This document shows, in pieces, positions 1 to 64,000 of a DNA stretch of 64,000 nt (the stretch's first letter is position 1; each line of letters opens with the position of its first letter). The stretch is from assembly GCF_003268615.1 (NCBI RefSeq), contig NZ_CP029844.1, positions 496,001-560,000 on the forward strand, given 5' to 3'. The position numbers were made by a program, and so were the translations under genes. Origin of the DNA: Blattabacterium clevelandi. Its GTDB lineage: Bacteria > Bacteroidota > Bacteroidia > Flavobacteriales > Blattabacteriaceae. Under the pieces are notes generated by a model. The model ran no database searches. It saw nothing but the letters and a program-made list of their open reading frames with translations, and was not told where the DNA came from.

Positions 1-1
1 A

Positions 2-643
2 GGAGCTATTAGTATGATCAATTCTGATTCTCAAGCTATGGGAAGAATTGGAGAGATAATCAAACGTACTTGGCAGACTGCTGATAAAATGAAAAAACAG
101 AGAGGATCTTTAAATAATGATTCTCATAAGAATGATAATTTTAGAGTAAAAAGATATATATCTAAATATACCATCAATCCTGCTATTACTCATGGGATTT
201 CAGAGTATGTTGGATCAATTAATCTTGGAAAAATGGCAGATTTAGTTTTATGGAAACCTTCTTTTTTTGGAGTAAAACCGGAATTAGTAATCAAAAGTGG
301 AATGATTGTATACGCAAGCATGGGAGATCCTAATGCTACTATTCCTACCCCTCAACCATTTATGTATCGTAAAATGTTTGGTTTTTTTGAACCAAAATTG
401 AGTAGTCTTTTTATTTCAATACATGCGATAAACGATGGTTTCATAGAAAAAAATGAAATACAAAAGCGACTTAAGATAGTAAAAGGATGTCGTATTTTAT
501 CTAAAAAAGATATGATATTAAATGGAGAGACTCCAGATATAAAGATAGATCCAAAAACCTATAGCGTTTATATAGATGGAGAAAAAATAAGATCTAATCC
601 ATCGTATATGTTACCTCTTTCTCAAAGATATTTTTTATTCTAA
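2..643 (+). CDS. ureC: Urease subunit alpha, C-terminal part (5' end outside window)
   Basis: The frame is open from base 2, so this is the C-terminal third of the nickel enzyme that hydrolyses urea to ammonia and carbamate. The first residues read [18 protein letters not shown], the UreC block whose Asp (in SDSQAMG) is a nickel ligand in characterised ureases. Further on come [24 protein letters not shown] and [12 protein letters not shown], both typical of the UreC C-terminus. The His/Lys nickel ligands and the flap Cys/His lie upstream of the window. An ATG at 14 is internal, not the true start. In Blattabacterium, urease returns host urea nitrogen as ammonia. Identity is very sure. Confidence 0.96.
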
Positions 644-668
644 ATTTTATGAATAGATCATAAACAAA

Positions 669-751
669 TACCCAGAGCGGGATTCGAACCCGCATGATTT
701 AAAATCACTGGATTTTGAGTCTAGCGCGTCTACCTATTCCGCCATCTGGAT
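669..751 (-). tRNA. tRNA-Leu (anticodon CAA)
   Basis: The reverse strand folds as a class II tRNA. The acceptor ATCCAGA pairs with TCTGGGT, allowing one T-G pair, and is followed by discriminator A. The D-arm reads TGGCGGAATAGGTAGACGC, typical of tRNA-Leu. The anticodon loop CTCAAAA gives anticodon CAA. There is a long variable arm, and the T-arm is GCGGG-TTCGAAT-CCCGC. The anticodon stem as read (CTAGA/TCCAG) has one A-C mismatch. CCA is not encoded. It lies convergent to ureC. Confidence 0.93.
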
Positions 752-878
752 TCTTTGATATCTATTCAAAATATTGTTAGTCAATTTTTTTTGTCATTTT
801 TTTATACATACTATAACTATATGATATTAAATTAACATAATAATATCAAAATAGTTCGTATGAATGATCGAATGATCT

Positions 879-1304
879 TTAATAAATAAGTTTATGTATT
901 ATAATTTTTGATTTTTTCAAAAAATTTAATCCCTCATTTTTTTCTGAATATTTATGTAAATATACCACTCTTTTAATTTTAGATTGATAAATCAATTTAC
1001 TACATTCTTTGCATGGAGAATGTGTAATATATAAATACGAATCTTTACAAGATTTTGAAGAAAAAGCCATTTTTAATATAGCATTTGCTTCTGCATGTAA
1101 AACATACCATTTAGTTTTTCCATTTTGATCTTCACATATATTATCAAATCCACTTGGAGTTTCGTTATATCCATCGGATATAATCCGATTATTTTTTACT
1201 ATAATAGCTCCTACTTTTTTATTTTTGCAATAAGATAATTTAGAACATTTTATGGCTTTATTCATATAAATTATGTCCTTTTTTTTATAAATTTCACAAT
1301 TCAT
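879..1304 (-). CDS. dCMP deaminase (ComEB-like cytidine/deoxycytidylate deaminase)
   Basis: This is a zinc deaminase of 141 residues, likely converting dCMP to dUMP for dTTP synthesis. The zinc and catalytic motif HAEANAI is at residues 70-76 (His70 ligand, Glu72 proton shuttle), and the second ligand motif SPCKEC is at 96-101 (Cys98, Cys101). The segment VGAIIVKNNRIISDGYNETPSG is characteristic of the deoxycytidylate deaminase family rather than of tRNA adenosine deaminase. Length is normal for bacterial members. The start codon is only 13 bases from the divergent methyltransferase start, so the two promoters must overlap coding sequence. A broader nucleotide-deaminase role cannot be excluded. 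Confidence 0.9.
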   Translation of the reverse strand: MNCEIYKKKDIIYMNKAIKCSKLSYCKNKKVGAIIVKNNRIISDGYNETPSGFDNICEDQNGKTKWYVLHAEANAILKMAFSSKSCKDSYLYITHSPCKECSKLIYQSKIKRVVYLHKYSEKNEGLNFLKKSKIIIHKLIY

Positions 1305-1317
1305 TATAAAATATTTT

Positions 1318-2115
1318 ATGGAAAAAATACATGGATTACGTAATATAAAAATTAAAAATTTAATAAAGATTTATAAAAAAAAAAAGGATAATAAAATGTT
1401 CCTTGTTGAAGGAGTCAAAGAATTTGAAATGGCTATAATAGGAAATTATAGACCAATAGGAATATTTATATGTAAAAATATTTTTTATCAAAATAATATG
1501 ATTAAATCCTTTCATCACATTGTATTTTTTATTAATATAAAAACTTTTCAACAATTAGCATGTAGAAAAAATTCAGGTGGAATCATTGCCTTTTTTAAGG
1601 AAAAAAAATTTTCTAGTCTAGAAAGTATAAAAATTCCTAAAAATCCTTTTATTCTTATATTGGATGGAATAGAAAAACCTGGAAATTTAGGATCTATATT
1701 CAGGACTGCTGATGCTGCAGGAGTACATTTTATTATATTATGTAATACGAAAACATATATTTTTAATCCTAATGTAATTAGATGTAGTGTAGGATGCGTT
1801 TTTACAAAAAAAATTTTTATAGAAAAAATAAAATCAATTATTTCTTGGTTACAAGAAAAAAACATAGAAATTGCAGTAACAGGATTCCATAATAAAAAAT
1901 CTAAAAAATTATATCAAACTAAATTTTCTTCACATTTAGCTATTGTTTTAGGTTCCGAAAGCAAAGGAGTATCCAATATATGGTTTAATATATCCGATAA
2001 AATAATAACGATTCCTATGTTTGGATCTATCGATTCTATGAATGTAAGTAATGCCACATCTGTAATTATATATGAAATAATTAGACAAAGAAATACATAT
2101 AAGTTTTCTAAATAA
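1318..2115 (+). CDS. TrmH/SpoU family RNA 2'-O-methyltransferase
   Basis: This is a SAM-dependent SPOUT methyltransferase of 265 residues acting on rRNA or tRNA ribose. The N-terminal substrate-binding part contains FLVEGVKEFEMAI (28-40). The three SPOUT motifs follow: PGNLGSIFRTADAAG (121-135, with the catalytic Asn and Arg), LGSESKGVS (211-219) and IPMFGSIDSMNVSNATSV (232-249). The last two form the trefoil-knot cofactor site. Substrate position cannot be read from sequence; RlmB-like 23S methylation is one possibility. An in-frame A11 tract lies near codons 20-23. The 3' end overlaps convergent rnhA by 8 bp. Confidence 0.9.
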   Translation: MEKIHGLRNIKIKNLIKIYKKKKDNKMFLVEGVKEFEMAIIGNYRPIGIFICKNIFYQNNMIKSFHHIVFFINIKTFQQLACRKNSGGIIAFFKEKKFSSLESIKIPKNPFILILDGIEKPGNLGSIFRTADAAGVHFIILCNTKTYIFNPNVIRCSVGCVFTKKIFIEKIKSIISWLQEKNIEIAVTGFHNKKSKKLYQTKFSSHLAIVLGSESKGVSNIWFNISDKIITIPMFGSIDSMNVSNATSVIIYEIIRQRNTYKFSK

Positions 2116-2590
2116 TTTTTTTTAAATTTTGTTTTTCATAGACATGATCTATTTTCAAGTTTTTACTTTTTGATGCTTCTACAGATAATCGATCGCAATA
2201 ATCATTAATATAATGAAGATGATGGCCTTTAACCCATTGAAAAATAATAAAATGTTTATGAAATAAATTTAAAAATCGTATCCATAAATCCACATTTTTT
2301 TTTTTTTTAAAGTTATTTTTTTCCCATTTAAAAATCCAATTTTTTTGAATAGAATTTATTACATATTTAGAATCAGTAAAAACAATAATATTTTGTTTTT
2401 TTTTCGTAATTTTTTCTAGACCAACTATTATAGCTAATAGCTCCATCCTATTATTGGTTGTATAACGAAATCCTTCGGAAATAATTTTCCAATAAGATGT
2501 CCCGGCCATTTCTATAAAAATAGCATATCCTCCTGGACCAGGATTCCCTTTAGAAGATCCGTCAGTGTAAATATGAATTTTTTTATTCAC
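2108..2590 (-). CDS. rnhA: Ribonuclease HI
   Basis: It degrades the RNA strand of RNA-DNA hybrids, for example primers and R-loops. The first 20 residues contain IYTDGSSKGNPGPGG with catalytic Asp10. Glu50 in NNRMELLA, Asp73 in VFTDSKYV and Asp133 in the NDYCDRLS segment complete the DEDD set. WVKGHH (119-124) supplies the flexible-loop His. At 160 residues it is close to the E. coli enzyme. The start is GTG at 2590, which shares its first G with the TAG stop of plsC upstream, so the two genes are translationally coupled. Confidence 0.95.
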   Translation of the reverse strand: MNKKIHIYTDGSSKGNPGPGGYAIFIEMAGTSYWKIISEGFRYTTNNRMELLAIIVGLEKITKKKQNIIVFTDSKYVINSIQKNWIFKWEKNNFKKKKNVDLWIRFLNLFHKHFIIFQWVKGHHLHYINDYCDRLSVEASKSKNLKIDHVYEKQNLKKII

Positions 2591-3360
2591 TAAAATATCT
2601 GTTTATTTTTTTCACGTTCAAATTTTTTTAATTGAAATTGGATTAAATTAAAACATTTTTCTTTTAGAAAATTTTTGTCTTTTAAGGATAAGTTTTTTGT
2701 TAAAATAGAATGGTGTTGTTTGATCCGTATTTTTCCAGGTCCTCCTTTTATAGGAGATTTAGGAAACTTTGTTTTTATATCAGCTATAGTAAATGGAATA
2801 ATCGATATTTTTTTTATTATGGCTATATAAAAAGCTCCATTTTTAAAATGATCTAATAAAATAGATGGATTAGGAACTCCACCTTCTGGAAAAATACAAA
2901 CACTTTTTCCAGAATCAATTTTTTTTTGTATTTGTTGAAATACTTGCATACAACTAGACAAATTTTTTCTATTTATTAATATATTACTTCTTTTATAAAC
3001 AAATCCGAAAAAAGGAAGTTTAGCTAATTCCGCTTTTCCTACAAAAACTAAAGGATGATTTCTCATTAAAGAATAAATCAACATAATATCCATGATAGAA
3101 CTATGATTGCTAATAATCATATATTGTTTTTTTTTATCTAAAATTTCTTTATCTTTTTCTAACACATACCAAAAACCCATAAGAAAAAGATTACTTCTCG
3201 CCCAAATTTGGTGAAACCAATATGCGATATAATAATATTTATTTTTAAAGAGAAATGGGATAGAAGCTCCTGCTAATAATGGAATTAGAAATATATTGAT
3301 TATAAAAAACCATACACGCCATAATAATATTAATGATACTTGAATAATTTTCATTCTCAT
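2590..3360 (-). CDS. plsC: 1-acyl-sn-glycerol-3-phosphate acyltransferase
   Basis: This membrane enzyme acylates lysophosphatidic acid to phosphatidic acid, the precursor of all phospholipids. A hydrophobic N-terminal segment (about residues 5-35) precedes the acyltransferase motif NHSSIMD (His86, Asp91). The FPEGG motif for phosphate binding follows near residue 157. Length (256) is typical. It is the first gene of a two-gene unit with rnhA. Together with pssA elsewhere in the window it gives part of the route to phosphatidylserine/phosphatidylethanolamine. An alternative start at the third codon (ATG) is possible. Confidence 0.92.
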   Translation of the reverse strand: MRMKIIQVSLILLWRVWFFIINIFLIPLLAGASIPFLFKNKYYYIAYWFHQIWARSNLFLMGFWYVLEKDKEILDKKKQYMIISNHSSIMDIMLIYSLMRNHPLVFVGKAELAKLPFFGFVYKRSNILINRKNLSSCMQVFQQIQKKIDSGKSVCIFPEGGVPNPSILLDHFKNGAFYIAIIKKISIIPFTIADIKTKFPKSPIKGGPGKIRIKQHHSILTKNLSLKDKNFLKEKCFNLIQFQLKKFEREKNKQIF

Positions 3361-3569
3361 TAATTAACGAAATTCATCAATATATTGTAATTCATTCATA
3401 TGATTTATCATAATGTATTTTTTTTTTTATTTTTTTACTTTTTGTCAGATAAATTTTCAAAAATTTAAAACTTTTTTTTTTATGTTTAAAAAATAGTTCA
3501 AGAAACTTTTTTCTATAAAAATGGATTTTATAAAAAAATCTGATATTTATAGAAAGTATTTCCTGATAC

Positions 3570-4559
3570 ATGTATACATTGGGAGAATTTATTATAGAAA
3601 ATAGAGATCATTTTTCGTATTCTACAGAAGGATTATTGCGTCTATTTAGCTCTATCAAGCTAGCGGCTAAGGCAATTAATAAGGAAGTGAATAAAGCTGG
3701 GTTAACAGAAAAAATTATAGGAAGTTCTGGAATTATTAATATACAAGGAGAAAATCAACAAAAATTAGATAATTTTGCACATCAAGTTTTCATAGAATCC
3801 TTTAAAAGCAGAAATATAGTTTGTGGAATAGCTTCAGAAGAAAGTAAAGATATTATAGTTATAAAGGGAGAAAAAGAAAATTCTTTTCAAAAAAAATATA
3901 TTGTTTTAATAGATCCCCTGGATGGTTCATCTAATATAGATGTAAATGTATCTATTGGGACTATATTTTCAGTATATAGAAGAAAATCTTCTATGAATTT
4001 AACAATAGAAGATTTTTTACAGAAAGGAAATAAACAAATTTTAGCAGGGTATATTATTTATGGATCATCTACAATATTAGTATATACTACAGGAAATGGA
4101 GTACATGGGTTTACTTTAGACCCATCGGTTGGTACCTTTTATTTATCTCATCCGAATCTTCGTTATCCTAAAATAGAAAGAATTTACTCTATTAATGAAG
4201 GGAATTATTCTAGATTTCCTAACGGCATCAAAAAATTTATAAGATATTGTCAAGAAAAAAAAGAAAATCGTCCTTATACAGCACGTTATATTGGTTCTTT
4301 AGTAGGAGATTTTCATAGAAATATGATACAAGGAGGTATCTATATTTATCCTAAAACAGCATATTCTCCAAAAGGAAAATTGAGATTACTTTATGAATGT
4401 AATCCTATAGCTTTTTTAACGGAACAAGCTGGTGGAAAAGCTTCTGATGGGGAAAAAAGAATTCTAGATATAGAACCTTTAAATTTACATCAAAGAACAC
4501 CATTTATTTGTGGACCTATAAGTATGGTTACTAAATTAGAAGAATTTATAAATCCATAA
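3570..4559 (+). CDS. fbp: Fructose-1,6-bisphosphatase, class I
   Basis: It hydrolyses fructose-1,6-bisphosphate to fructose-6-phosphate in gluconeogenesis. The metal-binding signature [10 protein letters not shown] is at residues 115-124, preceded by the acidic pair EE at 90-91, which is also part of the metal site. [21 protein letters not shown] and [21 protein letters not shown] are typical class I sugar-phosphate segments. Length 329 is normal. It precedes rnpA with a 7-bp gap on the same strand. The divergent spacer upstream (3361-3569) should hold the promoters for this gene and plsC, but I could not assign a clear -33/-7 pair. Confidence 0.96.
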
Positions 4560-4566
4560 GTCAAGT

Positions 4567-4934
4567 ATGAAAGTTCAATTAAAAATAAAAGGATCCAAAA
4601 ACATTATTAATACAATTAAATACGGAAAATCTTTATTTTTTTTTCCTATTTATACATACGTACTATTACATTCAAATAAAATATATCATAAAGGGATCAA
4701 ACTAATTGGAACTTTGGTAAAAAAAAAAATTTTAAAAAATCGGTTCATAGAAATAAAATAAAACGTTTATTACGGTCTTCTTTTTTATGGAATAAATCTA
4801 TTTTAGAAGAAAAAAAAGATCAATATCAAAGCTATCATATTGTTTTTCTTTATAAAGGAGTTGTTTTACCAAATTTCGAAGAAATTAATCAATCTGTTAA
4901 AAAAATATTTTATGAAGTAATTAAATGGGAATAA
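4567..4934 (+). pseudogene. rnpA: Ribonuclease P protein component, split by a -1-type frameshift at an A11 tract
   Basis: The ATG frame gives the N-terminal half of RnpA (GKSLFFFPIYTYVLLHS, then GTLVKKK) and then stops at 4761. From the A-tract at 4719-4729 the protein continues in another frame: FKKSVHRNKIKRLLRSSF, then YQSYHIVFLYKG and FEEINQSVKKIF, ending at TAA 4932-4934. The RNR signature (HRNKIKRLLR) that contacts RNase P RNA is intact in the second frame. One extra A (12 instead of 11) restores a continuous protein of about 122 residues, a normal length. Everything else looks conserved, so the gene is probably functional by polymerase slippage, or the base count is a sequencing error; typed pseudogene only because of the break. 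Confidence 0.85.
4719..4729 (+). other. A11 homopolymer at the rnpA frameshift
   Basis: Eleven consecutive A follow GT and precede TTTT. The zero frame reads into a stop at 4761; adding one A (or removing two) joins the two conserved halves of RnpA. Poly(A) tracts of this length are known sites of RNA polymerase slippage in A+T-rich endosymbionts, where a mixture of transcript lengths can supply functional protein. Confidence 0.75.
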
Positions 4935-4955
4935 ATCATTATGGATTCACAATCC

Positions 4956-5534
4956 TTATTGAAATAATTGACCTGCATTTGCTCCAAATATTTTGACTGA
5001 AAAAGCAAGTAAAATAATTCCAAATATTTTTTTTAGGATATCTAATCCGTTATTTCCTATTGTTTTAGCAATAAAATCACATTTATCTATAACAAAATAG
5101 ACCACTATCATATTAAGAATTAAAGATAAAAGAATAATATTAACATCATAAGTTGACCTTAGTGAAATTAAAGTGGTTAAAGATCCTGGTCCAGCTATCA
5201 GTGGAAAGGCTATTGGAACGATAGAAGTTTGAGAATTTTTTGTAACTTTATGAATATCTATACCTAATATCATCTCTAGCCCTATTAAAAATAAAACTAT
5301 AGATCCTGCTACCGAAAAAGAATAGATATCTACACCGATAATTTTTAACATAGGCAGGCCTAAAAATAAAAAAGATAAAAATATAACAAAAGAAGATATT
5401 ATTACTTTTTGAGTATCTATAATATTCCCTTTGGATTTAAAACCCATAATTATCGGTGCATTTCCTAGTATATCTATAATACTAAAAAGTATCATAAAAC
5501 AACTTATGAATGAATTTATCCATTTCATATTCAA
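4956..5534 (-). CDS. MarC family integral membrane protein
   Basis: This is a 192-residue, almost wholly hydrophobic protein with about six membrane segments. The N-terminal MILFSIIDILGNAPIIMGF, the central AFPLIAGPGSLTTLISL and the C-terminal GLDILKKIFGIILLAFSVKIF match the MarC (UPF0056) family. The family was once linked to multiple antibiotic resistance, but its function is not established; transporter-like activity has been suggested. It is convergent to rnpA, with 21 bp between stops. Family assignment is confident, role is unknown. Confidence 0.87.
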   Translation of the reverse strand: MNMKWINSFISCFMILFSIIDILGNAPIIMGFKSKGNIIDTQKVIISSFVIFLSFLFLGLPMLKIIGVDIYSFSVAGSIVLFLIGLEMILGIDIHKVTKNSQTSIVPIAFPLIAGPGSLTTLISLRSTYDVNIILLSLILNMIVVYFVIDKCDFIAKTIGNNGLDILKKIFGIILLAFSVKIFGANAGQLFQ

Positions 5535-5680
5535 AATATATTCATAAAATTTTTTAATAAAGAATGATTATCAATAATCCTAATATATAATATTAAAACA
5601 ACAACAAATTAAACAAAAATACAATCAGTATTATTAATTTTTAAAAAAAAAATTTTAATATATTTATTTTTTCATGTTTT

Positions 5681-7048
5681 TTAAAAGCTATTTTCATAGG
5701 CTATCCATCCTGCTTTTCTATAATTTTCTGCAACTATTTTTGGATTATCGGATTGATAAATAGCTTTTCCAACAATAATAAAATCGCTATTTTTTTTTAT
5801 AAAAGCTTGATTAGGATGAATGTAAGTATTTCCTTCATAGTTTTTTCTTGAATCAGAAAAATGTATACCAGGAGTAAACAATAATAATCTATTGTCAACT
5901 TTTCTTTGTGCTACTGTTCCAATTACTTTTGAATTTTTTAAAGAAATATTTAATGCTTTTCTTATATAGTTATCATCAGATAATCTACCATAAGAAGACA
6001 TTTCAGATATAGTAATTAACCCAATATTAGAAGGAATATTTAAATTTTCTATACTTTTACTTCCTGCAAGTACATGTACTGTAATCACATCTGCCCAAGA
6101 AGAAATTTTATGTATTCCATGATGTAGTTGAAGATAATTTGTAGGTCCTACATCGCATAATTTTCTATCTTCAAATAACAAAAATTTCTTTTTTAAAGAA
6201 ATTTTTTTAAGAAAGTGGATGAATGAAAATGAAAAATCACTAATAATATCTACATGAAGCTTTAATCCACAAATTTGATCTCCAATTAAATTGACTAATT
6301 CTAAAATTTTTTCAGAATGTATTAAATCTGCTGAAACGATCAAATTAGTTTTTTTTTTCAATGCTATATCAATCAGTTTTTTTCCTATTGGATGATAAAT
6401 TTTTTCTTTTTTTTCTTCATAAGAAATACGTTTTTTCTGAATGTTTTTTATATTTTTTTTTTGGAAAAAAAACTTAATTATATGTATTTCTTTTTCTTTT
6501 AAAAGATTTTTTTTTTCTAATATTTTTAAAACTTCTCCTATACGAAATAAAGATCGTATATTAAATCCTTTATTTTTTATATTTTCTATTCCTCCTTGTT
6601 CACGATCAAGAATAGATAAAATATTTTTTATAATCAATCCTTCTTTTTCAATATCTATTACTGTTTTTAATAAACTATCTCCACTTGTGATTACATCTTC
6701 TATGAGAAGACAGTTTTGTCCTTTTTTGTAAATTCCTTCTATCATTTTTTTTGTTCCATAACCTTTATTTTCTTTTCTTTTAATAATTAAAGGAATATTA
6801 GATCTTAATGATAAAGTAGTAGCTATTGGCAAAGCTGCATAAGGTACTCCACAAATTAATTCAAATGTATGAGGCGGAACTTCGTTTAAAAGAAGATCCG
6901 ATAGTTTTATTAATAAATCTGGTCTAGAAGCAATTGGACGAAAATCTATATATATGGGAGAATTCATTCCGCTTTTTAAGGTAAAATGACCAAATTTAAT
7001 AATCCCTAAATTATAAATTTTTAAAAAAAACTGTTCCTTGTCCTTCAT
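5681..7048 (-). CDS. pyrEF: Bifunctional orotate phosphoribosyltransferase / OMP decarboxylase (UMP synthase type fusion)
   Basis: One 455-residue chain carries the last two steps of UMP synthesis. Residues 1-200 are OPRT: FGHFTLKSGMNSPIYIDFR at the start and the PRPP loop LLIEDVITSGDS at 114-124. Residues 220-455 are OMP decarboxylase with the catalytic Asp/Lys/Asp array in LFEDRKLCDVGPT (about 291-303), then FTPGIHFSD, IIVGKAIYQ and YRKAGWIAYE. The EDRK and YRKAGWxAY forms resemble eukaryotic UMP synthase more than E. coli PyrF, and the domain order is the same as in animals and plants. A Lys-rich linker separates the domains. Divergent from pyrD, so pyrimidine genes are clustered. Confidence 0.93.
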   Translation of the reverse strand: MKDKEQFFLKIYNLGIIKFGHFTLKSGMNSPIYIDFRPIASRPDLLIKLSDLLLNEVPPHTFELICGVPYAALPIATTLSLRSNIPLIIKRKENKGYGTKKMIEGIYKKGQNCLLIEDVITSGDSLLKTVIDIEKEGLIIKNILSILDREQGGIENIKNKGFNIRSLFRIGEVLKILEKKNLLKEKEIHIIKFFFQKKNIKNIQKKRISYEEKKEKIYHPIGKKLIDIALKKKTNLIVSADLIHSEKILELVNLIGDQICGLKLHVDIISDFSFSFIHFLKKISLKKKFLLFEDRKLCDVGPTNYLQLHHGIHKISSWADVITVHVLAGSKSIENLNIPSNIGLITISEMSSYGRLSDDNYIRKALNISLKNSKVIGTVAQRKVDNRLLLFTPGIHFSDSRKNYEGNTYIHPNQAFIKKNSDFIIVGKAIYQSDNPKIVAENYRKAGWIAYENSF

Positions 7049-7121
7049 AAAAAACCTTTTTTAGTAAAGTTAAAAATTTTATACTTTTGGGATTCTTTTG
7101 TAATATTACATAATATATGCT

Positions 7122-8066
7122 ATGATTATGAAAAAAATAGATATTTCCACTAATATAAATGGAATAAAATTTTCATCATGTATCATGAATGCTTCAGGTA
7201 TTTTATGTTGTACAGAAAAAGAACTTTACGATCTTATGATTAGTTCTTCTGGAGCTGTAGTTACAAAAAGTTGTACGATAAAACCAAGAAATGGTAATTT
7301 AAAACCAAGGTATTTTGAATGGAAGGAAGGAAGTATTAATTCTATGGGATTGCCAAATCTTGGAATAGATTTTTATTTAGATTTTTTAGAAAAAAAAAAT
7401 TCTAAAAAACCTTTTTTATTATCTATATCAGGACTATCTATCGAAGAAAACTATCTTATTCTTCGTAAAGCGAATATTTCTTCAAATATGAATGCTATAG
7501 AATTAAATTTATCCTGTCCAAATCTATTGGAAAAAGATAAAATATTAGGTTACGATTTTTCTCAAATTTCAGACTTTCTAGAAAATATATTTCAATTCTA
7601 TAAAAAACCTTTAGGAGTTAAGTTACCTCCTTATTTTGAAGATTTTCATTTTAGAAAAATGGCTTTTATATTAAATAAATACCCTATTTGTTTTGTTACT
7701 TGTATTAATAGTTTACCAAATGGTATTTTCATTGATATAAATAAAGAATCTGTAGTTATTCATCCAAAAAAAGGGTTTGGTGGAATAGGTGGATTATCTA
7801 TAAAACCATTTGCACTTGCTAATGTTCGTAAATTTTACACTTATCTTCGTAAAGATATTCCTATCATAGGATGTGGAGGAATTTGTACTGGAAAAGATGT
7901 ATTTGAATATATATTGTGTGGAGCATCTGCAGTTCAGATTGGTACTCAATTTTTAAAAGAAGGGATTCCTGTATTTGATAGATTAATCAAGGAATTAATG
8001 ATTATTCTAAAAAAGAAAAATTATTCATCTTTAAATAGTTTTAAAGGAAAATTAAATGTATTTTAG
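7122..8066 (+). CDS. pyrD: Dihydroorotate dehydrogenase, class 1 (probably 1A)
   Basis: It oxidises dihydroorotate to orotate with FMN. NASGILCCTEKEL (about 23-35) and SINSMGLPNLGIDFY (71-85) are substrate-loop segments, and NLSCPN (129-134) contains the Cys used as base in class 1 enzymes, rather than the Ser of quinone-linked class 2. The C-terminal FMN phosphate segments are IIGCGGICTGKDVFEY and GASAVQIGTQFL. There is no N-terminal membrane extension, again class 1; 1A enzymes use fumarate. Start may be ATG 7122 or ATG 7128. It overlaps the proS 3' end by 4 bp and is divergent from the pyrEF fusion that uses its product. Confidence 0.93.
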   Translation: MIMKKIDISTNINGIKFSSCIMNASGILCCTEKELYDLMISSSGAVVTKSCTIKPRNGNLKPRYFEWKEGSINSMGLPNLGIDFYLDFLEKKNSKKPFLLSISGLSIEENYLILRKANISSNMNAIELNLSCPNLLEKDKILGYDFSQISDFLENIFQFYKKPLGVKLPPYFEDFHFRKMAFILNKYPICFVTCINSLPNGIFIDINKESVVIHPKKGFGGIGGLSIKPFALANVRKFYTYLRKDIPIIGCGGICTGKDVFEYILCGASAVQIGTQFLKEGIPVFDRLIKELMIILKKKNYSSLNSFKGKLNVF

Positions 8067-9535
8067 TAAGATTTAGCAAAAACTACTCGTTGAGTAGAAG
8101 GTGATCCAGAATAAATACATTTTCCAAGTTTTTTTTCATTTGGAATAGGAATACAACGTATAGTAGCCTCTGTTTCTTTTTGAATTTTTTTTGCTGTACT
8201 AATAGTACCATCCCAATGAGCAAGAATAAAACCCCCTTTATCCTTTATTTTTTTTTTAAAATCTTCATAATGATCTGAAATAATGGTCAATTTTTTTGTT
8301 CTATTTAAAGCTTTTTGATAAATATTTTTTTGTATTTTTTCAAGAAGTTCTGGAATTAATGTTATTATCTTATTCCAAGATATATGTACTTTTTCGTAAG
8401 TATCTCTTCTAAAAACTTCAACTTTTTCCATTTTTATTTCATTTTGTCCAATACTAATCCGTATGGGAATTCCCTTCATTTCGTATTCATGAAATTTCCA
8501 TCCAGGAGTAAAAAGTTCTCTATTATCATATTGTATACTAATTCCTTTATTTTTAAGAATTTTTTGAATTTTTTCAACTATTTCATTTATCTTTCCTAAT
8601 TCTTTTTTATTTTTATATATAGGAATAATAACAGTTTGTATAGGCGCTATTTTTGGAGGTAATATCAACCCATGATCATCTGAATGTAACATTGCTAATC
8701 CACCTATTAATCTAGTAGATACACCCCAAGATGTAGACCATACGTATTCTTTCCCTCCATTTTGATTAGTAAATTTTACATCGAAAACTTTTGAAAAATT
8801 TTGGCCTAAAAAATGTGAAGTTCCAATTTGTAATGCTTTTCCATCTTGCATAAGCGCTTCAATACAATAAGTAGTTTCAGATCCCGAAAATTGATCCATA
8901 TAAGGTTTTATTCCTTTCAAGACAGGAATAGCCATAATATTTTCTGAAAATTGGGTATAAATATTTAATATTTTTTTAGTTTCTTCTATAGCTTCATTTT
9001 TTGTAGAATGAGCAGTATGACCTTCTTGCCATAAAAATTCAGAAGTTCTTAAAAATAAACGAGTATGCATTTCCCATCTAATAGCATTCCCCCATTGATT
9101 AAAAAGAATAGGAAGATCTCTATAAGACTGAATCCAACGTCTGTAAGTTTTCCATACGATACTTTCAGAAGTAGGTCTAATTACTAATTCTTCTTTTAAT
9201 TTAGATTTTGAATCAATTGTTAATTTTTTTTGATTCTTATGTTTTTTAAACTTGTAATGCGTAACTATAGCACATCCTTTCGAAAAATCATCAATATGTT
9301 TTTTTTCTTTTGAAAAGAAAGATTTAGGAATTAATAATGGAAAATAAACATTTTTATGGCCCGATTCTTTAAACATTTTGTCCAATTTTTTTTTCATTAT
9401 TTCCCATATAGAGAATCCATATGGTTTAATAATCATAAAACCACGAACTCCAGAAAATTCTGCTAATTCAGATTTAATGATAATGTCATTATACCATTTG
9501 GAATAATCCTCATTACGTTTAGTTAATTGATGCAT
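8063..9535 (-). CDS. proS: Prolyl-tRNA synthetase (short, archaeal/eukaryotic-like type)
   Basis: This class II synthetase charges tRNA-Pro. At 490 residues it lacks the large editing insertion of E. coli ProRS. The class II motifs are visible: the motif 1 region around MIIKPYGFSIWEIM, motif 2 RPTSESIVW with NQWGNAIRWEM, and motif 3 near GWGVSTRLIGGLAMLHSDDHG. The anticodon-binding domain includes RELFTPGWKFHEYEMKGIPIR, and the C-terminus ends with a small domain typical of this type, with CIYSGSPSTQRVVFAKSY. Start ATG 9535 gives the usual HQLTKRNEDYSKWYNDII opening. Complete. Confidence 0.95.
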   Translation of the reverse strand: MHQLTKRNEDYSKWYNDIIIKSELAEFSGVRGFMIIKPYGFSIWEIMKKKLDKMFKESGHKNVYFPLLIPKSFFSKEKKHIDDFSKGCAIVTHYKFKKHKNQKKLTIDSKSKLKEELVIRPTSESIVWKTYRRWIQSYRDLPILFNQWGNAIRWEMHTRLFLRTSEFLWQEGHTAHSTKNEAIEETKKILNIYTQFSENIMAIPVLKGIKPYMDQFSGSETTYCIEALMQDGKALQIGTSHFLGQNFSKVFDVKFTNQNGGKEYVWSTSWGVSTRLIGGLAMLHSDDHGLILPPKIAPIQTVIIPIYKNKKELGKINEIVEKIQKILKNKGISIQYDNRELFTPGWKFHEYEMKGIPIRISIGQNEIKMEKVEVFRRDTYEKVHISWNKIITLIPELLEKIQKNIYQKALNRTKKLTIISDHYEDFKKKIKDKGGFILAHWDGTISTAKKIQKETEATIRCIPIPNEKKLGKCIYSGSPSTQRVVFAKSY

Positions 9536-9661
9536 ATTGATTTATGAATATTAATTAAAAATCAAAAGGATATGATAAATATAAAAAAATTATTTTATAT
9601 ATACATTTGATTTTATCTCTAAATTAGTAATTAATTAAAAAAATAGATACGTTATATCATC

Positions 9662-9844
9662 ATGGCACATCCTAAAAGAAGACAATCTAAATCCAGAAAA
9701 AATAAAAGAAGAACTCATCTAAAAATAAAGGAACCTTTATTAGTGAAATGTTCTTTAACTAATCAAAAGCATTTATATCATAATGCTTATTGGCATGAAG
9801 AACAACTTTATTACAGAGGAAAAAAAGTATTGAAAAAAAAATAA
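9662..9844 (+). CDS. rpmF: Large ribosomal subunit protein bL32
   Basis: This is a 60-residue basic protein starting MAHPKRRQSKSRKNKRRTH, the conserved bL32 N-terminus (usually MAxPKRR.SKSR...RR). The zinc-type cysteine pairs of some bL32 proteins are reduced to a single Cys, as in zinc-free Bacteroidota forms. It lies first in a co-directional run rpmF-accB-accC, with 42 bp to accB; linkage of rpmF to fatty acid genes is common in bacteria. Confidence 0.95.
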   Translation: MAHPKRRQSKSRKNKRRTHLKIKEPLLVKCSLTNQKHLYHNAYWHEEQLYYRGKKVLKKK

Positions 9845-9886
9845 TCCATATTCATTTAATTATATTTATATAGATAGAAAAACTGA

Positions 9887-10366
9887 ATGGATTACAAAAA
9901 TATTAAATCGCTTATTCAATTTATTTCTAAATCTGATATTTATGAAATAATGATTAAAATAGGAGAAACAAAAATTCATATTAAAAATAAAATATTTAGA
10001 AAAAAGAAAAAAAATACATTGAATCCTATTTTTACAAATAATTATAGAAGAAGATATTCCCATATTTCTGATTTTTCCGATAAGTTTTCTAAATTAGAAG
10101 AAAAAGATCTTGAAAAAGATCGTTATTTTACCATTAAATCTCCTATGATTGGAACTTTTTATCGTAGACCACATCCAGATAAAGATCCTTTTGTTAATAT
10201 TGGAGATAAAATCAAAATTGGGGAAAAAGTTTGTGTAATAGAAGCCATGAAGTTATTTAATGATATAGAATCTGAAGTAGATGGAAAAATTGTTAAAATT
10301 CTTGTAGAAGATGCTACTCCAGTTGATTATGATCAACCTTTATTTATTTTAGATCCTGATTATTAG
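9887..10366 (+). CDS. accB: Acetyl-CoA carboxylase biotin carboxyl carrier protein
   Basis: It carries biotin between the carboxylase and carboxyltransferase of acetyl-CoA carboxylase, the first step of fatty acid synthesis. The N-terminal helix MDYKNIKSLIQFISKSD matches BCCP. After a Lys/Arg-rich linker (38-75) comes the biotinyl domain, from IKSPMIGTFYRRPHPD to the C-terminus, with the modified Lys122 in VIEAMKLFN. Length 159 is typical. The linker is basic rather than Pro/Ala-rich, as expected from A+T bias. accC starts 22 bp downstream. Confidence 0.96.
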   Translation: MDYKNIKSLIQFISKSDIYEIMIKIGETKIHIKNKIFRKKKKNTLNPIFTNNYRRRYSHISDFSDKFSKLEEKDLEKDRYFTIKSPMIGTFYRRPHPDKDPFVNIGDKIKIGEKVCVIEAMKLFNDIESEVDGKIVKILVEDATPVDYDQPLFILDPDY

Positions 10367-10388
10367 TTTTTATAACTCCAATAAATAT

Positions 10389-11759
10389 ATGTTCAAAAAA
10401 ATATTAATTGCTAATCGTGGTGAAATTGCCTTACGGATTATACGAACCGTTAAAGAAATGGGAATAAAAACAGTAGCTGTTTATTCTACTGCAGATAAAT
10501 ATAGTCTTCATGTTTATTTCGCTGATGAAGCTGTATGTATTGGTCCTCCTTATTCTTATCAATCTTATCTAAATGTTCCAAATTTAATATCTGCTGCTGA
10601 AATTACTAATGCAGATGCTATTCATCCTGGATATGGATTTTTATCCGAAAGTGCCTATTTTTCATCTATGTGTAGAAAACATAAAATTAAATTTATAGGT
10701 CCTCTTCCAAATCAAATAATTCAGATGGGGAATAAAATATCAGCTAAAAAAACTATGAAAAATGCTGGAATTCCGTGTTTACCTGGATCTGATTGTTGTG
10801 TTGAATCTTCTTATAAGGAAGTAGAAAAAATAGCAGAAAAAATAGGATATCCTATTATTATTAAAGCAGTTTATGGAGGTGGAGGGAAAGGAATACGATC
10901 GGTTTTGGATAAAAAAGAATTAAAAAAATCTTGGGAAGAAGCAAAAAAAGAAGCTTTAGCATGTTTTGGAAAAACAGATATGTATATAGAAAAATTCATT
11001 ATAGATCCAAGACATATAGAAATACAAATAATTAGCGATCGATATGGAAAATCCTGTCATTTATCCGAAAGAGATTGTTCAATTCAACGAAGAAACCAAA
11101 AATTGGTCGAAGAGGCCCCATCTCCATTTTTAACCATTGCTTTGAGAAAAAAAATGGGTGAAGAAGCTGTAAAAGCTGCTGAGTTTATTCATTATGAAGG
11201 TATAGGAACTATAGAATTTTTAGTAGATAAAAATAAGAATTTTTACTTTATGGAAATGAATCCCAGAATTCAAGTAGAACATACTATAACCGAAGAAATA
11301 ACCGGTTTAGATCTTGTACAAGAACAAATTTTTTTAGCTGATGGAAAAAAAATTTCTGGAAAAAATTATTATCCAAAAATGTATTCAATAGAATGTAGAA
11401 TTAATGCAGAAGAACCTTATCAAAACTTTCGTCCTGTTCCTGGAAAAATTATTCAAATCCATTTCCCAGGAGGGAAAGGAGTACGTATTGATACGCATAT
11501 TTATGCTGGATATAGAGTCCCACATCATTATGATTCTATGATTGCAAAAATTATCACCACTGCAAAAAGTAGAAAAGAAACTATTGAAAAAATGCGTCGT
11601 TCCTTAGAAGAATTTTTAATAGAAGGAATTCGTACTACCATTCCCTTTCATAGACAGCTTATGCAAAATAATGATTTTTTAAAAGGAAATTATCATACAA
11701 ATTTTTTAACCCAATTTCACTTAGATTCTAAATTTGATAATGATCATTCAAATTGTTGA
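10389..11759 (+). CDS. accC: Acetyl-CoA carboxylase biotin carboxylase subunit
   Basis: This is the ATP-grasp enzyme that carboxylates the biotin of AccB with bicarbonate. It opens FKKILIANRGEIALRIIRT, then HPGYGFLSE, the Gly-rich ATP loop KAVYGGGGKGIR, HIEIQIISD, and the catalytic FMEMNPRIQVEHTITEEITG. The C-terminal biotin-carboxylase domain includes ECRINAEEPYQNF and YDSMIAKIIT. Length 456 equals the family norm. The last 32 bp overlap the convergent prfA 3' end, so each C-terminus is encoded antisense to the other. accA/accD are not in the window. Confidence 0.97.
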   Translation: MFKKILIANRGEIALRIIRTVKEMGIKTVAVYSTADKYSLHVYFADEAVCIGPPYSYQSYLNVPNLISAAEITNADAIHPGYGFLSESAYFSSMCRKHKIKFIGPLPNQIIQMGNKISAKKTMKNAGIPCLPGSDCCVESSYKEVEKIAEKIGYPIIIKAVYGGGGKGIRSVLDKKELKKSWEEAKKEALACFGKTDMYIEKFIIDPRHIEIQIISDRYGKSCHLSERDCSIQRRNQKLVEEAPSPFLTIALRKKMGEEAVKAAEFIHYEGIGTIEFLVDKNKNFYFMEMNPRIQVEHTITEEITGLDLVQEQIFLADGKKISGKNYYPKMYSIECRINAEEPYQNFRPVPGKIIQIHFPGGKGVRIDTHIYAGYRVPHHYDSMIAKIITTAKSRKETIEKMRRSLEEFLIEGIRTTIPFHRQLMQNNDFLKGNYHTNFLTQFHLDSKFDNDHSNC

Positions 11760-12852
11760 TTTGTTTTTTTTCAAAAAATTTTAAAAAATCAATCATTTCT
11801 TGAATATTTCCATTCATAAATCCTGTAAGATCATGGATAGATTTATGAATTCTATGATCTGTTACTCTTTTTTTAGGATAATTATAGGTACGTATTTTGA
11901 CAGATCGATCTCCTGTAGAGACTAAAGATTTTCTTTTTATAGATCTTTCTTTAGATTGTTTTTCCATTTCCTTTTGATAAAGACGTGATCGTAAAACGTT
12001 CATAGCTTTTTCAAAATTTTTATGTTGAGAGCGTTCTTCTTGACATTCTACCGTAATTTTACTTGGCAAATGAGTTAACCGTACAGCGGATTCTGTTTTA
12101 TTTACATGTTGCCCTCCAGAACCACTAGATCGAAATGTATCTTTTTTTATATCAGATAAATGTATGTTCATCTCTATATCTTTTATTTCAGGAAGTACAG
12201 CAACTGTAATAGCCGATGTATGGATTCTGCCTTGAGATTCAGTCTTTGGAATTCTTTGAACTCTATGTACTCCAGATTCAAATTTTAAGTTTCCATAAAC
12301 TCCTCCTTTTATATTATTTCCACTTACATTTAAAATTATTTCTTTGTATCCTTTAATTCCTCCTTTTTGAATATTTATAATTTCATATTTACAATCTACT
12401 TGTTTAAAGTACATTATATACATTCTTAATATATCTTCTACGAAAAGACATGCTTCATCTCCTCCTGTTCCAGAACGTAATTCTACAATAGCATTTCTAT
12501 AGTCATCATTGTTTTCTTCTGTATTTATATTAGAAAATAGAATATTATATGATTTTTTTTCAATAGAATATAAATCTTCTAAAATTTTATTTTTTTCTAA
12601 AGAAGCTATTTCCTTCATTTCAGGATCAGAATCATTTTTTAAAATATCATTGGCTTCTTGAAGAGAGGATAATTTTTTTTTGTATTTTTCATAAATATCC
12701 ATTATATTTTTCAATATTCGATATTTTTTTAAGTATATTTTATATTTTTTTTGATTTTTATATATAATTTTAGGATCTAAAATAGAATTTGATATTTTTT
12801 GAAATTCTTTTTCAATTACTTCAAATTTATTAATCAACGAATTTTTTTTCAT
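11728..12852 (-). CDS. prfA: Peptide chain release factor 1
   Basis: It ends translation at UAA and UAG. The peptidyl-tRNA hydrolysis motif GGQ is at residues 246-248 (SSGSGGQHVNKTESAVRLTH). The codon-recognition tripeptide is PKT in VQRIPKTESQGRIHTSA (about 202-204), a PxT form as in RF1 and not the SPF of RF2. The N-terminal domain is Lys-rich and coiled (1-105). Length 374 is slightly above E. coli RF1 because of the N-terminal region. The 3' end overlaps convergent accC by 32 bp. Confidence 0.95.
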   Translation of the reverse strand: MKKNSLINKFEVIEKEFQKISNSILDPKIIYKNQKKYKIYLKKYRILKNIMDIYEKYKKKLSSLQEANDILKNDSDPEMKEIASLEKNKILEDLYSIEKKSYNILFSNINTEENNDDYRNAIVELRSGTGGDEACLFVEDILRMYIMYFKQVDCKYEIINIQKGGIKGYKEIILNVSGNNIKGGVYGNLKFESGVHRVQRIPKTESQGRIHTSAITVAVLPEIKDIEMNIHLSDIKKDTFRSSGSGGQHVNKTESAVRLTHLPSKITVECQEERSQHKNFEKAMNVLRSRLYQKEMEKQSKERSIKRKSLVSTGDRSVKIRTYNYPKKRVTDHRIHKSIHDLTGFMNGNIQEMIDFLKFFEKKQINNLNDHYQI

Positions 12853-12934
12853 TATTTTTTTTCGTTAAGTAAAAAAAAATATTTTATATATTTATATTTT
12901 GATGTTTATTTGTTCCATTACCAATGTTTATTTA

Positions 12935-13351
12935 TTATCGTATTCTATTCATAGAACGAATTAATTCTATATCTTTTTTTATTTTTTGATTAGAAAGATA
13001 TAAAAATAATATTGTTAATAATCTAAGAATAGATAGTATAAGTATAAGAATAATAATATTTTTTTTGATTAAAAAATATTTATAATAATACGAAAAAAAC
13101 AGAATGTATATTAAAGTAGCACTATTTATAAGTATATTTAAACAATTACAAAAAATTTGAATTTCTTTTTTTTTAAAAAACAGAAGACTTACAATAGATA
13201 AAATCAAAGTTATAATTAAAAAAATTAAAAATATTTTATCTAGAAAAAAGTAATTTTTTATTTCTTTTTGTTGATAAGAATAAACGTATAAAGAAATAGA
13301 GGAAATGAATATAGATAGAAATAAATAAAAAGTTTGTATTCGGTATAACAT
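12935..13351 (-). CDS. DUF4293 family membrane protein
   Basis: This is a 138-residue protein with four predicted membrane segments (roughly 5-25, 38-60, 70-92, 96-118) and a charged C-terminal tail ending SMNRIR. The opening MLYRIQTFYLFLSIF and the tail match the DUF4293 family as I remember it; the family is found in Bacteroidota and usually lies next to rho, as here (divergent, 132 bp apart). Function is unknown. Its retention in a reduced genome suggests usefulness. Family assignment is from pattern memory and context. Confidence 0.75.
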   Translation of the reverse strand: MLYRIQTFYLFLSIFISSISLYVYSYQQKEIKNYFFLDKIFLIFLIITLILSIVSLLFFKKKEIQIFCNCLNILINSATLIYILFFSYYYKYFLIKKNIIILILILSILRLLTILFLYLSNQKIKKDIELIRSMNRIR

Positions 13352-13483
13352 AAGATTAAAAAAATATTTTATAATTTTTTAGATTAAAATTCAAATTAAT
13401 TTGTATAATTGCATTTATAGTTAGTAAAGATACTATCTTAAAAGCCAAGATTGGAATATAAAATCTAACCCAATGACTTTATT

Positions 13484-15034
13484 ATGTATTATGATATTAC
13501 TGAATTAAAAAGTAAAAAACTTTTTGAATTACAGGAGATTGCTCGTTCTTCAGGATTAAAAAAATGTACACAATTACGAAAAAACGAACTCCTAGAAAAA
13601 ATAATTTCCATTTTCAATAAAAAAAAATATCCTCAAATGTCTTCTTCAAAGATAGAAAATTCTTTATTAAAAAAAGGATTTAAAATTCAAAAAAAAACAG
13701 AATCCAAGATTCTAAATATTAATGAAAAAAAGAAATTTTTTTCTAAGGAAAATTTAAAGAAATCTTCTAAAATTCAAGAAGAAACTGGAAAATATCAAAA
13801 AAAATATTTTCCAAGTTGGAAAAAAATTGATAGATCGGAATTTAAAAATCCTATTAGTCTAGATAGTGGATGTTCACAACAAAAAACATCCAATAAATAT
13901 CGTTCTCCTGAATATGAATTTGAGGGTATTATAATTAGTGAAGGAGTTCTAGATATAATGCAAGAAAACTATGGTTTTTTAAGGTCTTCTGATTTTAATT
14001 ATTTATCATCTCCTGATGATATTTACGTTTCTCAATCTCAAATTAGACTTTTTGGAATGAAAACAGGAGACACGATAAGAGGAGAGGTTCGTCCTCCTAA
14101 AGAGGGAGAAAAATATTTTCCTTTAATTAAAATTATCGAAATTAATGGAAGACATCCTTCTTTTGTAAGAGAAAGAGATTCTTTTGAACATTTAACTCCA
14201 CTTTTTCCAAATGAAAAATTTAAACTAGCTGAAAAAAATGCGACTCTTTCTACAAGAATAGTAGATCTTTTCACCCCAATAGGAAAAGGACAAAGAGGAA
14301 TGATTGTAGCTCCTCCAAAAACAGGAAAAACTACTTTATTAAAAGAAATTGCTAATGCAATTGCTGCTAATCATCCTGAGGTTTATCTAATTATTTTACT
14401 TATTGATGAAAGACCAGAGGAAGTTACAGATATGCAACGAAATGTTAAAGGAGAAGTCATCGCTTCTACTTTTGATGAACCAGCAGAAAGACATGTAAAA
14501 GTAGCTAATATTGTATTACAAAAAGCTAAAAGAATGGTAGAATGTTCTCATGATGTTGTGATATTATTAGATTCTATCACCCGTTTAGCACGTGCATATA
14601 ATACTGTTTCTCCTGCTTCTGGAAAAGTTTTATCAGGAGGAGTAGATGCTAATGCCTTGCATAGACCAAAAAGGTTTTTTGGAGCGGCTAGAAATATAGA
14701 AGATGGAGGGTCTTTATCAATAATTGCTACCGCTATGATCGATACAGGATCAAAAATGGATGAAGTTATTTTTGAAGAATTTAAAGGAACCGGAAATAAA
14801 GAACTTCAATTAGATAGAAAAATTTCTAATAAACGAATTTATCCAGCTATTGATCTTGTTTCATCTAGCACAAGAAAGGATGATCTATTGTTAGACACAA
14901 ATACGTTGCAAAGAATGTGGATTTTACGAAAACATCTTTCCGATATGAATCCAGTAGAAGCCATGGAATTTTTAAGATCACGTATGTCTAGAACTAAAAA
15001 TAATGAAGAATTTTTAATATCAATGAATGGATGA
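13484..15034 (+). CDS. rho: Transcription termination factor Rho
   Basis: This hexameric RNA helicase ends transcription. The N-terminal Rho_N helix bundle ([17 protein letters not shown]) is followed by a Lys-rich linker of about 100 residues, then the RNA-binding OSB fold ([21 protein letters not shown] ... [12 protein letters not shown]). The RecA-like ATPase has Walker [12 protein letters not shown] (near 273-283), [18 protein letters not shown], Walker [17 protein letters not shown] and the Q/R loops. The extended linker makes it 516 residues, a Bacteroidota trait. Few hairpin terminators are visible in the window, consistent with dependence on Rho. Confidence 0.96.
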
Positions 15035-15093
15035 TCAAAATTTTTTATTAATACTTGATTTTGTGAATGAAAAATATTATATTATAAAAGTAG

Positions 15094-15166
<73 letters not shown>

Positions 15167-15209
15167 TTTTTTTTAACTTCATAAAATTCTTAATATACTT
15201 TTATTTTTT

Positions 15210-16379
15210 ATGGTATTCTATTATTGTTTGGGAATTTTATGTTCTTTTATTTTTTTTATATTTATCTATTTTTTTAGGAAATTAGAATTTTTTTTGATAG
15301 AAAAGTTAAAAGATCATCGAAATGAAATACAAAAAATATTTCAATATGATAGAATTGAATTTGAAAATTATTTAAAAGAGATTAAGAATGAAATGATACA
15401 ATCTATAATTGATTTTCAAAATTCTATTGATGGAAGAATTCATTTTTATATTGAAAATCAATCTAATAAATTAAATTTTATTCATTTAGAACAAGAAAAA
15501 TTAGTTAGAATAACAGAGAAAAAATTAGAAGAAATCAAAGAAAATGTGAATGAAAAACTTCAAAAATCTTTGAATTTACATTTGGGTAAATCTTTTGAAA
15601 TCATTGGGAATCATTTGTCTTTTTTACAGGAACGGTTGGGAGATATGAAGAATCTTGCACAGGATGTAAATGTTTTGAAAAGGACTTTAAATCATGTCAA
15701 AATATGTGGAAGTTTTAGTGAAATGCAACTATCTATGCTTTTGCAACAGATTTTATCACCAGAACAATATGCTTGTAACGTAGTTACTAAATCTAGTACA
15801 AATTTTGTAGTGGAATTTGCTATTAAGCTTCCAGGACTTGGAGATGGAAATATTATATGGTTACCGATTGATGTAAAATTTCCAAAAGAAACTTATGAAA
15901 AAGTGCAAATTGCTTATAATTTAGGAGAAAGAAAAAATATAGAAATAGCTAAAAAAAATATGGTATCTGTTCTTAAAAAAATGGCTAAGGACATTAATGA
16001 TAAATATATAGATCCTCCACATACTACTGATTTTGCTATTCTTTTTTTGCCATTTGAAGGAATATATGCTGAAATCGTAAAAAATTCAAGCTTATTAGAA
16101 GAATTACAAAGAAAATATAAAATTGTAATTACAGGACCTTCTACATTGGCTGCTATGTTAAATAGTTTACAGATTGGGTTTCGGACTTTATCTATTCAAA
16201 AAAAAAGTTCCGAAGTATGGAAAGTTTTAGAAACTGTAAAAAAAGAATTTATAAAATTTGGATCATTGCTTCATCAAGCACAAGATAAATTACAAGAAGC
16301 TTCGAAAAATATAGATAAAGTAATGGGTGTTAGGAAAAATTTAATTGAAAAAAAATTAAGAGATATAGATAATTATTAG
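15210..16379 (+). CDS. rmuC: DNA recombination protein RmuC homologue
   Basis: This is a RmuC-family protein, thought to limit DNA inversions and related to restriction-type nucleases; its biochemical action is not settled. An N-terminal membrane anchor (about 1-25: VFYYCLGILCSFIFFIFIYF) precedes a long coiled coil (30-150). The RmuC domain has GSFSEMQLSMLLQQIL, LPIDVKFPKETYEKV (with the conserved Asp-x-Lys), FAILFLPFEGIYAE, ITGPSTLAAMLNSLQIGFR and VWKVLETVKKEF. Length 389 is within range. The stop codon abuts the convergent tRNA-Ser. Confidence 0.92.
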   Translation: MVFYYCLGILCSFIFFIFIYFFRKLEFFLIEKLKDHRNEIQKIFQYDRIEFENYLKEIKNEMIQSIIDFQNSIDGRIHFYIENQSNKLNFIHLEQEKLVRITEKKLEEIKENVNEKLQKSLNLHLGKSFEIIGNHLSFLQERLGDMKNLAQDVNVLKRTLNHVKICGSFSEMQLSMLLQQILSPEQYACNVVTKSSTNFVVEFAIKLPGLGDGNIIWLPIDVKFPKETYEKVQIAYNLGERKNIEIAKKNMVSVLKKMAKDINDKYIDPPHTTDFAILFLPFEGIYAEIVKNSSLLEELQRKYKIVITGPSTLAAMLNSLQIGFRTLSIQKKSSEVWKVLETVKKEFIKFGSLLHQAQDKLQEASKNIDKVMGVRKNLIEKKLRDIDNY

Positions 16380-16465
16380 CGGAGAGAAAGGGATTCGAAC
16401 CCTTGACACTTTTTTTGTGAACACGCTTTCCAGGCGTGCGCCTTAATCCTCTCGGCCATCTCTCC
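16380..16465 (-). tRNA. tRNA-Ser (anticodon GGA)
   Basis: The reverse strand gives acceptor GGAGAGA/TCTCTCC with discriminator G (a serine identity base). Then come D-arm TGGCCGAGAGG, anticodon arm CACGC-CTGGAAA-GCGTG with anticodon GGA, a long variable arm (TTCACAAAAAAAGTG) and T-arm AAGGG-TTCGAAT-CCCTT. CCA is not encoded. It sits 10 bases downstream of the RNase P RNA on the same strand, and its 3' end touches the rmuC stop codon. Confidence 0.95.
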
Positions 16466-16474
16466 TAATCCAAT

Positions 16475-16790
16475 AAAAGTAAGACTATAAGCCGGATTCT
16501 GTTTTTATACCTATCATTTATCTAGGATAGTAGTTACCTATTATCTCAATCTGCCTACCCCCCGGTATCAACCGAGTCAGTTTTCCGGTATATATGGCAT
16601 TTCACCGTACAGAGTTTACATGATTTCACTACAGCTTATATTTTATATTTATTATCATATATTTTCTGTACTTTCTTTCTGTTGCACTATTCCTCACCTT
16701 ACGGTGGATGGATGTTATCCATTGTACTGCTCTATGGTGTCCGGACTTTCCTCATTATTTTTTAATAATGTGATAGGACGTCTTACTTTT
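16475..16790 (-). ncRNA. rnpB: RNase P RNA (class A)
   Basis: This is the catalytic RNA of RNase P, which trims tRNA 5' leaders. On the reverse strand the 5' core GAGGAAAGTCCGGACACC is present (complement of about 16735-16752) and the 3' core ends with ACAGAATCCGGCTTATAGTC (complement of about 16484-16503). The two ends close in a P1 helix formed by 16475-16485 with 16780-16790. The GGTGGATGG...CCATTG and CCGGTATCAACCGAG (plus-strand) segments are other paired regions. It begins at the yebC stop codon and is followed by tRNA-Ser, suggesting one transcript yebC-rnpB-tRNA. End points are good to a few bases. Confidence 0.95.
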
Positions 16791-17505
16791 ATTTTATTAC
16801 CATATTGGAGTAAATATTTTTTATATTTTCATTTTCTTTAAGTTCTTCAATAAAAGTGGATATTTTTTTTCCATTTTCTTTTGAAAGAGATTTAGGATGT
16901 TTAGCAATTCTTTTTATTATAGATTTATGAAAAATTTTTAATTTTTCATAATTATTTTTCATAAAACCAAAATATTTAAAATCTGTATATATATACATTT
17001 TTTTTTCATCCTTTCTAATCTCCTTTGCTCCAAAATCTATGGACATCAGTTCAAAATTATCCATTGAGAAAGGAATATCTTTTTTTTTTATAGAAAAAAA
17101 ACCTATACGATTAAATAAATGAGTCAACGTCCCCTTATGAAATAATCTTCCTCCATTTTTATTAAAAAAAATTTTTATATTGGAAGTAGTTCTAATACTA
17201 TTATCCGTCATGCATTCTATAATCAAACTAATTCCTTGTATTTGTCCCTCTAAATTTAAATTTTTGTAATTATTTTTATTATTTTGTAAAGCTTTTTGTA
17301 TAGTTCTTTCTATAGTTATTTTGGGTATATTCAATGATTTTGCATTGATAATAGCTTTTTTTAAACGAAAAGAATTATTATTTGATCCTGATTCTCTGAC
17401 AGAAATATAAATTTCTTTAATAATTTTAGAGAATTTTTTAGATTTTATAAAATCTTGATGAGATTTTCTATGTTGGATATTTGTCCACTTGCTATGTCCT
17501 GACAT
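16789..17505 (-). CDS. yebC: YebC/PmpR family protein (TACO1 family)
   Basis: The N-terminus MSGHSKWTNIQHRKSHQDFIK is the YebC signature (usually MAGHSKWANIKHRK). Then come RESGSNNNSFRLKKAI and ALNIPKITIERTIQKAL-like segments, then GISLIIECMTDNSIRTTSNIKIFFNKNGG. The family was annotated as transcriptional regulator; recent work on the family implicates it in translation through difficult (proline-rich) stretches. Length 238 is normal. Its TAA stop (complement of 16789-16791) overlaps the 5' end of the RNase P RNA. The spacer to rpmB (123 bp) must hold two divergent promoters. Confidence 0.94.
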   Translation of the reverse strand: MSGHSKWTNIQHRKSHQDFIKSKKFSKIIKEIYISVRESGSNNNSFRLKKAIINAKSLNIPKITIERTIQKALQNNKNNYKNLNLEGQIQGISLIIECMTDNSIRTTSNIKIFFNKNGGRLFHKGTLTHLFNRIGFFSIKKKDIPFSMDNFELMSIDFGAKEIRKDEKKMYIYTDFKYFGFMKNNYEKLKIFHKSIIKRIAKHPKSLSKENGKKISTFIEELKENENIKNIYSNMVIK

Positions 17506-17628
17506 GGAAATTTTTATAATTATTTATAAAGTTATTTTGAATAGACAGATTTTTTTTATCTATCTTCGCTAAAAGATCACTAACTACAAATAAAAAATTG
17601 GAAAAGCAATTTAGTAAAAAAAATAATT

Positions 17629-17874
17629 ATGTCAAAAGTTTGTGAACTTACAGGAAAAAAAGCAATGATAGGGAATCGAGTTTCTCATGCTAATAATAAA
17701 AATAAACGTCGTTTCAATATAAATTTATGCAAAAAACGTTTTTTTTTAACAAAAGAAAAAAAATGGATTACTTTAAAAATTTGTACTTCTGTTATTAAAT
17801 TGATTAATAAAATTGGAATTGAAAATACATTAAAACGTTTTAAATATAAATATTATGGGAAAGAAAGGAAATAG
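17629..17874 (+). CDS. rpmB: Large ribosomal subunit protein bL28
   Basis: This is an 81-residue ribosomal protein: [33 protein letters not shown] is the bL28 N-terminus (CELTGKK...GNxVSHANNKTKRRF). The C-terminus is Lys-rich. Gene order rpmB-rpmG-DUF4295-ftsY is characteristic of Bacteroidota. The last 20 bases overlap the rpmG reading frame. Confidence 0.96.
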
Positions 17875-18037
17875 AATACAAATAATATTGGAATGTTCTG
17901 AACAAAGAAAGACTGGAATTTCTGGTTCCTATAGATATATTACTACAAAAAATAAAAAAAATACTCCAAATAGAATTAAATTAAAAAAATATAATCCAAA
18001 ATTGAGGAAATACACAATTTATAAGGAAATAAAATAA
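17855..18037 (+). CDS. rpmG: Large ribosomal subunit protein bL33
   Basis: This is a 60-residue protein: [19 protein letters not shown] followed by [20 protein letters not shown] and a tail ending YTIYKEIK, the classical bL33 sequence. It has one Cys only, so this is the zinc-independent form. The ATG lies 20 bp inside rpmB, in a different frame, which suggests translational coupling and gives near-stoichiometric output. The next gene starts two bases after the stop. Confidence 0.96.
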
Positions 18038-18039
18038 AT

Positions 18040-18204
18040 ATGTCTAAAAAAATTGTAGAAAATAAAAAGAAAAAAAATGATAAAAAGATGATTCTGGCTA
18101 TCCGAATAATTAAATCTAAAAAATCTGGTTTTTACACTTTTGAAAATAAAATCATAACCGATAATGAAGTAGAGAAATTTTTCCAGTATAAAATGAAAAA
18201 TTAA
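18040..18204 (+). CDS. DUF4295 family small protein (54 aa)
   Basis: This short gene lies between rpmG and ftsY. It begins MSKKIVENKKKKNDKKM and continues with AIRIIKSKKSGFYTFENKI, ending EKFFQYKMKN. The pattern (basic N-terminus, IKxxKSxKTGxYTFxEKI, acidic tail) and the exact position match the DUF4295 family of Bacteroidota as I know it. Function is unknown; its co-linearity with two ribosomal protein genes suggests a ribosome-related role. It starts 2 bp after the rpmG stop and ends 33 bp before ftsY. Confidence 0.8.
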   Translation: MSKKIVENKKKKNDKKMILAIRIIKSKKSGFYTFENKIITDNEVEKFFQYKMKN

Positions 18205-18237
18205 TAGTGGATTATTTAAAAAATTTAATCAATAAAA

Positions 18238-19212
18238 ATGTTTTTTCCAAAAAAAAAAAAGGAAATAAAAGAAGCATTCGATCATGAATTAAAAAAAACT
18301 AGAGAATCCTTTTTTTCTAGAATAAAAAATATTTTTTTCCGAAAATCAACATTGAAAATTGATATAGAAGATTTTCTAGATCATATAGAAGATATATTAT
18401 TATCTTCGGATATAGGAACAAAAACTACAATAAAAATCATTAATAATCTTGAAAATAGAATTAAAAAGGAAAAATATGAAGATGATCAAAAATTATATGA
18501 ATTTTTGAAAGAAGAAATGAAAGTTCCTTTTATGGATATTAAAAATGAAGGGTTAGAACGAACAATAAAAAAATCTGAAAAAAAACCATATGTCATTATG
18601 ATAATTGGAGTTAATGGAGTAGGTAAGACGACTACTATTGGTAAATTAGCATTTTTTTTAAAAAAAAAAGGATTTAATTTAATTATAGGAGCTTCGGATA
18701 CATTTCGTGCAGCTGCTATACGACAACTTGAAATATGGTCAAAAAAAGTCAATATTCCATTGATAAAACAACATATGTATGCGGATCCAGCTTCTGTAGC
18801 GTACGATACTTTGCAATCTGCAAAATCTAAAAATATGGACGTTGTCTTGATTGATACAGCTGGTAGATTACAAAATAAAATTGGACTTATGGAAGAACTT
18901 TCTAAAATAAGTAGGGTTATGAAAAAAGTGATACCTGAAGCACCTCATGAAATTATGCTGGTTTTGGATTCTACAACGGGTCAAAATGCGTTTGAACAAG
19001 TGAAAAAATTTTCTTCTTTTGTGAAAGTTTCTTCTATAATATTAACAAAATTAGAAGGGACCGCTAAAGGAGGAGTAGTCATAGGAATCGTGGATCAATT
19101 TAAAATACCTATTAAATATATTGGAATAGGAGAAAAAATACAAGATTTGAAAGAATTTGATGGTAAAAAATTTATCGATTCTTTTTTTCTTAATACTACT
19201 ATAACTAAATAA
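18238..19212 (+). CDS. ftsY: Signal recognition particle receptor FtsY
   Basis: This SRP receptor GTPase delivers ribosome-nascent chains to the membrane translocon. The N-domain is residues about 20-110, followed by the G-domain with G1 GVNGVGKTTTIGKLA, the insertion-box element DTFRAAAIRQLE, G3 LIDTAGR, LDSTTGQNA, and G4 TKLEGTAKGG. It ends in GIGEKIQDLKEFDGKKFIDSFF. The acidic A-domain of E. coli is absent, as in Bacteroidota. An A12 tract covers codons 4-8; it is in frame here. Confidence 0.96.
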   Translation: MFFPKKKKEIKEAFDHELKKTRESFFSRIKNIFFRKSTLKIDIEDFLDHIEDILLSSDIGTKTTIKIINNLENRIKKEKYEDDQKLYEFLKEEMKVPFMDIKNEGLERTIKKSEKKPYVIMIIGVNGVGKTTTIGKLAFFLKKKGFNLIIGASDTFRAAAIRQLEIWSKKVNIPLIKQHMYADPASVAYDTLQSAKSKNMDVVLIDTAGRLQNKIGLMEELSKISRVMKKVIPEAPHEIMLVLDSTTGQNAFEQVKKFSSFVKVSSIILTKLEGTAKGGVVIGIVDQFKIPIKYIGIGEKIQDLKEFDGKKFIDSFFLNTTITK

Positions 19213-19316
19213 TAAAGAATATATAATACAGGATAACTGACGTTATTTTTTTTCTATTTAAAATGGTATAGTTATTGTTATTTTTTTTTGCTATTTTTCA
19301 TTAAAATTTTTTAATT

Positions 19317-21146
19317 ATGGAAAAGACTAAGATTAGTGTTACTTCAGATAATATTTTTCCAATTATAAAAAGATTCCTTTATTCTGATCAAGAAATTTTT
19401 TTACGAGAATTAGTTTCCAATGCAACGGATGCGATTTTAAAATTAAAAACTCTAGAAAAAGTAAAAGAAATAGATGAGGTTATTAATGATCATTTACTGA
19501 AAATTAAAGTAAAAATAGATCAAAAAAATAAGACAATTCATATCATTGATAATGGAATTGGAATGACAAGAGAAGAAGTAGAAAAATATATAAATCAAAT
19601 AGCTTTTTCTGGAGCGGAAGAATTTATTCAAAAATATCAAGATAACGCCTCTTCTATCATTGGTCATTTTGGATTAGGATTTTATTCTTCTTTTATGGTA
19701 GCAAAAAAGGTAATTATTATTACTCAATCTTATATCAAAAATTCATCTACAGTACTATGGTCATGTGAAGGGACTCCAAAATTCAACATGGTAGAAACTG
19801 AAAAAAGAGAAAGAGGAACAGAAATCATTTTATTTATTAATGAAGATAGTAAAGAATTTTTAGAATACAATCGTATTTTAAAATTACTTCATAAATATTG
19901 TAAATTTATGCCTATTCCTATATCCTTATTTTCAGAAGAAAAAAAAGAAATTATCATCAACAATATTGATCCTATTTGGAAAAAAAATCCTATTCATTTA
20001 AGTGACAAAGATTATTTAAATTTTTATCATGAATTATATCCAAAAAACTTAGAAGAGGCTTTATTCTGGGCACATCTAAACATAGATCATCCTTTTCATT
20101 TAACTGGTATTTTATATTTTCCAAAAATAGAAAATAAAATGGATGTTCAAAAAGGTAGAATTCATTTATATAAGAATCAAGTTTATATAACGGATAATTT
20201 AAAAGGAATAGTTCCAGATTTTCTAAGTTTATTAAAGGGGGTAATAGATTCCCCAGATATTCCTCTTAATGTTTCACGTACTCATTTTCAATCGAATACA
20301 TCAGTAAAAAATATATCAAAATATATCATAAGAAAAGTTGCTGATAAACTTAATTCTATGTTTAAAAAAGATAGAAAAAATTTTCAAAAAAAGTGGGAAT
20401 ACATAAAAATTATCATAGAATATGGGATGATTAGTACACAAAATTTTTTTGATAAAGCTAATAATTTTTTCATTTATCTTACAATAAATGGAGAATTTTT
20501 TACTTTAGAGGAATTAAAAGAAAAAGTAAAAAATTCTCAAAAAAATAAAGATGAAAAAATTGTTTTTCTTTATACTTCAGATAAAGAAAAACAATATAGT
20601 TATATTCAAGAGGCAAAAAAAAGATCTTATGAAGTTTTGATTTTAAATAGTCCACTTACAGCACATTTAATACAACAATTGGAAATAACTCATAAGGATA
20701 TTTCTTTTGTTCGTGTAGATTCAGATCATATTGATAAATTAATCGATCAGAAAAAAGAAAAATATTATTCTGAACTTTCTGAAAAAGAAAAAGAATATTT
20801 AAAAAATTTTGTAAATGAAAATTTAATAAAAGAATATGAATTTTCCGTAAAATTGGAAAACTTATCTCAAATAGATCCTCCTTTTTTAATCATCATACCA
20901 GAATTTATAAGAAGAATGAGAGAAATTAGTACTCTAGGAAAAGATATTGATAAAGAAAAATTTTATCAATTAATTGTAAATACAAATCATATTTTAATGA
21001 AGAAAATATTAAGGGAACCATATAATGAAAGAAAAAAAAAACTTATTCAAGATGCTTTAAATTTCACACTTTTATCAAATAATTTATTAAAAGGAAAAAA
21101 TCTAATGATTTTTATTTCAAAAAAAATAGAAGATCTTACTCAATAA
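19317..21146 (+). CDS. htpG: Chaperone HtpG (Hsp90)
   Basis: This is an ATP-dependent Hsp90-family chaperone of 609 residues. The N-terminal ATPase has FLRELVSNATDAILKLK, IIDNGIGMTREEV and GHFGLGFYSSFMVA (GxxGxG lid motif). The middle domain has PDFLSLLKGVIDSPDIPLNVSR, containing the conserved catalytic Arg segment. The C-terminal dimerisation domain is present. Length is near E. coli HtpG (624). It has its own 104-bp upstream spacer. Retention of Hsp90, DnaJ and GrpE fits the high chaperone demand of endosymbionts. Confidence 0.96.
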   Translation: MEKTKISVTSDNIFPIIKRFLYSDQEIFLRELVSNATDAILKLKTLEKVKEIDEVINDHLLKIKVKIDQKNKTIHIIDNGIGMTREEVEKYINQIAFSGAEEFIQKYQDNASSIIGHFGLGFYSSFMVAKKVIIITQSYIKNSSTVLWSCEGTPKFNMVETEKRERGTEIILFINEDSKEFLEYNRILKLLHKYCKFMPIPISLFSEEKKEIIINNIDPIWKKNPIHLSDKDYLNFYHELYPKNLEEALFWAHLNIDHPFHLTGILYFPKIENKMDVQKGRIHLYKNQVYITDNLKGIVPDFLSLLKGVIDSPDIPLNVSRTHFQSNTSVKNISKYIIRKVADKLNSMFKKDRKNFQKKWEYIKIIIEYGMISTQNFFDKANNFFIYLTINGEFFTLEELKEKVKNSQKNKDEKIVFLYTSDKEKQYSYIQEAKKRSYEVLILNSPLTAHLIQQLEITHKDISFVRVDSDHIDKLIDQKKEKYYSELSEKEKEYLKNFVNENLIKEYEFSVKLENLSQIDPPFLIIIPEFIRRMREISTLGKDIDKEKFYQLIVNTNHILMKKILREPYNERKKKLIQDALNFTLLSNNLLKGKNLMIFISKKIEDLTQ

Positions 21147-21157
21147 AAATCAATTAG

Positions 21158-21928
21158 TTAATTATTATTAAATTTTTTTAATTTAATACTTGTTAATACT
21201 TTTTTTGTATATAATGGAAAATCTGAATTTTGTATCCAATCATAATAATTGGTATCTTTTTCAAAAATTTTTAATATTTTTTCTCCTTTATATTTTCCAA
21301 AATTGAATATTTCATCCCCATTTTCATCTATTTTTATAAAACCAGCAAGATCTGCTATGTTTTTTTGATAAGAAAATTTGTTTAGACTTTTCACATCTTT
21401 TTTTAGATCTTCATATTTTTCTAATTGAGCAAGTAATATTTCATACGTAGCAAATGTATCTGCTTTGGAGCTATGTGCCTTTACAAGATCTTTTCTACAA
21501 TAATATTTATAAGCAGCAGAAAGATTTCTAGGTTCCATTTTGTGAAAAATTACTTGTACGTCTATTGTATTATGTTTTTTGATATCAAAAGAAATTCCTG
21601 CACGTAACATTTCTTCCACTAAAATGGGTATATCAAATCTATTAGAATTATAACCTGCTAAATCCGAATTTTCAATCATTTTTAGAATAGGAATCGCTAC
21701 ATTTTTAAATGGTAATTTTCCTTCTACATCTTCATCTTTAATTCCATGAATAGCTGTAGATTTTGGTGGGATAGGCATTTCAGGAAAAATAAGCCAAGTT
21801 TTATCTTCTTGTTTACCATTTGGAAATATTTTCAATATAGATATTTCTATAATTCGATCTTTTCCAATATTTATTCCTGTAGATTCTATATCAAAGAAAC
21901 AAATAGGACGATTTAGTTGTAATTTCAT
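21158..21928 (-). CDS. DEDDh-type 3'-5' exonuclease (DnaQ-like)
   Basis: The exonuclease fold begins RPICFFDIESTGINIGKDRIIEIS with Asp13 and Glu15, then AGYNSNRFDIPILVEEML (second Asp), and AHSSKADTFATYEIL (His and last Asp), giving the full DEDDh set. A C-terminal extension has IFNFGKYKGEKILKIFEKD and YYDWIQNSDFPLYTKKVL, a DUF3820-like segment often attached to Bacteroidota exonucleases. It may act as proofreading or general exonuclease; a role as DNA polymerase III epsilon cannot be decided. It is 5 bp downstream of pssA. Confidence 0.88.
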   Translation of the reverse strand: MKLQLNRPICFFDIESTGINIGKDRIIEISILKIFPNGKQEDKTWLIFPEMPIPPKSTAIHGIKDEDVEGKLPFKNVAIPILKMIENSDLAGYNSNRFDIPILVEEMLRAGISFDIKKHNTIDVQVIFHKMEPRNLSAAYKYYCRKDLVKAHSSKADTFATYEILLAQLEKYEDLKKDVKSLNKFSYQKNIADLAGFIKIDENGDEIFNFGKYKGEKILKIFEKDTNYYDWIQNSDFPLYTKKVLTSIKLKKFNNN

Positions 21929-21933
21929 ATTGT

Positions 21934-22668
21934 TTAATGTAATTTTTTTCTATTAAATCTATGAAAATAAATTGAAGTTATCATATATAAAATAACAATA
22001 CATGGAATAGCTACCATATGTAAAGTTAATAAAAGAAGTATACTCATGAGTAAAAATAAATAACGTTTTTTATTTTTTTTCCAAGAAAAACCATAAAATT
22101 TTAAGGAAATCATCGGAATTTTAGTTATTAAAAAATAACAGGAAAAAAAAATTATTAAAAACATTATAATAGGAGAAAATATAATTTCTTTTATTAAAAT
22201 ATTTATATTATTATTGGGTTTATATTTCATTATAATAGATAAAGAAGTAAAAAATATGGTATTCACTGGAGTGGTCAACCCATAATTTTTTTTATCCATA
22301 TAATAAGTTATATTAAATTTAGCTAAACGACATGCCGAAAATATGGTAATCAAAAAAGAAGACCATTCTATGAATGGTATTATTTTTTGATTACCATTCA
22401 TATTTTTAAACAAAAGAAAAACTATTATCGATGGGACTAACCCAAAAGATACCATATCTGCTAAGGAATCTAATTCTTTACCAAACTGATTTTCTATTTT
22501 CATAGATCTAGATATAAATCCATCTAAAAAATCAAAAATTAATGAAAATATAGTAAAAATAGCAGCATATTCAAAAAGTTTTGATTGTAAAAAAATAATA
22601 GAAATACACCCAAAAAATAAGTTTAATAGAGTAAAAATATTTGGAATAATTTTTTTTATTTTTTTCAT
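21934..22668 (-). CDS. pssA: CDP-diacylglycerol-serine O-phosphatidyltransferase
   Basis: This integral membrane enzyme makes phosphatidylserine from CDP-diacylglycerol and serine. It shows the CDP-alcohol phosphotransferase signature: FDFLDGFISRSMKIENQFG followed by KELDSLADMVSFGLVPS (D-G-x2-A/S-R ... G-x3-D-x3-D). About eight hydrophobic segments follow, plus the opening KKIIPNIFTLLNLFFGCISI typical of type II PssA. Length 244 is normal. Divergent from ybeY by 61 bp, with the exonuclease gene directly downstream. Confidence 0.93.
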   Translation of the reverse strand: MKKIKKIIPNIFTLLNLFFGCISIIFLQSKLFEYAAIFTIFSLIFDFLDGFISRSMKIENQFGKELDSLADMVSFGLVPSIIVFLLFKNMNGNQKIIPFIEWSSFLITIFSACRLAKFNITYYMDKKNYGLTTPVNTIFFTSLSIIMKYKPNNNINILIKEIIFSPIIMFLIIFFSCYFLITKIPMISLKFYGFSWKKNKKRYLFLLMSILLLLTLHMVAIPCIVILYMITSIYFHRFNRKKLH

Positions 22669-22729
22669 TAATAAATATATGATATTATAAAAATAATATT
22701 TTATTTCATTTTTTTATTTTTTATACGCT

Positions 22730-23155
22730 ATGATAAATTTTTATTACGAAATTTCTAATTTTTTTATTCAAAATGAATCTATATTTATTCAATCTATTTG
22801 TATTATATTAAAAAATGAAGGAAAAGATGTTGGAGATATTAATTATATTTTTTGTAGTGATAATTATATTTTAAATATAAATAAAAAATTTCTTCGAAAA
22901 GATTATTATACTGATGTTATAGCTTTTTCAGAATTTGATGAAAAAAAGAAAAAAAAATATATATCAGGAGATATATTTATTAGCATAGATAGAGTTTTAG
23001 ATAATTCTAAACAATGGAATCAATTTTTTCAAGTTGAATTAAAACGTGTTATGATCCATGCTGTATTACATTTTTTGGGATATGATGATAAAAAAATGAA
23101 AAATAAAAAATTAATGAGAAAAAAAGAAGAGTTTTATTTAATTTTATTTCAATAG
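22730..23155 (+). CDS. ybeY: Endoribonuclease YbeY (rRNA maturation factor)
   Basis: This is a metal-dependent RNase involved in 16S rRNA 3' processing and ribosome quality control. Family segments include [18 protein letters not shown] and [11 protein letters not shown], and the metal site [13 protein letters not shown] has His110 and His114, with Asp120 where E. coli has the third His. Bacteroidota homologues often vary here. Length 141. It is followed by mnmG after 7 bp, a co-directional pair also common in Flavobacteriia. Confidence 0.92.
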
Positions 23156-23162
23156 AATAATT

Positions 23163-25037
23163 ATGTTTTTAGATACATATGATATTATTATTGTTGGAGG
23201 AGGACATGCAGGAGCAGAAGCAGCATCGGCATCTTCTAAAATGGGATCAAAAACTTTGCTAATTACAAGTAATTTACAAACAATTGGGCAATTGTCATGT
23301 AATCCAGCTATAGGAGGAATAGCTAAAGGACAAATAATAAGAGAAATAGATGCCTTAGGAGGTTATTCAGGGATAATATCCGATTATAGTATGATTCAAT
23401 TTAGAATGTTGAATAGGTCTAAAGGACCTGCTATGTGGAGTCCTAGAGCACAATGTGATAGAAAATTATTTTCTAATAATTGGAGATTTTTTTTAGAAAA
23501 AAATCATCAATTAGACCTATATCAAGATACGGTAATTTCTTTAATTGTAAAGAAAAAAATAGTTAAAGGAGTGATAACCTCTTTTGGAATAAAAATCATG
23601 GGAAAATCGGTCATACTTACAAATGGAACATTTTTAAATGGAAAAATCCATATTGGTGGAAAAAAAATTAATGGAGGTAGAATATCGGAAAAAGAGGTTA
23701 GAGGGATAACAGAACAATTAACTAAATTTTTTGGATTTCAACATGGAAGAATGAAAACCGGAACTTCACCTAGAGTAGATGGACGCTCTTTGAATTACAA
23801 AAAAATGAAAGTTCAAAAGGGAGATTTTCGTCCTAAAAAATTTTCTTTTTCGAAAACAATAAAATTAAAAAAACAATGTGAATGTCATATTTCTTATACA
23901 AATGAAGAAATTCATGATTTTATTAAAAAAAATTTGAGATATTCTCCTATTTTTACAGGATCTATTCAAGGTGTTAGCCCTAGATATTGTCCTTCTATCG
24001 AAGAAAAAATTTATAGATTTTCCGATAAAAAAGAACATCATATTTTTGTAGAACCAGAGGGGTGGAATACAGTAGAAGTATATATAAATGGATTTTCTAC
24101 TTCTTTACCAGAAGAAAAACAATACCAAGCTTTAAAAAAAATTTCAGGATTCGAAAAAGTCAAAATGTTAAGACCTGGATATGCTATTGAATATGATTAT
24201 TTTCCTCCAATACAATTAAAACTTACTTTGGAAAGTAAGTTAATAGAAAATCTTTTTTTTGCTGGACAAATTAATGGTACTACAGGTTATGAAGAAGCTG
24301 CGGCGCAAGGATTAATTGCTGGAATTAATGCTCATCTAAAAATTCATGAAAAAAAGCCATTTATTCTAAAAAGAAACCAAGCGTATATTGGAGTATTAAT
24401 AGATGATTTGATTACAAAAGGGACAGAAGAACCCTATAGAATGTTTACTTCAAGAGCTGAATATAGAATGTTATTACGTCAAGATAATGCGGATGAAAGA
24501 TTAACCCCTATGGGGTATAAAATTGGATTAATTTCAGAAAAAAGAATGAAATTAGTAGAAAAAAAAAAATATCAAGTTGAAAAATGTATTTCTTTATTTA
24601 AGAAAATTAATTTAACCCCAAAAATACTTAATCCTATTTTAAATCTTAAAAAATCTCCTATTGTATATCAGGAAAAAAAAATAGATATCATTTTATCTCG
24701 TTCGGAAATCGATATACAAGATATGATTTCTATACCTTTTTTAAAAAAAGAGATAGAAATTAATAATCTTAATCAACAAGAAATATTAGAACAAGTTTCT
24801 ATTCAAATTAAATATAGAGGATATATTGAACGGGAAAAAGAAAATGCTAAAAAATTGTTGAAACTGGAAAATATTCGAATTCCACATAATTTTGATTATG
24901 AAAAAATTAAATCTTTATCTATAGAAGCTAGGGAAAAATTAACTTATCATCGTCCGGAAACTTTTTCACAAGCTTCAAGGATTAGTGGGGTATCTCCTTC
25001 GGATTTAAGTATTTTGTTAGTTTATATAGGTCGTTAA
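23163..25037 (+). CDS. mnmG: tRNA uridine-5-carboxymethylaminomethyl modification enzyme MnmG
   Basis: With MnmE it makes cmnm5U at the wobble base of several tRNAs. The FAD-binding Rossmann motif [18 protein letters not shown] is at the N-terminus, followed by [75 protein letters not shown] and [19 protein letters not shown]. The C-terminal helical domain ends in [18 protein letters not shown]. Length 624 is standard. Together with MnmA in this window it covers two modifications of wobble uridine 34. Overlaps the convergent DivIC/FtsB gene by 4 bp. Confidence 0.97.
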
Positions 25038-25336
25038 TTTTCAGTTTTAGATAGAATAAATAAATCTTCATCCTCTTTTTTCATATAAAATTTTTCCCTA
25101 GCTACTTTTTCCAAGTATTTAGGATCTGTATTTAACTTTTTAAGATGATCCCCTTCTAAAAAAATTTTATTTTTTAAATAATCTCTATCCAATATCATTT
25201 TATTTATAGTTTTTTTTAGTTTCCAATGTAAGATCAAAGAATTAGTATCAAAAAAAAACATCCATATAAAAAATAAAACACTGATCCAAAAATATTTAGT
25301 TTTAAATATTTTATAAATTATGTATTTTTTTTTCAT
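25034..25336 (-). CDS. Septum formation initiator family protein (FtsB/DivIC-like)
   Basis: This is a 100-residue bitopic protein: cytoplasmic basic N-terminus, membrane helix about 15-32 ([15 protein letters not shown]), then a coiled-coil segment about 33-65 ([20 protein letters not shown]) and the conserved end [25 protein letters not shown]. It should act with FtsL/FtsQ in assembly of the division complex. The pattern LE+xAREkfxMkkpxE is diagnostic. A 53-aa membrane ORF just upstream overlaps its start. Confidence 0.88.
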
Positions 25337-25472
25337 TTATCCAATTTTTTATAGTGTTAACTCCTATATTTATGGTCCAGTATATAATCACAAAAAATAA
25401 AAAAAAAATACACCAAAATCCAGATATTGTTATGATTATAAAAAATAAAAATCCTATAAATTTGATTATCAT
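25311..25472 (-). CDS. Possible 53-aa single-span membrane protein
   Basis: An ATG at 25472 opens a short frame ending TAA at 25311. It has a very hydrophobic first part (about residues 3-34, two Trp and a Cys), then [20 protein letters not shown] with an amphipathic basic end. It overlaps the DivIC/FtsB-like gene by 26 bp in another frame, and no other feature explains this spacer. I do not recognise a family. T-rich DNA easily gives chance hydrophobic frames, so this is a candidate only; the non-poly-Phe composition of its second half is the main argument for it. Confidence 0.35.
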
Positions 25473-25547
25473 AATATAATTAATAAATTAAAAAAAATTA
25501 TACTTTTTTTTTATAAAAAGTTTATTAATTTCGTAAAAAAAATAAAA

Positions 25548-26933
25548 ATGATTTTTAGAAACGAAATAGATACATTAGGAATGGTACAAGTTCCTATGGA
25601 TAAATATTGGGGGGCACAAACCGAAAGATCAAGAAATAATTTTAGAATAGGAATAGAAGGATCTATGCCGATAGAAATTATTCATTCTTTTGCTATTTTA
25701 AAGAAAGCAGCTGCATATGCTAATTTTGAATGTGGTATTTTGTCTAAAAAAAAAAGAGATTTAATTACTTTGGTTTGTGAAGAGATTATAGAAGGTAAAT
25801 TAGATGACCAATTTCCTTTAGTTATATGGCAAACAGGATCTGGAACACATACTAATATGAATATCAATGAAGTAATATCCAATAGATCTCATGTTTTAAT
25901 GGGAGAAAAACTTGGAAAAAGTAAATCTTTTATACATCCAAATGATGATGTAAATATGTCTCAATCATCTAATGATACCTATTCTACAGCAATGAATATT
26001 GCATCCTATAAAAAATTGATAGAAAAAACAATTCCTTCTATAGAAATTCTACGTAATACATTGGAAAAGAAAACAAATTTATTTAAAAATGTGATTAAAA
26101 TAGGGAGGACTCATCTTATGGATGCGGTTCCTATAACTTTAGGACAGGAATTTTCCGGTTATGTTTCTCAAATAGATCATGGATTAAATTCTATTAAAAA
26201 CACTTTAGATCATCTTTCTGAATTGGCTATTGGAGGAACTGCGGTTGGAACAGGATTAAATACACCTAAAGGATACGATATAAAAGTAACTAACTATATT
26301 TGTAAATATACTGGACTTCCATTTAAAGTAGCAAATAATAAATTTGAAGCAATTTCATCTCATGATGCTATTGTGGAATCTCATTCTGCTCTCAAACAAA
26401 TTTCCGTTTCTTTGATTAAAATAGCAAATGATATTCGATTTTTAGCTTCGGGGCCTCGTTCCGGAATAGGAGAAATTTATATTCCTGAAAATGAACCTGG
26501 ATCTTCTATTATGCCTGGAAAAATAAATCCAACACAATGTGAATCTCTCATGATGGTTTGTACACAAGTAATAGGAAATGATTTATCTATTTCAATAGCA
26601 GGAGCATCCGGGAATTATGAATTAAATGTTTCTAAACCATTAATGGCTTATAATTTTCTTCAATCTTCGCAACTTATTTCTGATGCTTGTAGTTCTTTTT
26701 CTAATTTATGTGTAAAAGGAATTATACCCAATTATAAAAAAATTAAAGAATTATTAAATAGATCTTTAATGTTAATAACAGTACTTAATAATTGTATTGG
26801 ATACGAAAAAGCCGCAAAAATTTCAAAAAAAGCTTATGAAAATAATACTACCTTAAAAGAGGAAGCGGTACGATTAGGATATTTAACAATGGATGAATTT
26901 GATAAATTAGTAAGACCAGAGAAAATGATATAA
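25548..26933 (+). CDS. fumC: Fumarate hydratase, class II
   Basis: This TCA cycle enzyme interconverts fumarate and malate. The superfamily signature [15 protein letters not shown] is at about 313-327. Other active-site segments are [39 protein letters not shown] and [19 protein letters not shown]. The N-terminus [22 protein letters not shown] is the FumC opening rather than aspartase or argininosuccinate lyase. Length 461 is typical. Monocistronic as far as can be seen; convergent with tatD. Confidence 0.97.
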
Positions 26934-26946
26934 ATCATTATCATAA

Positions 26947-27708
26947 TTAGGAAAATATTTCCTTTACGTTTATTTCGATGATATTTGCTATATTTTTTTC
27001 CGAAATAGAATAAATATTGGAAAGTTTTTTTAAAATTATTTTTAAGTAAACAGGTTCATTTCTTTTTCCTTGAAAAGGATAAGGAGATAAAAATGGAGAA
27101 TCTGTTTCTAATACTATATTTTTTAAATTAATTTTATGTAAAAATGAACTAATATTATTATTTTTAAAAGTAATCATACCTCCAATTCCTATTTTTAACC
27201 CTAAACTAATAATTTTTTTTGCTTGTTCTAAGTTTCCAGAAAAACAATGAAAAATTCCTTTAATAGGATAATTTTTTTTTAAAATATCAAAAACTGGGTC
27301 AAAAGCTTTTCTACAGTGAATCACTATAGGTAATTTTTTTATTTTTGCATATTGTATTTGAGTTTGAAAGGCATATTTTTGTTCAAGAAGAAATTTTTTT
27401 TCTAAGTGTAAATCTATTCCAATTTCTCCTATAGAAATGAAAGTATGTTGATCTAACCATTTTTTAATACTATTTAATTCATTTTCTAAATTATAGGGGG
27501 TTACTTTACTAGGGTGTAATCCTATCATGGGAAAACATATATTTGGATATTTTTTTTCTAATTTTAGTATTTTAGGAATTGTGGTACAATCTATAGAAGG
27601 AATATAAAATTTATGTATTCTGTTATGAATTGCAGTTTTTATGACAAAATCTATATCTTTATCAAATTGTTTCATATATAAATGAGTATGTGTATCAGTA
27701 ATTTTCAT
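26947..27708 (-). CDS. tatD: TatD family metal-dependent hydrolase (DNase)
   Basis: A TIM-barrel hydrolase with KITDTHTHLYMKQF at the N-terminus (HxH metal ligands), GEIGIDLH (Glu ligand), LPIVIHCRKAFDP (His), GIFHCFSGNLEQAK (His) and LETDSPFLSPYPFQGKRNEP (Asp). The family has 3'-5' exonuclease activity on DNA, with roles in repair or quality control. The open frame could start upstream at 27732, but family members begin just before the THTHL motif, so I take the ATG at 27708 (253 residues). This leaves 47 bp to divergent fabD. Confidence 0.92.
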   Translation of the reverse strand: MKITDTHTHLYMKQFDKDIDFVIKTAIHNRIHKFYIPSIDCTTIPKILKLEKKYPNICFPMIGLHPSKVTPYNLENELNSIKKWLDQHTFISIGEIGIDLHLEKKFLLEQKYAFQTQIQYAKIKKLPIVIHCRKAFDPVFDILKKNYPIKGIFHCFSGNLEQAKKIISLGLKIGIGGMITFKNNNISSFLHKINLKNIVLETDSPFLSPYPFQGKRNEPVYLKIILKKLSNIYSISEKNIANIIEINVKEIFS

Positions 27709-27755
27709 ATAAATATTATGAATTTTGTTCAAATTAAAAATTTTTTTCTTTCTGT

Positions 27756-28622
27756 ATGAAAGCTTATATATTTCCTGGTCAAGGGTCTCAATATATGGGA
27801 ATGGGAAAAAATTTATACAATTCTTCTAATTTAGCAAAAAAATTGTTTCAATTATCCGATGATATTTTAGGATTTCATATGAAAAGTATTATGTTTGATG
27901 GTTCTATGGAAGTTTTAAAAAAAACTAAATATACACAACTTGCTATTTATATATATTCAGTAATAAAAGCAAAAATTTTAGATAATTTTAATCCGGATAT
28001 GGTAGCTGGACATTCTCTTGGAGAATTATCTGCTTTAACTGCTATTGATGTCTTTTCTTTTGAAGATGGATTAATTTTAGTAGATAAAAGAGCCTCCATT
28101 ATGCAAGATATATGTGAATATATACATGGAGGAATGGCTGTAATATTCGGATTAGAAGATGAAATTATAGAGAAAGTTTGTAAAGAAGATAATGGGATAG
28201 TTGTTCCTTCAAATTATAATAGTCCTGGACAATTAGTCATTTCTGGAGAAGAAAAATCTTTAAAAAGAGTTTGTCTATCTTTAAAAAAGATAGGAGCTAC
28301 AAGAATATTAAGACTTCCTGTTCATGGAGCTTTTCATTCTCCAATTATGGAGCCAGCTAAAAAAAAATTATCAAAATTTATAGAAAAAATTTCATTTAAA
28401 GACTCTCCATGTCCAATATATCAGAATGTAACGGCTAAATCAGTTACAAAATCTAACGATATCAAAAAAAATATTATCGAACAATTAACATCTCCCGTTA
28501 AATGGAAACAATTGATGAAAAATATGATTGATAATGGAGCTATTTCCTTTATAGAAGTAGGACCAGGAAATATTTTACAAGGAATAACGAAAAAGATTTT
28601 CAATAAAATTGATAAAAAATGA
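27756..28622 (+). CDS. fabD: Malonyl-CoA:ACP transacylase
   Basis: It transfers malonyl from CoA to acyl carrier protein, feeding fatty acid elongation with the product of acetyl-CoA carboxylase. FPGQGSQYMGMGKN is at the N-terminus, the catalytic Ser87 is in GHSLGE, and the His is in the segment PVHGAFHSPIM. SPVKWKQLMKNM and FIEVGPGNILQGITKKI close the domain. Length 288 is usual. The stop overlaps an ATG of the next frame (ATGA), but the true start of the next gene is probably 18 bp later. Confidence 0.96.
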   Translation: MKAYIFPGQGSQYMGMGKNLYNSSNLAKKLFQLSDDILGFHMKSIMFDGSMEVLKKTKYTQLAIYIYSVIKAKILDNFNPDMVAGHSLGELSALTAIDVFSFEDGLILVDKRASIMQDICEYIHGGMAVIFGLEDEIIEKVCKEDNGIVVPSNYNSPGQLVISGEEKSLKRVCLSLKKIGATRILRLPVHGAFHSPIMEPAKKKLSKFIEKISFKDSPCPIYQNVTAKSVTKSNDIKKNIIEQLTSPVKWKQLMKNMIDNGAISFIEVGPGNILQGITKKIFNKIDKK

Positions 28623-28639
28623 TTTTTATTAGTATTATT

Positions 28640-29572
28640 ATGCGGAAATATCAACATTTTTTTTATAGTCATGGAAAATTATTATTAACAGGAGAATATT
28701 TTATTTTATATGGAGCTTATGGTTTAGCTTTACCTACCGTAAAAGGACAATCATTTACTATATTTTATGATAAAAATTGTTATGGATCTTCTGGATTGCA
28801 TTGGAAAAGTTTTGATAATATAGATAAACCTTGGTTTGAAGTATTTTTTAAACTTCCTTCTTTAGATATTTGTTATGATACAGAAAAAAAAATCGCTTTT
28901 AGATTAAAAAATCTATTGTTGGAATCTAGAAAAATTCAAAAAAATTTTCTTAAAAATTCATTGGGTATTTTTTATGTACAAACAAAATTAGAATTTCCTA
29001 GAAATTGGGGATTAGGTAGTAGTTCTACTTTAATTAATAATATAGCAAAATGGGCTAATATAGATCCTTATATGTTATTAGAAAAAAAATTTTCAGGAAG
29101 TGGATATGATATAGCATGTGTATCCAATTCAAAACCAATAATTTTTAAATTAAATAATCAAAAACCTTATGTTATTCCTATAAATTTTAATCCTCCATTT
29201 AAAAAAAAACTTTTTTTTCTACATCTTAATAAAAAACAAAATACTTTTGAAGGAATTCGATTTTTTCGTTCAAAAAAAAATATATCTAGTAAAAGTATTG
29301 ATTCTATTTCTTCCATAACTAAGAAAATTATATTTTGTAAAACTTTGAAAGAATTTGAAATATTATTACTTAAACATGAAAGGATTATATCAGGAATACT
29401 TAATATACCTACTGTAAAAGAAAATTATTTTCCAGATTATTTAGGTATAGTAAAAAGTTTAGGAACTTGGGGTGGGGATTTTGTTTTAATAAGTTTTAGA
29501 AAGGGAATGAAAAAATATTTTTCAAAAAAAGGATTTCATACTATTCTTTCATTTGATGAAATGATTCTTTGA
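28640..29572 (+). CDS. GYDIA-type GHMP kinase family protein
   Basis: A GHMP-fold kinase related to mevalonate kinase. The N-terminus RKYQHFFYSHGKLLLTGEY then FILYGAYGLALPT matches the family opening, the ATP loop is NWGLGSSSTLINN, and KFSGSGYDIACVSNSKPIIF contains the GYDIA tetrad-plus that names a Bacteroidota subgroup. The C-terminal third motif is SLGTWGGDFVLIS. The substrate of the subgroup is not known to me; a mevalonate-pathway role is possible. I prefer ATG 28640 because relatives begin close to YxxHGKLLLTGEY; the frame is open from ATG 28619, overlapping fabD. Probably in the fabD transcript. Confidence 0.8.
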   Translation: MRKYQHFFYSHGKLLLTGEYFILYGAYGLALPTVKGQSFTIFYDKNCYGSSGLHWKSFDNIDKPWFEVFFKLPSLDICYDTEKKIAFRLKNLLLESRKIQKNFLKNSLGIFYVQTKLEFPRNWGLGSSSTLINNIAKWANIDPYMLLEKKFSGSGYDIACVSNSKPIIFKLNNQKPYVIPINFNPPFKKKLFFLHLNKKQNTFEGIRFFRSKKNISSKSIDSISSITKKIIFCKTLKEFEILLLKHERIISGILNIPTVKENYFPDYLGIVKSLGTWGGDFVLISFRKGMKKYFSKKGFHTILSFDEMIL

Positions 29573-29647
29573 TCATAGAATATAAAGTATATTATTTCAA
29601 TATTTAATTGTAAAAATTATTTATATTTTATTCAAAATTTATTTATT

Positions 29648-30901
29648 ATGTGCAAAATTGTTAATTTTGATATTAATGGATGTAATTATAAATTTCCCAT
29701 AGTTTATGGAACTTTTTATGAAGAAAAATCTATTAATATATCTAAACTTAGAGAAAATACAGGATTTATTACATTTGATCCAGGATTGAAAAACACAGGA
29801 ATTGTTAAAAGCTCTATTAGTTTTATAGATGGAGAAAAAGGAGTTCTATTATATCGAGGTTATCCAGTTGAACAAATTATTAAGAAATGTACATTTATAG
29901 AAACTAGTTATCTTTTATTAAATGGAGAACTTCCTAATACTAAACAATTAAAATATTTTTCTGAAAAGATAATAGAATTCAATTCCATTAATCATCAAAT
30001 TTATCAAATACTGGATAAGTTTCCTATTTTTTATCATCCTATGGGGATATTATCATCTTTAACGTGTATTCTTACTGCATTTACAGATTATATTAATATA
30101 AAAGAGGAAGATATGTATTTACATCTTTTAGCAAAACTACCTGTATTAGCAGCTTTAACTTATAGGAAAAAAGTAGGTCTTCCTCCGTCTTATGCAGATA
30201 AGGATTTATATTATACTTCTAATCTTTTAAAAATGTTTTTTTCTATTCCAAAAAAATGTTATCAAATCAATCCAATTATTACAGATGCTTTAGATAAACT
30301 TTTAATACTACATGCAGATCATGAACAAAATTGTTCCACTACTACTGTACGTTTATTAGGTTCTGCATATGTAGGATTATTTTCATCTATATCCTCTGGA
30401 ATTAGCGCTCTTTGGGGAAGATTACATGGAGGAGCTAATCAAGCAGTTATAGAAATGTTAGAAAATATTCTTAAAAGTGGTGGAAATATAAAAAAATGGG
30501 TAGATAAAGCAAAAGATAAAAAAGATCCGTTTCGATTGATGGGATTTGGACATAGAATTTATAAAAATTTTGATCCTAGAGCTAAAATAGTTAAAAAACT
30601 AGCCGAAAAAATTATTTTTGAATTAGGAATTGATGATCCAATTTTAGAATTAGCAAAGGAACTTGAAAAAATAGCTATTCAAGATTCATATTTTATAGAA
30701 AAAAAACTATATCCAAATATAGATTTTTATTCAGGAATTATTTATCAAGCTATAGGAATTCCAAAAGATATGTTCACGGTTATGTTCGCTTTAGGTAGAT
30801 TACCTGGATGGATGGCGCATTGGAAAGAAATGAGATTAAATCGAGAACCTATAGGAAGACCTAGACAAATTTATATAGGATATAAAAAAAGAAATATATA
30901 A
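29648..30901 (+). CDS. gltA: Citrate synthase
   Basis: It condenses oxaloacetate and acetyl-CoA to citrate. Catalytic residues appear in order: LWGRLHGGANQAV (first His), MGFGHRIYKNFDPRA (second His) and NIDFYSGI (Asp). The N-terminal small domain has NTGFITFDPGLKNTGIVKSS and IDGEKGVLLYRGYPVEQI, typical of type II citrate synthase. The end RLPGWMAHWKEMRLNREPIGRPRQIYIG is also classical. Length 417 is normal. With fumC it supports a working TCA branch. Confidence 0.97.
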   Translation: MCKIVNFDINGCNYKFPIVYGTFYEEKSINISKLRENTGFITFDPGLKNTGIVKSSISFIDGEKGVLLYRGYPVEQIIKKCTFIETSYLLLNGELPNTKQLKYFSEKIIEFNSINHQIYQILDKFPIFYHPMGILSSLTCILTAFTDYINIKEEDMYLHLLAKLPVLAALTYRKKVGLPPSYADKDLYYTSNLLKMFFSIPKKCYQINPIITDALDKLLILHADHEQNCSTTTVRLLGSAYVGLFSSISSGISALWGRLHGGANQAVIEMLENILKSGGNIKKWVDKAKDKKDPFRLMGFGHRIYKNFDPRAKIVKKLAEKIIFELGIDDPILELAKELEKIAIQDSYFIEKKLYPNIDFYSGIIYQAIGIPKDMFTVMFALGRLPGWMAHWKEMRLNREPIGRPRQIYIGYKKRNI

Positions 30902-30916
30902 TAAAATTATAATATG

Positions 30917-30998
30917 TGCGGGCGAAGGGATTCGAACCCTTATACCTGATGGCATCAGATCCTAAATCTGACGTGTCTACCAATTTCACCACGCCCAC
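30917..30998 (-). tRNA. tRNA-Leu (anticodon TAG)
   Basis: The reverse strand folds with acceptor GTGGGCG/CGCCCGC and discriminator A. The D-arm is TGGTGAAATTGGTAGACACG, the anticodon arm is TCAGA-TTTAGGA-TCTGA with anticodon TAG, the long variable arm is TGCCATCAGGTA, and the T-arm is AAGGG-TTCGAAT-CCCTT. CCA is not encoded. Lies between gltA (convergent) and rng. Confidence 0.94.
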
Positions 30999-31026
30999 AT
31001 TACAAATTTAATAGAAATTTTTATTA

Positions 31027-32565
31027 TTAAATAAATGAAGAGGATACAATTTCCTTATTTTCATTTAAAATTTTATATTCCGTGTATTTAAATGAATTTC
31101 TAGGAATAATTTTAATCCATTTTTTATATTTAAATAACCATTTTTGTTGAATAGATGGGAATCCTCTTTTAAGATAAGCGGCTACAAAAGAATGTATATG
31201 TAATTGTATTCCCCCTTTATTAAATTTATTATTCATAATTTTTTCTAATATAAATTCTAGATTATGAATATAAATTATAGGAGATTTTAATTTTTGATAT
31301 TTTTCATGATATTTTAATTCAGGTCTTACTCTATGACGAGTGAATTGAACTAATCCAAATTCATTTGGAGGTAATATTTGGTGTTTAGCTTTATCGTTTT
31401 TCATTTTTTCTTTTAAATGTTCGTACAATATTTTTTTTTGATAAGGGTCATACATATCTATAAAATCTACAACAATGATTCCTCCCATATTTCTCAATCT
31501 AATTTGTCTAGCAATTTCTGTTGCAGCTAAAAGATTTACTTGCAATATATGATCCATTCTTTCTGATTCTGTACAATTTTTTTTAATATGATTAATCATT
31601 CCACTATTAACATCTATGACATGTAAAGCTTCAGTATGTTCAATTACAAGATAAGCTCCATTTTCTAGAGGTACATTTTTACCTAAAAAAATTTGTATTT
31701 GTTTTTCAATTCCATATTTTTCAAATATGGGGATATTACCCTTATAATATTTAATAATACTTTTTTTTTCTGGAGAAATAAAAGATAAATAAGAACTAAT
31801 TTCTTGACAAAGAAAACTATTATTACAATAAATCGATTTAAAATCATCATTAAATGTATCTCTTAATAAACAATAAGTTTTATTATTTTCACTTAAAACT
31901 TTAACTGGAGGTAATTTTATCAAATTATTTAATATTTTTCTCCATTTTTTTATCAAAATAAAAAGTTCTTTTTTTAAAATCTGTTCTATTTTAAAACATG
32001 CTACTGTACGAATGATTATACCAAATTCTTTTGGTTTGATTTTTTGCATGTATAAAATCAATCTATTTTTTTCTTTTATATTTTTTATTTTATGAGAAAT
32101 AGTAACTTTTTCTGAACAAGGAATTAATACTAAATTCCTTCCAGGAATACAAATTTTTGCCGTTAATTTTGGTCCTTTATTAGAAATAGGTTCTTTCGAT
32201 ATTTGAACCAAAATATTTTGTCCAGGATATAATATTTTTTCTATAGAACTTTTATCCTCTTTTTTTTTTAAAAAAAAAGTATTTTTTAAAAAATTTTTTT
32301 TTTGATTTATGGGAATCAACTCTAATATTTTTTCGATTTGAAATCCAAGATCATCATAATGTAAAAAAGCCCATTTTGAATAACCTATATCAATAATAGC
32401 AGCATTTAATCCATATGAAATTTTTTTAACTATACCTAAGTATATATCTCCTACAGATAATTTATTATTGTAATTTTCTTGATGAAGTTCCAACAACTTT
32501 CCTTCTTCCAAAAGGGCAATCTTAACTTTTTGTTCTTCTGCATTGATAACTAATTCTTTATTCAT
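31027..32565 (-). CDS. rng: Ribonuclease G (RNase E/G family)
   Basis: An endoribonuclease for rRNA and mRNA processing. It opens NKELVINAEEQKVKIALLEEG, with an S1 domain around YLGIVKKISYGLNAAIIDIG and AFLHYDD. The catalytic Asp pair is in ALHVIDVNSG and GGIIVVDFIDM, and the RNA-contact segment LVQFTRHRVRPE follows. After this I see no Cys at all, so the CPxC zinc-link of E. coli RNase E is missing. I choose ATG 32565 (512 residues) over 32577 because relatives begin MNKEL. Likely in one unit with the basic small protein and HU upstream. Confidence 0.92.
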   Translation of the reverse strand: MNKELVINAEEQKVKIALLEEGKLLELHQENYNNKLSVGDIYLGIVKKISYGLNAAIIDIGYSKWAFLHYDDLGFQIEKILELIPINQKKNFLKNTFFLKKKEDKSSIEKILYPGQNILVQISKEPISNKGPKLTAKICIPGRNLVLIPCSEKVTISHKIKNIKEKNRLILYMQKIKPKEFGIIIRTVACFKIEQILKKELFILIKKWRKILNNLIKLPPVKVLSENNKTYCLLRDTFNDDFKSIYCNNSFLCQEISSYLSFISPEKKSIIKYYKGNIPIFEKYGIEKQIQIFLGKNVPLENGAYLVIEHTEALHVIDVNSGMINHIKKNCTESERMDHILQVNLLAATEIARQIRLRNMGGIIVVDFIDMYDPYQKKILYEHLKEKMKNDKAKHQILPPNEFGLVQFTRHRVRPELKYHEKYQKLKSPIIYIHNLEFILEKIMNNKFNKGGIQLHIHSFVAAYLKRGFPSIQQKWLFKYKKWIKIIPRNSFKYTEYKILNENKEIVSSSFI

Positions 32566-32633
32566 ACACAAAAACAAGGAAAAAAATTTTAGAAATTATA
32601 ATAGATTAACTTTTGATAAAGATGATCAAATTT

Positions 32634-32726
32634 TTATTTTTTTTTCTTATGTCTATTTTTTCTATTTCTTTTTTTTCTTTTATGGGTAGCTATTTTTCGT
32701 CTTTTTCTTTTTTTTCCGTTTGGCAT
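32634..32726 (-). CDS. Small highly basic protein (30 aa), probably ribosome-associated
   Basis: The frame opens ATG at 32726 and ends TAA at 32634. It starts MPNGKKRKRRKIATHKRKKR and ends with NRKNRHKKKK; about two thirds of residues are Lys, Arg or His. I recall near-identical short proteins (MPxGKKRKRHKxATHKRKKR...NRHKKK) in many Bacteroidota beside HU and RNase G, so this is a conserved gene and not noise; a role as small ribosomal protein is an inference from composition. It starts 7 bp after the HU stop and lies 68 bp before rng. Confidence 0.75.
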   Translation of the reverse strand: MPNGKKRKRRKIATHKRKKRNRKNRHKKKK

Positions 32727-32733
32727 AATAATT

Positions 32734-33063
32734 TTAAATCGTTGTTGATTTATCTTTAGACATACTATTTTTTTTAATAATAGAAACGTTTTTCTTTACT
32801 AATTCAGTAAATGCTTTTGCAGGTTTAAATGCTGGTATATTATGCGCAGGAATTACAATAGATATATCCTTGGATATATGACGTCCTAGTTTTTCAGCTC
32901 TATATTTAATAATAAATGATCCAAATCCTCTTAAATAAACATTTTCTCCAGATGTAAGGCTTTCTTTTATTTTTTTCATAAAAGTTTCTATAACCTTTTT
33001 TGTGTCAATTCTTTCAGATCCAGTTTCTGATATGATTTCTGTTATTATATCTGCTTTTGTCAT
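32734..33063 (-). CDS. HU/IHF family DNA-binding protein
   Basis: A 109-residue nucleoid protein. It opens MTKADIITEIISETGSERID, followed by the conserved arm base ENVYLRGFGSFIIKYRAEKLGR and the DNA-intercalating arm with IVIPAHNIPAFKPAKAFTELV. The IPAHN form of the arm (instead of IPAxKVPxFK) is typical of Bacteroidota HU. A short Lys-rich tail extends past the family end. Upstream gene of a three-gene unit with the basic peptide and rng; 83 bp to divergent mutY. Confidence 0.94.
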   Translation of the reverse strand: MTKADIITEIISETGSERIDTKKVIETFMKKIKESLTSGENVYLRGFGSFIIKYRAEKLGRHISKDISIVIPAHNIPAFKPAKAFTELVKKNVSIIKKNSMSKDKSTTI

Positions 33064-33146
33064 GTTTAATCCTTCTAATAATATCCAAAATTCGGTTTCT
33101 TAAATATACCAATTTTTTATAAAATTGCTCTAAAATTAGATTATAT

Positions 33147-34208
33147 ATGGATTTTTCCAAAAAAATAATAAATTGGTATAAAAATAATCATAGAAAACTT
33201 CCTTGGAGAGAAAATAAAAATCCATATTATATATTGGTTTCAGAGTTTATGTTGCAACAAACAAAAGTTTCTAAAGCTATAAAATATTATTTGCATTTTA
33301 TACAAAAATTTCCAAATTTAGAAAAGCTTGCTCAAGCTGAAGAAAAATCAGTATTAAAAGTATGGGAAGGATTAGGGTATTATAAAAGAGCTATCAATTT
33401 ACATTCTTTTGCAAAAAAATTAAGAGAAAAACCCATGGGATTTTTTCCGAAAAAATATAAAGAACTCATTAAATATAAAGGGATAGGACCATATACAGCA
33501 GCTGCGATAGCTTCTATATGTTTTGATGAAGTGGTACCAGCTATAGATGGGAATTTTTATAGGTTATTTTCTAGATATCTAGGTCTTTATAATAAAATTA
33601 CATCAATATTTACGAAAAAAATATTCCGAACTGTAATTTTAAAAATGATGGATAAGAAAAATCCTGGTATTTTCAATCAAGCTATCATGGATTTAGGTGC
33701 TACTTTATGTACACCAAAAAAGGTTAAATGTTTTTTATGTCCCATAAAACTTTATTGTTTTTCATTTAAAAATGGAACTATATATGAATTACCTGTTAAA
33801 AATATAATAAAAAAATCTACAAAAAATAGATTTTTTTATTATATTTTTATATGTTATAATAGTAAAAAATTTTTTATTAAAAAAAGATTCAATAAAGATA
33901 TATGGAAAGGACTTTATGAGTTCCCTTTAATAGAATCAAAAAAATGCCTTACCATTTTAGAAATAAGGAATCAAATTTGGAAAAAATATAAAATATTTTC
34001 TGAAAATATCATTTATCAAGTAAAACATAAAATAACTAATCAAATTTTATCTATTCAATTTTTGAATTGTAAAATGATACAATCTATTCAATCTATTCAA
34101 ATAAAAAAAAGTTTAAATAATTTTTTTCTTATTTCACATAAAAAAATTTGTGAATACCCTTTTCCTAATCCTATTACTTTGTTTTTTAAACATGAAAGAA
34201 TGATTTAG
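33147..34208 (+). CDS. mutY: A/G-specific adenine glycosylase
   Basis: It removes adenine mispaired with 8-oxoguanine. N-terminal segments are NHRKLPWRENKNPYYILVSEFMLQQTKV (catalytic Glu in SEFMLQQT), then the helix-hairpin-helix YKGIGPYTAAAIASICF and VPAIDGNFYRLFSR (catalytic Asp). The [4Fe-4S] cluster ligands are in CTPKKVKCFLCPIKLYC (C-x6-C-x2-C-x5-C). The C-terminal NUDIX-like 8-oxoG recognition domain is present but weakly conserved and has a 9-bp tandem repeat near 34081. Length 353. One of few repair genes seen. Confidence 0.95.
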   Translation: MDFSKKIINWYKNNHRKLPWRENKNPYYILVSEFMLQQTKVSKAIKYYLHFIQKFPNLEKLAQAEEKSVLKVWEGLGYYKRAINLHSFAKKLREKPMGFFPKKYKELIKYKGIGPYTAAAIASICFDEVVPAIDGNFYRLFSRYLGLYNKITSIFTKKIFRTVILKMMDKKNPGIFNQAIMDLGATLCTPKKVKCFLCPIKLYCFSFKNGTIYELPVKNIIKKSTKNRFFYYIFICYNSKKFFIKKRFNKDIWKGLYEFPLIESKKCLTILEIRNQIWKKYKIFSENIIYQVKHKITNQILSIQFLNCKMIQSIQSIQIKKSLNNFFLISHKKICEYPFPNPITLFFKHERMI

Positions 34209-34293
34209 TTTTTTTTATCTTTGATTAAATAAAAATCCAATTTTTTGTTCATCATCATTATTTTCTTTTCTATAACTTAAAAAATTCAATATA

Positions 34294-35610
34294 TTGGAAA
34301 AGGAATCTTTGACGAATATTTTTTTTAAAAGTACTTTATATATTCAAATAGTTCTTTATTTTTTATTAATAATAATCTTACTATTATTTTCTGCTCTTAT
34401 ATCTGGATCAGAAACTGCTTTTTTTTGTCTTGAAAAAAAGACTATTGATAGGGAAATAAAAAAAAATCCTTATAAAGGAGATAAAGTATTAAAAATACTA
34501 AAAAATAGAAAAAAACTTTTAGCTACTATACTGATATCTAACAATTTTTCTAATATTGGGATAGTCATATTAAGTTCATCCTTAATAACAGAATATTTTA
34601 CAGATAGTTTTTTTTATAAAATTCCTATAAACTTTCTATTAGAAGTCATTCTTTTAACTTTTATTTTACTTTTATTTGGAGAAATAATTCCAAAAATATA
34701 TGCTAGAAAAAATAATTTTCGTTTTGCTATTTTGATGTCTCAAACAATAATTTACCTTAGTAAAATATTGGGGCCAATCAGTAAAATTATGATTCTAGTT
34801 TCTAGATTCATAGAAAAAAGAATGAAAAAAAAAAAGAATAGAATATCCGTCGATCAACTTTCAAAAGCTTTAAAAATTGCATCTTCAAATCAAAAAAATG
34901 TTAAAGAATGTCAATTTTTGAAAAGAATCGTTGATTTTGGGAATACGGAAACACATCAAATTATGACTCCAAGAATAGATATGTTTGCTTTGAATCAAAA
35001 GACATTATTTTCTAATACTTTAGAATTAGTTCGTTATCAGGGATATTCTAGAATTCCGATTTACAAAGATAGCATTGATGATATAGAAGGAGTTCTTTTT
35101 GCTAAAGATCTTCTTCCATTTATTCATGAAAAAGAATTTGAATGGACTAAACTAATTCATACTCCATTTTTTGTTCCAGAAAATAAAAAAATAGATGATC
35201 TTTTGAATGATTTTAAAAAAATAAAAATACATTTAGCAATTGTTGTTGATGAATATGGTGGAACTTGTGGAATAGTTACTCTTGAAGATGTTATTGAAGA
35301 AATAGTAGGAGATATTATTGATGAATTTGATGAAGAAGACTTATCTTATTCTAAATTAAATCAAAATAATTATTTATTTGATGGAAAAACTTCTTTGATT
35401 GATTTTTACCGTATTATGGAAATCAAAGAAGAAGTTTTTTTTGAGAAAAAAAAAGGAGATGCAGATACTTTAGGTGGTTTTATTATGGAAATCAATAAAG
35501 AATTTCCAAAAAAAAAACAAAAAATTAATTTTTTAAATTATTCTTTTCTTATAAGAAGAATAGATAACAAAAGAATAAAGAGTATAGAAGTAATAAGGAA
35601 AAAAAACTAA
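34294..35610 (+). CDS. gldE: GldE-like CNNM/CorC transporter-associated protein
   Basis: A membrane protein with an N-terminal DUF21 (CNNM) domain: a first membrane helix, then LFSALISGSETAFFCLEK, with three or four helices up to about residue 165. A CBS pair (MTPRIDMFALNQ ... RIPIYKDSIDDIEGVLFAKDL; HLAIVVDEYGGTCGIVTLEDVIEEIVGDI) and a CorC/HlyC C-terminal domain follow. In Flavobacteriia the gene after mutY is gldE, required for gliding in free-living relatives, and the architecture agrees. The start is TTG 34294, since an in-frame TAA at 34273 leaves no ATG. Here it may act in ion or envelope functions. Confidence 0.82.
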   Translation: MEKESLTNIFFKSTLYIQIVLYFLLIIILLLFSALISGSETAFFCLEKKTIDREIKKNPYKGDKVLKILKNRKKLLATILISNNFSNIGIVILSSSLITEYFTDSFFYKIPINFLLEVILLTFILLLFGEIIPKIYARKNNFRFAILMSQTIIYLSKILGPISKIMILVSRFIEKRMKKKKNRISVDQLSKALKIASSNQKNVKECQFLKRIVDFGNTETHQIMTPRIDMFALNQKTLFSNTLELVRYQGYSRIPIYKDSIDDIEGVLFAKDLLPFIHEKEFEWTKLIHTPFFVPENKKIDDLLNDFKKIKIHLAIVVDEYGGTCGIVTLEDVIEEIVGDIIDEFDEEDLSYSKLNQNNYLFDGKTSLIDFYRIMEIKEEVFFEKKKGDADTLGGFIMEINKEFPKKKQKINFLNYSFLIRRIDNKRIKSIEVIRKKN

Positions 35611-35706
35611 ATGATTTTATTTATTATAATAATTAGAATTAAATTTATATAATAAGACAATGAACGATATAATTTATTTAATTTATTTCTTAAAATAGGT
35701 TAATCT

Positions 35707-36321
35707 ATGAAAAAGAAAAAAGTGATGATCCTTTTTTGTAGTATTATTTTGATAATAGGAGTAACATTTTTTTTCTATAAAAAATTTTTTTTATTTCCAT
35801 TAGAAAAAAAAGCTTTAACAGAATTGATTTACGCTCAAAAATATCTTTCAGAAGGATCTATAGATAAAGCATTAAACAAAAAAAAACTTAAAATACCTTA
35901 TCTTGGATTTTATGGAATTGTTACTAAGTATCCTTTTACTAAAGCAGGTAATATCTCTAAATTTTATGCAGGAATATGCTATTATAAATTAGGAAATTAT
36001 AAGGAATCTATAAAAATGATGAATAATTTTTCTGCAAAAGATGAATTTTTATCTTCTATAAAATATGGAATAATAGGAGATGCTTTTACACAAATTAAAA
36101 ATCATAATGAAGCTTTAAAAAATTACATAAAAGCTGCTAATATCAGAGAAAACGAAATTACTACACCTCTTTATTATTATAAAGCAGCATTGTTGACCTT
36201 TTCTATCAAAAAATATAGGGATTCTAAATTTTTTCTGAAAAAAATAGAAAAAAAATATCCTTTTTTTTTATATAAGGATAATGTAGATAAATATATCATG
36301 TTTATTGAAAATAAATTATAA
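35707..36321 (+). CDS. Tetratricopeptide-repeat membrane-anchored protein
   Basis: A 204-residue protein with one N-terminal membrane helix (about 6-25, a signal anchor) and a TPR-like helical region: AGNISKFYAGICYYKLGNYKESIKMM, YGIIGDAFTQIKNHNEALKNYIKAA and LYYYKAALLTFSIKKYRDSKFF form about three repeats. In Bacteroidota a gene of this type directly precedes ribH, as here (6 to 12 bp). It resembles the YfgM-like tetratricopeptide group; function is unknown and may be periplasmic scaffolding. Confidence 0.78.
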   Translation: MKKKKVMILFCSIILIIGVTFFFYKKFFLFPLEKKALTELIYAQKYLSEGSIDKALNKKKLKIPYLGFYGIVTKYPFTKAGNISKFYAGICYYKLGNYKESIKMMNNFSAKDEFLSSIKYGIIGDAFTQIKNHNEALKNYIKAANIRENEITTPLYYYKAALLTFSIKKYRDSKFFLKKIEKKYPFFLYKDNVDKYIMFIENKL

Positions 36322-36333
36322 TAATTCTTGATT

Positions 36334-36816
36334 ATGAAAATATCTCCTTCATATCAAATAGATAAAAATAAAATAAAAAATGAAAAATTAAAATTTGCCA
36401 TTATTGTTGCAAAATGGAATCACGATGTGACAAAAAAATTGTATAAAGGTGCTTATGAAACTTTAATTCAATCAGGTATTTTAAAAGAAAAAATAAAAAC
36501 ATGGGAAGTTCCTGGAAGTTATGAACTAATTTATTCTGCTAAAAAAATAGCCCTTTGTTATAATTTTGATTCAATTATTGTTATAGGATCCCTTATAAAA
36601 GGAGAAACTCATCATTTTGATTATCTTTGTCAAGCTATTTCACAAGGTATCAAAGATATCAATATTAAATATGATGTCCCGGTTATATTTTGTGTACTTA
36701 CTGATAAAAATAAAAAACAATCTTTTGATCGATCAGGGGGAAAAAATGGAAATAAAGGAATAGAATGTGCTAAAACAGCATTATATATGGCTTTTTTTAA
36801 AAAATCCATCGAATAA
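36334..36816 (+). CDS. ribH: 6,7-dimethyl-8-ribityllumazine synthase
   Basis: It makes the lumazine precursor of riboflavin. Diagnostic segments are FAIIVAKWNHDVTKKLYKGA, TWEVPGSYELIYSAKKIA and IVIGSLIKGETHHFDYLCQA, with the catalytic His in ETHHFD, then PVIFCVLTDKNKKQSFDRSGG and NKGIECAKTALYM. The ATG at 36334 fits the family better than the TTG at 36328. Length 160. Sits between a TPR gene and mutL. Other rib genes are not in the window. Confidence 0.95.
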   Translation: MKISPSYQIDKNKIKNEKLKFAIIVAKWNHDVTKKLYKGAYETLIQSGILKEKIKTWEVPGSYELIYSAKKIALCYNFDSIIVIGSLIKGETHHFDYLCQAISQGIKDINIKYDVPVIFCVLTDKNKKQSFDRSGGKNGNKGIECAKTALYMAFFKKSIE

Positions 36817-36828
36817 AATAGTTCCTTT

Positions 36829-38589
36829 ATGAAGGATATTATTCAATTTTTACCTAAAAAAGTGATCAATCAAATAGCAGCTGGTGAAGTGATACAACGT
36901 CCTTCTTCTGTATTAAAAGAACTTTTAGAAAATTCTATAGATGCAAAATCCAAAAGTATTGATATCTTTATAAGAGATTCAGGAAAAACTTTAATTCAAT
37001 TAATAGATAATGGAGAAGGAATGAGTTATAATGATGCTAGGAATAGTTATCAAAGATATGCTACTTCTAAAATCAAAACCAATGAAGATATCTTTAGGAT
37101 TAATACAAAAGGATTTCGTGGAGAAGCTTTAGCTTCCATTGCTTTCGTTTCTCAATTGGAAATACAAACTAAAAATAAAGAAAATACAGTTGGTATTCAC
37201 ATTCTTGTAGAAGAAGGGAAAATTAAAGAACAAATTCCTATCAACATGCTTAAAGGAACAAGAATTTCAGTAAAAAATATTTTTTCTAAATTTCCTGCAA
37301 GAAGAAGATTTTTAAAATCTTCTAGAATAGAATTTAAACATATTATTAATGAATTTTATAAAATTATTTTAGCACATAGAGATATTGTTTATCGTTTTTA
37401 TCATAACGATAAAATTATTTATTTTTTGAAAAAAGCTTCTTTAAAAGAAAGAATAAAAGAAATTTTTAATAAAAAAAATAAAAAATTACTCCCTATTTTA
37501 ATTAAAAAAAATAAAATTATTATAGAGGGTTTTATTAGTCAACCAAATTCTTCAATAAAAAAAGGAGATCATTTTTTATTTGTGAATCAACGTTGTATAA
37601 ATAATATACTTTTACATAGAAAAATTATTCATTCTTATGAAGGTCTTTTAAAAAATATAAAAACAGTTTCTTATTTTATTTTTATTTATATAGATCCAAT
37701 TTTAGTGAATTGGAATATTCATCCTACAAAAAAAGAAGTAAAATTAGAAGAAGAAAATTCGATTTGTAATATGATTCAACAAGAAATAAAAAATATTTTA
37801 TGTTGTCAATATAAAGTAAAAAAAGAGGAATTAAATAATTCAGATTTATTATTATCCTTTAATTCTTCCAAAAAAGAATCATTAATTTTTATGAATCATT
37901 ATGATTCTTTTTTTGAGGAATTTTCTTATAAAGAAAAAGTAAATCAATTAGATAATTGGTTCCATAAAATGAAAAAATCTAATTTTTTTCTTGATGTTCA
38001 TCTTACGAAAAAATTATCCAATTACATATCTCATGAAAAAAAAATAAAAACTTTTCAAATTAACGGAAAATATATAATTTTTTTATGGAATAATGAAAAT
38101 ATAATATTAGTAGATCAACATAGAGCTCATCAAAACATATTATTTGAATTTTTTTTTAAGAAAATAAAAAACAAATTAATAAGTCAAAAATTTCTTTTTC
38201 CAATTGAGATTAAACTTTTAAATAATGAATTTATTTCATTGAAAAATATTCAATATGAATTGATTGAAATGGGATTTCATTTATACTTTTGGAATCAATC
38301 CGTATATTTATATTCTATTCCTGAAAATATTCATCAAAATATATTAGTTGAAATTTTTCAAAATATTTTAACATATAATTTTATTAATGGAGAAAAAAAT
38401 AATAAAAAAATACTTATTCAATCTATATCTAAATCTGCAGCTATAAAATACGGAACAGAATTGCATTCCAATAAAATGGAATGTTTAATTAGAGATTTTT
38501 TTTCTTGTAAAAATATAAATTATACGTATTCAGGAGATCCTATATTTTTTATTTTCAATAAAAATTTTTTTAAAAAAACAATTTTGTAA
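36829..38589 (+). CDS. mutL: DNA mismatch repair protein MutL
   Basis: The GHL ATPase domain is clear: QIAAGEVIQRPSSVLKELLENSIDAKS, IQLIDNGEGMSYND, TKGFRGEALASIAFVSQ and LFVNQRCINNILLHR. A low-complexity Lys/Ser linker (about 320-400) leads to the C-terminal dimerisation domain. There the position of the endonuclease motif DQHAxxExxxxE reads DQHRAHQNILFE (from residue 429), with Ala and the first Glu replaced, and the usual C-terminal CPHGRP segment reads like YTYSGDPI, so nicking activity is doubtful. Length 586. Same frame as the following GTG-start rhomboid gene. Confidence 0.95.
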   Translation: MKDIIQFLPKKVINQIAAGEVIQRPSSVLKELLENSIDAKSKSIDIFIRDSGKTLIQLIDNGEGMSYNDARNSYQRYATSKIKTNEDIFRINTKGFRGEALASIAFVSQLEIQTKNKENTVGIHILVEEGKIKEQIPINMLKGTRISVKNIFSKFPARRRFLKSSRIEFKHIINEFYKIILAHRDIVYRFYHNDKIIYFLKKASLKERIKEIFNKKNKKLLPILIKKNKIIIEGFISQPNSSIKKGDHFLFVNQRCINNILLHRKIIHSYEGLLKNIKTVSYFIFIYIDPILVNWNIHPTKKEVKLEEENSICNMIQQEIKNILCCQYKVKKEELNNSDLLLSFNSSKKESLIFMNHYDSFFEEFSYKEKVNQLDNWFHKMKKSNFFLDVHLTKKLSNYISHEKKIKTFQINGKYIIFLWNNENIILVDQHRAHQNILFEFFFKKIKNKLISQKFLFPIEIKLLNNEFISLKNIQYELIEMGFHLYFWNQSVYLYSIPENIHQNILVEIFQNILTYNFINGEKNNKKILIQSISKSAAIKYGTELHSNKMECLIRDFFSCKNINYTYSGDPIFFIFNKNFFKKTIL

Positions 38590-39285
38590 GTGAATTTTTA
38601 TACATCAAATTTCAATTCAGATGCTGTAAAACACTTGATTAGTATTAATATACTTGTATATACAGCTACCTTTGTTTTTTCACAATATAAAATAGAAACC
38701 ATTCTTTCTTTATATCATCCTCTAGATGATCGATTTGAATTATATCAGATTTTTACTCATATGTTTGTACATTCTAAACGTCTTTTTTTGCACATAATTT
38801 TTAACATGTTAGCCTTATTCATGTTTGGAGGTCAAATGGAAACTTTATTAGGAATCAAAAAATTTTTGATAGTATATTTTTTATCTGGTATTTTAGCTTC
38901 TTTATTACAATTAGTATTTAATACTAGTATCCTGTATTATTTTGTTCATACATTGGATTTTTCACAAGCAAAAAAAATTTTTGATTATTTAAATCAAGAA
39001 CAACGAATTAATCTTTATAGTTCTATGTATTCTCCTATGATGGGAGCTTCTGGAGCTGTTAGTGGAATAGTAGGAGCTTTTGCTAGATATTTTCCAGAAC
39101 ATAAAATATTTATTTTACCTTTTCCTTTTCCAATTGCTGTAAGAAAAGCTCTTTTGATTTTTATTTTTGGAAGTTTCATTTCTGCTATTTTCAACTTTTC
39201 CCCTGGTGTAGCACATTTTGCTCATATTGGAGGAATTATTTCTGGTTATTCTATAGGAAATTTTTTTCTCAAAAAAAGAAAATGA
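38590..39285 (+). CDS. Rhomboid family intramembrane serine protease
   Basis: A six-helix membrane protease of 231 residues. The catalytic dyad is Ser154 in MMGASGAVSGIVGAF and His212 in AHFAHIGGIISGY; His68 and Asn72 in LHIIFNMLALFMFGG complete the active-site environment. The start is GTG at 38590, directly after and in frame with the mutL TAA stop, with no better start before the first helix. Position after mutL is usual in Flavobacteriia. Substrate is unknown. Confidence 0.9.
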   Translation: MNFYTSNFNSDAVKHLISINILVYTATFVFSQYKIETILSLYHPLDDRFELYQIFTHMFVHSKRLFLHIIFNMLALFMFGGQMETLLGIKKFLIVYFLSGILASLLQLVFNTSILYYFVHTLDFSQAKKIFDYLNQEQRINLYSSMYSPMMGASGAVSGIVGAFARYFPEHKIFILPFPFPIAVRKALLIFIFGSFISAIFNFSPGVAHFAHIGGIISGYSIGNFFLKKRK

Positions 39286-39307
39286 AAAAATATATTTTAA
39301 TAAATGA

Positions 39308-40819
39308 TCAACTATTTTTTAAAAAATAAAATAAAAGATAGGAAAAATATATAAATGAAAATATAAAAAAAAAGGATAAATAAGAATTTTGTCCATCTAT
39401 AGTAATCATAGTACGATTCCAACGAAATTTCCAATGAAAAAAATTGAAAGGATTTTCTCTATTCCAGTCAATACTCATCCATATAAATATAGGTTTTCCT
39501 ACGATATGATCTTCTGGTAAAAATCCCCAATAACGAGAATCTGAAGAATTATGTCTGTTATCCCCCATCATGAAATAATAATTTTTTTTTATTTTATAAA
39601 AATTATTTTTTTTATGATTAATGAAAAAATAAGAATATTTTTTTTCAATATGATTTCCTTCAGAAACAATAATATCATAATAAATGTTAATATTATTTGA
39701 ATTTAATTTAATTAAATCTCCTTTTTTTGGAATCAATAATGGACCAAAAAAATCTCTATTCCAACCAAAATTATTTGGAAATATCGAATCTTCTTGAAAA
39801 GAAATTGGTAAAATATATTTTTTGATAAAAATGATGTTATCAAATAGATTTTTAATCTGAATTTCTTTTTTTTCTGTCAACATTATTTGATAAAAATATT
39901 CGTCATTTTTTTCTAATATCATTTCAACCTCTTCAATATTCATATTTTCTTTAATAAATTCTATATTTAATGGTATATTTTTTGTTTTAATAAGGTAAAT
40001 ATGTTGTTTTTCTAAAATATTTTTTTTATAAGATTTTTCTTTTTGATAGTTTACAAATAAATCTCCATTATGAATATAAATTATATCACCTGGTAAGCCC
40101 ACACAACGTTTAATATAATTTTCTTTTCTATCTATAACTTTATGATTGGAATCTTTAGGAAAATTGAAAACAACAATATCGTTTCTTCGAATGGGTTGTA
40201 TAGGATCAAAACGTAAATAAGGCCATTTAAAAATAGAAATATAAGATTTTAATTTTCCAAAAATAGTATTATGAGTAAATGGAATAGATATTGGGGTAAT
40301 TGGCATACGTAATCCATAATGAATTTTACTTACTAATATAAAATCACCTACAAGTAAAGTCCCTTCCATAGAAGAAGTAGGTATTGCAAAAGGTTGAATT
40401 ATATAAGTATGTGTAAGGAAAGAAAAGATCATAGCAAATAAAATATTGTATTTTGTATCACCTTTTGATTTTGTTATTTTTGATAGTTCAATATTCTTAG
40501 AGTAATTTATGTAAAATATATATCCTCCTAGAGTTAAAAAAAATAAAATAATATTTTTTGGGGAATTTTTTCCAAAATTTTTAAGTAAGTCTATCCATAA
40601 AATTCCAAATAAAAAAATACTTGTTAATGGAATCAATAATAGAAATAACCACCAAATAGATCTTCTATAAATTTTTAAAAGAAGAATAATATTGTAGATA
40701 GGTATAATTAATTTATAATAATCTATTCCTAATTTTTTATAAAGTCTCCATGTTCCTAAAACATGAATAAAATGTTCAAAACATAAAAAAATACTACTGA
40801 AAAGAAAATATTGGAACAT
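39308..40819 (-). CDS. lepB: Signal peptidase I
   Basis: A membrane protease removing signal peptides. The N-terminal third has several hydrophobic segments. The catalytic Ser150 is in IPTSSMEGTLLVGDFILV; the Lys base is in ENYIKRCVGLPGDII (about 235-249). The conserved end FMMGDNRHNSSDSRYWGFLPEDHIVGK is present, then a C-terminal membrane helix. At 503 residues it is longer than E. coli LepB because of an insertion between the Lys box and the GDN box, a Bacteroidota feature. dapB lies 28 bp upstream on the same strand. Confidence 0.95.
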   Translation of the reverse strand: MFQYFLFSSIFLCFEHFIHVLGTWRLYKKLGIDYYKLIIPIYNIILLLKIYRRSIWWLFLLLIPLTSIFLFGILWIDLLKNFGKNSPKNIILFFLTLGGYIFYINYSKNIELSKITKSKGDTKYNILFAMIFSFLTHTYIIQPFAIPTSSMEGTLLVGDFILVSKIHYGLRMPITPISIPFTHNTIFGKLKSYISIFKWPYLRFDPIQPIRRNDIVVFNFPKDSNHKVIDRKENYIKRCVGLPGDIIYIHNGDLFVNYQKEKSYKKNILEKQHIYLIKTKNIPLNIEFIKENMNIEEVEMILEKNDEYFYQIMLTEKKEIQIKNLFDNIIFIKKYILPISFQEDSIFPNNFGWNRDFFGPLLIPKKGDLIKLNSNNINIYYDIIVSEGNHIEKKYSYFFINHKKNNFYKIKKNYYFMMGDNRHNSSDSRYWGFLPEDHIVGKPIFIWMSIDWNRENPFNFFHWKFRWNRTMITIDGQNSYLSFFFIFSFIYFSYLLFYFLKNS

Positions 40820-40847
40820 AAAAATACATTTATTTGATATAAAATTT

Positions 40848-41552
40848 TTATATTCCTAAAACTTCTTTCATAGAAAAAATTCCCCTTTTATCTTTTATCC
40901 ATTCTGCAGCAATAATAGCGCCTTTAGCAAATCCTTCTCTATTATGAGCTTGATGTTTAATTTCTATATTTTCTATTTGAGATTGATATAAAACTCTATG
41001 TATTCCTGTTTCATTATCAAATCTTTTTGAAATAATTAATATTTGATCTTTTGTTTTTTTTTTATCTAAAATCCATGTTTTTTTCATTTTATTATTAATA
41101 ATATTTTTTGCTAAAACAAGAGCTGTTCCACTAGGTCTATCCATTTTTTCTTTATGATGAATTTCTTCAATTTTTATTTCATAATTTATAGAATATGGAA
41201 ATAGTAATTTTGATAATTTATGATTAATTTCATAAAAAATATTCATTCCTATACTAAAATTAGAAGAATATAAAAAAGTTCCATTTTTTTTTTTACATAT
41301 ATCTTTAGCAAGATGAAATTTTTCTAACCATCCTGTAGTTCCACACACTACAGGAATATGATTATCTATACAAATTTTTATATTATTAAATGCTGAATCA
41401 GGACGACTAAATTCTACTGCAACATCTACATTTTTTAATGAAATATTGCAAGGACTTTTATTAGAATAAAAAGAAATTTGATGATTTCTAATTTTTGCTA
41501 TTTTTTCTATAGATTTTCCCATTTTTCCATATCCTATTATGGCTATATTCAT
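40848..41552 (-). CDS. dapB: 4-hydroxy-tetrahydrodipicolinate reductase
   Basis: It acts in the lysine/diaminopimelate pathway. The Rossmann motif NIAIIGYGKMGKSIEKIA is at the N-terminus, followed by DVAVEFSRPDSAFNN, VVCGTTGWLEK, SSNFSIGMNIFYEIN, the catalytic IEEIHHKEKMDRPSGTALVLA (His-His and Lys) and SQIENIEIKHQAHNREGFAKGAI. Length 234 is in the short Bacteroidota range. Gives peptidoglycan precursor and lysine, the latter important to hosts of such symbionts. Confidence 0.95.
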   Translation of the reverse strand: MNIAIIGYGKMGKSIEKIAKIRNHQISFYSNKSPCNISLKNVDVAVEFSRPDSAFNNIKICIDNHIPVVCGTTGWLEKFHLAKDICKKKNGTFLYSSNFSIGMNIFYEINHKLSKLLFPYSINYEIKIEEIHHKEKMDRPSGTALVLAKNIINNKMKKTWILDKKKTKDQILIISKRFDNETGIHRVLYQSQIENIEIKHQAHNREGFAKGAIIAAEWIKDKRGIFSMKEVLGI

Positions 41553-41976
41553 ATTTTTTTCAATTTTTTATATATAAAATGAATGATTCAAAGATAGATC
41601 AACTTTAGTTTTGAAATTTTATTATAATAAAATAAATTATATTTATAAAATAAAAAAAAAGTAATTATTTGTACAGAATACAAAATTGTATATTATAGTG
41701 AATAGTATATGTAGTAAAAAAAAATTATTAAATATGGGAGATTGGGGTTTATTTATTAAATATATTTAAAAATATTAGTCAATTATCTATATTATGAATT
41801 AAAAATTTTTAATTTTTATTCCATAAAAATAGAAATAAACTTAAAATAAAAAAAATTTTATCAGTATTTTTAAATGCATAATTTCAAAAATAAGTACCTA
41901 GTATAAATTTATTTTCATTTGAAAATATACCTTCCTTAAGGAAAAATAATTTTTATTTTTTTTAAAAAATTATAAA
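41553..41976. other. 424-bp gene-free A+T-rich spacer before tRNA-Leu(GAG)
   Basis: No frame with recognisable protein similarity is visible on either strand; stop codons are dense. It presumably holds the dapB-lepB promoter on the left and the tRNA promoter on the right. The only structures I see are two near-adjacent palindromes at 41911-41943 (listed separately). Its length is unusual in this compact window and may mark a gene lost long ago. Confidence 0.6.
41911..41943 (+). promoter_or_regulatory. Two palindromes 34 bp upstream of tRNA-Leu(GAG)
   Basis: ATTTTCA-TT-TGAAAAT (about 41911-41926) is followed by the perfect 12-bp palindrome TTCCTTAAGGAA (41932-41943). They stand where the tRNA promoter should be. 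They may be protein-binding sites or chance in A+T-rich DNA; no consensus is known to me. Confidence 0.25.
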
Positions 41977-42065
41977 ACCCACGTGGTGAAATTGGTAAAC
42001 ACGCCACTTTGAGGGGGTGGTATCCTATGATAAGGGATATGCTGGTTCGAATCCAGTCGTGGGTA
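41977..42065 (+). tRNA. tRNA-Leu (anticodon GAG)
   Basis: Class II tRNA: acceptor ACCCACG/CGTGGGT with discriminator A, D-arm TGGTGAAATTGGTAAACACG, anticodon arm CCACT-TTGAGGG-GGTGG with anticodon GAG, variable arm TATCCTATGATAAGGGATA, and T-arm CTGG-TTCGAATCCAG. CCA is not encoded. It stands alone between two long spacers. Confidence 0.94.
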
Positions 42066-42462
42066 CAAAGTATTTTTTATAGTAGAAAGTTGAAATTTAA
42101 AAATCAAAGAATACTTTTTTTATTTATATAAATAACCTATTTTTATTTTTAATGAAGGAAAAATCCATTTATTTATTTTAGATATATATATACATACAAT
42201 CTATATTTTTAATCACAATTATTAGATCTTCGGATTATACATACTTACTTATGGAGATCTAATATTATTATATATCCTACACCAATCATAAATTGAATGA
42301 TTTATAATGAATGAATTTATTAGCTTCTTTTTATGAATTATTATTTTTTATACGAAAATGATTCCTTCCTTACCAAAAATTCCATTTTTTTTATTGGATT
42401 GTTTAAAAATTCAATTTTATAAAATTTTTACTTTACTAATAAATATTATAATGAATTTTATT
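42066..42462. other. 397-bp gene-free spacer between tRNA-Leu(GAG) and mnmA
   Basis: No convincing gene is present. Directly after the tRNA, AAAGTATT (42067-42074) can pair with AATACTTT (42110-42117), followed by a T-run: a weak hairpin with a 35-nt loop that might end the tRNA transcript. A second inverted repeat pairs TATTAGATCT (42220-42229) with AGATCTAATA (42255-42264). A 36-codon frame ending just inside the mnmA 3' end looks like chance. Confidence 0.5.
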
Positions 42463-43647
42463 TCATGAAATGACTCCGGATCCTATTAATTCTTTATCAA
42501 TATACCAAGCTGCAAATTGTCCTTCGTTTATAGCACATTGCATTTTTTCAAACTCTATAAACATTCCTTTTTTTATTTTGTATAAAAATGCTTTTTGCAA
42601 TGGTTGTCTATAACGAATTCTACAAAAAACCTCCATTTTATTTTCATCTAAAATGGAAAGATCATCTCTGATCCAATGAATATCTTTTTCTTTAATAAAT
42701 AAAGATTTTTTATATAGACCAGGATGATTGTTTCCCATTCCTGTATAAACAATATTTTTTTTAATATCTTTTTCAATAACAAAAAGTGCTTTTTTATATC
42801 CTCCTAAAGAAAGACCTTTACGTTGTCCTTTTGTAAAAAAGGGTGCTCCTTGATGATATCCAATTAATTTACCATCTGATTTTTTATATTTTCTTTTTCT
42901 AGATAAAAAAAATAATTCTTCTTTTTTTGAAAAAAAAAATCTATTTTTTTTATTATATATTGAGGATCTTGAATTAATATTAATGATTTCTCCTTTTTTA
43001 GGAAGTATTTTTTGTTGAAGAAATTTGGATAAATTAATTTTTCCAACAAAACATAATCCTTGAGAATCTTTTTTAGATGCATTACACAATTTATTTTTTT
43101 CTGCTATTTTTCGTACTTGATTTTTTGTAAATGAACCTAATGGAAATAGAGATTTTTCTAATTGATATTGCGTTAATTGACATAAGAAATATGATTGATC
43201 TTTATTAGAATCTTTTCCAATCAAAAGACGATAGATAATTTTATTATTTTTTATAATTATTTTTTTATTAACATAATGACCTGTAGCAATAAAATCTGCT
43301 CCTAAATCCATGGCTTTTTTTAAAAAAATATTAAATTTTATTTCTCGATTACATAATATATCTGGATTAGGAGTAGTTCCATATTTATATCCATGAAACA
43401 TATAATTTATAATGTATTTTTTGTATTCTTTTTTCATTTCCACTACTTGGAAAGGTATTTTTAATTTTTGAGAAACTAACATAGCATAAATACTATCTTC
43501 TTCCCAAAAACATTGATTGGAATTGATACTAGAATTATCCCAATTATTCATAAATAGACCAATTACTTCATAACCTTTTTTTTTAAGAAGTAAAGCTGCA
43601 ACACTAGAATCCACACCTCCTGAAAGACCTACTACTACTCTTTTCAT
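42463..43647 (-). CDS. mnmA: tRNA-specific 2-thiouridylase MnmA
   Basis: It adds sulfur to U34 of tRNA-Lys, -Glu and -Gln. The PP-loop VVGLSGGVDSSVAALLLKKKGYEV is at the N-terminus, followed by LFMNNWD. The catalytic Cys are in TPNPDILCNREIKF (near residue 103) and KDSQGLCFVGKI (near 199). The middle and C-terminal domains contain GQRKGLSLGGYKKALFV and the end GSGVIS. Length 394 is slightly long. Works on the same nucleotide as MnmG. Upstream of dnaJ by 65 bp on the same strand order. Confidence 0.96.
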   Translation of the reverse strand: MKRVVVGLSGGVDSSVAALLLKKKGYEVIGLFMNNWDNSSINSNQCFWEEDSIYAMLVSQKLKIPFQVVEMKKEYKKYIINYMFHGYKYGTTPNPDILCNREIKFNIFLKKAMDLGADFIATGHYVNKKIIIKNNKIIYRLLIGKDSNKDQSYFLCQLTQYQLEKSLFPLGSFTKNQVRKIAEKNKLCNASKKDSQGLCFVGKINLSKFLQQKILPKKGEIININSRSSIYNKKNRFFFSKKEELFFLSRKRKYKKSDGKLIGYHQGAPFFTKGQRKGLSLGGYKKALFVIEKDIKKNIVYTGMGNNHPGLYKKSLFIKEKDIHWIRDDLSILDENKMEVFCRIRYRQPLQKAFLYKIKKGMFIEFEKMQCAINEGQFAAWYIDKELIGSGVIS

Positions 43648-43712
43648 AAGAAAAAGGAATCTTTTATTTATAATAATAACTAAATTAATGATTATATATA
43701 AAATATTTTCTA

Positions 43713-44831
43713 TTATGAAAACATTTCTCTAACACGATCAAAAAAAGATTTTTCTGAATTTCCAGGATGAGGAAGAAAATTTTCATTTTTTCTCATTTTT
43801 TCGAAAAAATTTCTTTGTTCTTCATTAATTTTTTTAGGTGTCCAAACATTTACATGAATGAAAAGACTTCCATATCCATATCCTTCAATATTAGGTAACC
43901 CCTTATTTTTTAATCTCAGAGTTTTTCCTGATTGTGTTCCAGGATCTATTTTAATACGAGCCTTTCCATTAATAGTAGGAACTTCTTTTGAAGCTCCTAA
44001 TATAGCATCTGTAAATGATATGTATAAATCATAATGAAGATTATTCCCCTCTCTTTTTAATTTAGGATGAGATATTTCTTCAATCAATACTATCAAATCT
44101 CCGGGAATTCCGTTAAATGGAGCTTCATTCCCTTTTTCAGATACTTTTAGTTGAATACCTTCTGTAAGTCCTGCTGGTATTTGTATATTAACTAATTCTT
44201 CTTCTTTAATCAATCCATGTTTATTTGCACCATATGGAATTTTTTCAATATTTTTTCCAGTTCCAGAACATATGTTACATTGAGATGTTGTTTGCATTCT
44301 TCCTAAAATAGTATTAGCTATACGTGTTATTTGACCTGTCCCATTACAAGGAGAACAATTTTTAAAATGTACTCCTTTAGCGACTTTCATTCTTCTTACT
44401 TTTACTTTTTTTTCTATTCCATTAGCTATTTCTTCTAATGTAAGTTTGACTCTAATTCTAAGATCACTTCCCTTAATAGTTTGGTGTCTTGTAGATTTTC
44501 CAAATCCAAAACTAGAAAATCCTTCACCAAATGCATCCGCAAAAATATCTCCAAAATTTGTAAAAATATCTTCCATATTCATTCCTGATCCACTAGAGCT
44601 ACTCCCTTTTACACCGGAATGTCCAAATTTATCATAACGTTGTTTTTTTTCTGGATTGCTTAATATTTCATAAGCTTCCGCAGCTTCTTTAAATTTTTCT
44701 TCTGCATTTTTTTTATTATCCGGATTTTTATCTGGATGATATTTAATTGCTAATTTTCGATAAGCTTTTTTAATTTCTTCTGAAGAAGCATTTCTAGAAA
44801 TATTTAATACTTCGTAATAATCTTTTTTCAT
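43713..44831 (-). CDS. dnaJ: Chaperone protein DnaJ
   Basis: The Hsp40 co-chaperone of DnaK. The J-domain has [36 protein letters not shown] with HPD near residue 33. A Gly/Ser/Phe-rich stretch (75-115) follows. The zinc-finger region has only two CxxCxGxG motifs (CSPCNGTG and CNICSGTG) instead of four; the other two are replaced, as I recall for other Flavobacteriia. C-terminal substrate domains include [10 protein letters not shown] and [16 protein letters not shown]. Length 372. Lies 18 bp after grpE in a heat-shock unit. Confidence 0.95.
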
Positions 44832-44849
44832 TATGAAGATAAAAGTTGA

Positions 44850-45527
44850 TTATTTACCGGTAATGACTTTAGCATGTCGTATGACTTTTTCCTGAAGGAT
44901 ATATCCAGATTCTATAATTTCTATTACTTTTCCTTTTAAATTTTCTGTTAAAACTGGTATTTGTGTAATTGCTTCATGAAAATCTGTATTAAAATCATCT
45001 CCTTTTTTGATTTGAATTTTATTCAATCCTTTTTCTTTTAAAATTTTAATAAATTTCCCCTGTATTAAAGAAATTCCTTGAATTATAAGTTCATCTTTTG
45101 ACTTTTTAAGTTCTTTAAGACCTCGTTCAAAATCATCTAAAATTGGAATTAAATCTATAATAATTTGTTGATGAATAGTTCTAAATAGATCTAAACTTTC
45201 TTTTTTAATACGTTTTTTATAATTTTCAAATTCTGCAAAAATACGTAAAAATTTATCTTTTTCTTTTTCTAATTTTTTTTTTAAAATTTCTATTTCCTTT
45301 AATGGATTTTCGTCCATTTTTTCTTTTAATGGATTTTCGTCCATTTTTTCCTTTAATGAATTTTCATCCATTTTTTCCTTTAATGAATTTTCATCCATTT
45401 TTTCCTTTAATGAATTTTCATCCATTTTTTCCTTTAATGAATTTTCATCCATTTTTTCCTTTTTATATAGATCATTCGTAGATGGAATTTTATCCTTTTT
45501 TTCAAATTTTTTTTGATTCATATTCAT
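44850..45527 (-). CDS. grpE: Nucleotide exchange factor GrpE with N-terminal tandem repeats
   Basis: It releases ADP from DnaK. The C-terminal GrpE fold (about 80-225) has FLRIFAEFENYKKRIKKE, the long coiled coil, LIPILDDFERGLKELKK and HEAITQIPV with VIEIIESGYILQEKVIRHAKVI at the end. Residues 26-79 are six copies of the nonapeptide MDENSLKEK (last two MDENPLKE...), encoded by 27-bp tandem repeats; they replace the usual acidic disordered N-terminus. First gene of the grpE-dnaJ unit, with a dyad symmetry about 70 bp upstream. Confidence 0.93.
   Translation of the reverse strand: MNMNQKKFEKKDKIPSTNDLYKKEKMDENSLKEKMDENSLKEKMDENSLKEKMDENSLKEKMDENPLKEKMDENPLKEIEILKKKLEKEKDKFLRIFAEFENYKKRIKKESLDLFRTIHQQIIIDLIPILDDFERGLKELKKSKDELIIQGISLIQGKFIKILKEKGLNKIQIKKGDDFNTDFHEAITQIPVLTENLKGKVIEIIESGYILQEKVIRHAKVITGK
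45291..45452 (-). repeat. Six 27-bp tandem repeats inside grpE
   Basis: Six head-to-tail 27-bp units code for MDEN(S/P)LKEK. Four carry the Ser form and two the Pro form; within each form the DNA copies are almost identical even at third positions, so the expansion is recent. Unit length is a multiple of three, keeping the grpE frame. Confidence 0.92.
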
Positions 45528-45595
45528 AAAATAAAAAATATTTACATAGTAATTCTATGCTCTAAAAGCAAATTTTTTGCCATATTTTACAATTG

Positions 45596-45608
45596 TGTCA
45601 TTATGACA
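45596..45608 (-). promoter_or_regulatory. Dyad TGTCA-TTA-TGACA upstream of grpE
   Basis: A perfect 5-bp inverted repeat with a 3-bp centre lies about 70 bp before the grpE start and 23 bp after the trpS stop. Its position suits an operator or promoter element of the grpE-dnaJ unit. It is not the CIRCE element, and I know no matching consensus; it may be chance. Confidence 0.3.
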
Positions 45609-45630
45609 GGTAATAGATCCAATATAATTT

Positions 45631-46614
45631 TCATGAAGGATTAAATTTCAAGGTTTTTCGAATATTATTCAATCTTTCAAAAGCAATATTTTTGGCTTTT
45701 TTAGCACCTGAATCAAGGATACGATCTAATAAATATTTCTTTTTTATTAAAGAAAAAAAATTTTTTCTTTCAACTGAAAATTTTTTTATTATACATTCAT
45801 ATAAAGCTATTTTAGCCTCTAAATATCCATATCCCCCCTTTATATATTTTTTTCTCATTTCTTCTACTCTATCTATAGGAGCTAGTAATTTATACAAATA
45901 CATTATAGAATTTTTATCTGGATTTTTTTTTTCGTTTAAAGACTTATTATCTGTATGAATACTCATAATTTGTTTTTTTAAAATTTCGTCTGAAGAAAAT
46001 ATATCAATCCAATTCATTTTTGATTTACTCATTTTTTTTCCATCTGTACCAGGAATAGACATAGTTTCTTTTTTAAGAAATGCTTCAGGTAATACAAATA
46101 TTTTTTCCCCTATTCTTTTATTAAAACGATTAGCTATGTAACGTGCTATTTCTACATGTTGTAGTTGATCTTTTCCTACAGGAATTATTTTTGCATTATA
46201 GAGTAATATATCAGCTGCCATTAAAATAGGATAAGAAAATACTCCTACATTAATTTTTTCATTATTTTTCATTTTTTTTTTAAATGAATGAGCTAATGTA
46301 AGTCTTTGATAGGGAAAAAAACAATTTAAATACCAAGCAAGTTCAGTAACTTCTGAAACGTCTGATTGTCTATAAAGTATACTTTTTTCTGTATTTAATC
46401 CAAAAGCTAACCATGCTGCCGTAATTTGATAGGTATTATGACGGATAGTTTCTAGATTTTTTATTTCTATCAGTGAATGTAAATCTGCTACAAATATGTA
46501 CGAAGAATATTTGGAATTATTAGCTATATTTATAGATGGAATGATAACTCCTAAAATATTTCCTAAATGAGGAATTCCAGTGCTTTGAATTCCTGTTAAC
46601 ATATTTTTATTCAT
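45631..46614 (-). CDS. trpS: Tryptophanyl-tRNA synthetase
   Basis: A class I synthetase of 327 residues. The HIGH-type motif is in TGIQSTGIPHLGNILGVI, the KMSKS motif in PGTDGKKMSKSKMNWI, with the Trp pocket around VADLHSLIEIKN, SYPILMAADILLYNA and PVGKDQLQHVEIARYIANRFN. Length is typical of bacterial TrpRS. It ends ERLNNIRKTLKFNPS. Upstream of grpE on the same strand (103-bp gap). Confidence 0.96.
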   Translation of the reverse strand: MNKNMLTGIQSTGIPHLGNILGVIIPSINIANNSKYSSYIFVADLHSLIEIKNLETIRHNTYQITAAWLAFGLNTEKSILYRQSDVSEVTELAWYLNCFFPYQRLTLAHSFKKKMKNNEKINVGVFSYPILMAADILLYNAKIIPVGKDQLQHVEIARYIANRFNKRIGEKIFVLPEAFLKKETMSIPGTDGKKMSKSKMNWIDIFSSDEILKKQIMSIHTDNKSLNEKKNPDKNSIMYLYKLLAPIDRVEEMRKKYIKGGYGYLEAKIALYECIIKKFSVERKNFFSLIKKKYLLDRILDSGAKKAKNIAFERLNNIRKTLKFNPS

Positions 46615-46710
46615 ATAAGAATCGTTTTATTCAATATTATATTTATATTAACAAATGTAATTAATAAATGAAATGTCATTCATTAATATGGATTTTTACT
46701 TTTTTATTTT

Positions 46711-47589
46711 TTAGATTAAGGCTTCCAATCCACTAATGATTTCCAGGATTTCTTTAGTAATATTAGTTTGCCTTTCTTTGTTATAATTTAACATAAGATT
46801 TCTTTTAATATCATTAGCGTTTTCTGTAGCTTTATGCATAGATATCATACGTGAAGTATGTTCAGAAGTATATGATTCTAACAAACTTTTAAATATTTTT
46901 ACGCTAATAAGTTTTGGAATCATATGATTTAAAATTATCATATTAGATGGTTCTAAAATAGAATATTCATATTCTGATAATTTTTTATTACTAAAAGTAG
47001 GAATAGAAATTGGAAGAATTTTTTCAACAATTACCTCTTGAAATAAAGTATTTTTTAGATAATTATATATCAAGTATATAGAAGAAATTTTTTTAGATAA
47101 AAAATCTTCAATAATTTTTTTTACAAAAAAATATATATTAGAAAAATTATTTACAAAATTTTTTTTATATTCATATAAAGTATATTTTTTTGATAATAAA
47201 TAATCAAACCCTTTCTTTCCAATAGAAAAAAAAATATATTCATTTTTTATGGAATTCTCTTTTTTTTGAATTATTTCATTAATTTTATCAAAAATTAAGG
47301 AATTAAATGAACCACATAACCCACGGTTAGAAGTAATTACGATAAATAATGTATTTTTTTTGGATGAAAAAAAATAATTGTTATTTTTTAAAATTTCTAT
47401 ATTTTCATGGAATGAAAATAAAATATTTTTAAATAATTGTTCTATATGTTGTGAATATTTTTTGAAATGAATAAGGGATTCTTTTGATTTTCGTAATTTT
47501 ATAATAGAAATCATTTTCATGGCTTCTGTGGTTTTTATAATAGAAGCTATAGATAAGATTCTATTTTTTATTTCTTTGGTATTAGACAT
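46711..47589 (-). CDS. atpG: ATP synthase F1 subunit gamma
   Basis: The central stalk rotor subunit. The N-terminal helix has NTKEIKNRILSIASIIKTTEAMKMIS, the Rossmann part has LFIVITSNRGLCGSFNSLIFD, and the C-terminal helix ends TSRMISMHKATENANDIKRNLMLNYNKERQTNITKEILEIISGLEAL. Length 292 is normal. It is the last gene of the atpB-E-F-H-A-G cluster. The beta and epsilon genes do not follow, as in other Bacteroidota where atpD-atpC is separate. Confidence 0.95.
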   Translation of the reverse strand: MSNTKEIKNRILSIASIIKTTEAMKMISIIKLRKSKESLIHFKKYSQHIEQLFKNILFSFHENIEILKNNNYFFSSKKNTLFIVITSNRGLCGSFNSLIFDKINEIIQKKENSIKNEYIFFSIGKKGFDYLLSKKYTLYEYKKNFVNNFSNIYFFVKKIIEDFLSKKISSIYLIYNYLKNTLFQEVIVEKILPISIPTFSNKKLSEYEYSILEPSNMIILNHMIPKLISVKIFKSLLESYTSEHTSRMISMHKATENANDIKRNLMLNYNKERQTNITKEILEIISGLEALI

Positions 47590-47591
47590 AA

Positions 47592-49175
47592 TTAAGATGA
47601 TAGATATTTTTCACTTAATTCAAGTGCAACATTTTCTAATATAGATGCTGATATTTCATCAAAAAAACCATTTTTTAAAGAATCCAATAAATTTTTATGT
47701 TTTTCATTTAAATAAAAAAGATACTCTTTTTCAAAAGATGAAATTTTTTCAATAGGAATATCTTTTAAAAAATTTTTAGTTCCAACATAAATAATAGCAA
47801 TTTGATCTGAAATATTATATGGATTATGAGGGGACTGTTTTAATATTTCTATATTTCTTTTTCCTTTTTGTATAATATTCATAGTTGTAGGATCTAACTC
47901 AGATCCAAACTGAGAAAAAGATTCTAATTCTCGAAATTGAGCTTGATCTATTTTGAGGGTTCCAGATATTTTTCTCATAGATTTAATTTGAGCAGATCCT
48001 CCTACTCGTGAAACGGAAATACTTTCATTAATAGCAGGCCGTACTCCAGAATGAAATAGATTTTTGTCTAAAAAAATCTGTCCATCTGTTATAGAAATAA
48101 CATTGGTTGGAATATAAGAAGATACATCTCCAGATTGAGTTTCAATAATAGGAAGTGCGGTTAAAGATCCTCCTCCCTTTACATATTTTTTAATGGATTC
48201 TGGAATATCATTCATCTGTTTTGCCATTTTTTGATCTTGTATAATTTTAGCAGAACGTTCTAATAAACGAGAATGCAAATAAAAAACATCTCCTGGATAT
48301 GCTTCTCTACCAGGTGAACGTCGTAATAACAAAGATATTTCTCTATAAGAAACAGCTTGTTTGGATAAATCATCATAAACTACTAAAGAAGAATGGCCAG
48401 TATCACGAAAATATTCTCCAATAGCTGTTCCAGAAAAAGGAGCAAAAACTTGTATTGACGCAGGATCTGAAGCTTTAGCAGCTATTATAACAGTATAATG
48501 CATAGCCCCTTTTTCTTCTAGAATTTTTGCTATTCTAGCTATTGTAGATCCTTTTTGGCATATAGCTACATAAATACAATAAACGGGTTTATCCGTTTCA
48601 AAAAATTCTTTCTGATTAATAATTGTATCAATAGCAATAGTTGTTTTTCCAGTTTGTCGATCTCCAATGATCAATTCTCTTTGTCCTCTTCCTATAGGTA
48701 TCATACTATCTATAAATTTTATACCGGTTTGAAGAGGTTCTTTTACAGGTTCTCTATAAATAACACCTGGTGCTTTTCTTTCTAATGGCATTTCAAATAG
48801 TGGTCCTACTATCTCACCTTTTCCATCGATAGGATTTCCTAATATGTCTATTACACGTCCTAACATACCTTTTCCAACTTTTATAGAACAAGTTTTCCCT
48901 GTACGTTTAATCCTATCCCCCTCTTTTATATCTTTCGAATGGTTCAGCAATACTATGCTCACATAGTCTTCTTCTAAATTCAATACAATTCCTTTTATTC
49001 CAGTATGAAATTCTACTAATTCTCCACAAAATGCCGAATTTAGCCCAAAAGATCGAACGATTCCATCACCTATTTGAACTACAATTCCATATTCAGATAA
49101 TTTTGATTCATATTGAAAATCAGATAATTGTTTTTTAAGAATGGATGATATTTCAGAATATTTTAAATCGTACAT
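47592..49175 (-). CDS. atpA: ATP synthase F1 subunit alpha
   Basis: Forms the catalytic hexamer with beta. Segments in order: [43 protein letters not shown], the nucleotide loop [68 protein letters not shown] and the arginine-finger region [22 protein letters not shown]. Length 527. Two bases separate it from atpG. Confidence 0.97.
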
Positions 49176-49188
49176 GAAAATAAATACT

Positions 49189-49740
49189 TTATATTGAATT
49201 TTTGAATATATTTTGAATACTTAATAATTGGTTCTTCACACTGAAATCCCATTCTTTATATCCTATTCGAAATAAAAATCCACCAATAAGGGATTTATCA
49301 ATTTTATTAATAATGTGATATTTTTTATTTTTTGATTTTTCTGAAGAAATAATCTTATGTATTATCATTTTTTGAATATCTATACTTAAAGGAAAAAAAG
49401 AAGTAATAATGCATTTTAATAATCCTTTTTTTTCTTTATATATTTTTTGATATTCTAAAAAAATTCTTTTTATAAGATATTCTCTATGACGTATAATTAA
49501 AATTTTTATAAAATGAAAAATAAAAATATCAAAAGAATAGAAAATTTTCTCTAAAATTTGTATTTTTCTTTCTGAATTCAATAAAGAAGAATGAAAAAAC
49601 TTATTTAACTCTACATTATTAGATAATAGAAAAGATATTTTTTTGATTTTTTGATAAATAGAATCCATGTTATGGTTTTTCATAGAACTTTCAAAAAGTA
49701 CCATAGCATAATGTTTAATTATTCTTCTTTTCGAAAACAT
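49189..49740 (-). CDS. atpH: ATP synthase F1 subunit delta
   Basis: The peripheral-stalk connector. A 183-residue helical protein with [22 protein letters not shown] at the start and the OSCP-type end [35 protein letters not shown]. Sequence is poorly conserved, as usual for delta, but the position between atpF and atpA (13 bp on each side) and the GGF..R.G motif settle it. Confidence 0.93.
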
Positions 49741-49753
49741 TTTAAAATGTTTA

Positions 49754-50251
49754 TTAGTTTAATTTATTTAGCCATTCTTTTATAAATTTCTCTTGTTTTT
49801 CCATTTTTTGATTTTGATCCAATTCTTTTTTTAATATTTTTTCAGCAATTTTTATGGAAATATTTCCTATTTGATTTTTCAAATCCTGAATAGCAGCTTT
49901 TTTTTCTATTTGTATAATTTTTTTTGTTTCTTTTAATATTTTTTTTTTCTCTAGAAACCCTTCTTCTATTGCTTTATATTTAATATTTTCTTTCATTTGA
50001 ATAGCCTCTTTTAAAATCATATCTCTTTTTATACGAGTTTCTTTCAAAATTTTATTTTTTTTATTTTCTACAAAATCCAATTCTTTTTGAATTTTATTAG
50101 CTTTTTCTATGGAAATTCGAATTTTTTTTTCTCTTTGATCAATTATTTTTATTATTGGTTTCCAAGCATATTTAGAAAGAAACAATATCAATATCACAAA
50201 TATTATGGTTTGCCAAACAATTAATCCAATAGAAGGAGTTATCAAATCCAT
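49754..50251 (-). CDS. atpF: ATP synthase F0 subunit b
   Basis: The peripheral stalk. An N-terminal membrane helix (PSIGLIVWQTIIFVILILFLSKYAW) precedes KPIIKIIDQREKKIRISIEKANKIQ and a long amphipathic coiled coil rich in Lys and Glu up to residue 165, the standard F-type b architecture. Length 165. Lies between atpE (9 bp) and atpH (13 bp). Confidence 0.94.
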   Translation of the reverse strand: MDLITPSIGLIVWQTIIFVILILFLSKYAWKPIIKIIDQREKKIRISIEKANKIQKELDFVENKKNKILKETRIKRDMILKEAIQMKENIKYKAIEEGFLEKKKILKETKKIIQIEKKAAIQDLKNQIGNISIKIAEKILKKELDQNQKMEKQEKFIKEWLNKLN

Positions 50252-50260
50252 TATAAAAAT

Positions 50261-50488
50261 CTATTTAAAAACAGCTAATAAAGCAGTGACTATTCCAAAA
50301 AGTGCTGCTCCTTCAATAAGAGCTGAAGCAATAATCATTGCATTTTGTATTTTTTCTGAAGCTTCAGGTTGTCTAGCAATAGAATCCATAGCTGAACTTC
50401 CAATTTTACCAATTCCTAAACTAGCTCCTATTACAGAAATTCCAGCTCCTAAAGCAGCTAAACCTGCATATGTTAAATCTATATCCAT
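50261..50488 (-). CDS. atpE: ATP synthase F0 subunit c
   Basis: A 75-residue two-helix hairpin: YAGLAALGAGISVIGASLGIGKIG, polar loop with AMDSIARQPEASEKIQ, then NAMIIASALIEGAALFGIVTALLAVF with the ion-carrying Glu near residue 60. The Na+-type ligand set (Gln in helix 1 and the ES/T pair) is not seen, so proton coupling is likely. Member of the c-ring. Confidence 0.96.
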   Translation of the reverse strand: MDIDLTYAGLAALGAGISVIGASLGIGKIGSSAMDSIARQPEASEKIQNAMIIASALIEGAALFGIVTALLAVFK

Positions 50489-50497
50489 AATATAATG

Positions 50498-51535
50498 TTA
50501 TTTCATTTTACATTCATAATTCTTTACGGTAGTACCTATGAGCAAAGCAGATAAAGTTGTAAAAATAAAAGCTTGCAAAAAAGCAACCATAACTTCTAAT
50601 AGGGAGATAAAAAAACCAAAAATAATGGAAAAACTAGTAATTAAAAAACTTTTAAAAATAAAAATAAGACAAATAAAACTTAAAATAACAATATGCCCAG
50701 CAGTAATATTAGCAAATAAACGAATACATAAAGTTAACGGACGAATTAAAATCCCAACTAATTCTATTGGAGCTAATAATAATTTTATTCCTATAGGAAC
50801 ATTGGGCATCCATAAAATATGTTTCCAATAACTTTTATTAGCCCTCATATAGGTTATTATAAAAGTGATTATAGATAAAACTAACGTAATACTTATGTTT
50901 CCTGTAACATTTGGAAATCCTGGTAGCATCCCGATTAAATTATTAATCAATATAAAAAAAAACATAGTCAATAAAAAAGGAAAATAAATTTTATATTTTT
51001 TTTTACCAATATTTGGGATAACAATCTCATCACGAATAAATAGTATTAAAAATTCCAAAAAAATTCCTAAACTCCATTTTATTTGATAAGTTTCGTAACT
51101 TTTCCTCATTTTTCTAAAAATAAAACATAATAAAATAAAGGAAATAAAAATAGATACTACATTTTTTGTAATAGAAAAATCCAATGGTTTATAATTTTTT
51201 GGATAACCTTTTGAATCCATATATAAATTTCCAATAGAATCGGTTTTATATATTTTTTCTTTAAACATTTTATAATTTCCATATTTTCCTTTTACTACTT
51301 TTCCATGAGAAAATTGAGAAGAAAAAAAAAATTCTAATCCATTATTCCACAAAAATATAGGTAAAGAAAAATTTTTATCCCCAATAATATTCCATTCATG
51401 GGAATCGCTGATATGTTCAATTATTGTCTTAGCTACATCAATATTTTTTTTTTCTTTTGCAAAAAGATTCACAGGAATAAAACCAAAAAAAATAAGGAAT
51501 AATAAATAATATATTACTAATTTGTTTAACCCCAT
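50498..51535 (-). CDS. atpB: ATP synthase F0 subunit a
   Basis: The proton-channel stator. A signal-like N-terminus (IYYLLFLIFFGFIPVNLFA) and an extended soluble region (to about residue 105) precede the membrane helices; this long form (345 residues) is a Bacteroidota trait. The essential Arg is in PLTLCIRLFANITAGHIVILSF. LIGMLPGFPNVTGNISITL marks the helix before. First gene of the ATP synthase cluster; the promoter should lie in the 91-bp spacer to cysS. Confidence 0.95.
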   Translation of the reverse strand: MGLNKLVIYYLLFLIFFGFIPVNLFAKEKKNIDVAKTIIEHISDSHEWNIIGDKNFSLPIFLWNNGLEFFFSSQFSHGKVVKGKYGNYKMFKEKIYKTDSIGNLYMDSKGYPKNYKPLDFSITKNVVSIFISFILLCFIFRKMRKSYETYQIKWSLGIFLEFLILFIRDEIVIPNIGKKKYKIYFPFLLTMFFFILINNLIGMLPGFPNVTGNISITLVLSIITFIITYMRANKSYWKHILWMPNVPIGIKLLLAPIELVGILIRPLTLCIRLFANITAGHIVILSFICLIFIFKSFLITSFSIIFGFFISLLEVMVAFLQAFIFTTLSALLIGTTVKNYECKMK

Positions 51536-51626
51536 TCATTCAATAGACGAATAGAAAACAAATTTAGTTTTTTTTCTATAAAATAACGAGAATTTTTTTT
51601 ATAAAAAATCCTGAATTAAAATCAAT

Positions 51627-53117
51627 TTAAAAAATTTTATCATCCTGTAATGAAATTCCTATATCAGATAATTCATTTCGAATTTGATCTGAAAGAATCC
51701 AATTTTTCTTTTTTCTTTCTTCTTTTCTAATTTTTATTAATCTTTCAGTAATTCTTTTTAATTTTTTAGAAGATTCTTCCAAAAAATTTTTTTCAAAAAT
51801 TTGAATCCCAAGGATATCAAAAATAAAATAATTCATATATTTTTTCAATAAATGAATAGTTTCTATATCATTATCATTAATAAAAGTAGAATTAATGATA
51901 TGAGATACTTCAAATAAATAAGAAATTAATAATGGAGTATTAAAATCATCATTTATTGCTTCATAACAGTTTTTTATCCATTTATAAACATCAAATATAA
52001 AACTATTAGTTTTTTTTTTTTTAGAAAAAGAAAAATTTAATTTTTGGATTCCATTCATTAAACGATAATATCCTTTTTCTGCATCTATCAGTCCTTTGTT
52101 AGAAAAATTTAAAATACTACGATAATGAGATTTTAAAATAAAAAAGCGAATAATGGTTGGATGAAAAGTTTTTTTACGACATTTGGAAATCAAATCTTTT
52201 AATTCTAAATAATGGCCTGTTGATTTACTCATTTTTTTATCATTTAATGTTAACATATTTGTATGCATCCAATAATTTGCAAGATTATTATTATAAACAC
52301 CTATCGCCTGTGCTAATTCACATTCATGATGTGGAAATTTAAGATCGATCCCTCCACCATGGATATCAAAAATTTCTCCTAAATATTTTGTACTCATAGT
52401 AGTACATTCTATATGCCACCCTGGGAATCCTTTACCCCATGGAGAATTCCAATTCATAATATGATTTTTTTTTGCTCTCTTCCAAAGAGAAAAATCTTGA
52501 AAACAATGTTTTTCTTCTACAAATTTTTTTTGTTTGCTAAATAGTTTATCTATTCTATTATGACTTAATATTCCATAAGAATAAGATTTTCTATACTTTT
52601 TCATATTAAAATAAATAGATCCATTTTTTTCATAAGCTAAATTTTTTTTAATCAATTTTTGAATTATATCAATTTGTTCTATAATATGACCAGTTGCAGT
52701 AGGTTCAATACTTGGAGGTAAAGTATTGAAAAGATTTAAGGTATAATGAAAAGAAATAGTATATTTTTGTACAATTTCCATAGGTTCAAGGCCTTCTATA
52801 CGAGATTTTTTTAAAATTTTATCCTCTCCATTATATCTTTCCTTTTCTAAATGTCCTACATCTTCTAAATGTCCTACATCCGTTATATTTCTTACATAAC
52901 GAACTTTATAACCTAAATGTTTAAAATAACGAAAAACTAAATCAAATACAATAAAAGTCCGACAATTTCCTAAATGTAGATGATTATAAACTGTTGGACC
53001 ACAAACATAAATCCCCACATATTCTTTATGAATAGGTTGAAATAATTCTTTTTTTCTAGTTAAAGAATTATATATTCGTATATGATTTCGTATATTTTTT
53101 CTTTCTTCTATTTTCAT
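51627..53117 (-). CDS. cysS: Cysteinyl-tRNA synthetase
   Basis: A class I synthetase. [22 protein letters not shown] contains the zinc Cys and the HIGH-type motif; other zinc ligands are in [15 protein letters not shown] and [18 protein letters not shown] is in [13 protein letters not shown]. The C-terminal helical domain ends in [11 protein letters not shown]. The frame runs to 53162, but the ATG at 53117 ([19 protein letters not shown]) fits the family and avoids overlap with folE. A six-residue duplication [12 protein letters not shown] sits after NIT, coded by an 18-bp tandem repeat. Confidence 0.93.
52845..52880 (-). repeat. 18-bp tandem duplication in cysS
   Basis: The 18-bp unit occurs twice without mismatch and codes for DVGHLE twice. 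Other CysRS proteins have one such segment (DxGHL) at this place, so one copy is an in-frame insertion. Confidence 0.85.
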
Positions 53118-53148
53118 ATATATTTCTATAAATAAATAATAATATTTT

Positions 53149-53826
53149 CTATGGAATTCCAATATAATGGAAAAATTCTTTTCGAATTTCCGAGTTTTTT
53201 TTAAATATTCCTAATAATTTGGTAGTAATAGTTTTGGTATTGATATCTCGAATTCCGCGAGAATTTACGCATAAATGTTTTGCTTCTATAATACAAGCAA
53301 CATTTTTTGTATCTAATATTTTTTGTAAAGATTTTACGATTTGTATAGTTAAACGCTCTTGAACTTGTGGTCTTTTTGAGTAGTAATTCACTATTCTATT
53401 AATTTTAGAAAGACCTATCACTTTTCCATTAGAAATATAACCAACGTGAGCTTTTCCAATAATAGGTAGAAAATGATGCTCGCATATAGAATATATTGTA
53501 ATATTTTTTTCTATTAACATTTGGTTATACCTGTATTTATTTTCAAATGTAGATACTTTAGGAAAATTCTTTGGATTAAGACCACTAAATATTTCTGTTA
53601 TAAACATTTTTGCTACCCGTTTAGGGGTACTACGTAAACTATCATCATTCATATTCAATCCTAATATTTCCATGATATGGAAAAAATGTTTTTCTATTTT
53701 AGAAATTTTTTCTTCGTTACTTATAAAAAATGCATCGTTACGTAATGGGGTATCATGATCTTCTAAAGAAGAAATAGTTTTCTTTATTTTTTTTTCTAAA
53801 AATTTTTTATTTTTTTCTTCCATCAT
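53149..53826 (-). CDS. folE: GTP cyclohydrolase I
   Basis: It makes dihydroneopterin triphosphate for folate. Zinc ligands are in YSICEHHFLPIIGKAHVGYI (Cys and His) and IIEAKHLCVNSRGI (Cys). RVAKMFITEIFSGL, GLSKINRIVNYYSKRPQVQERLT and TTKLLGIFKKN are family segments. The N-terminal 30 residues are Lys-rich. Length 225. Followed by cysS, a Flavobacteriia neighbour pair. Confidence 0.95.
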   Translation of the reverse strand: MMEEKNKKFLEKKIKKTISSLEDHDTPLRNDAFFISNEEKISKIEKHFFHIMEILGLNMNDDSLRSTPKRVAKMFITEIFSGLNPKNFPKVSTFENKYRYNQMLIEKNITIYSICEHHFLPIIGKAHVGYISNGKVIGLSKINRIVNYYSKRPQVQERLTIQIVKSLQKILDTKNVACIIEAKHLCVNSRGIRDINTKTITTKLLGIFKKNSEIRKEFFHYIGIP

Positions 53827-53939
53827 TAATTAACTTAATCAATCCATGATAAACAAAGGTACAAAAAGGATTATGTCTTTTTTTTTAAAGAAAACTACTC
53901 TAATTTTGGTATTTAAAATTTCTAATTTATCTTGTATAT

Positions 53940-54743
53940 TTATTCAATCTTTTTAATACCAAAAGGAATTTTACAGATAGGAATAGGAATTACCTTATGC
54001 ATGTTTTTTTTATGTAAAGTTTTATATTTTTTCATTACATTTTTTTCTCTTTCCTTAAATGTATCATAATTGAAAAATTTTTTTTTCTCTTCTGTAATTT
54101 TCATTGCCCATTCCAATTCTTCATAAGTGGCTTCTAGTTGATCTTCATCAGATCTTTGATCTTCCCATAAACCATCCGTAGGGTTTGCTTTTTGTATACA
54201 ATTAAGAATTTTTAATTTTTTAGCTACAAAACGTATTTCACTTTTTGTTAAATCTGCTATAGGATGGATATCTACTCCACCATCTCCATATTTTGTAAAA
54301 AATCCAACTCCAAAATCTTCTATTTTATTTCCAGTTCCAACTACTAAATAATTATTTATATTAGCATAATAGTATAAAGTTATCATACGAATACGAGATT
54401 TGATATTTGCTAAAGCAAGTAAATTTTTTTTTTGAAAAGGATCGTTTACTGTATGAAAAAAAGATAAATATAGAGAAGATAGATCTTTTTTTATATGATG
54501 GACATTTAAAAATTGAGATTTTAAAAAATTTGCATGTTTTTGAGATAATAAATTTTTATTTTTATCTAGTATAGGCATTTCTAATATTAAAGTTGGATAC
54601 TTAGTCATAGAAACTAACATGGATGTTACAGATGAATCTATCCCCCCAGATATACCAATAATAAATCCATTAGATTGAGATTGTTTTATATATTTTATAA
54701 GCCAGGATATCACATATTCAATTATTTTTTTTTCATTTATCAT
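53940..54743 (-). CDS. nadE: NH3-dependent NAD+ synthetase
   Basis: It amidates deamido-NAD+. The PP-loop is FIIGISGGIDSSVTSMLVSM; then KSRIRMITLYYYANINNYLVVGTGNKIEDFGVGFFTKYGDGGVDIHPIADLTKSEIR contains the deamido-NAD and Mg sites, and NPTDGLWEDQRSDEDQLEATYEELE is typical. No glutaminase domain, so ammonia is the donor, which links it to urease-derived nitrogen only in a general way. Length 267. Divergent from tsaB by 45 bp. Confidence 0.95.
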   Translation of the reverse strand: MINEKKIIEYVISWLIKYIKQSQSNGFIIGISGGIDSSVTSMLVSMTKYPTLILEMPILDKNKNLLSQKHANFLKSQFLNVHHIKKDLSSLYLSFFHTVNDPFQKKNLLALANIKSRIRMITLYYYANINNYLVVGTGNKIEDFGVGFFTKYGDGGVDIHPIADLTKSEIRFVAKKLKILNCIQKANPTDGLWEDQRSDEDQLEATYEELEWAMKITEEKKKFFNYDTFKEREKNVMKKYKTLHKKNMHKVIPIPICKIPFGIKKIE

Positions 54744-54788
54744 TTTAAATGATTTTTAGATTTTTCATAAAAAAAAAATTTTTAAAAA

Positions 54789-55433
54789 ATGTCTTTAATT
54801 CTTAATTTAGAAACTTCTACAAAAAATTGTTCAGTTAGTATTTCCAAAAAGGGAGTATGTATTACATCTATAGAAGAATGTTCGGAACAATATCTTCATT
54901 CAGAAAAATTACATATATTTATACAATATGCTATAAAAATTTCTAAAATTGATATAAATGATTTGCAATCAATTTGTGTTAGCAAAGGACCTGGTTCATA
55001 TACTTCACTAAGAATAGGAATATCTGCCGCTAAAGGTTTGTGTTTTTCATTAGGAATACCTTTATTATCGTTGGATACATTAACAATTATGAGTCAAAAG
55101 ATAGATATTAAAGATGGATATTTAATACCTATGATACATGCAAAATCCGATTTTTTTTATACTTCCTTATTTAATAGATTTAAAGAAAGAGTAGCCCCTA
55201 TCTCTATAAAAAAACTCAATGATAAATATTTTAAATTTATCACAAAAAATCAAAAAGTATATTTTTTTGGAAATATAAATTTTCAAAAAAAAGAAAAAAA
55301 TTTATTTACAGATTATTTTCATTTTTTTTCTCATATTTATCCATCTGCAATGGATATGGCTTTTCTTTCTTATGTTAAATTTTGTAATAAAAAGTTTAAT
55401 AAAATTGAAGAATTTATTCCTTTTTATTTATGA
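54789..55433 (+). CDS. tsaB: tRNA threonylcarbamoyladenosine biosynthesis protein TsaB
   Basis: Partner of TsaD in making t6A37 of ANN-decoding tRNAs. The ASKHA-fold N-terminus SLILNLETSTKNCSVSISKKG, the HSEKLHIFIQYAI helix, and SICVSKGPGSYTSLRIGISAAKGLCFSLGIPLLSLDTL are diagnostic. At 214 residues the C-terminal lobe is present and ends IEEFIPFYL. Followed within 22 bp by the hemC remnant on the same strand. Confidence 0.93.
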   Translation: MSLILNLETSTKNCSVSISKKGVCITSIEECSEQYLHSEKLHIFIQYAIKISKIDINDLQSICVSKGPGSYTSLRIGISAAKGLCFSLGIPLLSLDTLTIMSQKIDIKDGYLIPMIHAKSDFFYTSLFNRFKERVAPISIKKLNDKYFKFITKNQKVYFFGNINFQKKEKNLFTDYFHFFSHIYPSAMDMAFLSYVKFCNKKFNKIEEFIPFYL

Positions 55434-55454
55434 TGAATAAAATCTATGTTTTTT

Positions 55455-56448
55455 ATGAAAAAAATAAAAATATATATTTTTTGGAATAGGATTATTCAAA
55501 TTGGGAAAAAAATAGTCCATTAGAAGTTTATCAAACTATAAAAGTTCAAACTTTTATTCAAAAAAAAGGTTATTTTTCTCGTTGATTTTTTATAAAATCT
55601 GAAGGAAATTTCATTCAAAATATTCCTATTCTATTCATAAATTTAAAAAATAAGTTTTTTTTATTAGAAAAATAATTCAGTTCATGCTTTAAGGAGTCAT
55701 TGATATTGCTGTTCATTCTTTAAAATAGGTTCTAACTATCTAACTAAATTACCATAAAAATCGTCCTTTCTTCTTCTTATTGAAAGAAGGATATTTTTGT
55801 TTATGACTTAGTAGTATATAATATAAAAAAGGATCCAATAATTTTTTTTTATTAGATTCAAATATCCATGCTATTATAGCTCCTGGAAGTCTTAGGGGGT
55901 AATTTTTGGAAAAATCGTTATCCACATCATAATATTGTATATTTATTTAAAAGGAAATATAAATACAAAATTAAAAAAATTACGTAAAAATTATTGTAAA
56001 GAAGCTATTTTTACAAAAATAGGATTGGAACGTTTAGGAATATGACATAATTTAGAGTGGTTAAATTTTCAAGTATTAAATTGGATGATCCATTATCCTG
56101 GAAAACGAACTATTGTAGTTACTACATTAAAAAAAAATGATTTTATTCATCATTTAACTCAAAAATTTGATGATAAGTGAACTAGATTATTTGAAAATGT
56201 AAAGCGGAAGTTTTTGAGAAATTTATAATGTAAATGTATGAATATTATAGGTGCTCATGCGTTTTTTTTAAATAAATAAAATTACTTATTTTACAGGAAT
56301 ATTATTCAGTTTAGATGGTATGAAAAAAATACAAAAAACAAAAATAGGATCTCATAATAATTTTATCGGAATTGAATGTGCTAAGGAAATATTAGAAAAA
56401 GGTGGGATGGAAATTTTGAAAAAAATCAGGGGAAAAAATATTTCATAA
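55455..56448 (+). pseudogene. hemC: Decayed hydroxymethylbilane synthase
   Basis: Three frames together give an HemC protein from N- to C-terminus. Pieces in order: SPLEVYQTIKVQTFIQKKGYF (from 55514), then a TGA at 55583 and FIKSEGNFIQNIPI; GVIDIAVHSLK (from 55693, other frame); GNINTKLKKLRKN and EAIFTKIGLERLGI (from 55953) followed by TGA at 56043; HNLEWLNF with DWMI-like NWMIHYPGKRTIVVTTLKK; KRKFLRNL then IIGAHAFFLNK (cofactor-Cys region); and SLDGMKKIQ with IGIECAKEILEKGGMEILKKI at the end. These match HemC blocks in the right order. At least five stops and two or more frameshifts make it non-functional; decay looks fairly recent because the blocks are still easily read. Confidence 0.88.
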
Positions 56449-56454
56449 TAAATC

Positions 56455-58209
56455 ATGATCCAAATTAATTTCCGAAAATTATTACCGTTTTTGACTCCAA
56501 TTATATTTTTATATATAATTATTTCTTTAGGATGGAAAACTTCCATAAATCCTTTTTTTAATATAGGAATACTTATTGGAATGATGTTAATATTAAGTTT
56601 TTTTCATTTTTTAATCCTTTTTGAAAAAACATTGGATAAAGGATATCAATCTATGATATTTTTATCTTTTTTCGTTTTTATTCCCTCTCTACTATTTTCT
56701 ATTGGAAAAATTTTGTTTTCTAATAACGTAACAATTACAGATTTAAGAGGGGTTTTATTAACGAGTTTAACTATATATATATTAATTCGCATTACCTATT
56801 TTATGCGAAAAATATACGTAAAAATTAATAATCCTATTTTTATTTTTATTACTAGTTTTGTATTTCTATCTTTTTTAGGATCATTATTTCTAATGTTACC
56901 ATCATCAACCGTTAAAAAAATATCATTTATAGATGCTTTATTTACTTCTACTAGTGCTGTATGTGTTACTGGATTAGGGGTATTAGATACTTCTAAAGAT
57001 TTTACCCATTTAGGAAAAGTTATTATTCTAACTTTGGTAGAACTTGGGGGATTGGGAATTTTAACCGTAACTTCTTTTTTTAGTTATTTTTTTAGGGATG
57101 GTTTTTCTTTTAGAGAGGGGATTTATATAAGCAATTTTTTAAATACAAAGACTACAAATAATGTTCTTTTTTTAGCTGTAAAAGTAGTTTTATTTACTTT
57201 AATAGTAGAAATGGTAGGGGCTTTATTGATTTATCTTTCTATTAAGAACGAAAGGAATATTATAGAATCTGATAGTCCTTTATTTTTTTCTATTTTTCAT
57301 TCCATATCTGCTTTTTGTAATGGAGGTTTTTCGACTCTTAGTAAAGGGCTTTATTCTGAATCTGTAAGATTTAATTATTTATTACAATTTATTATTGCAT
57401 GTTTATTAATATTGGGAGGAATAGGTTTTAATATTTTATTTAATTTTTTTACATATATATGGTTAACGTTAAAAAAATATTTTTACAAAATTTTTAAAGA
57501 TGAATATTTTAGATGTCCTGTACATATTTTCACTTTAAATACAAAAATTGTTTTATTTACAACCTTTTCTTTACTTTTTTTTGGAACTATTTTTTATTAT
57601 ATAAGCGAATATCATTATTCACTTTCAGAACATTCTTCTATTCTTGGAAAGTGTATTGTTTCATTTTTTTCTTCTGCTACATCTAGAACAGCTGGATTTC
57701 AAGTATTAAATATGGAAAAATGGACTCCATTCACTATATTATTTACTATTTTTTTGATGTGGATTGGTGCATCTCCTGCTTCTACCGGTGGAGGTATTAA
57801 GACAAGCACTTTTGCATTAGCATTAATGAATATTATCTCTTTATCTATAGGAAAAGATAGATTAGAAATTCAAAGAAAAGAAATTTCTTCAAAATCTGTT
57901 AGACTTGCTTTTGCCATTATAATATTATCTCTCATTATCATATATATAAGTATTTTGATTATTCTTCTTTTAGATCCAAAAAAAGATATTTTATCTATTT
58001 TTTTTGAAGCTTTTTCTGCTTTTTCAACAGTAGGATTATCTTTAGGAATTACTCCTAATTTATCCAATGGAAGTAAATTAGTTTTAATTACTTTGATGTT
58101 ATTAGGAAGAATAGGCGTTTTTAATATTATGATAGGATTATTAAAAAGAAATAGAATAAATTCTTCTTATTATTATCAATATCCTCAAGAATATATTCTC
58201 ATCAATTAA
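56455..58209 (+). CDS. trkH: TrkH/KtrB family potassium uptake membrane subunit
   Basis: The K+ translocating subunit with four M1-P-M2 repeats. Selectivity-loop segments are FTSTSAVCVTGLGVLDT, HSISAFCNGGFSTLSKG, SATSRTAGFQVLNM and EAFSAFSTVGLSLGITP, each with the conserved Gly. MWIGASPASTGGGIKTSTFALALMNI is a family hallmark. Extra N-terminal helices give 584 residues. Pairs with trkA 6 bp downstream. Starts 7 bp after the hemC remnant. Confidence 0.94.
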   Translation: MIQINFRKLLPFLTPIIFLYIIISLGWKTSINPFFNIGILIGMMLILSFFHFLILFEKTLDKGYQSMIFLSFFVFIPSLLFSIGKILFSNNVTITDLRGVLLTSLTIYILIRITYFMRKIYVKINNPIFIFITSFVFLSFLGSLFLMLPSSTVKKISFIDALFTSTSAVCVTGLGVLDTSKDFTHLGKVIILTLVELGGLGILTVTSFFSYFFRDGFSFREGIYISNFLNTKTTNNVLFLAVKVVLFTLIVEMVGALLIYLSIKNERNIIESDSPLFFSIFHSISAFCNGGFSTLSKGLYSESVRFNYLLQFIIACLLILGGIGFNILFNFFTYIWLTLKKYFYKIFKDEYFRCPVHIFTLNTKIVLFTTFSLLFFGTIFYYISEYHYSLSEHSSILGKCIVSFFSSATSRTAGFQVLNMEKWTPFTILFTIFLMWIGASPASTGGGIKTSTFALALMNIISLSIGKDRLEIQRKEISSKSVRLAFAIIILSLIIIYISILIILLLDPKKDILSIFFEAFSAFSTVGLSLGITPNLSNGSKLVLITLMLLGRIGVFNIMIGLLKRNRINSSYYYQYPQEYILIN

Positions 58210-58215
58210 AAAAGT

Positions 58216-58914
58216 ATGAAAATTATAATTATTGGGTTAGGAAATTTTGGAAGATCTTTAGCACTTAATTTAACAGATAACGGACATGAAGTTTTTGGAG
58301 TAGATCACAAAATGGAAAAAGTTGACTTATTAAAAGATCGTATAGCCAATGTAGTTTGTATGGACGCTAATAACGAATTAGCTTATAAAGTATTGCCTAT
58401 ACAACAAGCTAATTTAGGAATTGTTGCTATTGGAGAAAATGAAGGTGCATCAATAGTAACCACGGCTATATTAAAAAAATATAAAAATCTTAGAATAGTC
58501 AGTAGATCTTTATCAAAGATACATGATACTATATTAGAAGCTATGGGAATCAATGATGTCATTCACCCGGAACAAGACGCAGCTTTTCGATTGACAAAAC
58601 AAATTTCTTTTAATTATGCTTTAGATTATTTTCGAGTAGATAATAAACATTCTATTGCAGAAGTTTTTTCTCCATATTCCTTTAGTGAAAAATCAGTTAA
58701 AAGTCTTCAACTAACACAAAAATATTCTGTTTCCTTAATTACTGTAATACGAGAAATTAAAAATTCTATTTCATTCAATGAAAAATCTAAAAAAAAAGTT
58801 ATAGGATTGGTTACTGGGGATACTATTTTACAAAAAGGAGATATATTGACTCTTTTTGGATCTAATAAATCTATAATGAATTTTTTAAAAGATCAATTAA
58901 CAAATAATGATTAA
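58216..58914 (+). CDS. trkA: TrkA/KtrA family potassium channel regulatory subunit
   Basis: Cytoplasmic NAD(H)/ATP-binding regulator of TrkH. The RCK Rossmann motif KIIIIGLGNFGRSLALNLTDNGHEVFGVD is at the N-terminus, with VVCMDANNELAYKVL, LGIVAIGENEGASIVTTAILKK and GINDVIHPEQDAAFRLTKQI. A TrkA_C domain covers about 150-232 and ends GDTILQKGDILTLFGSNKSI. Single-unit form (232 residues), as in KtrA. Confidence 0.95.
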   Translation: MKIIIIGLGNFGRSLALNLTDNGHEVFGVDHKMEKVDLLKDRIANVVCMDANNELAYKVLPIQQANLGIVAIGENEGASIVTTAILKKYKNLRIVSRSLSKIHDTILEAMGINDVIHPEQDAAFRLTKQISFNYALDYFRVDNKHSIAEVFSPYSFSEKSVKSLQLTQKYSVSLITVIREIKNSISFNEKSKKKVIGLVTGDTILQKGDILTLFGSNKSIMNFLKDQLTNND

Positions 58915-59290
58915 AATACTTATGAAAAAATACGGAGATGATTCTTTTTTTTCTAAAATTTTGTAATTTTTTATCCATAAAATATTCCATTTTAGATAAA
59001 AAACCTATTTTAAATGATCAACTTATTTTTACTATTTTTATCTGAAGTTTATAAAAAATTCTTTCTTCCTAAATAAATCAAAAATTTATCTAGTTATCAT
59101 GGAATCATTTTTAAAAATAAAATACAATATAATTCTAAAACGGAATTTTTTTCTATAGGTAAAAAAACAGCTAACGCTAACTTTGTTTCAATTTTTTTAT
59201 ATATCAAAAAATATGGATCCCAAATAATCCTTCTTTAAAAAAAGTTTTTATAATAATATGAATATTTTTTTTAGTTAAAAATCATTTTTT
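58915..59290 (+). pseudogene. Unidentified decayed gene fragment between trkA and actF
   Basis: No intact gene is present. On the plus strand, short pieces have protein-like composition: LSIKYSILDKKPILNDQLIF near 58970-59040 and then NLSSYHGIIFKNKIQYNSK followed by TEFFSIGKKTANANFVSIFL and YIKKYGSQ (about 59088-59230), broken by stops. The second piece has Gly, His, Cys-free polar residues and a plausible codon pattern, unlike neighbouring spacer. I could not name the family. It may equally be chance. Confidence 0.4.
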
Positions 59291-60562
59291 TTACAGATAA
59301 GGATATTTATATTTTTTACTTTCTTGAAAAAAAGGATTTCCAATGAAATTGAGATTTTTTCTATTTATATTGAAAAATAATATGTAAATAAAAATATTAC
59401 CTATTAGTAATAAAGATCCTATTTCATGTAATCCAAATTTTGGATATAAATGTTTATTTACAACTATTTCTGGAGCTATTAAATTGTATATATCTATATA
59501 ATGTCCAACGAGTAATAAAAAAGAAACTATAAGTACTATTTTTGTATTAATTTTGCTTTTACTACTCATTAAACCAAAAAAAGGAACCAAAAAATTTAGA
59601 ATAACCATCCAAAAATGAATATTCCCATATAGTTCTTCTCTCTTCAAAAAGTGAATAACTTCTTCTGGAATATTTCCGTACCAATAAAGTAAAAATTGTG
59701 AAAACCAAAAATAGGTCCACAATAAACTACTAGAAAAAAGATATTTACTTAAATCATGTAAATGATTTTCATTAAATAATGGTAAACATCCTATTTTTTT
59801 TAGATAAATAGAAAGAATAGTAATAGATCCAATCGCTGTTACCATATAAGAGCTTAAAATATACCAACTAAACAAAGTACTAAACCAGTGAGGATTCAAA
59901 GACATAATCCAATCCCATCCCATAAAAATAGATGTTATAGAAAAAAATATTATAAAAATAATGGAAAAAAAATTTAATTTTTTGTAATCGTTCAAAGAAC
60001 TTGTCATATTCAAAATATAAGACGTTTTTTTTAATTTAAAATAAAAAAAATTCCAACCTATTATATAAATGAAACTTCTGATTAAAAAAAAGGGGATATT
60101 TAGAAAAGCTTTTTTACTTGAAATAATTTTATCATACTTTAATGAAGTAGGATCAAATAGATTAATATCCATCCAGTGAAAAATATGAATAATACCAATA
60201 GAATTTAATAAAAAAAATATTAAAATCAAAAAACATCCATATGGAATAAACGAAGCTAATTCCTCTATAATAGGATGAATTATGATCGACCATCCTGATT
60301 TTGATACATATTGTATTCCTAAAAATAATAAAGATCCTAGAGAAATAGTAGTAAAATAAAAAATTGCTATATATAATCCTACCCAAGGTTGATTTTCTTT
60401 TTTTTCATCTTTTTTATGTGAAATTTTTTTTAAAAAAAAATATTTTTTTTGATTAAAATCTATTCTATTTAAAAAAGGAATTTTATCAAAAAAAATAAGA
60501 AAAAATCCTAATGTCATTAGAAAAAAAATCATTTTTTTTAATTTTTTAGAAAATTGATACAT
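59291..60562 (-). CDS. actF: Alternative complex III subunit ActF (quinol:cytochrome c oxidoreductase, quinone-binding membrane subunit 2)
   Basis: A 423-residue membrane protein with about ten hydrophobic segments. Features include WVGLYIAIFYFTTISLGSLLFLGIQYVSKSGWS, MGWDWIMSLNPHWFSTLFSWYILSSYMV, HDLSKYLFSSSLLWTYFWFSQFLLYWYGNIPEE and HEIGSLLLIGNIFIYILF, all characteristic of ActF in Bacteroidota. It contributes to quinol oxidation and possibly proton movement. Last gene of the actB-C-D-E-F order seen here; 6 bp after actE. Confidence 0.88.
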   Translation of the reverse strand: MYQFSKKLKKMIFFLMTLGFFLIFFDKIPFLNRIDFNQKKYFFLKKISHKKDEKKENQPWVGLYIAIFYFTTISLGSLLFLGIQYVSKSGWSIIIHPIIEELASFIPYGCFLILIFFLLNSIGIIHIFHWMDINLFDPTSLKYDKIISSKKAFLNIPFFLIRSFIYIIGWNFFYFKLKKTSYILNMTSSLNDYKKLNFFSIIFIIFFSITSIFMGWDWIMSLNPHWFSTLFSWYILSSYMVTAIGSITILSIYLKKIGCLPLFNENHLHDLSKYLFSSSLLWTYFWFSQFLLYWYGNIPEEVIHFLKREELYGNIHFWMVILNFLVPFFGLMSSKSKINTKIVLIVSFLLLVGHYIDIYNLIAPEIVVNKHLYPKFGLHEIGSLLLIGNIFIYILFFNINRKNLNFIGNPFFQESKKYKYPYL

Positions 60563-60568
60563 TGTATT

Positions 60569-61180
60569 TTATCTATTTATTTTTTTTAGATACATTACAT
60601 ATTCGGATAATTTCCATCTATCCCTTTCATTTAATTGAGAAGCATAAGAATTCATATTATTTTTACCATAAGTAATAACCTTATAAACACTTCCAATAGT
60701 AAGATCTCTATCTTTATAATTAGGAATACCGAATATTTTTTCATTTTTTACTAAAATTCCTTTTCCATCACCATTATCACCATGACATATAGAACAATTT
60801 ATTTTATATAATTTTTCTCCATTTTTTACGTTATTTTTTGATTTATCCTTGTTTTTTTCTTTTTTTTCCAAAATTGAGGGGTCACATTCTTGATAGTTTT
60901 TTTTTTTGTAAGAAAGAAATTCATAAAAATTATTGGGAATAGTTCCTTTTACTGGTAAAAGAGAGGAAGTTTTTTCTTTTAAAAAAAGAGGAATTTTTAT
61001 TTTTTTAACATTTTTTTTGTAATTAGGATATGGTTCTGAATAAGGTTCATAAGCATCCGAATAATACATATCTGGCATATATACTCTATTGGGTTTTGAT
61101 TTATCAAACCAACAGGAATTCAATCCTGCATTAATAAATAACAAAAGTAAAATAATATAAAAATATTTATGATTCATCAT
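60569..61180 (-). CDS. actE: Alternative complex III monohaem cytochrome c lipoprotein ActE
   Basis: A lipoprotein: signal peptide and lipobox around AGLNSC (Cys23), then VYMPDMYYSDAYEPYSEPYPN, typical of ActE. The single haem c site is CSICH (129-133) in YKINCSICHGDNGDGKG, and the likely Met ligand is in NNMNSYASQLNERDRWKLSEYV. It passes electrons from quinol oxidation toward the terminal oxidase. It needs covalently bound haem, which is notable beside the decayed hemC gene 4 kb away. Length 203. Confidence 0.92.
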   Translation of the reverse strand: MMNHKYFYIILLLLFINAGLNSCWFDKSKPNRVYMPDMYYSDAYEPYSEPYPNYKKNVKKIKIPLFLKEKTSSLLPVKGTIPNNFYEFLSYKKKNYQECDPSILEKKEKNKDKSKNNVKNGEKLYKINCSICHGDNGDGKGILVKNEKIFGIPNYKDRDLTIGSVYKVITYGKNNMNSYASQLNERDRWKLSEYVMYLKKINR

Positions 61181-61201
61181 TTTTTTATAATCAATTTTTT
61201 T

Positions 61202-61732
61202 TTAAACTATTCTTTTTACGTTTACTTCCATAGCTCCATTTTCTTTTAATAAATTCAATAATTTTTCAACATTATTTTTGGTATTAATTTCTATTAAAAA
61301 CATATTATCAGTAGTTCTTGGATCTGGATTCTTTGGATAAGATCCTGGAAATAATTTACATTGGATAAGATAAGTAATACACATAAAATGTGCAGAAAAA
61401 AAAATTGAAAATTCAAATATTACAGGAATAAAAGAAGGTAGATTTCTAACCCAAGAAAAAGAAGGTTTTCCTCCAATATTCTGGGGCCAATCATAAATCA
61501 TGGTATACCAAGTAAGTATACTTGCCAAAAAAAATCCAAAAAATCCATATAAAAAGGATAAAAAGGATAAATTAGTTTTTTTTAATTCAAGTAATTTATC
61601 TAAATTATGAACTGGAAATGGAGTATATACTTCATATATCTTTATCTTTTTTTTGATAAGAATTTTTATACTATTGATCATTAAATGATCATTATCGTAT
61701 AATGCATGAATATTAAATTCGGATTTATTCAT
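61202..61732 (-). CDS. actD: Alternative complex III subunit ActD (DUF3341)
   Basis: A 176-residue protein with a cytoplasmic N-terminal part (HALYDNDHLMINSIKILIKK, VYTPFPVHNLDKLLEL) and two membrane helices: FLSFLYGFFGFFLASILTWYTM and SFIPVIFEFSIFFSAHFMCITYLI. The stretch between them, YDWPQNIGGKPSFSW, is characteristic of DUF3341/ActD. Lies between actC (2 bp) and actE (21 bp). Confidence 0.9.
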   Translation of the reverse strand: MNKSEFNIHALYDNDHLMINSIKILIKKKIKIYEVYTPFPVHNLDKLLELKKTNLSFLSFLYGFFGFFLASILTWYTMIYDWPQNIGGKPSFSWVRNLPSFIPVIFEFSIFFSAHFMCITYLIQCKLFPGSYPKNPDPRTTDNMFLIEINTKNNVEKLLNLLKENGAMEVNVKRIV

Positions 61733-61734
61733 TT

Positions 61735-63123
61735 TTATTTTTTTGTAATATTTTTACTGATTTTAGAAGATTTCAATATTGTTTTTAATTCCGACTGTGA
61801 TATAACTGGGAATACACGTATATATAGTAAATAAAGAACAAAAAAGAACCCGATAGTTCCTATAAAAATACCTACATCAACAAATGAAGGAATAAAACCA
61901 GTCCATGATGAAGGTAGATAATCATGACTAAGATTTAAAACAATGATATCAAATCTTTCAAACCACATTCCAATATTGATGATAATAGCTATTATATAAG
62001 ACCAAAAAAAACTTCTACGTATTGATTTTATCCATAAAAATTGTGGAATTAAAACGTTACAAATGATTAAAATCCAAAAAGCCCACCAGAATGGTCCAGT
62101 TGCTGCTTTTACAGAAAAATAAATAAATTTTTCAAAGGGATTATTAGAATACCATGCTAAAATAAATTCGGATATATATGCTAATATAACTATTCCTCCT
62201 GTTAATAAAATAATCATATTCATATACTCAATATGATTTCTTGTAATATAACTTTCTAGAGAGAGTACTTTTCTCGCTACACCTAATAAAGTTTGAACCA
62301 TAGCAAAACCAGAAAATATAGCACCGGCAACAAAATAAGGAGGAAAAATAGTACTATGCCATCCCTTAATTACAGAAGTAGAAAAATCAAAAGACACAAT
62401 GGTATGTACAGAAAAAACTAATGGAGTACACAGACCTGCTAAAACTAAAGAAATTTCTTCAAATCTTTTCCAATCTTTTGATCTTCCTCCCCATCCGAAA
62501 CTAAGAATACCGTATATTTTTTTTTTTATAGGATCTTTTACTCTATCTCGGATCATGGCAAAATCTGGAATTAATCCCATAAACCAAAAAACAGTAGAAA
62601 CAGAAAAATAAGTACTAATAGCAAATACATCCCATAAAAGTGGAGAATTAAAATTAGGCCATAAACTTCCAAATTGATTAGGAATAGGTAATACCCAATG
62701 AGCATTCCAGGGTCTTCCCATATGAATAATAGGGAATAATCCCGCTTGGATTACCGCAAATATTGTCATAGCTTCAGCTGATCTATTAATAGATAAACGC
62801 CATTTTTGACGAAATAATAATAAAACTGCGGAAATTAAAGTTCCTGCATGACCAATACCAACCCACCAAACAAAATTAGTTATATCCCAAGCCCAATTAA
62901 TGGTTCTATTTAACCCCCATACTCCTATTCCTGTATTTAAAGTGTAAAAAATACATCCTAATCCCCAAAAAAAAGCTAAAATTGAAATAAAAAAAGAAAT
63001 CCACCATAATGTTCCAACTTTTCTTTCTATAGGGTACAATATATCTTCAGTAATATTTTGAAATGTTTTATTACCAATAATTAATGGTTCTCGTATAGAA
63101 GTGGATTCATGATTAGTTAGCAT
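61735..63123 (-). CDS. actC: Alternative complex III subunit ActC (NrfD/PsrC-like, quinone-binding)
   Basis: A 462-residue polytopic protein with about ten membrane helices. Segments: ITNFVWWVGIGHAGTLISAVLLLFRQKWR, MTIFAVIQAGLFPIIHMGRPW, SPLLWDVFAISTYFSVSTVFWFMGLIPD, VHTIVSFDFSTSVIKGWHSTIFPPYFVAGAIFSGF, LLTGGIVILAYISEFILAWYS and GMWFERFDIIVLNLSHDYLPSSW. It is the NrfD-like subunit that oxidises quinol. 14 bp after actB. Confidence 0.94.
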   Translation of the reverse strand: MLTNHESTSIREPLIIGNKTFQNITEDILYPIERKVGTLWWISFFISILAFFWGLGCIFYTLNTGIGVWGLNRTINWAWDITNFVWWVGIGHAGTLISAVLLLFRQKWRLSINRSAEAMTIFAVIQAGLFPIIHMGRPWNAHWVLPIPNQFGSLWPNFNSPLLWDVFAISTYFSVSTVFWFMGLIPDFAMIRDRVKDPIKKKIYGILSFGWGGRSKDWKRFEEISLVLAGLCTPLVFSVHTIVSFDFSTSVIKGWHSTIFPPYFVAGAIFSGFAMVQTLLGVARKVLSLESYITRNHIEYMNMIILLTGGIVILAYISEFILAWYSNNPFEKFIYFSVKAATGPFWWAFWILIICNVLIPQFLWIKSIRRSFFWSYIIAIIINIGMWFERFDIIVLNLSHDYLPSSWTGFIPSFVDVGIFIGTIGFFFVLYLLYIRVFPVISQSELKTILKSSKISKNITKK

Positions 63124-63137
63124 AATTTTTTTTCTAT

Positions 63138-64000
63138 CTATTTCAAATTTTTCACTTTTAATTGATAAGATACATTTGGTCGAATTCCAAGAAAATCAAG
63201 TAGTTTATAATTTCTTGTATCTCGTATTTTTTTTGAAATTTGACTATTTTTTTCATTAATATCTCCAAAAACAATAGCATTTGTTGGACAAGAAATACTA
63301 CAAGCAGTTTCAAATTCTTCATCTTTTATTTTTCTATTTTCTTTTTTGGCTATTCCTATAACAGATTGTGTTCTTTGTATACATAAAGAACATTTTTCCA
63401 TAACCCCTCTTGTTCGAACAACTACATCTGGATTGAGAACCATTTTCCCTAAACTATTATTCATATTATAATTAAATTTTGGGTTATTAACATAGTTAAA
63501 CCAATTAAATCGTCTTACTTTATAAGGACAATTATTTGCACAATAACGTGTTCCAACACAACGATTATAAATCATCATATTTTGACCTTGCATTCCATGA
63601 GAGGTAGCTCCAACTGGACAAACTGTTTCACAAGGAGCATATTCACAATGTTGACACATTATAGGTTGAAAAGAAACTTTTGGATTTTTAAAAAAATCCT
63701 CATCATTTTTTGATGAATTTATTTTTTCTGAATAATATCTGTCAACTCTTAACCAATGCATATCTCTAGATTTTCTTATTTCTTCTTTTCCAACAACAGG
63801 AACGTTATTTTCCGTGTGACATGCAATAACACAAGCTCCACAACCAATACAAGCGTTTAAATCTATAGATAAATTAAAATGATGTCCATTTTTTTCTTCT
63901 TTATTATTTTTTTCTTTCCAAAGAGAAATTTTTTCTAGAGGTAACATTCCTTTGGGAGTAAGGATTTTCTCTTCTTCATTCCAAATTTTTTTAGATTTTT
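63138..64000 (-). CDS. actB: Alternative complex III iron-sulfur subunit ActB, C-terminal part (5' end outside window)
   Basis: The frame is open to the right edge (reading KSKKIWNEEEKILTPKG before the first internal ATG), so the large N-terminal molybdopterin-like domain lies outside. The visible 286 residues carry four Cys clusters: CIGCGACVIACHTEN, CQHCEYAPCETVCPVGA, CVGTRYCANNCPY and CSLCIQRTQ with CSISCPTNA. They match three [4Fe-4S] and one [3Fe-4S] centres known for ActB. RGVMEKCSLCIQR and the end GIRPNVSYQLKVKN are typical. It receives electrons from ActC quinol oxidation. Confidence 0.94.
   Translation of the reverse strand, partial: KSKKIWNEEEKILTPKGMLPLEKISLWKEKNNKEEKNGHHFNLSIDLNACIGCGACVIACHTENNVPVVGKEEIRKSRDMHWLRVDRYYSEKINSSKNDEDFFKNPKVSFQPIMCQHCEYAPCETVCPVGATSHGMQGQNMMIYNRCVGTRYCANNCPYKVRRFNWFNYVNNPKFNYNMNNSLGKMVLNPDVVVRTRGVMEKCSLCIQRTQSVIGIAKKENRKIKDEEFETACSISCPTNAIVFGDINEKNSQISKKIRDTRNYKLLDFLGIRPNVSYQLKVKNLK

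Follow-up and report, generated by a model that had tools for sequence, protein, structure and literature searches.

The window considered here is the whole 64,000-bp stretch of DNA that was analysed, taken from a Blattabacterium genome that we designate G000. The remains of hemC lie in it between two intact genes, a few kilobases from the operon for alternative complex III. The features of this region are as follows:

54789–55433, + strand: tsaB-like gene (TsaD/TsaB family), intact, upstream of hemC; synteny anchor
55482–56451, + strand: hemC (porphobilinogen deaminase) pseudogene, delimited by tblastn and by alignment to the intact orthologue in G047, the symbiont of Cryptocercus kyebangensis
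56455–58209, + strand: TrkH/KtrB-like potassium transporter gene, intact and present in 49/49 genomes; synteny anchor
58216–58914, + strand: ktrA/trkA-like gene (TrkA_N), intact, between the places of hemC and hemD
58947–59288, + strand: remnant of hemD, the uroporphyrinogen-III synthase gene of the hemC locus, in pieces that lie in different frames
60569–61180, − strand: actE, mono-haem cytochrome c subunit of alternative complex III, CxxCH motif intact

The TrkH/KtrB-like gene was named from inspection and from its position beside a TrkA-type gene, without a Pfam call. The hemD remnant lies between the ktrA-like gene and actF, and is an open frame in several relatives (224 aa in Bge, for example).

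Blocks of hemC homology follow one another in order on the + strand from the tsaB-like gene to the transporter gene. Aligned with the G047 gene, positions 55482–56451 are 85% identical at the nucleotide level and contain eight frameshifting indels and nine internal stop codons. The original prediction of a readable hemC pseudogene, with its blocks in the correct order and several stops and frame changes, is thus borne out, and the limits it gave (55455–56448) are correct to within 30 bases. With the intact HemC of G047, the closest relative that still has a whole gene, as query, tblastn recovered window pieces at 55508–55945, 55633–55896, 55950–56285 (159 bits) and 56275–56445 (102 bits), with a third score of 71 bits; the top score obtained anywhere in the window with 200 shuffles of the same query was 31.6 bits. 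One fragment also passes the PF01379 cut-off, at 26.6 bits. The sequence is therefore homologous to the HemC family (PF01379/PF03900), and with its frame broken it is not a member of that family as a working enzyme. Substitutions relative to G047 are spread evenly over the three codon positions (52/39/48), unlike those in the adjoining intact transporter gene (21/13/66). A second hemC outside the window had been considered possible, and a search of the whole 620,771-bp assembly (two contigs, 99.5% complete) disposes of it, returning fragments at 55482–56451 only.

A tree of four proteins places G000 as sister to G041 (strain Cpu), with G047 next. The G000 plasmid is 94–97% identical to plasmids of the C. 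punctulatus and C. kyebangensis symbionts, and a comparison over 3,300 bases shows no difference between the G047 plasmid and that of the C. kyebangensis symbiont (100% identity). The source genome is a Blattabacterium of the Cryptocercus punctulatus group. We also note that plasmids NC_017925.1 (Blaberus giganteus symbiont) and NZ_CP029809.1 (C. punctulatus) are both 96.7% identical to the G000 plasmid with equal coverage; the closeness of NC_017925.1 to a Cryptocercus plasmid conflicts with host relationships, and that entry is possibly mislabelled or the sequence shared. Because two frameshifts and one internal stop are common to the hemC sequences of G000 and G041, the gene was inactivated in the common ancestor of the two, which had by then separated from the line of the C. 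kyebangensis symbiont, whose hemC is intact. The region is rich in AT homopolymers, where sequencing or assembly error might be expected to disfigure a functional gene, and we give this reading a negligible probability: error would have to account for all eight frameshifts and nine stops, for 15% divergence distributed evenly over codon positions and for lesions held in common with G041, a strain that was sequenced separately.

Across the genus, hemC is intact in 8 of 49 genomes (G004, G017, G018, G030, G040, G042, G043 and G047). An intact cysI, and a cobA scoring above its curated cut-off, are found in exactly the same eight. The three genes thus occur together in 8/8 genomes versus 0/41, the remaining 41 having none of them intact (Fisher p = 2e-9, uncorrected for descent). 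If the module is taken to be ancestral and never regained, the protein tree yields 11 losses with midpoint rooting, 11–17 over alternative rootings and at least 10 when weak branches are collapsed, and every inferred loss removed hemC, cobA and cysI together. The hemD copy associated with hemC (in the order hemC, potassium transporter, ktrA, hemD) is confined to genomes in which hemC is still readable. Models of Bge metabolism already have siroheme made from imported porphobilinogen (PMC3819652, PMC3287516), and sulfate assimilation is known to be present in some Blattabacterium strains only (PMC6039017); the co-loss of hemC, cobA and cysI is measured here over 49 genomes. By this measure hemC is a member of a siroheme and sulfite reductase module, and since its co-occurrence with cobA and cysI is perfect, the hemC pseudogene has an ordinary place in the breakdown of sulfate assimilation.

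The siroheme module of Bge comprises hemC, hemD, cobA (SUMT), sirC and cysIJ, and its genes occupy the same places in G000. Both genomes have the orders tsaB–hemC–ktrB–ktrA–hemD and cysN–cysE–cysK–cobA–cysJ–cysI–sirC. Unlike in Bge, each step specific to siroheme synthesis or sulfate reduction that was tested in G000 is broken except cysJ: cysN is interrupted, cobA is fragmented and contains stops, two short pieces are left of cysI and one of sirC, and hemC and hemD are the remnants described above, with cysE and cysK also open. The members decay together in each of the partly decayed genomes (G000, G041, G045 and G028), of which G041 has lost nearly all of the module apart from cysJ, and G045 and G028 represent separate, independent decays. 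The spacer between tsaB and the potassium transporter gene shows a graded erosion across genomes, from about 1000 bp where hemC is intact down to about zero. Short 3′ remnants of hemC persist in the narrowing spacer of G003, G011, G020, G027, G033 and G034. G028 (L215, L171), which is related to the B. germanica symbiont, looks like a young, independent loss of the module: a single break interrupts the hemC frame, only two short end pieces of cobA are left, and cysI retains just the first half of its length. In G047, where hemC, cobA and cysI are intact, the hemD frame shifts close to a stretch of 11 A residues (L143, about positions 6110–6140), which may be early decay, slippage rescue or a sequencing error.

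We consider it very probable that the decaying hemC encoded an enzyme whose product, hydroxymethylbilane, served only the route through uroporphyrinogen III to siroheme for CysI, and that it was lost with sulfate assimilation. HemC would have used porphobilinogen supplied by the host, neither HemA nor HemB being encoded. Ring closure by HemD would have been followed by conversion to siroheme through CobA and SirC, siroheme being the cofactor that CysI, the assimilatory sulfite reductase, requires. When the C. punctulatus lineage gave up sulfate assimilation, the loss of sulfite reduction presumably relaxed selection on hemC, and cysN, cysI, cobA, sirC, hemC and hemD decayed as one module. The haem of ActA, ActE and cytochrome oxidase would be host-derived, as it would have been before hemC was lost.

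Causation in the opposite direction, with hemC lost first (for example when the host ceased to supply porphobilinogen) and pulling down siroheme synthesis and sulfite reductase after it, predicts an identical co-occurrence of hemC, cobA and cysI. G045 and G041, moreover, keep readable pieces of hemC, so relative timing is not fixed by them. In G028, however, a single frame break in hemC is set against the truncated cobA and cysI noted above, and in G000 hemC is recognisable over nearly its whole length as against about 75 of 558 codons of cysI, although deletion size is a weak clock. The heavier erosion of the cysI/cobA end in both genomes would favour sulfite reduction having been lost first, and we regard an initial loss of hemC as rather improbable. 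In G000 itself cysI, cobA, sirC and hemC are all broken already, which is compatible with either order of loss within its lineage.

The remaining alternatives concern respiratory haem, with which hemC was associated in the original prediction. The act operon is intact, as was predicted: actA–actF are all open frames, and CxxCH occurs once in ActE and six times in ActA, which lies just beyond the window edge. COX1 (haem-copper oxidase) is carried by 49/49 genomes, irrespective of the state of hemC. These cytochromes are kept, and therefore haem is needed. Yet hemA, hemB, hemE and hemH were each found in 0/49 Blattabacterium genomes, including the eight with intact hemC, by searches that, among 14 control genomes, gave matches in 8 to 11; the test covered these four genes alongside hemC. 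With four steps missing, the protohaem pathway was already broken, and because genomes with an intact hemC lack them too, the loss of hemC did not create the requirement for external haem. It is true that a dead hemC with retained cytochromes is what would be seen if that loss had severed the symbiont's own haem pathway and made respiration newly reliant on host haem or a late porphyrin. For the sampled genomes this reading is refuted by a dependence older than the loss and by the retention of COX1 with or without intact hemC, and we hold it to be extremely improbable. Equally remote is a scheme in which haem was made from siroheme by the Ahb route, so that the loss of hemC ended haem synthesis too: siroheme-dependent haem synthesis is described for archaea (PMC3004389), but COX1 is retained in every one of the 41 genomes that cannot make siroheme. 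On gene content, hemC feeds no recognisable haem pathway in any sampled genome. The protohaem pathway of Blattabacterium has been published as host-dependent (PMC9603385), and host dependence for haem is old and already known; hemC loss adds nothing to it. The suggestion that haem or a porphyrin comes from the host therefore holds as far as external haem is required by the cytochromes kept, and fails in tying hemC to respiratory haem. Another route, also envisaged, finds no counterpart in the 49 genomes, where hemA, hemB, hemE and hemH were not found, and the loss of hemC does not mark a point of metabolic dependence for haem, as hemC tracks cobA and cysI instead.

Two further genes, on contig C1 of G000, have outlived the module to which they seem related:

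L210:3893–5530 (G000:C1), + strand: cysJ, open
L210 15963–16706 (G000:C1:276963–277706), − strand: orphan HEM4 (HemD-like) gene beside glmS

PF02602 is matched in 47/49 genomes, and we considered reading this as near-universal retention of hemD; the matches are mostly to the orphan HEM4 paralogue instead, and in G043 the sole PF02602 copy is the hemD by hemC. About 45 of the 49 genomes have the orphan, which is missing from G010, G023 and G043 and broken in G022, and its dN/dS of 0.08–0.26 in the pairs compared indicates strong purifying selection. Hydroxymethylbilane cannot be made in 41/49 genomes, and therefore the orphan could work there as an ordinary uroporphyrinogen-III synthase only on imported substrate. 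That function is unlikely.

All 49 genomes contain cysJ, which encodes the NADPH flavoprotein of sulfite reductase, although 41 of them lack an intact CysI. In these 41, cysJ is a full-length open frame in 30, split in 3 and reduced to the FAD/NADPH part in 8, the extent of the open frames of G037 and G005 being approximate. The breaks in these 11 genomes fall at about residues 200–235, in the linker after the flavodoxin module (residues 65–192 in Bge), and have arisen on at least six branches as read by eye from the tree. The FAD/NADPH module is always retained and the flavodoxin module repeatedly lost or split off. Values of dN/dS for cysJ are 0.18–0.28 in four sister pairs without CysI, all in one large clade, and 0.22–0.26 between pairs with CysI, which indicates purifying selection much alike with and without the partner; they rise to 0.36–0.52 in the Cryptocercus pairs and in several further ones. 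A solitary cysJ had been recorded earlier in one strain (PMC3287516). The likeliest reading, to which we give about an even chance, is that CysJ has taken on a second role as a general NADPH reductase of flavodoxin or ferredoxin and so supplies other reductive enzymes.

The decay of the hemC module resembles the parallel 'domino' gene losses reported in Blattabacterium, including strains of C. punctulatus and M. darwiniensis (Kinjo 2018, 2021; Neef 2011, as recounted in PMC9603385), in that functionally linked genes have gone together, repeatedly. The siroheme branch of Buchnera (cysG with or without hemC/hemD) is another case of an insect symbiont keeping late tetrapyrrole steps for sulfite reductase, and it is alike in its host-supplied precursors and in the hemD pseudogenes of some strains (PMC3890641). 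It differs in belonging to an unrelated bacterium and in that a single CysG performs the multistep conversion to siroheme.

Proximity to a cytochrome operon does not by itself tie a hem gene to haem; where a genome is reduced, the surviving pathway around the gene decides. G000 stands usefully between the C. kyebangensis symbiont, in which hemC, cobA and cysI are all intact, and strain Cpu, in which the module is nearly erased. With at least 10 parallel losses of one module, the genus offers good material on the order in which linked genes die, and the surviving cysJ points to a second role for the flavoprotein of sulfite reductase that is directly testable.
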